Origin: Bordetella parapertussis
GTDB taxonomy: Bacteria > Pseudomonadota > Gammaproteobacteria > Burkholderiales > Burkholderiaceae_E
DNA: 33,681 nucleotides
Reading direction: 5' to 3'
Assembly (NCBI GenBank): GCA_945872335.1
Contig: CAMBZS010000012.1
Span: 1-33,681, forward strand
This document shows, one piece after another, positions 1 to 33,681 of the stretch (position 1 is its first letter; each line of letters starts with the position of its first letter). The notes below the pieces were generated by a model. It made no database searches. It saw only the letters and a list, made by a program, of their open reading frames with translations, and had not been told where the DNA came from. A program made the position numbers and the translations under genes.

Positions 1-2
1 AG

Positions 3-206
3 ATGGTTGACGGCTATTCCAAGGTGATTGCGCTGATGGCGGTGGCGCTGTTTGCGAGCTGGATCTCGCGGCTCTTCTGCCCGCCGCTCTACATGACACT
101 CGCCCGACGCTACGCGCCGCCCCCGACGCCGCCCGAAGCGCTTCCCGCACCGCCCCCCCCAACGCCCGAAGCGCCCCGCACACCGGCCGACCCGCCCCGC
201 ACCTAG
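3..206 (+). CDS. C-terminal end of an unidentified membrane protein (probably cut by the window edge)
   Basis: An open frame of 67 residues runs from the left edge to a TAG at 204-206. It holds one hydrophobic stretch (about residues 6-24) followed by a basic patch (ARRY) and a tail made almost entirely of Pro, Ala, Thr and Glu. An ATG lies at position 3, but the frame probably continues upstream, so this is best read as the last transmembrane helix and cytoplasmic tail of a larger membrane protein. I do not recognise the family. It ends 30 bases before the CoA-transferase gene on the same strand and could share a transcript with it. The proline-rich tail looks disordered. Confidence 0.45.
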   Translation: MVDGYSKVIALMAVALFASWISRLFCPPLYMTLARRYAPPPTPPEALPAPPPPTPEAPRTPADPPRT

Positions 207-236
207 GCGTGCCCTCCCCGCGCCCGCTCTTTCATC

Positions 237-1418
237 ATGACCCCAGCCGAACTTCCCCTCGAAGGCATCACGGTCGTCTCGCTCGAACAGGCCATCGCCG
301 CGCCGTTCTGCACCCGCCAGCTCGCCGACCTCGGTGCCCGCGTCATCAAGATCGAACGGCCCGATGGCGGTGATTTCGCCCGCGGCTACGACAGCCGGGT
401 CAAGGGATTGAGTTCGCACTTCGTCTGGACCAACCGATCGAAGGAAAGTCTGACGCTTGACCTCAAGCAACCGGCCGGACTCGACGCGCTGAAGCGTCTC
501 ATCGGTCGCGCCGACGTCCTGGTGCAAAACCTCGCCCCGGGCGCCGCCGCAAGAATGGGGCTGGACCATCACACCCTCGCGCCAAGTTACCCGGCACTGA
601 TCGTCTGCGACATCTCGGGCTACGGGTCCGACGGCCCCTATCGCGACCGCAAAGCCTACGATCTGCTGGTGCAAAGCGAGTCGGGTTTTCTGTCGATCAC
701 CGGCAGCCCCGACGACATGGCCAAGGCGGGCTGTTCCATCGTGGACATCTCCGCAGGCATGTATGCCTACAGTGCGATTCTGGCTGCGCTCCTGAAACGC
801 GGGCGGACCGGTCGCGGCTGCCGCATCGACATTTCAATGCTCGAATCGATGGCCGAGTGGATGGGCTTCCCGCTCTACTACGGGTTTGACGGCGCACCGC
901 CCCCGCCGCGCGCCGGGGCCATGCATGCCTCGATCTGCCCCTATGGTCCGTTTGCCTGCGGCGATGGCCGTACGGTGATGCTGGGCATCCAGAACGAGCG
1001 CGAATGGCAATCGTTCTGCGAGCAGGTGCTTGGCCAGGCTGATCTTGCCACCGACCCCCGCTTTGACAGCAACTCCCGGCGACTGGCCGCACGCGACGAG
1101 GTCCACCGCCTGATCAACGCCCGGTTCTCGTCAATGACCGCCGAGCAGGTGATCGCGCTGCTCGACACCGCGCGGATTGCCTTCGGCGAAGTCAATACGA
1201 TCGCGGGCCTGTGGGCGCACCCACAGCTTGCCGCCCGCGGTCGCTGGCAATCGGTGCAGACCGAACACGGCCCGGTCCCTGCGCTGCTGCCGCCGGGGCA
1301 AACCGCCGCCCGCTTCGACCCCGTACCCCAGTTGGGGGCGCACAGCCGAGCGATCCTGGCCGAACTCGGCTATGACGGGGCAGAGGTCAGTGCGCTGAAA
1401 GCGGCGGGCGTGATCTGA
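237..1418 (+). CDS. CaiB/BaiF family (class III) CoA-transferase
   Basis: The 393-residue product has the usual length for class III CoA-transferases, which move CoA between carboxylic acids via an enzyme-bound aspartyl-CoA thioester. The N-terminal part carries the typical PLEGITVVSLEQ..AAPF..R.LADLGA.VIKIE pattern and later TLDLK and ISGYG.DGPY motifs. By alignment from memory to formyl-CoA transferase, the catalytic Asp is D170 in IVDISAGMYAY. The ATG at 237 is chosen because family homology starts within the first ten residues. The donor and acceptor acids cannot be read from the sequence; members act on carnitine, oxalate, succinate, mesaconate and others. It converges on ackA, 24 bases away, so a shared role is possible but unproven. 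Confidence 0.9.
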   Translation: MTPAELPLEGITVVSLEQAIAAPFCTRQLADLGARVIKIERPDGGDFARGYDSRVKGLSSHFVWTNRSKESLTLDLKQPAGLDALKRLIGRADVLVQNLAPGAAARMGLDHHTLAPSYPALIVCDISGYGSDGPYRDRKAYDLLVQSESGFLSITGSPDDMAKAGCSIVDISAGMYAYSAILAALLKRGRTGRGCRIDISMLESMAEWMGFPLYYGFDGAPPPPRAGAMHASICPYGPFACGDGRTVMLGIQNEREWQSFCEQVLGQADLATDPRFDSNSRRLAARDEVHRLINARFSSMTAEQVIALLDTARIAFGEVNTIAGLWAHPQLAARGRWQSVQTEHGPVPALLPPGQTAARFDPVPQLGAHSRAILAELGYDGAEVSALKAAGVI

Positions 1419-1442
1419 CCCCACGCAAGGCGACGCCCGTAT

Positions 1443-2681
1443 TCAACCCTGGCGTGCGAGATGTTCGAGGCAGGCACTCACGATCACCGACTCCTCATCG
1501 GTTGGCATCACGCGCACGGCCACGCGCGCTGAAGGATCGCTGACAAGCGCGGCGCCCGACTCGTTGAACGTACGATCAAGCCGTACTCCCATCCAGGCCA
1601 GCCGGTCGGCAATGCGGGCGCGGACCGGCGGACTGTTCTCGCCAATTCCGGCGGTAAAGACCAGCAGATCACAGCCCCCCAGCGCCGCCGCCGTGGCAGC
1701 GATTTCCTGCGCGGCACGCTCGCAGAAGACCTCGATCGCAAACGCTGCTCGTGGGTCCGTGCTCGCGAGCAGCGTGCGCACATCATGGCTGATGCCGGAG
1801 AGCCCCAGGAGGCCGCTCCGGTCATAGAGGGCGTGCGACAGCGTGTCGGCATCCATGCCAAGCGCCGTGATGGCATGCAGTGCCACCCCGATATCGACGC
1901 TGCCGGGCCGGGTTCCCATCACCAGGCCGTCAAGGGCCGTCATGCCCATCGAACTGCGAACCGAGCGGCGCTCGAGCATGCCGCAAACGCTTGCGCCGTT
2001 GCCGAGATGGGCCACGATCACCCTCCCGTCGGCGAGCGGTCCGGCCACCGCCGGGAGCTGGTCCGCAATGAACTGGTAGGACAGGCCGTGGAATCCGTAG
2101 CGTCGCACGCCACGCTCGCGCATCTCGATCGGGAGCGCGTAGGTGGTGTGAAGCGGCGACTGGCTCGCATGAAACGCGGTATCAAAACAGCCGATCTGGG
2201 GCAGATCGGGCTGCCGCGCCGCGAGCGCACGCACCCCAGCGAGGTTGTGCGGCTGATGCAGCGGCGCAAGCGGCACCTGCGCCTCAAGCGCGGCAATTGC
2301 TGCATTGTCGAGCAGCGCCGGCCGCTCGAAATGCCCACCGCCGTGAACGATCCGATGACCCGCCACCTTGAGGGTGCCTCGCAGGCCCGCCGAGCGTTCA
2401 AGCGCCTCCATCAGATGATCGATTGCGTCCTGATGGCTTTGCACCGAGGGCAGCAAGCTGGTGACAACCGGATCGTGCGCCACCCGCCATTCGAGGTGGG
2501 CAGCGCCGGGCCTGCCGCCCAGTCCGGCGACCTGGCCGCGAATTCGCGCAGTCGCTGCCTCCGATGCGCCTGCACCGGACGCAGCCAGCGCGACCGCCCG
2601 CAACCGATCGGCCGCGTAGACCGCGAACTTGACGCTCGATGATCCGCAGTTGAGGACCAGAATCGAGTCGTCAGTGCGCAT
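1443..2681 (-). CDS. ackA: Acetate/propionate kinase
   Basis: This 412-residue protein interconverts acetate (or propionate) plus ATP with the acyl phosphate plus ADP. The ASKHA-type kinase motifs are intact: LNCGSSSVKF near residue 10 (with the Asn/Ser residues for phosphate), HRIVHGGG, CFDTAFH with the catalytic Asp, YGFHGLS, HLGNGASVC, GTRPGSVDIG, GIGENS and the C-terminal PTDEE. It starts with ATG two bases after the TAG of the IclR-type gene, so the two are surely co-transcribed and probably translationally coupled. No phosphotransacetylase gene is in the window, although ackA is often next to pta. The IclR partner suggests substrate-responsive control rather than constitutive overflow metabolism. 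Confidence 0.92.
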   Translation of the reverse strand: MRTDDSILVLNCGSSSVKFAVYAADRLRAVALAASGAGASEAATARIRGQVAGLGGRPGAAHLEWRVAHDPVVTSLLPSVQSHQDAIDHLMEALERSAGLRGTLKVAGHRIVHGGGHFERPALLDNAAIAALEAQVPLAPLHQPHNLAGVRALAARQPDLPQIGCFDTAFHASQSPLHTTYALPIEMRERGVRRYGFHGLSYQFIADQLPAVAGPLADGRVIVAHLGNGASVCGMLERRSVRSSMGMTALDGLVMGTRPGSVDIGVALHAITALGMDADTLSHALYDRSGLLGLSGISHDVRTLLASTDPRAAFAIEVFCERAAQEIAATAAALGGCDLLVFTAGIGENSPPVRARIADRLAWMGVRLDRTFNESGAALVSDPSARVAVRVMPTDEESVIVSACLEHLARQG

Positions 2682-2683
2682 GT

Positions 2684-3472
2684 CTACCAGTCGACTGTCT
2701 GCGCCATTTCTTCGGCCGCCGCACGCATGGCAGGAATGAACTCCATCGCGTCGGCAAGACCCAGGCGCGAGGCTGGAAGATGCATGGCAAGGGCAGCCAC
2801 CACGCGACCATCCACATCGAGTACCGGTACGGCCAGGCAGCTGACCCCGGCCAGATATTCCTCGGAATCGGTGGCGTAACCCTGCTGCCGCACCCGATCG
2901 AGTTCCTCGGACAGCCTCGACGGATCAACCATGGTGCGCTGCGTGTGACGGACCAGCGGACTCTGGCGAATGAAGCGGTCACGCGCCCGGCGGTTCATGT
3001 AACCCAGAAACAGCTTGCCACTGGCCGAGGCATAGAGGGGCTCGATCGAACCCGCACCCAGACTCAGCTTGAGCGGCCAGCCGGTTTCGATGCGGTCGAG
3101 GTACATCACCGCATTGCCGTTCGGAATGGTGAGATTGCAGGTTTCCCCGACTGTCTCGACCAGTTCCTCAAGGATTGCATGGCGTGCCGCCCGACCGGGA
3201 GAGCTGAGCAGCACCTGACCGGCCAGCCGGTTCAGCCGCTCGCCACCCTGGTAGCGCTTGCTGCCGGGCTCTCGGCCCACCAACCCGGCGAATTCGAGCG
3301 TGCTCAGGATTCGGAAGACCGTTGGCTTGGGCAGATCGACCTGCTTGCACAGCTCCGCCAACTGGGGCGGCGTCTGGCTGCAGGCAATCGCCTCGATGAT
3401 CTTGAACGCACGCAGAACCGCAGACCCCGAAGGGACTGCATCATCTTCGATAGGCAAAACCTGACTGGACAT
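2684..3472 (-). CDS. IclR family transcriptional regulator
   Basis: With the ATG at 3472 the product is 262 residues, the usual IclR length. A winged helix-turn-helix covers roughly residues 15-80 (SAVLRAFKIIEAIA, then LPKPTVFRILSTLE as the recognition region). The C-terminal effector domain contains the typical SGKLFLGY, TDSEEYLAGVSCLAVPV and VVAALAMHLPASR patterns. The ATG at 3472 is preferred over an in-frame start at 3520 because a strong GGGAGGAG sits five bases upstream. It is the first gene of a two-gene unit with ackA. IclR proteins commonly repress their own operon until a small organic acid binds, so ackA is the natural target. The effector is unknown. Confidence 0.9.
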   Translation of the reverse strand: MSSQVLPIEDDAVPSGSAVLRAFKIIEAIACSQTPPQLAELCKQVDLPKPTVFRILSTLEFAGLVGREPGSKRYQGGERLNRLAGQVLLSSPGRAARHAILEELVETVGETCNLTIPNGNAVMYLDRIETGWPLKLSLGAGSIEPLYASASGKLFLGYMNRRARDRFIRQSPLVRHTQRTMVDPSRLSEELDRVRQQGYATDSEEYLAGVSCLAVPVLDVDGRVVAALAMHLPASRLGLADAMEFIPAMRAAAEEMAQTVDW

Positions 3473-3477
3473 GTTGA

Positions 3478-3485
3478 CTCCTCCC
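3478..3485 (-). promoter_or_regulatory. Ribosome binding site of the IclR-type gene
   Basis: On the minus strand this reads GGGAGGAG and lies five bases before the ATG at 3472. It is one of the clearest Shine-Dalgarno sequences in the window and is the reason for choosing that start over the upstream in-frame codon. Confidence 0.8.
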
Positions 3486-3554
3486 TGGTGAGCGCCATGA
3501 GCCGCTGCGCCAGGCACCATTCAGGCAGGGCCTGCTGGTGCTTCTTGGGGCGCT

Positions 3555-3568
3555 GAGGGGAATCCCTC
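3555..3568. promoter_or_regulatory. Inverted repeat downstream of the iclR-ackA promoter, possible operator
   Basis: GAGGG-GAAT-CCCTC forms a perfect five-base inverted repeat with a four-base centre. It lies just downstream of the predicted transcription start of the iclR-ackA unit, where an autorepressor could block RNA polymerase. Its short arms and high G+C mean it may be chance. Confidence 0.3.
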
Positions 3569-3582
3569 GGGGCTCGCCGTCA

Positions 3583-3611
3583 AATATAAGGGCAAACCCG
3601 TAGATTGTGAA
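3583..3611 (-). promoter_or_regulatory. Predicted sigma70-type promoter of the iclR-ackA unit
   Basis: On the minus strand TTCACA (3606-3611, five of six matches to TTGACA) and TATATT (3583-3588, five of six matches to TATAAT) are separated by exactly 17 bases. They sit in the only clearly AT-rich patch of the left region. The predicted start near 3576 gives a leader of about 100 bases before the IclR start codon. Confidence 0.65.
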
Positions 3612-3700
3612 ATGAAATTTAGGCCGCGAAAAACGGAACACCGGGGGCCTTGGCCGGATTTCCCCTCAAGGGGACAAACCGCCCCCCGCGCACGAGGCGG

Positions 3701-4408
3701 TCAGGCGATGCGTCGGCGCTGTGCCTGATGCAGCGTGTGCAGCGTGATGCTGCGCACCTCGGCCTTGCTCTGCTCGATGTGAGCGCGAAGCAGCATCTTC
3801 GCCTGATCGGCCTTGCGCTGCAGCACTGCCCGCAGAATCCGCGCGTGCTCCTGGTAGGTGGCATCGATGCGGTCGTCGCGGGTGAAGTCGAGCCTGCGCA
3901 CGATCCGTATCCGTCCGGTCACATCATCATGAACCCGGGCGATTTCGTCGTTGCCCGCCGCCTTCACAAGCGCCGAGTGAAAGCGCTCATCGAGCTCACC
4001 CACTGCGGGTCCGTCGCGAAGGCGCTCGCCTGAAGGCAGCAGCCAGGCCTGGCGAAGCGGCGCGAGCAGCTGCTCGGGCGCCTCGGCCTGGGAGAGCCGG
4101 GTCACTGCATCGAGTTCAAGCAGCACCCGCAGATCGTAGAGTTGATCGATCCGATCAAAGTCGATCGGGCGCACGAACCAGCCTGTTTTCGATTCGACCT
4201 CGACCAGCCCCTCATCACGCAGCCGGGTCAGCGCCTCGCGGATGGGCGTTCGGCTCACCCCCATCTGTTCGGCCAATGCCGCCTCGGAGAGGCGCTGGCC
4301 CGGGGTGAAGAGAAACTTATGCAGATCGGTCTTGAGCCGTTGATAGACCTGTTCCGAGAGCTTGTCGCGCGAGCGGGCAGCCGAGTCGGTGGAAGCGAGC
4401 TGAATCAT
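3701..4408 (-). CDS. GntR family transcriptional regulator, FCD subfamily
   Basis: The 235-residue product has an N-terminal winged helix-turn-helix (about residues 15-80, with LSEAALAEQMGVSRTPIREA as the recognition region). An all-helical FCD effector domain follows, with the acidic/histidine residues that usually hold a metal: Asp/Arg in the LYDLR segment, then DERFH, YQEHARI and RAHIEQS. The ATG at 4408 is chosen because it overlaps the upstream ATPase stop codon in an ATGA junction; an in-frame extension to 4516 lies inside that gene and lacks homology. It is the last gene of the allophanate hydrolase/ABC transporter operon and most likely regulates it, probably through the palindrome at 11888-11897. 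FCD regulators typically respond to small carboxylates; the ligand here is unknown. Confidence 0.9.
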   Translation of the reverse strand: MIQLASTDSAARSRDKLSEQVYQRLKTDLHKFLFTPGQRLSEAALAEQMGVSRTPIREALTRLRDEGLVEVESKTGWFVRPIDFDRIDQLYDLRVLLELDAVTRLSQAEAPEQLLAPLRQAWLLPSGERLRDGPAVGELDERFHSALVKAAGNDEIARVHDDVTGRIRIVRRLDFTRDDRIDATYQEHARILRAVLQRKADQAKMLLRAHIEQSKAEVRSITLHTLHQAQRRRIA

Positions 4409-5382
4409 TCCGACGAGGATACCCGATTCGCTGCGAGCAGGCAGGCGGCCGCGCGAACGCCGACGCTGACGAGCCTGGGCTTTTCGCGACCACAGCGGTC
4501 CTGCCCATCGGGGCAACGACCGTGAAAGCGACAGGCCGAGGCGGGAGGATCCACCGGACTGCGCGCTTCACCCTGCAGACGGATTCGCGGTCCCTGCCCG
4601 GGAATCGATGAGATCAGCGCGCGCGTGTAGGGGTGTAAGGGCGCGCGAAATACCTCGTCGGACGGCCCGACCTCGACGATTTCACCGAGATACATCACCG
4701 CCACCCGCTCAGTGAGCAGCCGCACCACATTCAGATCGTGCGACACGAAGATCATCGACAGGCCGAGCTCCCGGCGCAGGCGCTCAAGGAGTTGCAGCAC
4801 CACCGCCTGCACCGACACATCGAGCGCTGCAGTCGGCTCGTCCAGAATCAGCAGGTCGGGCCGCACCGCCAGCGCGCGGGCAATACCGACCCTGGCCTTC
4901 TGCCCGCCCGACAATTGATGGGGAAAGCGCGCAAGCAACTCCGCCGGCAACCCGACCTGTGTCGCGAGTTCGGCAACGCGCGCCCGCAGCGCTCCCCGTC
5001 CCAGCGACGCGAGGAGCTTGAGCGGCTCGGCGATTGCCTCCTCGGCAGTGAAGCGGGGGTTGAGGCTGTCGGTCGGGTCCTGGAACACCATCTGGATGCG
5101 GGCACGCTCGGGGCTGCGCGCAAAACGCGCCGCGGGCAGCGCGCCGATATCGGCGCCGTCAAACACGATGCGACCGTCGGTGGGATCGTGGAGGCGCGCA
5201 AGCAGACGTGCGAGCGTGGATTTGCCGCAGCCCGATTCCCCGACCAGTCCCACGCTCTCGCCGCGACGGATCTCGAGCGACACATCATCGACCGCATGAA
5301 GCATCGAGCCCCGGCCACCCGCCACCGGGAAATATTTTTTCAGCCGCTCAACACGCAGCAGCCGGTCAGGCAAGTCGCTCAT
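4405..5382 (-). CDS. Dipeptide/oligopeptide-type ABC transporter ATP-binding protein (DppF-like)
   Basis: This 325-residue cytoplasmic ATPase has Walker A GESGCGKST (about 48-56), a Q-loop at Q101 in VFQDPTDSLNPR, the signature LSGGQ (157-161), Walker B LLILDEP (177-183) and an H-loop in VSHDLNVV. The C-terminal oligopeptide-transporter extension follows, with the HPYTRALISSIP segment and several cysteines. It is the second of two non-identical ATPases of one importer. Its ATG directly follows the TGA of the partner ATPase, and its own TGA overlaps the GntR start, so expression is tightly coupled. The substrate cannot be inferred from the ATPase. Confidence 0.92.
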   Translation of the reverse strand: MSDLPDRLLRVERLKKYFPVAGGRGSMLHAVDDVSLEIRRGESVGLVGESGCGKSTLARLLARLHDPTDGRIVFDGADIGALPAARFARSPERARIQMVFQDPTDSLNPRFTAEEAIAEPLKLLASLGRGALRARVAELATQVGLPAELLARFPHQLSGGQKARVGIARALAVRPDLLILDEPTAALDVSVQAVVLQLLERLRRELGLSMIFVSHDLNVVRLLTERVAVMYLGEIVEVGPSDEVFRAPLHPYTRALISSIPGQGPRIRLQGEARSPVDPPASACRFHGRCPDGQDRCGREKPRLVSVGVRAAACLLAANRVSSSE

Positions 5383-6453
5383 TCAGCCCTCCCGCCCGGC
5401 AAGCACCGGATCAGAACCGGCAGCGTCCGCCGCATCCGGATACCAACATGCCACCCGATGCGATGCCTCGCGCGCCTGCGACTCACCCAGAAGCGGACGG
5501 ATCCGCCGGCACCGCTCGTCGGCCCGATCGCAACGTTCGGCAAACCGACAGGCGGGCAGGTCGGTTCGCCGCAGGTCGGGCAGATTGCCAGGCACCGGCG
5601 CGAGTGACGCAATCGAGCCCGCGGGCCCCGGGGTGGAACTGATCAGCCGGCGCGTGTAGGGGTGACGCGGGGCGGCGAACAGCGATCCGGTGACCGCATC
5701 CTCGACCGCCTGCCCTGCGTGCATCACCACGATGCGGTCACAATAATCGGCGGCAAGCGCGAGGTCGTGGGTGATGAAAAGGGTCGCCATCTGCCGTTCG
5801 CGCGCGAGTCCGGTGATGAGGTCCATGACCGCGGCCTGGGTCGTCACATCCAGCCCAGTGGTCGGTTCATCGGCAATCAGGAGCGCCGGGCGACAGGCCA
5901 GTGCCAGCGCGATCATCACCCGCTGGCACATGCCCCCCGAGAGTTCGAACGGATAAGCGTTCAGACGCCGCTCGGGGTCGGGAATCGCCACCTCGCGAAG
6001 TGCCTGAATCGCCCCCTCCCGCAGGCCGCGCGACAGGTCTGAACCGCGGGCAAGCGCGTGCCGGCGCAGCACGTCTTCAATCTGGCGCCCCACCCTTCGG
6101 ATCGGATTGAGCGCCGTGCGCGGACTCTGAAACACCATTGAGATCTCGCGGCCGCGAAGTTCGGCGAGCACCCGGGCATCGGCACGCAACAGGTCGATGC
6201 CGCCAAAGCTTGCTTCGCCCCCGGTGATCCGCGCGGCGCGATCGCTGATCCCAAGGAGGGCATAACTCAACACCGACTTCCCCGAGCCGCTCTCACCCAC
6301 CAGTCCGACGATTTCCCCTTTCCTGATCTGCAGGTTCACGCCTTCGAGCGCCTGCACCGCGCCGTCTCGGGTTCGGAATTCGAGGTTGAGGTCGCGGACC
6401 TCGAGAAGCGGCGGATTGGGTACGCTCCCGCGCGCCGGCGGCGGGGCGGTCAT
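5383..6453 (-). CDS. Dipeptide/oligopeptide-type ABC transporter ATP-binding protein (DppD-like)
   Basis: This 356-residue ATPase has Walker A GESGSGKS (53-60), Q-loop Q109 in MVFQSPRTALNP, signature LSGGM (171-175), Walker B LLIADEP (191-197) and H229 in ITHDLALAADY. The C-terminal oligopeptide-transporter domain contains the HPYTRRLISSTPG segment and cysteines in CRFAERC, DERC and VACW, the pattern that binds an iron-sulphur cluster in some DppD proteins. It pairs with the DppF-like protein downstream to power the two permeases. Its ATG overlaps the upstream permease stop in an ATGA junction. Confidence 0.92.
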   Translation of the reverse strand: MTAPPPARGSVPNPPLLEVRDLNLEFRTRDGAVQALEGVNLQIRKGEIVGLVGESGSGKSVLSYALLGISDRAARITGGEASFGGIDLLRADARVLAELRGREISMVFQSPRTALNPIRRVGRQIEDVLRRHALARGSDLSRGLREGAIQALREVAIPDPERRLNAYPFELSGGMCQRVMIALALACRPALLIADEPTTGLDVTTQAAVMDLITGLARERQMATLFITHDLALAADYCDRIVVMHAGQAVEDAVTGSLFAAPRHPYTRRLISSTPGPAGSIASLAPVPGNLPDLRRTDLPACRFAERCDRADERCRRIRPLLGESQAREASHRVACWYPDAADAAGSDPVLAGREG

Positions 6454-7304
6454 GTGCGCCTCCGGGGATCGAGCAGATCGCGCAGTGCATCACCCAGCAG
6501 ATTGAAGGTGAACACTGCAAGCATCAGTGCCGCACCGGGAAAGAGGCTCACCCACCACTCGCCCGACACGATGTACTGCGCACCTTCTGCAACCAGAATG
6601 CCCCACTCGGCCTCGGGCGGGCGCACGCCCAGTCCGATGAAGCTGAGTCCCGCTGCATTGAGAATCGCCCAGCCCATATTGAGGCTCACCTGAACCGCAG
6701 CCGCTGGCAGCGCGTTCGGCAAGAGGTGCACCACCAGGATGCGCAGGTCACGATTGCCGGATAGCCGCGCCGCTTCAATCCAGCCCGCACCCCGGCGGAC
6801 ATTGGCCTCGGCGCGCGCCACCCGGATATAGAACGGCAAATTGATCACTGCTGTGGCGAGCACAATATTGCCTACCGTGTTGCCAAGCGCCGCCACAATG
6901 CCCATTGCGAGCACAAAGAGCGGAAACGCCATGATGGTGTCCGAGAACCGCGTGACCAGACGATCCCACCAGCCGCCGAAATAGCCCGCTGCAAGACCCA
7001 GCGGCAAACCCATCACAAACGACGCCGCCACCGCAGCGAGCGCAATGCCCAGGTCGAGACGGGTGGCCACAATCACCCGGGACAGCATGTCGCGACCCAG
7101 CGCATCGGTGCCGAACCAGTGCTGCGCCGAGGGCGGCTGAAGCGCAGCCGCCGCGTTGCTCGCGAGCGGGTCATAGGGCACGATCGCGGGACCGGCAATG
7201 GCAAGCACCACGAGCAGCGCAAAGAGGAGCGCCGCAAGCAGCGTCACCGGATTCTCGGTGAGCACATGCCGCGCATGGGCCACCCCTGAGCGCGGCGCGC
7301 TCAT
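6450..7304 (-). CDS. ABC transporter permease, DppC-like
   Basis: The 284-residue inner-membrane protein has an N-terminal hydrophobic segment (about 18-42) followed by the periplasmic VPYDP and HWFGTDALGRDMLSRV motifs typical of DppC/OppC. Several transmembrane helices and the cytoplasmic coupling loop follow (WIEAARLSGN.RDLRI). The C-terminus has SFIGLGVRPPEAEWG and LFPGAALMLAVFTFNLLGD...LLDPR, also diagnostic of the family. It forms the channel with the DppB-like permease, whose stop codon it overlaps by four bases. Confidence 0.93.
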   Translation of the reverse strand: MSAPRSGVAHARHVLTENPVTLLAALLFALLVVLAIAGPAIVPYDPLASNAAAALQPPSAQHWFGTDALGRDMLSRVIVATRLDLGIALAAVAASFVMGLPLGLAAGYFGGWWDRLVTRFSDTIMAFPLFVLAMGIVAALGNTVGNIVLATAVINLPFYIRVARAEANVRRGAGWIEAARLSGNRDLRILVVHLLPNALPAAAVQVSLNMGWAILNAAGLSFIGLGVRPPEAEWGILVAEGAQYIVSGEWWVSLFPGAALMLAVFTFNLLGDALRDLLDPRRRT

Positions 7305-8314
7305 GCGTCGACGCTCACGCGCGGATCGACCACGAGATAGAGAAGATCGACCAGCAGATTGACGAACACGAACAACACGCCCATGGTGAGCACGAAGCCC
7401 TGCACCGGGGCGTAGTCGCTTGCCGTGAGCGCATCAATTGCGTAGCTGCCAATGCCGGGCCAGCCGAACACCTTTTCAACAATCACGCTGCCGCCCAGCA
7501 TGAAGCCGAACACCATGCCGAGCGTGGTGATCACAGGCAGGAGCGCGTTACGCAACGCGTAGGCAAACAGCACAGTGATGGGCGTGAGCCCGGAGGCGCG
7601 CGCGGTGCGGATGAAATCGGATCCGAGCACACCCAGCATCGACGCCCGGGTCATGCGCGCAATCGGCGCCAGCACGAAAATCGCCATGGTGGCCACGGGT
7701 AACGAAAGCTGCTTCATCGCCGCCCACCAAACCGCACCCTCGCGAGCAATCAGCGAATCGATCAGCAGAAAGCCGGTCACCGTGGGGGGTGCGGAAAACA
7801 TCGGGTCGAGGCGTCCCATCGGCGAAGGCGCCCAACCAAGCAGGTAGTAGAAGAAGTAGGCAAGGAGCAGCCCGGTGAAGAAGGTGGGCAGCGACACGCC
7901 AGCGGTCGTGATTACCCGGCAGACCTGATCAATCCAGCTGCCTTGTCTAACCGCGGCAAGCACGCCCAAAGGCACTGCGATCGCACAGGCCACCACGAGC
8001 GCGACCAGCACGATCTCGAGCGAAGCGGGCAACCTCTGCGCGATTTCCGTGAGCACCGGCTGCCCTGTCGTGAGTGACAGACCGAGCTCACCGCGCCCCA
8101 GATCGCCGAGGTAGCGCAGGAACTGCTCGGCCAGCGAACGGTCGAGCCCGAGTTGCCGCCGCACCTGCTCGATCGCCTCGGCGGTCGCCGCGCCCCCGGC
8201 AAAATAGGCTGCCGGATCCCCCGGCAGGGCGCGGGTGAGAATGAAGGTGATCACCACGACGCCGAACAGACTCGGCACCGCGGCGATCAGGCGCCTGGCA
8301 ATCAGCCGAAACAT
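7301..8314 (-). CDS. ABC transporter permease, DppB-like
   Basis: The 337-residue inner-membrane protein starts with the typical RRLIAAVPSLFGVVVITFIL helix and RALPGDPA loop of DppB/OppB. It contains about six transmembrane helices, the coupling loop (MTRASMLGVLGSDFIRTARA) and the C-terminal VEKVFGWPGIGSYAIDA and LLYLVVDPRV motifs. It lies 35 bases after the substrate-binding protein and overlaps the DppC-like permease. The order binding protein-DppB-DppC-DppD-DppF is the classic one, so the importer looks complete. Confidence 0.93.
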   Translation of the reverse strand: MFRLIARRLIAAVPSLFGVVVITFILTRALPGDPAAYFAGGAATAEAIEQVRRQLGLDRSLAEQFLRYLGDLGRGELGLSLTTGQPVLTEIAQRLPASLEIVLVALVVACAIAVPLGVLAAVRQGSWIDQVCRVITTAGVSLPTFFTGLLLAYFFYYLLGWAPSPMGRLDPMFSAPPTVTGFLLIDSLIAREGAVWWAAMKQLSLPVATMAIFVLAPIARMTRASMLGVLGSDFIRTARASGLTPITVLFAYALRNALLPVITTLGMVFGFMLGGSVIVEKVFGWPGIGSYAIDALTASDYAPVQGFVLTMGVLFVFVNLLVDLLYLVVDPRVSVDA

Positions 8315-8349
8315 GGCGTGCTGGGGGCTGTGAGCGTTCGGACCACCGC

Positions 8350-9960
8350 TCAGCCCTTCGACAGTTGCCGGTAATCGGGCTGCAGATGGAACCAGTACAT
8401 GTAGCCCTGCACATCACGCCGCATCGCGACATCCATGGTGGGCTGCAGGAGCGGTACCCGCGGCACCTCATCGTAGGCGATCTGGATCATGTCCTTGACC
8501 GCGCCTTCGTAGACCGAGCGCTCGCTCGCGAATTGCGCGGTCGTGATCAGCTTGTCGAGCGCAGGGTTCTTGTAGCTCATTGTGTTGAACACCGCGTCCT
8601 GGCTGTGATAGCACCAGAAGAAGAAATATTCCGGGTAATCGAGCCAGCCGCCGAAGCGGTTGACAATCATTGGCATGTCCTTTTTGAGAAGCGCCGCACG
8701 CCATGTGGCGCCCGGGATCTTGTTGATCTGCGCCTTGATCCCGATCGAGGCGAGCGATTCCTGAATCAGCACCGTCATCGGCTCGCCGATGGTCGCCCCG
8801 CCAAGATCGAAACTGATCGTGGTTTCGAAGCCGTTCGCGTAACCTGCCTCGGCGAGCAGCGCACGCGCCTTGGCAACATCGGTTGAATAACCCGTGGCTT
8901 GCGGCCACGCAATGCTGGACACCTTGGACGAGCCGCCGTAGAGCTTGGCCGCGCGCTTGTAAATGGCGTTGTCGAACAGCTTGTCGTAGGGCAGCACCCA
9001 GGCCACGGCCTGGCGGACCTTGGGGTTGTTGAACGGCGGTTTAGTGACGTTCATCCCAAGATAGAACATCGAGTTTTCGATCGGCATCGAGGTGACCTTC
9101 ACAGCCGAGGTTTCCGATGAGAGCTCGGAGAAATCCTTGGGCGGCAGGTCGTAGGTGATCTCGATATCGCCCTTCACGAGAAGCGCTCGCCGGTTGCCGG
9201 CATTGGGCACGTCACGTTGCACGATCCGACGCAGTTTGGGCATCGGGCCACAGGTCCAGTTGTCGTTTCGAACGTAGATGATCTCCTGGCCAGGCTTCCA
9301 GGATTCAACCCGGTAGGCACCGCCCCCTGCGGTGTTGTTGCGTGTCCAGTTGAGCCCCCAGGGGTCTTGCGCCGTGACATGCTTCTTGACCAGTTCGCTG
9401 TTGAAGATCGAAGGCACCGGCACCGCGAGATCGGGCATGGAGAGCTTGTCCTTCTGCAGGAACTTCACCCGAAAGGTCAGGTCATCGACCACCTCGAACT
9501 GCTCGGGCTTGGAGAGCGAGCCTGCTGCCATCTGGAAGGTGGGAAAGCCTCCCACGCTCACCGCGCGGTCAAAACTCCATTTCACATCTCTGGCGGTGAC
9601 CGGCGTGCCATCGTGAAAGCGCGCGTTCGCGCGCAGCTTGAAGGTGACCGACATGCCATCAGCGGCCATCTGCCAGCTTTCGGCGAGCTCGGGCTCGAGC
9701 TTGTCGCGGTCATAGACCACCCGACCGTCGGGCAATGTCTTCCGACCATAGGTCATCAGCCGGTCATAGCAGATCCAGCTCACGCCATACGCCGGGCGGT
9801 TGGCGCCTACGGTATGGATATCGAGCGAATTGGGCCCGAATTCATTGGCGACGACCAGTACGTCGGCCGGACGTGACTGGGCCTGAGCGGCCAGCGGAAG
9901 CCCGCTGCCCAAGGCCATTGATCCTGCGGCGGTCTGCGAAATAAATTGCCTGCGGTCCAT
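8350..9960 (-). CDS. ABC transporter substrate-binding protein, family 5 (peptide/nickel/opine type)
   Basis: The 536-residue periplasmic protein begins with MDRRQFISQTAAGSMALGSG, a twin-arginine-like signal peptide, and is probably cleaved after the AQAQ near residue 28. The mature part has family 5 landmarks: LEPELAESWQMAADGMSVTFKLR, FHDGTPVTARDVKWSFDRA, GAYRVESWKPGQ, NNPKVRQAVAW and A.ALLAEAGY. It captures the substrate for the permeases encoded downstream. Family 5 proteins bind peptides, opines, nickel chelates, glutathione and other compounds, so the ligand is open. Its position 33 bases after allophanate hydrolase suggests a nitrogen-rich amide or ureido compound, but this is inference. 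GGAG lies eight bases before the ATG. Confidence 0.92.
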   Translation of the reverse strand: MDRRQFISQTAAGSMALGSGLPLAAQAQSRPADVLVVANEFGPNSLDIHTVGANRPAYGVSWICYDRLMTYGRKTLPDGRVVYDRDKLEPELAESWQMAADGMSVTFKLRANARFHDGTPVTARDVKWSFDRAVSVGGFPTFQMAAGSLSKPEQFEVVDDLTFRVKFLQKDKLSMPDLAVPVPSIFNSELVKKHVTAQDPWGLNWTRNNTAGGGAYRVESWKPGQEIIYVRNDNWTCGPMPKLRRIVQRDVPNAGNRRALLVKGDIEITYDLPPKDFSELSSETSAVKVTSMPIENSMFYLGMNVTKPPFNNPKVRQAVAWVLPYDKLFDNAIYKRAAKLYGGSSKVSSIAWPQATGYSTDVAKARALLAEAGYANGFETTISFDLGGATIGEPMTVLIQESLASIGIKAQINKIPGATWRAALLKKDMPMIVNRFGGWLDYPEYFFFWCYHSQDAVFNTMSYKNPALDKLITTAQFASERSVYEGAVKDMIQIAYDEVPRVPLLQPTMDVAMRRDVQGYMYWFHLQPDYRQLSKG

Positions 9961-9993
9961 GATGGGCTCCGTGAAGTATTGAGAGGAAACGGG

Positions 9994-11859
9994 TCAGGAA
10001 ACTCGAGCGGTCTGCGCAAGACCGGGCGAGGGGTTGGGGGCAGGCAGAGCGGCGCTGCGCGAGGCCAGGTAGCCGCGCCAGCCACCGAAGGCGGATATGT
10101 CCTGCGCACCGTGAAGGCCGGCGGCCTCGCAGAGAAACCCATGCACGCGCTCGCCGCTCGCAAGCTCGACCGTGCCCAGCCCCAGGGGTGAAGGAATCAG
10201 CGCAAGAAAGCTTCCGACCTCGGTCACGGGCACATTCCAGACCTCGACTTCCAGCGCAACACCGCTTTCGTCGACCCGGACCATGCCGGGCCGCGCAGGC
10301 GCTGCACCCGCGAGCGCATAAAGCCGGTAGCGGGGAGCGGTATGGGTTCGTTCACGAAGCACGGCGCGCCGCTCGGTCAGCTGCCGGTTGAGCGGCAGAC
10401 CGGACATGTGCGCGCCCACTGCAGCGATCGGCATGGTCGCCTCGACTGCGGGGCCGGGGTGGGGCGGGGACTCACTGGTTGCACGCTGCGTGAAGGATGC
10501 CTCCCACGTGCGGGCCCAGTGCGCGAGCGCTGCATCATCGTTGGCGCGTGCAATAAAGGTGACGCCGAACGGCAGGCCGGTGGCGCTCAGCCCGGCCGGG
10601 ACGGCAAGCGCGCACCAGCCGAGCAGGTTCACGAAATTGGTGAACTGACCCAGTTCGGCGTTGACGCCGATCGGGTCAGCAGCCAGCGCCGCGTGACTGG
10701 GATGGCGAGGGGCAGTAGGCACCATGAGGATGTCGGCATCGGCCCACAGTGCGTTGAGCGCCTGGCGTGCACGCTGCAACTGGTACTGCGCCTGGAAAGT
10801 TGCCACAGCGTCAAACTGGCGGGCCCGCCCGATCACGGCCGCCACGGTGGGATCCATTGCCTCGGGCTGCGACTCGATCAGCGTGCGCACCACCGAGTAG
10901 CGCTCGGCCACCCAGGGCCCCTCATAGAGCAGTCGTGCCACCTGATAAAGCGGTTCGAGATCGATCGGGGTCACCGAGTCAGCCAGGGGGGTGATGGTGT
11001 CGAGCGCGCGCGTCCAGCCCGCGCCGTATCCGTCATGCGCAAGCGCCAGACCCTCCGGCACGAGCACCCGCGGCTTGATGCCTGCAAACCGCGCCCGCCC
11101 AGGTATGAAGGCGGAATATTCATCGGCCGTGTCGGCCCCCTCGATCACGGCAAGCACCGAGGCTGCATCGTCCACGGTATGCGCAAAGATCGACACGCAA
11201 TCGAGCGTGCGACAAGCGGGCAAGACACCGGCTGTGCTGACCCGCCCCGGCGTAGGCTTCAAGCCCACCAGACCATTGAAGCCCGCCGGAATCCGCCCCG
11301 AACCCGCCGTGTCGGTTCCAAGTGCAAACAGCACCTCACCGCGCGCCACCGCCACCGCCGAGCCTGAACTCGATCCACCGCTTATATGCGGCGGGCTGCA
11401 TACGCTGGAGGGCGCGCCAAACGGTGACCGCGCCCCCACGAGGCCGGTAGCGAACTGGTCAAGGTTGGTCTTGCCAAACAGCACCGCACCGGCATCGAGC
11501 AGCTTTTGCACCACGGTGGCGCTTTGTTCCGGAGTCCTCGCGAAAGTCGGACAGGCTGCAGTGGTCGGCATACCGGCGGCGTCGATGTTGTCCTTGACCG
11601 CAAAGGGCATACCGAAAAGCGGGTAGGTGGCGATCAGTGCCGCGCGGTCGGCGGACTGTCTCGACAGCGCATCCAGCGTGTCGATCCGCTCGGCGAGCGC
11701 GGGCAAATCAACCAAGTGAATCCAGGCCGCAGGCGCCCGATCAGCAGCGAGCCGGGCATGACGCGTGCGGAGCAGTGCGCCGACGTCGGCACCTGCGAGC
11801 AGCGCGGCCCGCCAGGCACGCAAATCGGTCAATCGGAGTTCATCAACGGCGAGAGGCAT
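9994..11859 (-). CDS. atzF: Allophanate hydrolase (AtzF/DUR1,2 hydrolase type)
   Basis: The 621-residue enzyme of the amidase-signature family is predicted to hydrolyse allophanate (urea-1-carboxylate) to ammonia and carbon dioxide. The Lys-cisSer-Ser triad is readable as K89 (FGMPFAVKDNID), S163 (HISGGSSSGS) and S187 (GTDTAGSGRIPA), with the expected spacing of 24 between the serines. From about residue 490 the C-terminal domain matches the allophanate hydrolase-specific region (RTHTAPRYRLYALAG, EVEVWNVP, FLALIPSPLGLG, GFLCEAAGL, AQDISAFGGWRGYLA). This separates it from generic amidases. The ATG at 11859 gives the family N-terminus; the frame extends further upstream only as antisense to leuS. 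It is the first gene of the ABC transporter/GntR operon. No urea carboxylase, biuret hydrolase or cyanurate gene is in the window. Confidence 0.9.
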   Translation of the reverse strand: MPLAVDELRLTDLRAWRAALLAGADVGALLRTRHARLAADRAPAAWIHLVDLPALAERIDTLDALSRQSADRAALIATYPLFGMPFAVKDNIDAAGMPTTAACPTFARTPEQSATVVQKLLDAGAVLFGKTNLDQFATGLVGARSPFGAPSSVCSPPHISGGSSSGSAVAVARGEVLFALGTDTAGSGRIPAGFNGLVGLKPTPGRVSTAGVLPACRTLDCVSIFAHTVDDAASVLAVIEGADTADEYSAFIPGRARFAGIKPRVLVPEGLALAHDGYGAGWTRALDTITPLADSVTPIDLEPLYQVARLLYEGPWVAERYSVVRTLIESQPEAMDPTVAAVIGRARQFDAVATFQAQYQLQRARQALNALWADADILMVPTAPRHPSHAALAADPIGVNAELGQFTNFVNLLGWCALAVPAGLSATGLPFGVTFIARANDDAALAHWARTWEASFTQRATSESPPHPGPAVEATMPIAAVGAHMSGLPLNRQLTERRAVLRERTHTAPRYRLYALAGAAPARPGMVRVDESGVALEVEVWNVPVTEVGSFLALIPSPLGLGTVELASGERVHGFLCEAAGLHGAQDISAFGGWRGYLASRSAALPAPNPSPGLAQTARVS

Positions 11860-11887
11860 GGAGTTCGAACCAGAGTGGTGCACAAAG

Positions 11888-11897
11888 TTGTATACAA
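11888..11897. promoter_or_regulatory. Perfect palindrome TTGTATACAA, candidate GntR/FCD operator
   Basis: This 10-bp perfect palindrome lies 28 bases before the allophanate hydrolase start codon in the 183-bp divergent gap with leuS. Short palindromes centred on GTATAC are typical operators of FCD-type GntR regulators, and such a regulator is the last gene of the operon. I noticed no other copy in the window. TATACA within it could also serve as a weak -10 element, which would suit repression by occlusion. Confidence 0.55.
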
Positions 11898-12042
11898 GCT
11901 TGGACGCATGCAGAACTCGTGCCAGCCGAACCCGGCGACGGGGCAGTCGGCCATTGCGTGCCGGCCCCGCGCCCGGACGCTCCGGGCCATCCGACAGCGA
12001 ACCCGCTAAACTCGAGGGTTTCCCAGAGCCCGGTTCCCAGTC

Positions 12043-14709
12043 ATGCAAGAGAAGTACGACGCAGGCGCGATCGAGCGCGCCGCCCAACAGCACTGGCAGT
12101 CGATCGACGCCTATCGTGCGATCGAACACGACCCCCGCTTCCCCAAGGGCAAGTTCTACGCATGCTCCATGCTGCCCTACCCGTCGGGCAAGCTTCACAT
12201 GGGCCATGTGCGCAACTACACCATCAACGACGTGATGTACCGGCACCTGCGCATGCAGGGCTGGAACGTGCTCATGCCCATGGGTTGGGATGCCTTCGGC
12301 CTGCCGGCCGAAAACGCTGCGATGAAGAACAACGTAGCGCCAGCGAAATGGACCTGGGACAACATCGCTTACATGAAGAAGCAGATGCTGGCGATGGGTC
12401 TGGCAATTGACTGGAGCCGCGAGGTCGCCACCTGCTCGCCCGATTACTACCGCTGGAATCAGTGGCTGTTCCTCAAGATGCTCGAACACGGCATCGCTTA
12501 CCTGAAGAACGGAATCGTCAACTGGGATCCGGTCGACCAGACCGTGCTCGCCAACGAGCAGGTGATCGATGGCCGCGGATGGCGCTCGGGCGCGGTGGTG
12601 GAAAAGCGCGAGATCCCGATGTACTACCTGGGAATCACCCGCTACGCCGATGAACTGCTCTCCGATCTGTCAGGCCTGGGCTGGCCAGAGCGGGTCAAGG
12701 TGATGCAGGAAAACTGGATCAGCCGCTCGACCGGCGTTCGGTTTGCATTCCCGCACGACATCCGCGATGCCGCAGGCCAACTGGTGGGCGATGGCAGTCT
12801 CTATGTGTTCACGACGCGCGCCGACACCATCATGGGTGTCACCTTTGTGGCGGTCGCCCCGGAACATCCGCTCGCTACGGTCGCCGCGGCACGCAGTCCC
12901 GATATCGCCGCATTCATTGATGCCTGCAAGCAGGGGGGTGTCACCGAGGCCGAGCTTGCCACCCGCGACAAGGATGGCGTTCCCACTGGACTCTCCGTCA
13001 CCCACCCGCTGACCGGCGAGCCGATCGAGGTGTGGGTCGGCAACTATGTGCTCTACAGCTATGGCGATGGCGCAGTCATGGGTGTGCCGGCGCACGATGA
13101 GCGCGACTTCGCGTTCGCCCGTAAATTCGGTCTGCCGATTCGGCAGGTCATTGGAATCGACGGCGAGGATTTTCACCAGGATACCTGGCAGCCCTGGTAC
13201 GAAGACAAGCAGCGAGGACACTGTGTGCAGTCCGGCCGCTACGACGGGCTGGCCTTTGAAGCCGCGATCGAGGCTATCGCCGGTGATCTGGCGGCAAAGG
13301 GCCTGGGCGAAAAGCGCATCCAGTACCGGCTGCGCGACTGGGGCATTTCGCGCCAGCGTTACTGGGGTACGCCGATCCCCATCATCCACTGCGACGACTG
13401 CGGTGCGGTACCCGTGCCCTATGAACAGTTGCCCGTGGTGCTGCCCGAAGATCTGGTGCCCGATGGCAGCGGCAACCCGCTTGCCAAGAACGAAGCGTTC
13501 CTGCGCTGCGCGTGTCCGAAATGCAGCAAGCCCGCGCGCCGCGAAACCGACACCATGGACACCTTCATCGATTCATCCTGGTACTACATGCGCTACTGCT
13601 CGCCTGACAACGATCAGGCAATGGTCGACGCGCGCAACGACTACTGGATGCCGATGGATCAATACATCGGCGGAATCGAGCATGCAGTGCTGCACCTTCT
13701 CTACGCGCGCTTCTGGACCAAGGTGATGCGGGACATCACCGGCGACTTTCCCGGCGACGCGGCGCGCGGACTGGTGAAATTCGACGAACCCTTCTCGAAT
13801 CTTCTCTGCCAGGGCATGGTGCTCAACCATATCTATTTCAGGAAAGCCGCGAAGGGTGGCATCGAATACTTTTGGCCGGATGACGTGGAAAACGTCCACG
13901 ATGCGCGCGGCCAGGTCACCGGCGCACGCCTCAAGTCCGATGGCAGCGCCATCGAGTACGGCGGCGTGGGCACAATGAGCAAGAGCAAGAACAACGGGGT
14001 CGATCCGCAATCGCTCATCGACCAATATGGCGCCGATACCGCGCGTCTGTTCGTCATGTTTGCGTCGCCCCCAGAGCAAACGCTCGAGTGGTCTGGCACT
14101 GGCGTCGAGGGCGCGCATCGGTTCCTGCGTCGGCTCTGGAACGCTGCCCACAACCGTCACGCCGCCGTGGCGCGCGCCGAAGGCGCAATCCCGGCTGCGC
14201 TCGACGATGCCCAGCGGGCGCTGCGCAGGGAGATTCACGCGATTCTCAGGCAGGCCGACTACGATTACCAGCGCAAGCAGTACAACACGGTGGTGTCGGC
14301 CGCCATGAAGATGCTGAACGCGATTGAAGGCGCAAAGCTCGCCGACTCGCCAGCCAGCGACGCGGTGCTTGCCGAGTCCCTGTCCATCCTGATCCGGGCT
14401 CTTTATCCCGTGGTGCCGCACATCACCCACGCACTGTGGGTCGAGCTGGGCTTTGCAGCGCGTCACGGTGACCTGCTCGACGCAGGTTGGCCCACGGTCG
14501 ACGAGTCGGCCCTGCAACAGGACCGCATCGAGCTTGTGCTGCAGATCAACGGCAAGGTGCGGGGCAGCGTGTCGGTTGACGCCACGGCCGATCGGACCGC
14601 CATCGAAGCCGCTGCCCTGGCAAGCGACATTTTCCTGCGCCATGCCGAGGGCCGCACCGCAAAGAAAGTGATTGTGGTGCCGGGCCGGCTGGTCAACGTG
14701 GTGATCTGA
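12043..14709 (+). CDS. leuS: Leucyl-tRNA synthetase
   Basis: The 888-residue class I synthetase charges tRNA-Leu with leucine. The HIGH-type motif is HMGH (52-55) within [16 protein letters not shown], preceded by the usual EKYDA...E...Q.HW N-terminus. The inserted editing domain (about residues 225-420) includes [21 protein letters not shown] and the acidic DERDF segment. CDDCG...CPKC in the middle is a zinc-binding-like cysteine set, and [13 protein letters not shown] is typical of bacterial LeuRS. The KMSKS loop reads TMSKSKNNG at about 644-652, so the first Lys is Thr. Length and start agree with the family. It is divergent from the allophanate hydrolase operon and leads a cluster with lptE, holA and proA. 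Confidence 0.98.
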
Positions 14710-14725
14710 GGCCAGGCTGCCCGCC

Positions 14726-15253
14726 TTGATACGTGCCACCCCCACCCTGCCGAATGCCGCGCGGCGGTGCGCGCTGATGGTTGCCGGCGCCACGCTCGCC
14801 GCGCTCGGCGGCTGTGGCTTCCAACTGCGCGGGGCAGCCCAGCTCCCGTTTCGCAAGCTCCACTCGGGCTTTGCGCGCAACTCCGCCATCGGTTCCGAGT
14901 TGCGTGCGCTCATCCGGGTGAACAGCGACACCACGATCGTCGAACGGGTCGATGAAGCCGACGCGCGCCTCGAGGTGCTGTATGAGCGGCGGGAACGCGA
15001 AATTGTGGGCTTCACCGGCACCGGGCGGCCACGCGAATACCAGTTGCGGCTTCGAATCCGGGTGCGGGTCACCGATGCCAAGGGTCTGGAGTGGATGCCA
15101 GCGACCGAGCTTGTACTGCGGCGTGAAATTACCTCGAGCGACATCGAGGTGGTCAACCGTGCGCAGGAAGAAGAGCTGCTGTTCAGGGAGATGGAGTCTG
15201 ATTTCGTCCAGCAGCTGCTGCGCAGACTGTCGGCGCTGAAGCCCAGAGGCTGA
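14726..15253 (+). CDS. lptE: LPS-assembly lipoprotein LptE
   Basis: The 175-residue product is an outer-membrane lipoprotein that plugs the LptD barrel and helps insert lipopolysaccharide. A short basic N-terminus (with RR), a hydrophobic stretch and the lipobox LGGC followed by GFQLRG form the signal and the conserved start of mature LptE. The best start is TTG at 14726, 16 bases after leuS, because it supplies the basic N-region; an ATG at 14777 would leave a signal without positive charge. EREIVGFTGTGRPREYQL and LVLRREITSSDIEVVNRAQEEELLFREME are typical of the family. The order leuS-lptE-holA is conserved in many proteobacteria. Confidence 0.92.
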   Translation: MIRATPTLPNAARRCALMVAGATLAALGGCGFQLRGAAQLPFRKLHSGFARNSAIGSELRALIRVNSDTTIVERVDEADARLEVLYERREREIVGFTGTGRPREYQLRLRIRVRVTDAKGLEWMPATELVLRREITSSDIEVVNRAQEEELLFREMESDFVQQLLRRLSALKPRG

Positions 15254-15259
15254 GCGGCC

Positions 15260-16282
15260 ATGGCGCAGGTTCGCCCCGATACCCTCGAAGCGGCGCTTTC
15301 AAAGAAGGTACCGGTCATCGCCTGGGTTTACGGCGACGAACCGTTGCTGATCCAGGAGGCGGCCGACTCGCTGCGCGCCGCCGCGCGTCGGGCGGGTGCC
15401 GAGGAGCGCCAGGTATTCGAGGTCGACCGCTACTTCAAGGCCGACCGGTTCGTCGCCGAGGCGGGGTCGCTGTCGCTGTTTGGCGCGGCACGATTACTGG
15501 AACTGCGTTTTGGCGGCAAACCCGGGAAAGAGATCGGGGAACTGATCGCGAGCACTGCCGAATCGGCCGATGCGTCGCTCCGGCTTCTGGTTCTCAGCGG
15601 CAAGCTTGATCGCACCACCACTGAAAGCGCCTGGTTTGGACGAATCGAACGGGCCGGGTTGATCGTGCCGGTTTATCCGGTTGAGCGGCGCGAGCTGCCC
15701 CGCTGGATTGCCGGCCGCCTCGGGCGCCAGAAGCAGCGGGCGGATTCCGCGACCCTGGAACTCATCGCCGAGCGGGTCGAAGGTAACCTCCTTGCCGCGC
15801 ATCAGGAGGTAAGCAAGCTCGGCCTCCTGTTTCCCGAGGGCGAAATCCCCGCTGCCCAGGCGCGCGCTGCGGTGCTGAGCGTGGCCCGATACGACGCGTT
15901 CGATCTGGTTGACGCCATGCTGCTGGGAGACCGTGAACGCACGCTCCGCAGCCTGGAGGGTCTGCATGCCGAGGGCGAGGCGCCGCCGCTCCTCATCTGG
16001 GCAATCAGCGATGCGGTGCGCACGCTCCTGCGCCTTCACGCGGCGCGTGCATCCGGACTTGCGCTCGCGCAAGCGCTGCGCAGCGCGCGTATCTTCGGCG
16101 CACGCGAGCGCGCGTTCGAGGCTGCCGCCCGCCGTATTTCCATGGCCGACTGCGAGCAGGCCCTGCGGTCAGCAGCGCTCGCAGATAGAATCTTCAAAGG
16201 GGTTGGCGACGGCGATGCCTGGCTCGCCCTGGAGCGACTCGTGATGAGGCTGGCGGGCGTCCCGCTACCGGGAGACAACTGA
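15260..16282 (+). CDS. holA: DNA polymerase III subunit delta
   Basis: The 340-residue protein is the clamp-loader subunit that opens the beta sliding clamp. N-terminal [22 protein letters not shown] matches the HolA start; [15 protein letters not shown] is the segment around the clamp-binding loop. [13 protein letters not shown], then [17 protein letters not shown] and [20 protein letters not shown] are also characteristic. The C-terminal collar domain follows. The ATG is six bases after the lptE stop, so the two are co-translated. Length matches E. coli delta (343 residues). Confidence 0.95.
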
Positions 16283-16286
16283 CATC

Positions 16287-17570
16287 GTGGACAAGCAGCC
16301 AATCGACAGCATCGCCTATGTTGATGACCTGGGTCGGCGCGCGCGTGCAGCCGGTCGGGAGATCGCACGCTCATCAACCGATGCCCGCAACCGCGCATTG
16401 ACCGCAACCGCCGCGGCCATCCGCCGCGAGGCCGCAGCGCTCGAACGCGCCAATTGCCTCGATCTGGAGGCCGCGCGCGAGGCTGGCCATGATCAGGCCT
16501 TCGTCGACCGGCTGGCTCTCACGCCGCGCGTCATCCAGACCATGGCCGAGGGACTCGAACAGATCGTGATGCTGCCCGACCCGGTCGGCGAAATCAGCGG
16601 GCTCAGCTACCGACCATCCGGCATCCAGGTCGGAAAAATGCGTGTGCCGCTGGGTGTGATCGGCATCATTTATGAATCCCGGCCCAACGTCACGATCGAT
16701 GCTGCGGGGCTGTGCATCAAATCGGGTAACGCCACCATCCTGCGAGGCGGCTCCGAAGCCATCCACAGCAACCAGGCCTTGGCTGCCCTCATCCGCGAGG
16801 GGCTCGCCGCCGCCGGTTTACCCGCCGACGCTGTACAGGTGGTTGACACCACCGACCGCGCGGTGGTGGGCGCGCTGATCGCGGCCGAACGCTGGATAGA
16901 CGTCATCGTGCCGCGGGGCGGAAAGTCGCTCACCGAGCGCATTTCGCGCGAAGCGAGGGTGCCCGTCATCAGGCATCTCGACGGCATCTGTCATGTCTAC
17001 ATCGATGATCACGCCGACATCGACAAGGCCATCCGCATTGCCGACAACGCCAAGACCCAGCGCTACTCGCCCTGCAACACCATGGAAACACTGCTGGTTG
17101 CGCAATCGGTCGCCGAGCGCATCCTGCCCCCGCTTTGCCGCATTTATGCCGACAAGGGGGTCGAACTGCGCGGTGATGCCCACACCCGGGCGCTGCTTGG
17201 AAAGGTTTCCATTGCGTGCGGCGAGGCCACCGAGGAAGACTGGCATACCGAATATCTGGCACCCATTCTTTCGATCCGCGTCGTGGGCGGACTCGATGAG
17301 GCGATCGACCACATTGCGCGCTACGGCTCGCAGCACACCGATGCCATCGTGACCGAGCACCACGGCCATGCCATGCGTTTTCTGCGGGAAGTCGATTCGT
17401 CCTCGGTCATGATCAACGCCTCGACTCGATTTGCCGATGGGTTCGAATATGGCCTGGGCGCCGAGATCGGCATCTCCACCAACAAACTGCATGCGCGCGG
17501 CCCGGTGGGCCTGGAAGGTCTCACCTCGCTCAAGTTCGTGGTGTTTGGCAGCGGACAGATCCGCACCTGA
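16287..17570 (+). CDS. proA: Glutamate-5-semialdehyde dehydrogenase (gamma-glutamyl phosphate reductase)
   Basis: The 427-residue enzyme carries out the second step of proline synthesis, the NADPH-dependent reduction of gamma-glutamyl phosphate. Landmarks include [37 protein letters not shown], the catalytic C263 in [12 protein letters not shown], and [19 protein letters not shown] near the end. It begins with GTG, four bases after the holA stop, with GGAG about 12 bases upstream inside holA. proC is 6 kb further on in the same window, but proB is not present. Confidence 0.97.
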
Positions 17571-17614
17571 CCGCCCCGCTTCGGAGGCGTGCGGCTTCCA
17601 AAGGACTTCACCCG

Positions 17615-18046
17615 ATGAGCACTGGCTACCTCTGGATCAAGGCGCTTCACATCATCTTCATCACCAGCTGGTTCGCAGGGCTCTTCTATCTGCCCAGAAT
17701 CTTCGTGAACCTCGCGATGGTTCCCGAAGCGGGAGACGAGCGTGAGCGTCTGCTGCTCATGGCCCGCAAGCTATGGCGTTTCATGCAGCCGCTAATGGGT
17801 CTCGCCCTGCTTTTTGGCCTGTGGCTGTGGCTGGGCTATGGCGTGGGTGCAGGCAGCGGCTGGATGCACGCCAAGCTTGCCATCGTGCTTGTGCTCCTCG
17901 CCTATCACCATGTCTGCGGACGCATGCTCAAGCGCCTTGCAAGTGGCACCGACAGCCATTCGCATGTGTGGTTTCGCTGGTTCAACGAAGCCCCGGTCAT
18001 CCTGTTGGTGGTCTCGGTGATCCTTGTTGTCGTCAAACCGTTCTGA
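17615..18046 (+). CDS. hemJ: HemJ/CopD-like membrane protein, probable protoporphyrinogen IX oxidase
   Basis: The 143-residue protein has four predicted transmembrane helices. The N-terminal KALHIIFITSWFAGLFYLPR with H12 and the third-helix MHAKLAIV...YHH with K87 match the HemJ (UPF0093) pattern, where the corresponding His and Lys are important for haem-synthesis activity. The family oxidises protoporphyrinogen IX to protoporphyrin IX. AAGGA lies nine bases before the ATG. Some annotations call such proteins CopD family, and a copper-related role cannot be excluded, but length and motifs fit HemJ better. It follows proA by 44 bases and may be co-transcribed. Confidence 0.8.
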   Translation: MSTGYLWIKALHIIFITSWFAGLFYLPRIFVNLAMVPEAGDERERLLLMARKLWRFMQPLMGLALLFGLWLWLGYGVGAGSGWMHAKLAIVLVLLAYHHVCGRMLKRLASGTDSHSHVWFRWFNEAPVILLVVSVILVVVKPF

Positions 18047-18063
18047 CTCCCGAGGACACCTTC

Positions 18064-18678
18064 GTGCCCCACACGCTCGACTATTTCATGGCCCCGTCAT
18101 CACCCTGGAGCTACCTGGGCCATCAGCGACTGCGCGATCTGTGCACGGGTCATGCCATTCCGATCCGGATGATGCCGATCGATCTGGGCAAGGTGTTCCC
18201 GCAATCGGGTGGGCTGCCGCTGCCCCAGCGCGCGCCCCAGCGGCAGGCTTACCGGTTGGTCGAGCTTGCGCGCTGGCGCGACATCACGGGACTCCCCCTC
18301 AACCTGCAGCCCCGATTCTTTCCTGTGAGCGGCGACGATGCCGCGCTCGTCCTGATCGGCGCGCAACTGCATCATGGCGACCCGGCTGCGCTCGATCTGG
18401 CCGGGCGCGTGCTGAGTGCGGTCTGGGCCGAGGAGCGCAATATCGCTGACCCGCAAGTCATGGCCGCTCTGATCGCCGACGCCGGCCTGGATGGTGAGGC
18501 CATTGTTGCCCGGCGCCCCGATGCCATCGTCCGCTACGAGGCCAACACGAAGGAAGCGATCGCCCGCCAGGTATTTGGCGCTCCCTGGTATGTCTGGCAG
18601 GACGAACCGTTCTGGGGCCAGGATCGGCTCGACTTCCTAGAGCGGGCACTGGCCAGCCGCGTCGGCGCGCGCGGCTGA
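18064..18678 (+). CDS. 2-hydroxychromene-2-carboxylate isomerase-like (DsbA-fold, kappa GST type)
   Basis: The 204-residue product has the N-terminal LDYFMAPSSPWSYLG motif, with the serine (S13) that replaces the thioredoxin cysteine in HCCA isomerases and kappa-class glutathione transferases. The C-terminus carries FGAPWYVWQDEPFWGQDRLD, also diagnostic. In naphthalene degraders this family isomerises 2-hydroxychromene-2-carboxylate in a glutathione-dependent way; many genomes hold stand-alone copies of unknown substrate, and no aromatic-ring gene is nearby. GTG at 18064 is chosen because GAGGA lies seven bases upstream and homology begins at once. The same frame is open further upstream only because it overlaps hemJ out of phase. 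Confidence 0.85.
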   Translation: MPHTLDYFMAPSSPWSYLGHQRLRDLCTGHAIPIRMMPIDLGKVFPQSGGLPLPQRAPQRQAYRLVELARWRDITGLPLNLQPRFFPVSGDDAALVLIGAQLHHGDPAALDLAGRVLSAVWAEERNIADPQVMAALIADAGLDGEAIVARRPDAIVRYEANTKEAIARQVFGAPWYVWQDEPFWGQDRLDFLERALASRVGARG

Positions 18679-18679
18679 T

Positions 18680-20125
18680 ATGGCGCATCCACCGGAAACG
18701 CCCCGCTCCGACCGGCGTACGCCCCGAAACGGCCCGCGCTCACCGCAGCCCCGCCCGCAACAGCCAACCTCGCAGCAAACCGTCGCGCCGCGCCCGGGCG
18801 CGGGTCTGCAGCTGTTTGCACCGTGTCCACGCGGACTCGAACCGACCCTCGCCCAGGAGCTCACCTCGCTGGGTGCCGACGCGTGCCAGCCCACCGGCGG
18901 CGGCGTGGCCTTCAGCGGCAACGCCACGCTCGCGATGGCGGTCAACCTGCACAGCCGCATCGCGAGCCGCGTCCTGATGCGCGTTGAAGCAGCCCGCTGC
19001 CGCGACGAGGACGAACTCTACAAGCTGGTGCGTCGAATCGAGTGGGAGCGCTGGTTCAGCGAGCGGCTTACCCTGCGTGTCGATGTGTCGGCACATCGTT
19101 CGCCGCTTCGCAGCTTGAACTTCGCCGCCCTGCGGGTGAAGGACGCGATCTGTGACCGTTTTCGCGAGCTCGCGGGTGCTCGTCCATCCGTCGATACCCG
19201 CTCACCCGATGTCCGGGTGTTTGTGTTTCTCGATGCGATCGACGCCACTATCTATCTCGATCTCTCGGGCGAGTCACTTTTCAAGCGCGGCTGGCGCGGC
19301 GTTGACGATTCCGCGGGCGCAGCGCCTCTCAAGGAAAACCTTGCAGCCGGGCTCCTGGCACTCGCCGGATGGCAACCCGGTACCCCGCTCCATGACCCGC
19401 TCTGCGGGTCGGGCACGCTTCTGATCGAAGCCGCGCAACACACGCTTGGCATTGCGCCAGGACGGGAGCGCAGTTTCGGATTCGAAAAGCTGAAGGGATT
19501 TGATGCTGTGGCGTTTGCCAACCTGAAACAGGCGGCGGAGCAGAAAGCGACTGAGTCCTGCGCGGCAGTCGTGTCCTCGCGGAAGACCCTTGGGATCTCC
19601 GGGGGCGATATCGACCCCCGGGCCGTCGAGCGTACACGACGCAATCTGCTGCGTGCCGGCGTTCCCGACGGTACAGTTGTATTGAAGGTGGAGGACTTCG
19701 GCGCACCGCGGGTCGCACCCTCACCAGCACCAGCACCCGTACCCGCTGCGCCGGCCCCGCCCGCACCCGCCAATCAGGCCCCGCCTGCGGCTCCGCGCGG
19801 CATCATCGTGACCAACCCGCCATACGGCGAGCGCCTCCATGCACAGCTGCACGCCCCCACTGAACCGGCGTCCGGCGAGCGCTCGACCGCAGCCGGGGAC
19901 CCTGCACCCATGACCGCCGCCGATCGCGCTCACCAGCTCGCCATGCAGCGCATCGGCACCACACTGCGTCAGCATTTCGGCGGCTGGCGCGCCTGTTTTC
20001 TCTCGCCCGACCCCGAGCTGCCGCGACAACTCGGCATGCAGCCAAGGCGACGCACACCGCTCTTCAACGGCGCGATCGAGTGCCGCCTGTTCTGTTTTGA
20101 AATCTTTGACCGCCCGGCCCGATGA
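18680..20125 (+). CDS. THUMP-domain class I SAM-dependent RNA methyltransferase (RlmL-like)
   Basis: The 481-residue protein resembles the N-terminal half of RlmL, which makes N2-methylguanosine in 23S rRNA. After a Pro/Arg/Gln-rich leader (residues 1-40) comes LQLFAPCPRGLEPTLAQEL, a THUMP domain (about 50-165), then LFKRGWR, APLKENLAAGLL, and the SAM-binding DPLCGSGTLLIEAA at about 239. Catalytic NPPYGERL is at about 379, and a RRRTPLFNGAIECRLFCFEIF C-terminus follows. An Ala/Pro-rich spacer of roughly 28 residues (about 345-372) is inserted just before the NPPY motif. The start ATG is one base after the upstream gene. Its stop overlaps the yggS start. Confidence 0.85.
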   Translation: MAHPPETPRSDRRTPRNGPRSPQPRPQQPTSQQTVAPRPGAGLQLFAPCPRGLEPTLAQELTSLGADACQPTGGGVAFSGNATLAMAVNLHSRIASRVLMRVEAARCRDEDELYKLVRRIEWERWFSERLTLRVDVSAHRSPLRSLNFAALRVKDAICDRFRELAGARPSVDTRSPDVRVFVFLDAIDATIYLDLSGESLFKRGWRGVDDSAGAAPLKENLAAGLLALAGWQPGTPLHDPLCGSGTLLIEAAQHTLGIAPGRERSFGFEKLKGFDAVAFANLKQAAEQKATESCAAVVSSRKTLGISGGDIDPRAVERTRRNLLRAGVPDGTVVLKVEDFGAPRVAPSPAPAPVPAAPAPPAPANQAPPAAPRGIIVTNPPYGERLHAQLHAPTEPASGERSTAAGDPAPMTAADRAHQLAMQRIGTTLRQHFGGWRACFLSPDPELPRQLGMQPRRRTPLFNGAIECRLFCFEIFDRPAR

Positions 20126-20883
20126 ATATGCCCACCGCGTCGCCTACAGACGACACCGCTTCCTCGCGACTGGCCGCCGTGCAGGAGCGAATCCATCGGG
20201 CCTGCGCGGCCGCTGGGCGTGCCCCCTCTTCGGTATCGCTCCTTGCGGTGAGCAAGACCTGGGACGCATCGCGCGTGCTTGAGCTCGCCCTGCTCGGCCA
20301 GTACGCGTTCGGTGAGAATTATCTGCAGGAAGCACTGGCAAAAATTGCCGCCCTTGAGGCTGCTGGATCCAGCCCGATCGAATGGCACTTCATTGGTCCG
20401 ATTCAATCGAATAAAACCCGCCCGATTGCCGAGCACTTCCACTGGGTTCATTCCATCGAACGAGAAAAGATTGCCATCAGACTGTCGGAGCAGCGCCCGG
20501 CGGGCAGCCCGCCGCTTCAGGTGTGCGTGCAGGTCAATGTGTCGGGAGAAGCGAGCAAGAGCGGCTGCGAGCCTGTTGAAGCCCTGCCGCTTGCATTGGC
20601 TGTGGCACGGTTGCCGGGTATCCAACTGCGAGGCCTCATGACCATCCCCGAACCCAGTGACGACTCCGGGTTGCAGCGGTCGCGCTTTGCAGCGCTCAGA
20701 AAATTGTTCGAAAGCATCCAGCAGACCCTCAACGCCCAAGGCATTGACGCTAACCGGTTCGACACGCTTTCGATGGGGATGTCGGACGATCTCGAGGCAG
20801 CGGTTGCCGAGGGGGCAACGCTCGTCCGGGTGGGCACCGCCCTTTTCGGCCGGCGCCTTGCCGCTTTTGGGCCAGCGCCTTGA
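20122..20883 (+). CDS. yggS: YggS family PLP-binding protein (PLP homeostasis protein)
   Basis: The 253-residue protein is a single-domain PLP-barrel protein involved in vitamin B6 and amino acid homeostasis; no catalytic reaction is established. K45 in LLAVSKTWDAS is the Schiff-base lysine. FGENYLQEALAKI, WHFIGPIQSNKTRPIAEHFHWVHSIE, VNVSGEASKSGC, GLMTIPEP and TLSMGMSDDLEAAVAEGATLVRVGTALFG are all classic family motifs. It starts in an ATGA overlap with the methyltransferase. YggS is very often next to proC; here proC lies 2.1 kb away, beyond rpsT and murJ. Confidence 0.95.
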   Translation: MNMPTASPTDDTASSRLAAVQERIHRACAAAGRAPSSVSLLAVSKTWDASRVLELALLGQYAFGENYLQEALAKIAALEAAGSSPIEWHFIGPIQSNKTRPIAEHFHWVHSIEREKIAIRLSEQRPAGSPPLQVCVQVNVSGEASKSGCEPVEALPLALAVARLPGIQLRGLMTIPEPSDDSGLQRSRFAALRKLFESIQQTLNAQGIDANRFDTLSMGMSDDLEAAVAEGATLVRVGTALFGRRLAAFGPAP

Positions 20884-20884
20884 T

Positions 20885-20944
20885 GGCCTCTTGCCATCTG
20901 GCCTCTTACCATCAGGCCTCTTACCATCAGGCCTTTCACCGTCT
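20885..20944 (+). repeat. Four tandem 15-bp repeat units between yggS and rpsT
   Basis: Consecutive 15-bp units begin at 20885, 20900, 20915 and 20930. Units 2 and 3 are identical (GGCCTCTTACCATCA); unit 1 differs at two positions and unit 4 is more degenerate. The array starts one base after the yggS stop codon and has no coding role in the assigned frames. Confidence 0.85.
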
Positions 20945-20999
20945 TCAGGCCATCACTTTGATGGCCACCCCCTCGCCTTCAGGCCATCGCCTTGATGGC
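20944..20999. repeat. Direct duplication of the rpsT 3' end
   Basis: A 22-bp sequence (TTCAGGCCATCRCYTTGATGGC) occurs at 20944-20965 and again, with two differences, at 20978-20999. The second copy contains the stop codon and last codons of rpsT on the minus strand. A related CCTTGATGGC also spans the yggS stop at 20878-20887, so the whole junction is built from similar words. Confidence 0.75.
20948..20966. terminator. Perfect 8-bp hairpin between convergent yggS and rpsT
   Basis: GGCCATCA-CTT-TGATGGCC can fold on either strand in the gap between two convergent genes. There is no T-run on either side, so it is not a textbook intrinsic terminator. It could serve as a bidirectional 3'-end stabiliser, or be a by-product of the surrounding duplications. 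Confidence 0.4.
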
Positions 21000-21242
21000 G
21001 GCTGCCAGCCGACTCTTGTAACGGGACGCGGTGTTCTTATGAATGATGCGCTTGTCAGAGATGCGGTCGATGACCGACTGAGCCTGCTGCATCACCTGGG
21101 TGGCAGCCGCCTTGTCGCCGGCGCCAATCGCCTTGCGGACACTCTTGATTGCCGTACGAAGCGTCGAGCGCTGGCTCGAGTTCTGCGCATTGAGACGGAC
21201 CGACTGCCGGGCGCGCTTACGCGCCGACGCAATGTTTGCCAT
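20979..21242 (-). CDS. rpsT: 30S ribosomal protein S20
   Basis: The 87-residue basic protein binds 16S rRNA in the body of the small subunit. [20 protein letters not shown], the [11 protein letters not shown] segment and [16 protein letters not shown] near the end are typical of S20. It is a single-gene unit lying divergently from murJ, as in many betaproteobacteria. A GGGATTGTCCC inverted repeat immediately precedes the ATG and could mask the ribosome binding site; E. coli S20 is known to autoregulate its translation, but no conservation of this element is claimed. Confidence 0.98.
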
Positions 21243-21298
21243 GGGACAATCCCGAAAAGATCCGGCGAACCCGGAAAATGACGAAGGGAAAGCTTTGA

Positions 21299-21328
21299 AG
21301 TGTAACCCGATTTCGGGCGGCCCGCCAA
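21299..21328 (-). promoter_or_regulatory. Possible sigma70-type promoter of rpsT
   Basis: On the minus strand TTGGCG (21323-21328) and TACACT (21299-21304) are separated by 18 bases, with four of six matches each. The predicted leader before the rpsT ATG is about 50 bases. No better candidate is visible in the rpsT-murJ gap. Confidence 0.4.
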
Positions 21329-21394
21329 ATTGCCAAACGGCTGGGTTGCAGCGAGCCAGCGCTGTCTGGGCCAGCCAGTTGCGGAGCGCTTGAG

Positions 21395-22945
21395 GTGAAC
21401 CTGCTGAAGGCCGCGGCGACTGTGAGCGGCTTTACGCTGCTTTCCCGGATCACCGGGCTCGTTCGCGAAACGCTGATCGCGACCCTGTTTGGCGCGTCCG
21501 CCGCCACCGATGCGTTTTTCGTGGCTTTCCGCCTGCCCAACATGCTGAGGCGACTCTTCGCCGAGGGCGCGTTCTCGCAAGCATTCGTTCCCATGCTGGC
21601 CGAACGGAAGCTTGAGGCCGAGCAGGGCAACAGCGAACAGGCGCGCGCCTTTGTGAGCCGGGTCGCCACCGCGCTTTTCTGGTCACTTCTCGCGGTCACG
21701 CTTGCCGGCATCGTTGGCGCACCGCTCCTGGTCTGGCTGATGGCCGCCGGCCTCGAGCCGTCAGCCGAGGCGGCGGCCATCCTGATGACCCGCTGGATGT
21801 TTCCCTACATCCTGCTCATCTCCATGGTCGCGCTCGCCGCAGGCATTCTGAATACCTGGAAGCGTTTCGCCGTGCCGGCCTTCACACCGGTGCTGCTCAA
21901 CGTTGCGATGATCGCAGCGTCACTCGCGCTCTCCTCACGCGTTGATCCGCCGGTGCTTGCGCTTGCGGCAGGGGTGATTGCCGGGGGCGTGGCCCAGCTT
22001 GCGCTGCAGTGGCCCGCGTTAAAGCGCATCGGCATGCTGCCCTCGATCGGACTGAATCCGTTTGCTGCGTTTGCCGATCCTGAAGTGCGCGCCATCATTG
22101 TCCGCATGGGGCCGGCTGTGCTCGCGGTGTCGGTGGCCCAGTTGAGCCTTGTCATCAACACTCACATTGCCTCGCGGCTCGCGCCCGGCAGCGTGAGCTG
22201 GGTTTCTTTTGGTGACCGACTGATGGAGTTTCCCACCGCGCTGCTCGGCGTTGCGCTGGGAACGGTACTGCTCCCTTCCCTCGCGCGAGCCAGCCAGCGC
22301 AGCGACACTGGTGAATACGCGAGCCTCCTCGACTGGGGCCTGCGACTGTGTGTGATGTTGTCAATTCCCGGCATGATCGGGCTTGCGCTGATGGCCGAAC
22401 CGCTCACGGCGATGCTTTTTCACTACGGGCGGTTCGACGCGCACGACGTCGCCATGACCCGGCAGGCCGTGCTCGCCTACTCGGTCGGGCTGCTGGGCTT
22501 GATCGCGGTCAAGGTGCTGGCCCCAGGGTTCTACGCGCGGCAGGACATCCGTACGCCAGTCAAGATCGCGCTGGTCGTACTCATCGCCACCCAGCTCATG
22601 AATCTGTTTTTCGTGCCCTGGCTCGCGCACGCCGGACTCGCGCTCTCGATCTCAGTGGCCGCCTGGTGCAACGCGGTACTGCTTTTGCGTGGCCTGCTCA
22701 GAAACGGCACCTACCGACCCGCCGCCGGTTGGGGCCTGTTCGCGTTGAAGGTGTTGGTCGCCGCCGCTGCGATGGCGCTGCTGCTTGTGCTTAGCGTGCC
22801 GAGGTTTGATTGGATCAGCCTGCAGGCCATGCCGCTCGTGCGCGCGGTGCTGGTCCTGTCGCTGGTGGCGCTTGCGGCCGCCACCTATCTGGGCGCGCTC
22901 CTTCTGATGGGCCTGAGGCCAAGACAATTCATACGCAGGGACTGA
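21395..22945 (+). CDS. murJ: Lipid II flippase MurJ (MviN)
   Basis: The 516-residue inner-membrane protein of the MOP superfamily flips lipid II for peptidoglycan synthesis. It begins [22 protein letters not shown], followed by [35 protein letters not shown], the most diagnostic MurJ segment. About 14 hydrophobic helices follow, along with [16 protein letters not shown] and [23 protein letters not shown] at 21395 is used, with GGAG eight bases upstream. It is divergent from rpsT and followed 77 bases later by proC. Confidence 0.97.
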
Positions 22946-23022
22946 ACGCTGGCGCAAAGCAAGGCTCGGAAATCCGGTACCCTCGCCAGCCATCAAACGA
23001 TGCGACCTTCACGGAGACTTCG

Positions 23023-23832
23023 ATGCGGATAGTGTTCATTGGCGGCGGCAACATGGCCACCGCGCTGATCGGCGGACTGGCCGGCAAGACTCCGAACGCC
23101 CCGCTGATATCGGTTGTCGACCCGGTTGCTCAGCAGCGCGAGCCGTTGCAGGCGCGGTTCGGCGCACGCTGCTTTGCAGCGCCAGAGCCGGCCGCATTGG
23201 ACGCCGACGTCGTGGTGTTCGCGGTCAAGCCCCAGCAGATGCGGGAAGCCGCTGAGGGCTGCGCAGCCTGGGTTTCAGGCCAGTTGGTGATCAGCGTTGC
23301 CGCAGGTATCCGTATCCCGGATCTTCAGCGTTGGCTTGCCGGTCACCGGCGCATCGTGCGGGCCATGCCCAACACGCCGGCCCTGATCGGGCTGGGCATC
23401 ACCGGCCTGTGTGCCGCAGCCGAGGTGGCCGCCGATGACCGGGCCACCGCCGAATCAATCATGCAAACCGTGGGTGAGACCCTCTGGCTGGAAGACGAGT
23501 CGCTGATCGACGCAGTGACTGCGGTAAGCGGAAGCGGCCCGGCCTATGTGTTTCGCTTCATCGAGGCCATTGAGCAGGCAGGCATCAAACTCGGTCTATC
23601 GCCCTCTGACTCGCGCAAGCTCACCCTGGCCACTTTTCGCGGCGCCGCCGAGCTTGCGGCCCGTTCGTCGGAGCCACCTTCGATCCTGCGCGAACGCGTG
23701 ACCTCCAAGGGCGGCACAACGGCCGCAGCGCTGGCGGTGATGGAGGAGTCCCGGCTGGGCGCCTCGATGGAGCAGGCCTTGGCTGCCGCGGCCCGTCGCG
23801 GGGCCGAGTTGGGCGACGAGTTCGGGCGATAG
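23023..23832 (+). CDS. proC: Pyrroline-5-carboxylate reductase
   Basis: The 269-residue NAD(P)H-dependent enzyme performs the last step of proline synthesis. MRIVFIGGGNMATALIGGL forms the Rossmann nucleotide-binding site, VVVFAVKPQQM and RAMPNTPALIGLGITG are conserved. The C-terminal signature includes AVSGSGPAYVFRFIEA and LRERVTSKGGTTAAAL. ATG at 23023 is chosen because GGAGA lies five bases upstream and homology starts there. An open extension back to 22810 overlaps murJ and has no family similarity. It converges with ubiA. Confidence 0.96.
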   Translation: MRIVFIGGGNMATALIGGLAGKTPNAPLISVVDPVAQQREPLQARFGARCFAAPEPAALDADVVVFAVKPQQMREAAEGCAAWVSGQLVISVAAGIRIPDLQRWLAGHRRIVRAMPNTPALIGLGITGLCAAAEVAADDRATAESIMQTVGETLWLEDESLIDAVTAVSGSGPAYVFRFIEAIEQAGIKLGLSPSDSRKLTLATFRGAAELAARSSEPPSILRERVTSKGGTTAAALAVMEESRLGASMEQALAAAARRGAELGDEFGR

Positions 23833-23859
23833 GCTCAAACGCCGGCGCCGGCGCCTCGC

Positions 23860-24744
23860 TCAGCGCCAGGCGCCTCCCAGCCAGGCATCGGCGAGCACCC
23901 CCCCAAAGACCGCGGCTCCCAGCCAGTTGTTGTGATTGAACGCCCGAAAGCACCCCTCTCGAGTGCGCGACCGGATCAGCGAGTAGTGATAGGCGGCAAG
24001 CGCTGCAGCCACTGCGAGTCCCGAGAAATAGGCTGGGCCGAGTCCTTCGAGAAGGCCTACCCAGCCCAGCAGCGCGAGAGCGAGCGCATAGCACGTCACC
24101 ACCGCCAGCAGATCGAAGCGTCCAAAGGTAATCGCGGATGTGCGGATACCGATCCGCAGATCGTCATCGCGATCGACCATGGCGTACTCGGTGTCATAGG
24201 CGATCGCCCACGCGACGTTGGCAGCGAGCATCACCCAGCCCGCAAGCGGCACCGTACCCAGCACCGCCGCGTATCCCATGGGGATACCAAAGCCGAAGGC
24301 AATACCGAGATACGCCTGGGGAATGGCAAGGAACCGCTTGGTGTAGGGGTAGCTGGCCGCCAGAAACGCAGCCACGCCGGCGAGCGCCCAGGTGAGCGGA
24401 TTGAACGGCCAGACCAGCGGGAGTGCCGCAATCGAAAGCACCACAAACACCGCCACCGCTTCCCAAGGCGCAATCAGTCCCGCAGTTAGCGGCCGGTCCC
24501 GGGTGCGTTTGACGTGACGATCGAAGTCGCGATCGGCAAAGTCGTTGATGGCGCACCCCGCCGACCGCATGAGCAGGGTGCCGAGGCAAAACGCGAACAC
24601 CGTATAGACATCCGGGCGACCCGAACTGGCGATGAAGACCGCCCACAGGGTCGGCCACAGCAGCAGCAGCGTGCCGATCGGCTTGTGCAAACGCACGAGC
24701 CGCCAGTAAAGGCCCAGCCGATCGATGAGGGTGGTGGTGCGCAA
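23860..24744 (-). CDS. ubiA: 4-hydroxybenzoate octaprenyltransferase
   Basis: The 294-residue integral membrane prenyltransferase attaches the polyprenyl chain to 4-hydroxybenzoate in ubiquinone synthesis. The first Asp-rich motif NDFADRDFD spans residues 67-75 and the second, [13 protein letters not shown], spans about 183-195; together they bind magnesium and the prenyl diphosphate. [18 protein letters not shown] at the N-terminus is typical. The start is a TTG at 24744, supported by GGGAGA about ten bases upstream. It is the last gene of the long minus-strand series and converges with proC; a chorismate lyase gene (ubiC) is not seen nearby. Confidence 0.96.
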
Positions 24745-24811
24745 GGCGAGGATCTCCCGCGCTTAGTGTAGCGACTCGAGGCCTGCAGCCTGGTACGAGG
24801 CGCGGCGCTTC

Positions 24812-25495
24812 TTACCGCCGCGAGCGTGAGCGCGACGCGGGTTCGGTTGGAGCGGTCGATGCGGCGTGGGAGGCGGCGTGGGCGGCGGCGTGGGGGGCGG
24901 CGTGGGCGGCTCCCTGCGAGGTGGCCTGCAGCGCCGTTCCGGCCTTCACCGGCAACTCGGGAGCCGACGCCGCCCCGCGCTCCGGCTCCCGCTGGCGTTG
25001 CGCCTCGCCAGCCTCATGGGACCCACAGCAGCGGACCTCCTCGATTCGCCCCAGCCCCCGAAACTCGGACTTGGCTGGGACATTGCCCACCACCAGATCA
25101 ACCCTGTCACGCGCTGCGGCCCTCGCGGGCACGATCTGGGCAGCAGCGCCGCCCAGGACCAGCCCGGAGGCGAGCATGCGGCGCAGATTGGCTTCACCCA
25201 CACCACGCACCCGCCGCCGAAAATCATCGGTATCGCGGAACTGTCCGCCGGTCGATCGCGCTGCAACGATTCGTGACGCGAGCGCGGGCCCGATGCCGCG
25301 CACCCGCTCCAGCTCGGCTGCGGGCGCAGCGTTCGCATCGACCGACACCACTGAAGCGGCCGCCACGTTTTCGCCAAGCAAGGTGGCCACCAGTGCGATG
25401 CCGGCCGCTGCCAACGCGAACTCGGCAACCAACGCCTTGCGGCCGCGGCCGCGCGCGGCGCCTCGCACTGAAACCCCCCACTTGCCCCATGTCAT
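24812..25495 (-). CDS. ComEA-like helix-hairpin-helix protein with His/Ala-rich tail
   Basis: From the ATG at 25495 the product is 227 residues: a basic N-terminus, one hydrophobic segment (about 23-42), then a ComEA-type double helix-hairpin-helix region (about 50-114). The latter includes VDANAAPAAELERVRGIGPALASRIVAAR, paraphrased as two hairpins each with a G-[IV]-G turn. ComEA proteins bind DNA in the periplasm during transformation. The remaining half is unlike ComEA: a Glu/Arg-rich stretch with adjacent cysteines and a tail where HAAx recurs four times (about 195-213), then Ser/Arg repeats. The start is uncertain; in-frame codons at 25537 (ATG) and 25558 (GTG) would lengthen it. It lies downstream of lapB on the same strand. 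Confidence 0.75.
   Translation of the reverse strand: MTWGKWGVSVRGAARGRGRKALVAEFALAAAGIALVATLLGENVAAASVVSVDANAAPAAELERVRGIGPALASRIVAARSTGGQFRDTDDFRRRVRGVGEANLRRMLASGLVLGGAAAQIVPARAAARDRVDLVVGNVPAKSEFRGLGRIEEVRCCGSHEAGEAQRQREPERGAASAPELPVKAGTALQATSQGAAHAAPHAAAHAASHAASTAPTEPASRSRSRR
24861..24908. repeat. Four 12-bp tandem repeats encoding the HAAx tail
   Basis: Units GCGGCGTGGGnG begin at 24861, 24873, 24885 and 24897 and differ only at position 11 (A, C, G, C). They encode the His-Ala-Ala-x tail of the ComEA-like protein on the minus strand. A 12-bp unit keeps the frame when copies are gained or lost, so this could vary between strains. Confidence 0.85.
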
Positions 25496-25618
25496 GCGCA
25501 CGAGCCACCCCTTGGACCCACCGATCAGGGGCACCATCTTGCGCCTGGGCAGCGGCACGGAACCGAGGCAGCTCAGCCCGGCGAACTATGCCGGAAGGTA
25601 CCTCGACATGCCCACCCG

Positions 25619-26800
25619 TCAGGCCCGTTCCAGCTCCTCGGCGCGCTGCGGCGCGCACGACTCCCAGCGACTGCAACCCGGGCACTGCCAGGAGTACTGG
25701 CGCGCCTTGAAGCCGCAGTGGGCGCACACATATCGCGATTGCCGCTGAGCCTGCGCACGCAGCAGACCGCGCGTGAGCGCGAGTTCGTCGCGACGCGGTC
25801 CGTCGACCTGCCCGAGTTCGATATCGAGCAGCCTGTCCAGGCCCACCAGACTGGGGGCGCGCGCAAGCGCCGCCCGCCCCCACGCAACTGCCGCCTGAGC
25901 ACCGTCCTGCTCAAGCCGCGCCTCGAGGAGCACGAGAAACAGCTCGATCGAGCGTTGCGACTCAAACTGCGCCTCGAGCGAGCCCAGCGCATCATGCAAC
26001 CGACCCAGCTTCTGGTTCGCCTGCAGCCAGGCCCGCGCACCCAGCACAAACCACTCGGGCTGGCGCGCGCGCATGGCCTCCCAGGCGGCAAGCGCCGCCT
26101 CGGACTCGCCGCGCGCCATCGCGAGTTCGGCCCGCATGAGCGATACCCGGGGGTGGTCCGGCCCCAACGCAAAGGCCTCGGAAAGATGGCGCCCAGCGAG
26201 CGCATGGCCGGCCGCGTCACCAGCGGCCAGCGCCTTGGCCGCGAGCTCGCAGTGAAAATGGATGATCGCGCGCTTTGAAGCGCCCGCGCCATCAACGGGC
26301 AGCCGCGAGGCAAGCGATATCGCGAGCGGCCAGTCGCGCACCAGCTCGGCGATTTCCAGACGATGCCGGAGCGCCTGCTCGGACCAGCCTCCCGATTCCA
26401 GCCGGCCGAATGCATGATCGGCTCGATCGAGCAGCCCCGCCTTGAGAAAATCGAGTCCGAGTTCGAACAGCGCCTGCTCGCGCGCCTTCGGATCGAGATC
26501 GGTCCGATCCAGCAGACTCTGATGCACCCGGATCGCCCGGTCGTTTTCGCCCCGCTGGCGGAACAGTTTGCCAAGCGCAAAGTGCAGTTCAACGGTCTCG
26601 GGGTCGACCCTGACCACATCGATGAACGCATCGATCGCCCGATCGGGCTGTTCACTCAGGAGAAAGTTCAGGCCGCGGAAATAACCCGCCGGCAGTTCGC
26701 CCTGCCCGCCACGGCCGGCAGCCGATTCATGCCGCGCAGCCAACCAGCCCAGCCCGAAAAAGAGCGGGAGCGCGAGCAGCCAGAGGAGATCAAATTCCAA
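25619..26800 (-). CDS. lapB: LPS assembly regulator LapB (YciM)
   Basis: With a TTG start at 26800 the product is 393 residues, close to E. coli LapB. An N-terminal membrane anchor (EFDLLWLLALPLFFGLGW) is followed by tetratricopeptide repeats over about residues 50-350, opening with YFRGLNFLLSEQPDRAIDAF and VDPETVELHFALGKLFR. The C-terminal rubredoxin-like zinc/iron domain has YVCAHCGF and WQCPGC. LapB controls LpxC turnover through FtsH and so sets lipopolysaccharide amount. The TTG is chosen because the family normally begins with M-E-F at this point; a GTG at 26845 would overlap lapA and add 15 atypical residues. Confidence 0.93.
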   Translation of the reverse strand: MEFDLLWLLALPLFFGLGWLAARHESAAGRGGQGELPAGYFRGLNFLLSEQPDRAIDAFIDVVRVDPETVELHFALGKLFRQRGENDRAIRVHQSLLDRTDLDPKAREQALFELGLDFLKAGLLDRADHAFGRLESGGWSEQALRHRLEIAELVRDWPLAISLASRLPVDGAGASKRAIIHFHCELAAKALAAGDAAGHALAGRHLSEAFALGPDHPRVSLMRAELAMARGESEAALAAWEAMRARQPEWFVLGARAWLQANQKLGRLHDALGSLEAQFESQRSIELFLVLLEARLEQDGAQAAVAWGRAALARAPSLVGLDRLLDIELGQVDGPRRDELALTRGLLRAQAQRQSRYVCAHCGFKARQYSWQCPGCSRWESCAPQRAEELERA

Positions 26801-26819
26801 GGCGACGACCGCCGCCGAC

Positions 26820-27182
26820 CTAGACGCCCAGGGGCGGGGAAGCACCGCCCGAGCCGCTGCCGGCCGCGGCAGTGCCCTCCGTACGGATGGCAGGTTCAGG
26901 CGAGGGCCCTGCGGCAGGCGTTCCCACGGGCCGACCGACAGCCTTCAATTCCTTGCGCAGTCCGGCGATCGCGCGCCGCTGGCGAAAGAAAGACGGAATG
27001 CACGCAAAGAGACCCAGAAGCACGCCGGCCGCCAGAAACGACAGCAGCACCACCACCAGCGGCGCACGCCAGGTGGCCTGGCCTGCGAAAAATCGCACCT
27101 CAACCGGCTCGGTATTGGACAGCGCAAAGGCAAGCGCCAGCACGAAAAGCAGGATGTAGAAAATCCAGGAAAGGATACGCAT
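26820..27182 (-). CDS. lapA: LapA family (DUF1049) inner-membrane protein
   Basis: The 120-residue protein has two transmembrane helices (about 4-22 and 40-62) with the conserved ALSNTEPVEVRFFAG segment between them, typical of LapA. A basic cytoplasmic segment (FRQRRAIAGLRKELK) and a Pro/Ala/Gly-rich tail follow. LapA works with LapB in lipopolysaccharide regulation. It lies between ihfB and lapB in the order common in Burkholderiales. Confidence 0.9.
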   Translation of the reverse strand: MRILSWIFYILLFVLALAFALSNTEPVEVRFFAGQATWRAPLVVVLLSFLAAGVLLGLFACIPSFFRQRRAIAGLRKELKAVGRPVGTPAAGPSPEPAIRTEGTAAAGSGSGGASPPLGV

Positions 27183-27221
27183 CGGATCCGACCCCTGTCT
27201 TGAGAACCGCAGACGTTGCGG

Positions 27222-27521
27222 TCAGCCCTTCTCGCCGTTCAGACCGGCGTCGACGCGTTCGCGCAATTCCTTGCCCGGCTTGAAGTGAGGCACGCGCTTG
27301 CCTGGCACCATCACTTTTTCACCCGATTTTGGATTACGCCCGACCCGCGGCGGCCGATGCGACAGCGCAAAACTGCCGAAGCCGCGGATCTCGATGCGAT
27401 GGCCATCAACCAGCGTGCGCGCCATCGCTTCGAGAATGGTACGAACCGCAAACTCGGCGTCTTTTGCCACCAACTGCGGATAGCGCTCGGCCAGACGGGC
27501 GATCAGTTCGGATCGCGTCAT
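27222..27521 (-). CDS. ihfB: Integration host factor subunit beta
   Basis: The 99-residue nucleoid protein pairs with IhfA to bind and sharply bend [20 protein letters not shown] opens the protein; [26 protein letters not shown] and [14 protein letters not shown] form the DNA-binding arm and the conserved proline region that intercalates in the minor groove. The ATG at 27521 fits the family exactly; an in-frame upstream extension of 27 residues to 27602 has no homology and would nearly touch rpsA. It lies 84 bases downstream of rpsA, as in most proteobacteria. Confidence 0.96.
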
Positions 27522-27605
27522 CTGGCCGGGCGCGGCCTGGTCGGCAGCGTCGTCGACGCCCCCGTTCAGGCCGCTTCGGGCATCTGCCTGCATGCCCCGC
27601 ACCGC

Positions 27606-29294
27606 TTACTCTTTAGGATTGTCGAGCTTGGCCCGCAGCAACGCGCCGAGATTGGTCGTGCCGCTTGCCGCACCGCTTTCAGCGGCAATACGCTGCAGTG
27701 CCTCGGCCGTTTCGACGGTGTCCTTGGCCTTGATCGACAGGCTGATCGAGCGATTCTTCCGATCAACGTTGATGACCATGGCCTCGACCTCATCGCCCTC
27801 TTTCAGGTGATTGCGGGCGTCATCGACCCGGTCACGCGAAATCTCGGACGCACGCAGGTAGCCCTCGACATCGCCCGACAGGCGGATGACCGCACCGCGC
27901 GGATCGACGCTCGCTACCGTGCCCTTGACCAAGGCGCCCTTCTCGTTGGTGGCCGCGTAGTTATTGAACGGATCACCCTCGAGCTGCTTGATGCCGAGCG
28001 AAATGCGCTCACGCTCGGTGTCGATCGCCAGCACCATGGCCTCAACCTCATCGCCCTTCTTGAAGTTGCGAACGGCTTCTTCGCCGGTCTGATGCCAGGA
28101 AAGATCCGACAGATGCACCAGGCCGTCGATCCCACCGGGGAGTCCGATGAAGACGCCGAAGTCGGTGATCGACTTGATGGAGCCGCGCACGCGATCGCCC
28201 TTGCGATGGTTGTCGGCGAACTCTTCCCAGGGGTTGGGGCGGCACTGCTTCATGCCGAGCGAAATACGACGACGGTCTTCGTCGATCTCGAGGACCATGA
28301 CTTCGGTTTCGTCGCCCAGCGCCACCACCTTGCCCGGGTTGACGTTCTTGTTGGTCCAGTCCATTTCCGAGACGTGCACCAGACCCTCGATACCTGGCTC
28401 GATCTCGACGAACGAGCCATAGTCGGTGATGTTGGTGACCTTGCCGAACATGCGCGTGCCCTGCGGATAACGGCGGGCGATGCCAACCCAGGGATCGTCA
28501 CCCAGCTGCTTCACACCCAGTGAAACACGGTTCTTTTCCTGGTCGAACTTGAGCACCTTGGCGGTGATTTCCTGACCCACCTGCAGCACTTCCGAGGGAT
28601 GACGCACGCGACGCCATGCCATGTCGGTGATGTGGAGCAGACCGTCGATGCCGCCGAGGTCGATAAACGCGCCGTAGTCGGTGATGTTCTTGACCGAACC
28701 GGTGACGATAGCGCCCTCGTGCAGCATCTCGAGAAGCTTTGCGCGCTCTTCGCCCTGGGTAAGTTCAAGGATGGCGCGACGCGACAGCACCACGTTATTG
28801 CGCTTGCGGTCGAGCTTGATGACTTTGAAATCGAGCGTTTTGCCTTCGAACGGCGTGGTGTCCTTGACTGGTCGCGTATCGATGAGCGAGCCGGGGAGGA
28901 ACGCACGGATGCCGTTGGTCATGACGGTGAGTCCGCCCTTCACCTTGCCGGTGATGGTGCCCGACACCGGTTCACCGGTTTCGAGGGATTTCTCCAGGCT
29001 CACCCACGCGGCGAGGCGCTTGGCGCGGTCGCGCGACAGGCGGGTTTCGCCGTAGCCGTCTTCGAGCGAATCGATGGCCACCGAGACGAAATCGCCTTCG
29101 GCTACGTCGATGACGCCACGGTCGTTATGGAATTCTTCGATGGGGATGAAGCTTTCCGACTTCAGTCCCGCATTGACGACCACGTAGTTGTGGTCGATAC
29201 GCACCACCTCGGCGGTGATGACCTCGCCCTGGCGCATTTCCTGTCGCTTGAGCGACTCTTCAAACAGGTCGGCAAAACTTTCGGTAGTAGTCAA
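27606..29294 (-). CDS. rpsA: 30S ribosomal protein S1
   Basis: The 562-residue protein holds six S1 RNA-binding domains and brings mRNA to the ribosome. The N-terminus [24 protein letters not shown] is typical, and the domains recur as [66 protein letters not shown] and similar. No ATG is available; the TTG at 29294, with GGAAAA a few bases upstream, gives the family length and N-terminus, while an ATT at 29297 is also possible. A longer reading to 29324 adds unlikely residues. It lies 160 bases after cmk, leaving room for its own promoter and leader. Confidence 0.96.
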
Positions 29295-29323
29295 AATGTT
29301 TTCCAGATAAAGCACGCCGAACA

Positions 29324-29340
29324 ACCGTCTCCGAGGCGGT
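29324..29340 (-). promoter_or_regulatory. Inverted repeat in the rpsA leader
   Basis: ACCGCCTCGGAGACGGT on the minus strand is nearly self-complementary and lies 29 bases before the proposed TTG start. In gammaproteobacteria the rpsA leader folds into hairpins that support translation and S1 autoregulation; whether this element plays that role is unknown. Confidence 0.35.
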
Positions 29341-29454
29341 CAGCGGAAAAACCGATGACAACGGCCCCTGGTGCCCGCAGCGAAACCTCGCAGCGCACCC
29401 GGATCACGGCAACCCAGCGGAGTTGACGATTGACCGCCCAAGGACGGTCCCCTT

Positions 29455-30147
29455 TCAGGACTCTTGCCGCGCAGCGCGCGTCGCAAGCCCGGTGGCCGAC
29501 CATCGATCAAGCACCGCCTGAACGGTTTGCAGCACCGTAAGCGGAGTGGAATCGAGGACAACCGCTCCTTCTGCGGCAACGAGCGGCGCATGGGTTCGCC
29601 CGGCATCGCGGGCATCACGCGCGCGCAAATCGCGCAAAAGACCGTCGAGGTTAGCAGAAAACCCCTTTTCGATCAACTGTTTATAGCGCCGCTCGGCGCG
29701 CGCTTCGGCGCTTGCCGTGAGAAACACCTTGAGCGACGCGTCGGGGAACACGACACTCGCCATGTCGCGGCCATCGGCGACCAGTCCTGGCGCTTGTCGG
29801 AAATCACGCTGACGATCGAGCAAGGCCGCACGCAGCGCCCCCAAGACGGCGATACGCGACGCCGCCTCACCCACCACTTCCGCGCGGATCGCGTCGGTCA
29901 CCTCATCGCCCGCCAGGAAAATCCGCCCCCCGGAAAACTCAATCGGCAGGTTCACCGCCAGACGCGCCAATGCCGGCTCATCATCCAGCGCCACGCCTGC
30001 GCGGCGCGCGGCGAGCGCGGCCAGCCGGTAGAGCGCGCCCGAATCGAGGTAATGCCAACCGAGCGCCTCGGCCACGCGCTGCGCGACCGTGCCTTTGCCC
30101 GACGCGGTGGGTCCGTCTATGGCGATGACCGGGACCACACCGGTCAT
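29455..30147 (-). CDS. cmk: Cytidylate kinase
   Basis: The 230-residue enzyme phosphorylates CMP and dCMP to the diphosphates using ATP. The P-loop GPTASGKGT is at 12-20, followed by [30 protein letters not shown] with the conserved GRD motif, and [17 protein letters not shown], the lid region. It overlaps the aroA stop in an ATGA junction. The separate genes are worth recording because aroA and cmk are fused in some Burkholderiales. Confidence 0.97.
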
Positions 30148-31472
30148 GCGGCAATCTCGCGGATCGACAGGCCCGCACCCGCCGACAGCGCCACGAAGCC
30201 CGGAAACGAGGTGGCAACATTGAGCGTGTCATCGATACGGATCGGCCCGCCCGCGCGAAGCGCTGCCATCGCGAACGCCATCGCGATCCGGTGGTCGCCA
30301 TGCGAGGCCACTGAACCGGCCGAGAACACGGGCCCGGCGTGTTGGCCACGACCCTCGATGATCATGCCGTCGGGCGTCGCTTCTGCGTGAACCCCGAGCG
30401 CGCGCAGCCCGTCGGCCATCACCGCGATGCGGTCCGATTCTTTCACGCGAAGCTCCTCGGCGCCGGTCACCACCGTGCGGCCCTCCGCGCACGCCGCCGC
30501 CACGAAGAGCACCGGGAATTCATCGATCGCAAGCGGCACCAGTTCGGGCGGCACCTCGATGCCGCGAAGCCGCGAGGCGCGCACCCGCAGATCGGCCACC
30601 GGTTCACCGCCCACGATGCGCTCGTTGATACGCTCGATATCGGCACCCATCAGCGAGAGGATGTCGAGCACACCGGTACGGGTGGGATTGACGCCGACAT
30701 GCTCGAGGAGCAGGTCGGATCCGGCTGCAATCGACGCGCCGACGAGAAAGAACGCTGCCGATGAAATATCTGCAGGCACATCGATGTCGGTGGCAGTGAG
30801 CGCCTGGCCGCCGCGAATGCGGACGGTGGCGCCCTCGCGGCTGAGTTTTACGCCGAAGCCCTCGAGCATGCGCTCGGTGTGGTCGCGCGTGGGGGCCGGT
30901 TCGGTCACCACGGTCTCGCCTTCGGCATGAAGCCCCGCGAGCAGCAGCGACGACTTGACCTGGGCGCTTGCCATCGGCATTGGATACTCGATCCCCTTCA
31001 ACGCATCCGTCACCGGTTCGATCCGCACGGGCGGTCGGCCCTCTTGGGTCTGGATGCGCGCGCCCATTCTGGCGAGCGGATCGGCCACGCGGCGCATCGG
31101 GCGTTTGGACAGACTCTCGTCGCCGATCAGCGTGCAGCCGAAATGCTGACCGGCCAGAAGACCGATCAGAAGCCGCATCGCGGTGCCGGCGTTGCCGCAG
31201 TCGAGCGGGCCCGCAGGCGCGCGCAGTCCGCCGGGCCCCACACCATGCACCACCACGCGGCCGTGATCGGGTCCGTCGATCCGCACACCCAGCGCACGGA
31301 ACACATTCATGGTGGAGATCGCGTCCGCGCCCTCGAGAAAGCCGCTGACATGGGTCGTGCCGCGCGCGATCGCGCCCAGCATGATGGAACGGTGCGAGAT
31401 GGATTTGTCACCCGGCACTCGGATACGTCCCTGCAGACGGCCGCCGGGTTGAACATCGAATTGTCGGGTCAT
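30144..31472 (-). CDS. aroA: 3-phosphoshikimate 1-carboxyvinyltransferase (EPSP synthase), class II-like
   Basis: The 442-residue enzyme joins shikimate-3-phosphate and phosphoenolpyruvate in the shikimate pathway. Active-site segments are visible: [94 protein letters not shown] and GDHRIAMAF. These match class II-type enzymes (CP4 and Pseudomonas-like), whereas the E. coli/Burkholderia class I form reads PGSKS.SNR and [11 protein letters not shown]. The glycine in GNAGT is retained, while the following Pro of class I enzymes is Leu. AAGGAA precedes the ATG. It lies between tyrA and cmk. Confidence 0.96.
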
Positions 31473-31493
31473 GCGCAGTTCCTTCGCGTGAGG

Positions 31494-32339
31494 TCAGCCA
31501 AGCCGACGCCGCCAGCGGCTTGCGGCCTCGAGAGATTCGACCAGCGTGGTGCGGTCGCGCGCTTCGATCGCGCCGATGAGGCGATCGAGTTCAGCGCGGT
31601 AGCGCGCCGCCGATTCGAGCACCGCATCGGCGTTGTCGAGCAGAATGCCGGCCCAGAGTTCGGGCGACGAGGCGGCGATGCGGCTGGTATCGCGAAGGCC
31701 ACCGCCGGAAAACTCGATGGCGGAATCCGCGAGCGCTCCACGCCCGATGGCCGCACCGAGCGCAAAGGCCACCGCATGCGGCCAGTGCGACACCTCTGCG
31801 AACAGCCGGTCATGCGCATCAGGCGACATTTCAGAGATCACCGCACCGGTAGGCTCCAGAAAATGACGCAGAGCCGCGCAGTGCGCGCGCTGCTCGTCAT
31901 TGACCGGACAGAGCACCCAGCGGCGGCCGCGGAAGAGGTCGGGATTGGCGGCGTCCGGGCCGCTGCGCTCAGACCCCGCAATGGGATGGCCCGCCACATA
32001 TCGGGAAAAGGCGGAACCGAACGCTGCCCGAGCCGACTCGACCACGCTCCGCTTGGTGCTGCCGCAATCGGTGATGCGGGTGGCAGCCCCCAGCGCTGGC
32101 GCGATTTGGGCCATGAGCGAGCCCATGACGGGAACGGGCGCGGCCAGCACCACCCAGTCGGCCCCCCGGACTGCGGCCACGGGATCGGTGAAGGCCTCAT
32201 CGACCAGGCCGATTTCCTGCGCCCGCGCCGCATCGCCGCCAGGCGCACAACCCGCGATGGTGGCGGTCACTCCGCGCGCACGAAGCGCCGCCGCAAGCGA
32301 GCCACCGATCAGGCCAATGCCGAGAATTGCGATTCGCAC
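31494..32339 (-). CDS. tyrA: Prephenate dehydrogenase
   Basis: The 281-residue NAD(P)-dependent enzyme oxidatively decarboxylates prephenate (or arogenate) in tyrosine synthesis. AILGIGLIGGSLAAAL gives the Rossmann glycine motif at about residues 7-12. VVLAAPVPVMGSLM, TDCGSTKRSVVE and VAGHPIAGSERSGPDAANP with the catalytic His are typical. There is no chorismate mutase or ACT domain. It starts with GTG nine bases after hisC and precedes aroA by 21 bases. Substrate choice between prephenate and arogenate cannot be told. Confidence 0.96.
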   Translation of the reverse strand: MRIAILGIGLIGGSLAAALRARGVTATIAGCAPGGDAARAQEIGLVDEAFTDPVAAVRGADWVVLAAPVPVMGSLMAQIAPALGAATRITDCGSTKRSVVESARAAFGSAFSRYVAGHPIAGSERSGPDAANPDLFRGRRWVLCPVNDEQRAHCAALRHFLEPTGAVISEMSPDAHDRLFAEVSHWPHAVAFALGAAIGRGALADSAIEFSGGGLRDTSRIAASSPELWAGILLDNADAVLESAARYRAELDRLIGAIEARDRTTLVESLEAASRWRRRLG

Positions 32340-32348
32340 GGTGACGAC

Positions 32349-33449
32349 TCAGCCAGCCCGGCCCATCACTTGGGCAAGCGCAGCCAACATCCGGTCATTT
32401 TCCTCGGGCAGACCCACCGAGACGCGCAGCCACTCAGGCAGACCGTAGCCGCCTACCGGCCGCACGATGACGCCCTTCCGAAGCAATCCCTCATAGACCG
32501 CGCCTGCATTGCCTACCCGCACCAGCACGAAGTTGCCGTACGACGGCACAAACTGCAGACCGAGCGCGGCAAACCCCGACTGAAGCTTTGCAAGCCCATC
32601 GCGATTGAGCTGATAGCTGCGCTCGACGAATGCATCATCGGCAATGGCTGCGATCGCCGCGGCCTGGGCCATGGAGTTGGTGTTGAAGGGCTGGCGGATC
32701 CGATTCATCAGATCGGTGAGTTCGGCCTGCGCGAGACCAAAACCCACCCGCAGCCCCGCCAACCCGTACACCTTGGACAGAGTTCGGGACAGCATGAGAT
32801 TGGGATATTCGCGCACCCACCGGGTGGAATCGAAACGCAGTGCCGGATCGAGGTACTCGTTGTAGGCCTCATCGAGCACCACCACCACCTGCTGCGGCAC
32901 CTGCTTCAGGAACCCCTCGATGCGCGCGGCAGGGAGAAAAGTGCCGGTGGGATTGTTGGGGTTGGCGATGAACAGCATCCGGGTGTCGGGCGCGATGGCT
33001 GCAAGCATCGCATCGAGGTCGTGGCCGTAGTCGCGCGCGGGCACCACAATGGCGCGGGCACCGACCGCATGCGTGGCAAGCGCGTAGACGGCGAAGGAAT
33101 ATTGCGAATACACGGCCGAGGTGCCCGGCTGCAAAATCGCATGGGCGGCAATTTCGAGTATGTCGTTCGACCCATTACCGAGCGTGATCCAGTCGGCAGG
33201 TACCGCATAGCGCGAAGCGATCGCCGCCTTCAGTTCGAACCCGTTGGCATCAGGATAGCGACCCAGTTCGCTCACCGCGGCCATCATCGCCTGGCGCGCC
33301 GATTCGGGCATACCCAACGGATTTTCGTTGGACGCGAGTTTCACGATCTCGGCCTCATTCAGACCGTATTCGCGAGCCAGTTCGGAGACGGGCTTGCCAG
33401 CCTGATAAGGCGCCATGCTGCGGACATAGTCGGGGGACTGGAACTTCAT
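32349..33449 (-). CDS. hisC: Histidinol-phosphate aminotransferase
   Basis: The 366-residue PLP enzyme transaminates imidazole acetol phosphate and probably also aromatic keto acids, given its setting between pheA and tyrA. K226 in SRTLSKVYGLAGLRVGFG binds PLP; KLASNENPLGMPESAR, LGNGSNDILE, IANPNNPTGTF and VVLDEAYNEYLDP are conserved. ATG at 33449 is favoured because GGAGAG lies eight bases upstream; a GTG at 33458 also exists, overlapping the pheA stop, but its spacing to that ribosome site is too short. Confidence 0.95.
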   Translation of the reverse strand: MKFQSPDYVRSMAPYQAGKPVSELAREYGLNEAEIVKLASNENPLGMPESARQAMMAAVSELGRYPDANGFELKAAIASRYAVPADWITLGNGSNDILEIAAHAILQPGTSAVYSQYSFAVYALATHAVGARAIVVPARDYGHDLDAMLAAIAPDTRMLFIANPNNPTGTFLPAARIEGFLKQVPQQVVVVLDEAYNEYLDPALRFDSTRWVREYPNLMLSRTLSKVYGLAGLRVGFGLAQAELTDLMNRIRQPFNTNSMAQAAAIAAIADDAFVERSYQLNRDGLAKLQSGFAALGLQFVPSYGNFVLVRVGNAGAVYEGLLRKGVIVRPVGGYGLPEWLRVSVGLPEENDRMLAALAQVMGRAG

Positions 33450-33454
33450 CGGAA

Positions 33455-33681
33455 TCACTCTCCGGAAACGGGCCGGGTTCGGGGCGGAACCTGGGCGGAC
33501 TGATCGAGCGCACGGGGATACGACCCCAGCACCTTGAAAAACGCTGCATGGTCGCGGATGTCGGCGAGCGCGGCCGCCACCGGCGGATCATCCTGATGCC
33601 CGAGCAGGTCGATATAGAAGTAATACTCCCAGCTCCCCTGGCGGGCGGGCCGCGATTCGAACCGCTTCATCGACACGCCGT
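33455..33681 (-). CDS. pheA: Chorismate mutase/prephenate dehydratase, C-terminal end (cut by the window edge)
   Basis: About 75 residues of the C-terminus are visible, running open to the right edge. MKRFESRPAR, with the ESRP motif that binds phenylalanine, and GSWEYYFYIDLLGH identify the regulatory ACT domain of a P-protein, ending in HAAFFKVLGSYPRAL. The catalytic domains lie outside the window. In the full enzyme the mutase and dehydratase domains convert chorismate to phenylpyruvate, which hisC or another aminotransferase can use. Its TGA lies six bases before the hisC ATG. Confidence 0.93.
   Translation of the reverse strand, partial: GVSMKRFESRPARQGSWEYYFYIDLLGHQDDPPVAAALADIRDHAAFFKVLGSYPRALDQSAQVPPRTRPVSGE

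What the first reader, a model, noticed from the sequence alone, without database searches (positions are those of the whole stretch)
11888..11897. Perfect TTGTATACAA palindrome placed to control the allophanate hydrolase operon
A 10-bp perfect palindrome stands 28 bases before the first gene of an operon that ends with an FCD-type GntR regulator. Operators centred on GTATAC are described for FCD proteins, for example in Agrobacterium Atu1419. It also lies in the shared upstream region of leuS, so it might influence an essential synthetase gene.
Basis: partly seen in the sequence, partly recalled or inferred. Interest (0 to 1): 0.5.

Follow-up and report, generated by a model that had tools for sequence, protein, structure and literature searches.

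The report
Conserved repressor site at nitrogen-starvation promoter
A short mirror-image DNA word in front of a nitrogen-scavenging gene cluster is very probably the docking site of the cluster's own GntR-type regulator, and it sits at the start point of a promoter of the kind used under nitrogen starvation, an arrangement repeated in many related bacteria.

Summary
TTGTATACAA is at 11888-11897, 28 bases before the allophanate hydrolase gene (atzF); it is the only exact copy in the 3.88-Mb genome. The operon ends in an FCD-type GntR gene coupled to the last ABC ATPase gene (ATGA). The operator idea holds up: of 18 family genomes with atzF, the GntR orthologue and an assembled operon head, 17 have a GTATAC-like core there. 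(1) On the operon strand a sigma54-type -24/-12 element (TGGCACGAGTTCTGC, 11910-11924) lies just upstream, so the site would cover about +2 to +11. The composite occurs in 12 of 74 family genomes, once each (reversed control 0), and at 34 places in 399 order-level genomes (control 3); 19 of the 31 places outside the family head related operons. (2) The 10-mer is the core of a conserved ~30-bp dyad (11878-11907). Best reading: the regulator represses a sigma54, probably NtrC-activated, promoter at its start site until an inducer, perhaps allophanate, appears. Control of leuS is not supported. Nothing was tested for binding. The parts are known kinds; ten searches of an open-access library showed no report of this pairing.

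The parts
11888..11897 (.). Core palindrome TTGTATACAA, the proposed GntR contact core
11878..11907 (.). Proposed full operator, ~30-bp dyad; 5 of the 6 conserved flank positions present
11910..11924 (-). Sigma54-type -24/-12 element TGGCACGAGTTCTGC
   Evidence: same element in orthologous operons
11898..11898 (-). Predicted transcription start (+1), counted from the -12 element; not mapped
11866..11882 (-). NtrC-like sequence TGCACCACTCTGGTTCG (10 of 12 by direct count), downstream of the start; tentative
   Evidence: coordinates; relatives
9994..11859 (-). atzF, allophanate hydrolase
8350..9960 (-). Family 5 solute-binding protein
7301..8314 (-). ABC permease (DppB/OppB type)
6450..7304 (-). 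ABC permease (DppC/OppC type)
5383..6453 (-). ABC ATPase (DppD/OppD type)
4405..5382 (-). ABC ATPase (DppF/OppF type)
3701..4408 (-). gntR, FCD-type regulator, start overlapping the ATPase stop

Best explanation
The palindrome is the core of a ~30-bp operator for the FCD-type GntR protein encoded at the end of the same operon. It lies across the predicted start of a sigma54-dependent promoter (-24/-12 element at 11910-11924). Most likely working: under nitrogen limitation an enhancer-binding protein, probably NtrC, can open the sigma54 promoter, but the GntR dimer at about +2 to +11 blocks opening or escape until an intracellular inducer, perhaps allophanate or a related ureido-carboxylate, releases it. 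The operon thus needs two signals, nitrogen hunger and substrate, and the regulator limits its own synthesis. Shown by sequence comparison: the site, its conservation together with this GntR group, the sigma54-type element, the operon. Inferred: binding, repression, start site, NtrC, inducer.
For: Core and sigma54-type element together in 17 of 18 assessable family genomes with atzF and the GntR group. Composite pattern in 12 of 74 family genomes, once each, reversed control 0; 34 places in 399 order genomes, control 3; 19 of 31 places outside the family head operons with this GntR (15) or with atzF or the same transporter (4). Among AtzF loci of genome contigs, 4 of 4 assessable with the GntR group have the module, 1 of 39 without it. 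Flank positions outside the search pattern conserved. rpoN and ntrC present. DNA-contact type residues E42, R53, T54, R57 and FCD residues D140, H144, H188, H210 invariant in 30 orthologues. No sigma70-type promoter by consensus in 11750-12150.
Against: No binding or transcript data. The window's -12 reads CTGC, not TTGC. G001 lacks the module at atzF. G050 has the module but no GntR orthologue was found. GntR homologues of 47-48% at L141 and L142 have no core. On plasmids the sigma54 element is seen in 5 of 10 loci and one locus (L239) has neither. 12 of 31 order-level places head no recognised operon of this kind. No good upstream NtrC site in the window's genus: 8 of 12 in L118 and L121. 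In B. cenocepacia an ntrC mutant grew better on biuret (PMC5491218, passage). The 39 loci without GntR are mostly distant taxa, not a matched control.
Confidence: 0.75

Rival explanations
1. The GntR protein binds here, but at an ordinary sigma70 promoter as at Atu1419 targets; the TGGC/CTGC pair is coincidence.
For: Atu1419 palindromes overlap -10 boxes (PMC7797058, passages). The core contains TATAC. Half of 10 plasmid loci show the core without a sigma54 element by the pattern used.
Against: No sigma70-type site by consensus in 11750-12150. The sigma54-type element goes with the core in 17 of 18 family genomes and is kept without the core in G042 and G064.
Confidence: 0.12
2. The FCD protein acts as an activator, or as a repressor and activator in turn, rather than as a simple block.
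For: Some GntR proteins have double roles (recalled, no call). Spacing from the -12 element falls mainly on 9, 12-13 and 19 bases.
Against: The core always lies downstream of the -12 box, from about -4 to +23 in 39 modules, a place that favours blocking; spacing is not fixed.
Confidence: 0.08
3. The palindrome is a chance word without function.
For: Perfect 10-bp palindromes are common here, 78 against 67 in shuffles.
Against: Word and position conserved across genera and families.
Confidence: 0.02
4. The site serves leuS, or both genes.
For: It lies in the shared upstream region, 145 bases before leuS.
Against: leuS is adjacent only in genus g1 among 114 loci searched; the module reads towards atzF.
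Confidence: 0.03

Closest known systems
Atu1419 (VanR group of FCD GntR proteins), Agrobacterium fabrum; PMC7797058, passages seen
   Same: FCD GntR fold (Foldseek hit), GTATAC-centred 10-bp palindrome, operator overlapping a promoter, repression of catabolic genes.
   Different: 21-23% identical by Foldseek; its operators overlap predicted -10 boxes, not a sigma54 element; no long dyad in the passages seen; another pathway.
HutC with NtrC/CbrB at Pseudomonas hut genes; PMC8871633, passages seen
   Same: A local GntR repressor (family as listed in PMC5343134) combined with NtrC activation of a nitrogen-source operon.
   Different: HutC has another effector domain (recalled, no call), another pathway and operator; it is a working analogue, not a family member.
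RNA-Seq NtrC/sigma54 control of urea carboxylase genes in Burkholderia cenocepacia (PMC5491218, passages) and predicted NtrC control of atzF in Rhizobiales (PMC5343134, passages)
   Same: Same pathway end and the same global control.
   Different: No local GntR repressor or operator at these genes in the passages seen; the ntrC mutant grew better on biuret.
HpxS, GntR regulator of allantoin genes in Klebsiella (recalled; the search gave no paper on it)
   Same: GntR regulator of a ureide nitrogen operon under nitrogen control.
   Different: Recalled as acting at a sigma70-type promoter with NAC.

Membership tests
FCD-type GntR regulators | N-terminal GntR winged helix and C-terminal FCD domain | tested here: met
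   PF00392 78.8 bits and PF07729 73.1 bits, over cut-off; fold
FCD-type GntR regulators | DNA-contact residues as in Atu1419 (Glu34, Arg45, Thr46, Arg49, Gly66) | tested here: met
   E42, R53, T54, R57 invariant, G76 nearly so, in 30 orthologues; matched to Atu1419 by motif by eye
FCD-type GntR regulators | Asp/His metal site | tested here: met
   D140, H144, H188, H210 invariant; equivalence to the metal ligands is recalled
FCD operators | Palindrome with G at position 3 and C at position 8 of the 10-mer | tested here: met
   TTGTATACAA; invariant columns in 39 modules
FCD operators | Bound by its regulator | not testable with these tools
   needs gel shift or footprint
Sigma54 promoters | GG and GC pairs 10 bases apart in a TGGCAC-N5-TTGC context | tested here: met
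   TGGCACGAGTTCTGC, one base off TTGC; consensus recalled
Sigma54 promoters | rpoN and an enhancer-binding protein in the genome | tested here: met
   PF04552 214 bits; ntrC 628.7 bits over cut-off
Sigma54 promoters | Enhancer site | tested here: inconclusive
   NtrC-like upstream site in 16 of 39 modules, not in the window's genus
Sigma54 promoters | Transcription lost without rpoN | not testable with these tools
   needs a mutant and start mapping

The most novel reading that the evidence does not exclude
An unnamed group of FCD regulators, found with allophanate, biuret-type, urea-carboxylase and oxamate gene clusters, senses a carbamoyl- or ureido-carboxylate such as allophanate through its FCD metal site. 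It gates sigma54 promoters by sitting downstream of the -12 box, so that an activator-ready closed complex stays poised until inducer arrives, and it uses a ~30-bp operator, larger than the 10-bp site described for Atu1419.
Probability: 0.35. Interest if true: 0.6.

Novelty: new variant of a known kind. Interest (0 to 1): 0.45.

Why it matters
It proposes a concrete two-input control (nitrogen hunger plus substrate) for operons that take nitrogen from allophanate, urea or biuret, names their probable operator and regulator across Burkholderiales and on some plasmids, and offers a simple system for asking whether a local repressor can hold a loaded sigma54 polymerase in check.

Tried and rejected
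Chance: rejected by conservation. leuS as a general target: rejected. Sigma70 promoter: none by consensus in 11750-12150. Further targets in the genome: the four other NTNGTATACNAN places score 0, 0, 0 and 3 of 6 at the flank positions, so I do not count them. The genome's AtzE gene is on another contig (C80), with no core of 8 or more of 10 in the 14,000 bases read; no urea carboxylase passes its cut-off. What supplies allophanate here stays open. Covariation of the dyad arms: the summed pairing exceeds permutations (174 against 156, p 0.013), but the two best-conserved pairs (-15/+14 and -10/+9) do not covary. Downstream NtrC-like scores were not tested against shuffles.

Counting choices: the 39 modules are 20 found through proteins and 19 of the 31 order-level pattern hits outside the family. 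Left out were the 12 hits without operon evidence (L196, L200, L203, L206, L207, L215, L216, L217, L220, L221, L223, L224; some have weaker amidase or ATPase hits) and loci without a module, such as L134. L137 had only 30 bases of upstream sequence. The stricter rule (8 of 10) drops L137, which one search shows with TGTATAC. G013 was not assessed. An early note of mine gave 36 places; the listing shows 34.

Literature: ten searches. None listed a paper about this regulator or about an FCD operator at a sigma54 promoter. Two papers name a GntR gene near allophanate hydrolase in gene lists only, in the passages seen (PMC6368324; PMC12625717). The library is open-access only, so absence is weak evidence.

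Full report
Observation. TTGTATACAA stands at 11888-11897, 28 bases before the atzF start and 145 before leuS. Perfect 10-bp palindromes are common here (78 in the window, 67 on average in 300 shuffles), so the palindrome alone means little; the exact word is rare (0 in the 300 shuffles; one copy in the 3,880,516-base, 91% complete genome).

Operon. On the minus strand lie allophanate hydrolase, a family 5 solute-binding protein, two permeases, two ATPases and a GntR/FCD regulator. The regulator's ATG overlaps the ATPase stop as ATGA, which argues for one transcript and for autoregulation.

Orthologues. Searching 74 genomes of the family with AtzF and with the GntR protein gave a clear GntR group, 47% identical or more in nearly all cases (in G047 the gene is in two frames, pieces of 64 and 44%), in most cases beside atzF. 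Eighteen genomes have both genes and an assembled operon head: G000, G038, G039, G009, G044, G029, G046, G012, G030, G001, G045, G003, G057, G002, G047 and, with the two genes on separate contigs, G048, G054 and G023. Seventeen have a core related to TTGTATACAA after a TGGC-type element: GTATAC exactly in 11, one base different within GTATAC in 6. The exception is G001: no module at atzF, but CTTGTATACAG elsewhere on the contig, directly after a weak GG-N10-GC. G037 is cut inside atzF.

Sigma54-type element. In those 17 the core follows TGGC-N7-(T/C)TGC (GTGC in G009). In the window it is TGGCACGAGTTCTGC at 11910-11924, predicted start 11898, so the 10-mer covers +2 to +11. Over 39 modules the 7-mer TGTATAC or its variant starts 8 to 25 bases after the -12 box: always downstream, not at a fixed spacing. 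The genome has rpoN and ntrC.

Pattern specificity. TGGCAYNNNNNYTGC-N4-26-TGTATAC is found in 12 of 74 family genomes, one place each, and never reversed. Eleven places head atzF operons (in front of the solute-binding gene in G057); the twelfth (G029:C29) heads another locus with a GntR orthologue. In 399 genomes of the order there are 34 places in 31 genomes, against 3 for the reversed pattern. Of the 31 places outside the family, 15 have a GntR orthologue (46-58%) downstream; 4 more (L204, L212, L218, L222) have atzF or the same transporter but no GntR in the stretch seen; 12 show neither, at most weaker amidase or ATPase hits.

With and without the regulator. Among genome-contig loci found by AtzF, 4 of 4 assessable with the GntR group carry the module and 1 of 39 without it does (L064, Rhizobium); the latter are mostly distant taxa. 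Within the family, 0 of 4 loci without GntR (G005, G010, G064, G042) carry it. G042 keeps the operon order and TGGCACGCTTCCTGC but shows no core, and its genome's best GntR hit is weak (E 3.1e-14); this looks like joint loss, though the contig ends near the promoter. Against this, G050 has the module and no GntR orthologue found, and GntR homologues at L141 and L142 (47-48%) have no core.

Larger operator. Centred on the core, the 39 modules favour G at -15 (weighted frequency 0.88), C at -10 (0.80), C at -6 (0.85), G at +5 (0.66), G at +9 (0.74) and C at +14 (0.83). These positions were not in the search pattern. In the 25 modules with spacing 10 or more, where the G of the -12 box does not fall on -15, positions -15, -10, +9 and +14 are kept in 22, 22, 19 and 21. 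The window has 5 of the 6. Two Enterobacterales plasmid copies (L231, L237) show the dyad plainly, with GAATTC arms. The best-conserved flank pairs do not covary, and in the window alone a 30-mer this symmetrical is not exceptional (77 of 33,651); the claim rests on conservation.

Regulator. The model is confident (pLDDT 93) and of FCD fold; Foldseek hits include Atu1419, PmiR and TM0439. E42, R53, T54, R57 and D140, H144, H188, H210 are invariant in 30 aligned sequences; by motif the first four match Atu1419 contact residues. On ten plasmid stretches the relatives sit with atzF-uca-urtABCDE, with atzF, cysteine hydrolase and BMP-type transporter genes, with atzF and a nitrate/sulfonate-type transporter or beside oxamate amidohydrolase; three stretches carry no annotation. 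A core is seen in 9 of the 10 and the sigma54 element in 5. The shared chemistry, carbamoyl carboxylates, is why I suggest allophanate or a relative as inducer; this is inference.

Activator. NtrC-like sites with 10 or more of 12 matches lie upstream in 16 of 39 modules, each reached by at most 4.5% of 200 shuffles, five of them in one genus. In the window and close relatives the best match is downstream, starting at about +17 (11866-11882). NtrC is likely but not settled. NtrC-dependent urea carboxylase genes are reported for Burkholderia cenocepacia, although its ntrC mutant grew better on biuret (PMC5491218, passages).

Comparison. It works like HutC at hut genes (PMC8871633, passages), and its core is like that of Atu1419 (PMC7797058, passages). 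Ten literature searches of an open-access library showed no report of an FCD operator at a sigma54 start site, of this long dyad, or of a regulator of these allophanate operons. I rate it a new variant of a known kind.

Noticed in passing
L231, L233, L234, L237 (plasmid records): Relatives of this GntR with allophanate hydrolase, urea carboxylase or biuret-type clusters lie on Enterobacterales plasmids; 89 plasmid records match at E 1e-30 or better, Salmonella 24 and Klebsiella 18 among them.
   Followed up: partly
L124, L133, L148: A second, oppositely facing module (TGGCAAG-N4-CTTGC and CTTGTACACAAG) lies near the atzF module, reading away from atzF; the gene it faces was not identified.
   Followed up: no
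L139 (G047): The gntR gene is split into two frames in this assembly, while its module is kept.
   Followed up: no
window 237-3520: Downstream of gntR an IclR-type regulator, an acetate/propionate kinase-like gene and a divergent CaiB-like CoA-transferase are kept in order within genus g1.
   Followed up: no
L205, L239: One branch of the GntR group lies beside gamma-glutamyltranspeptidase-type or oxamate amidohydrolase genes, with (L205) or without (L239) the core.
   Followed up: partly
L143 (G042), L146 (G064): AtzF operons that keep the sigma54-type element but lack the core and a GntR orthologue.
   Followed up: partly
L064: A Rhizobium atzF locus without this GntR has TGGCATGATGGTTGC closely followed by TTGCATACAA.
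   Followed up: no
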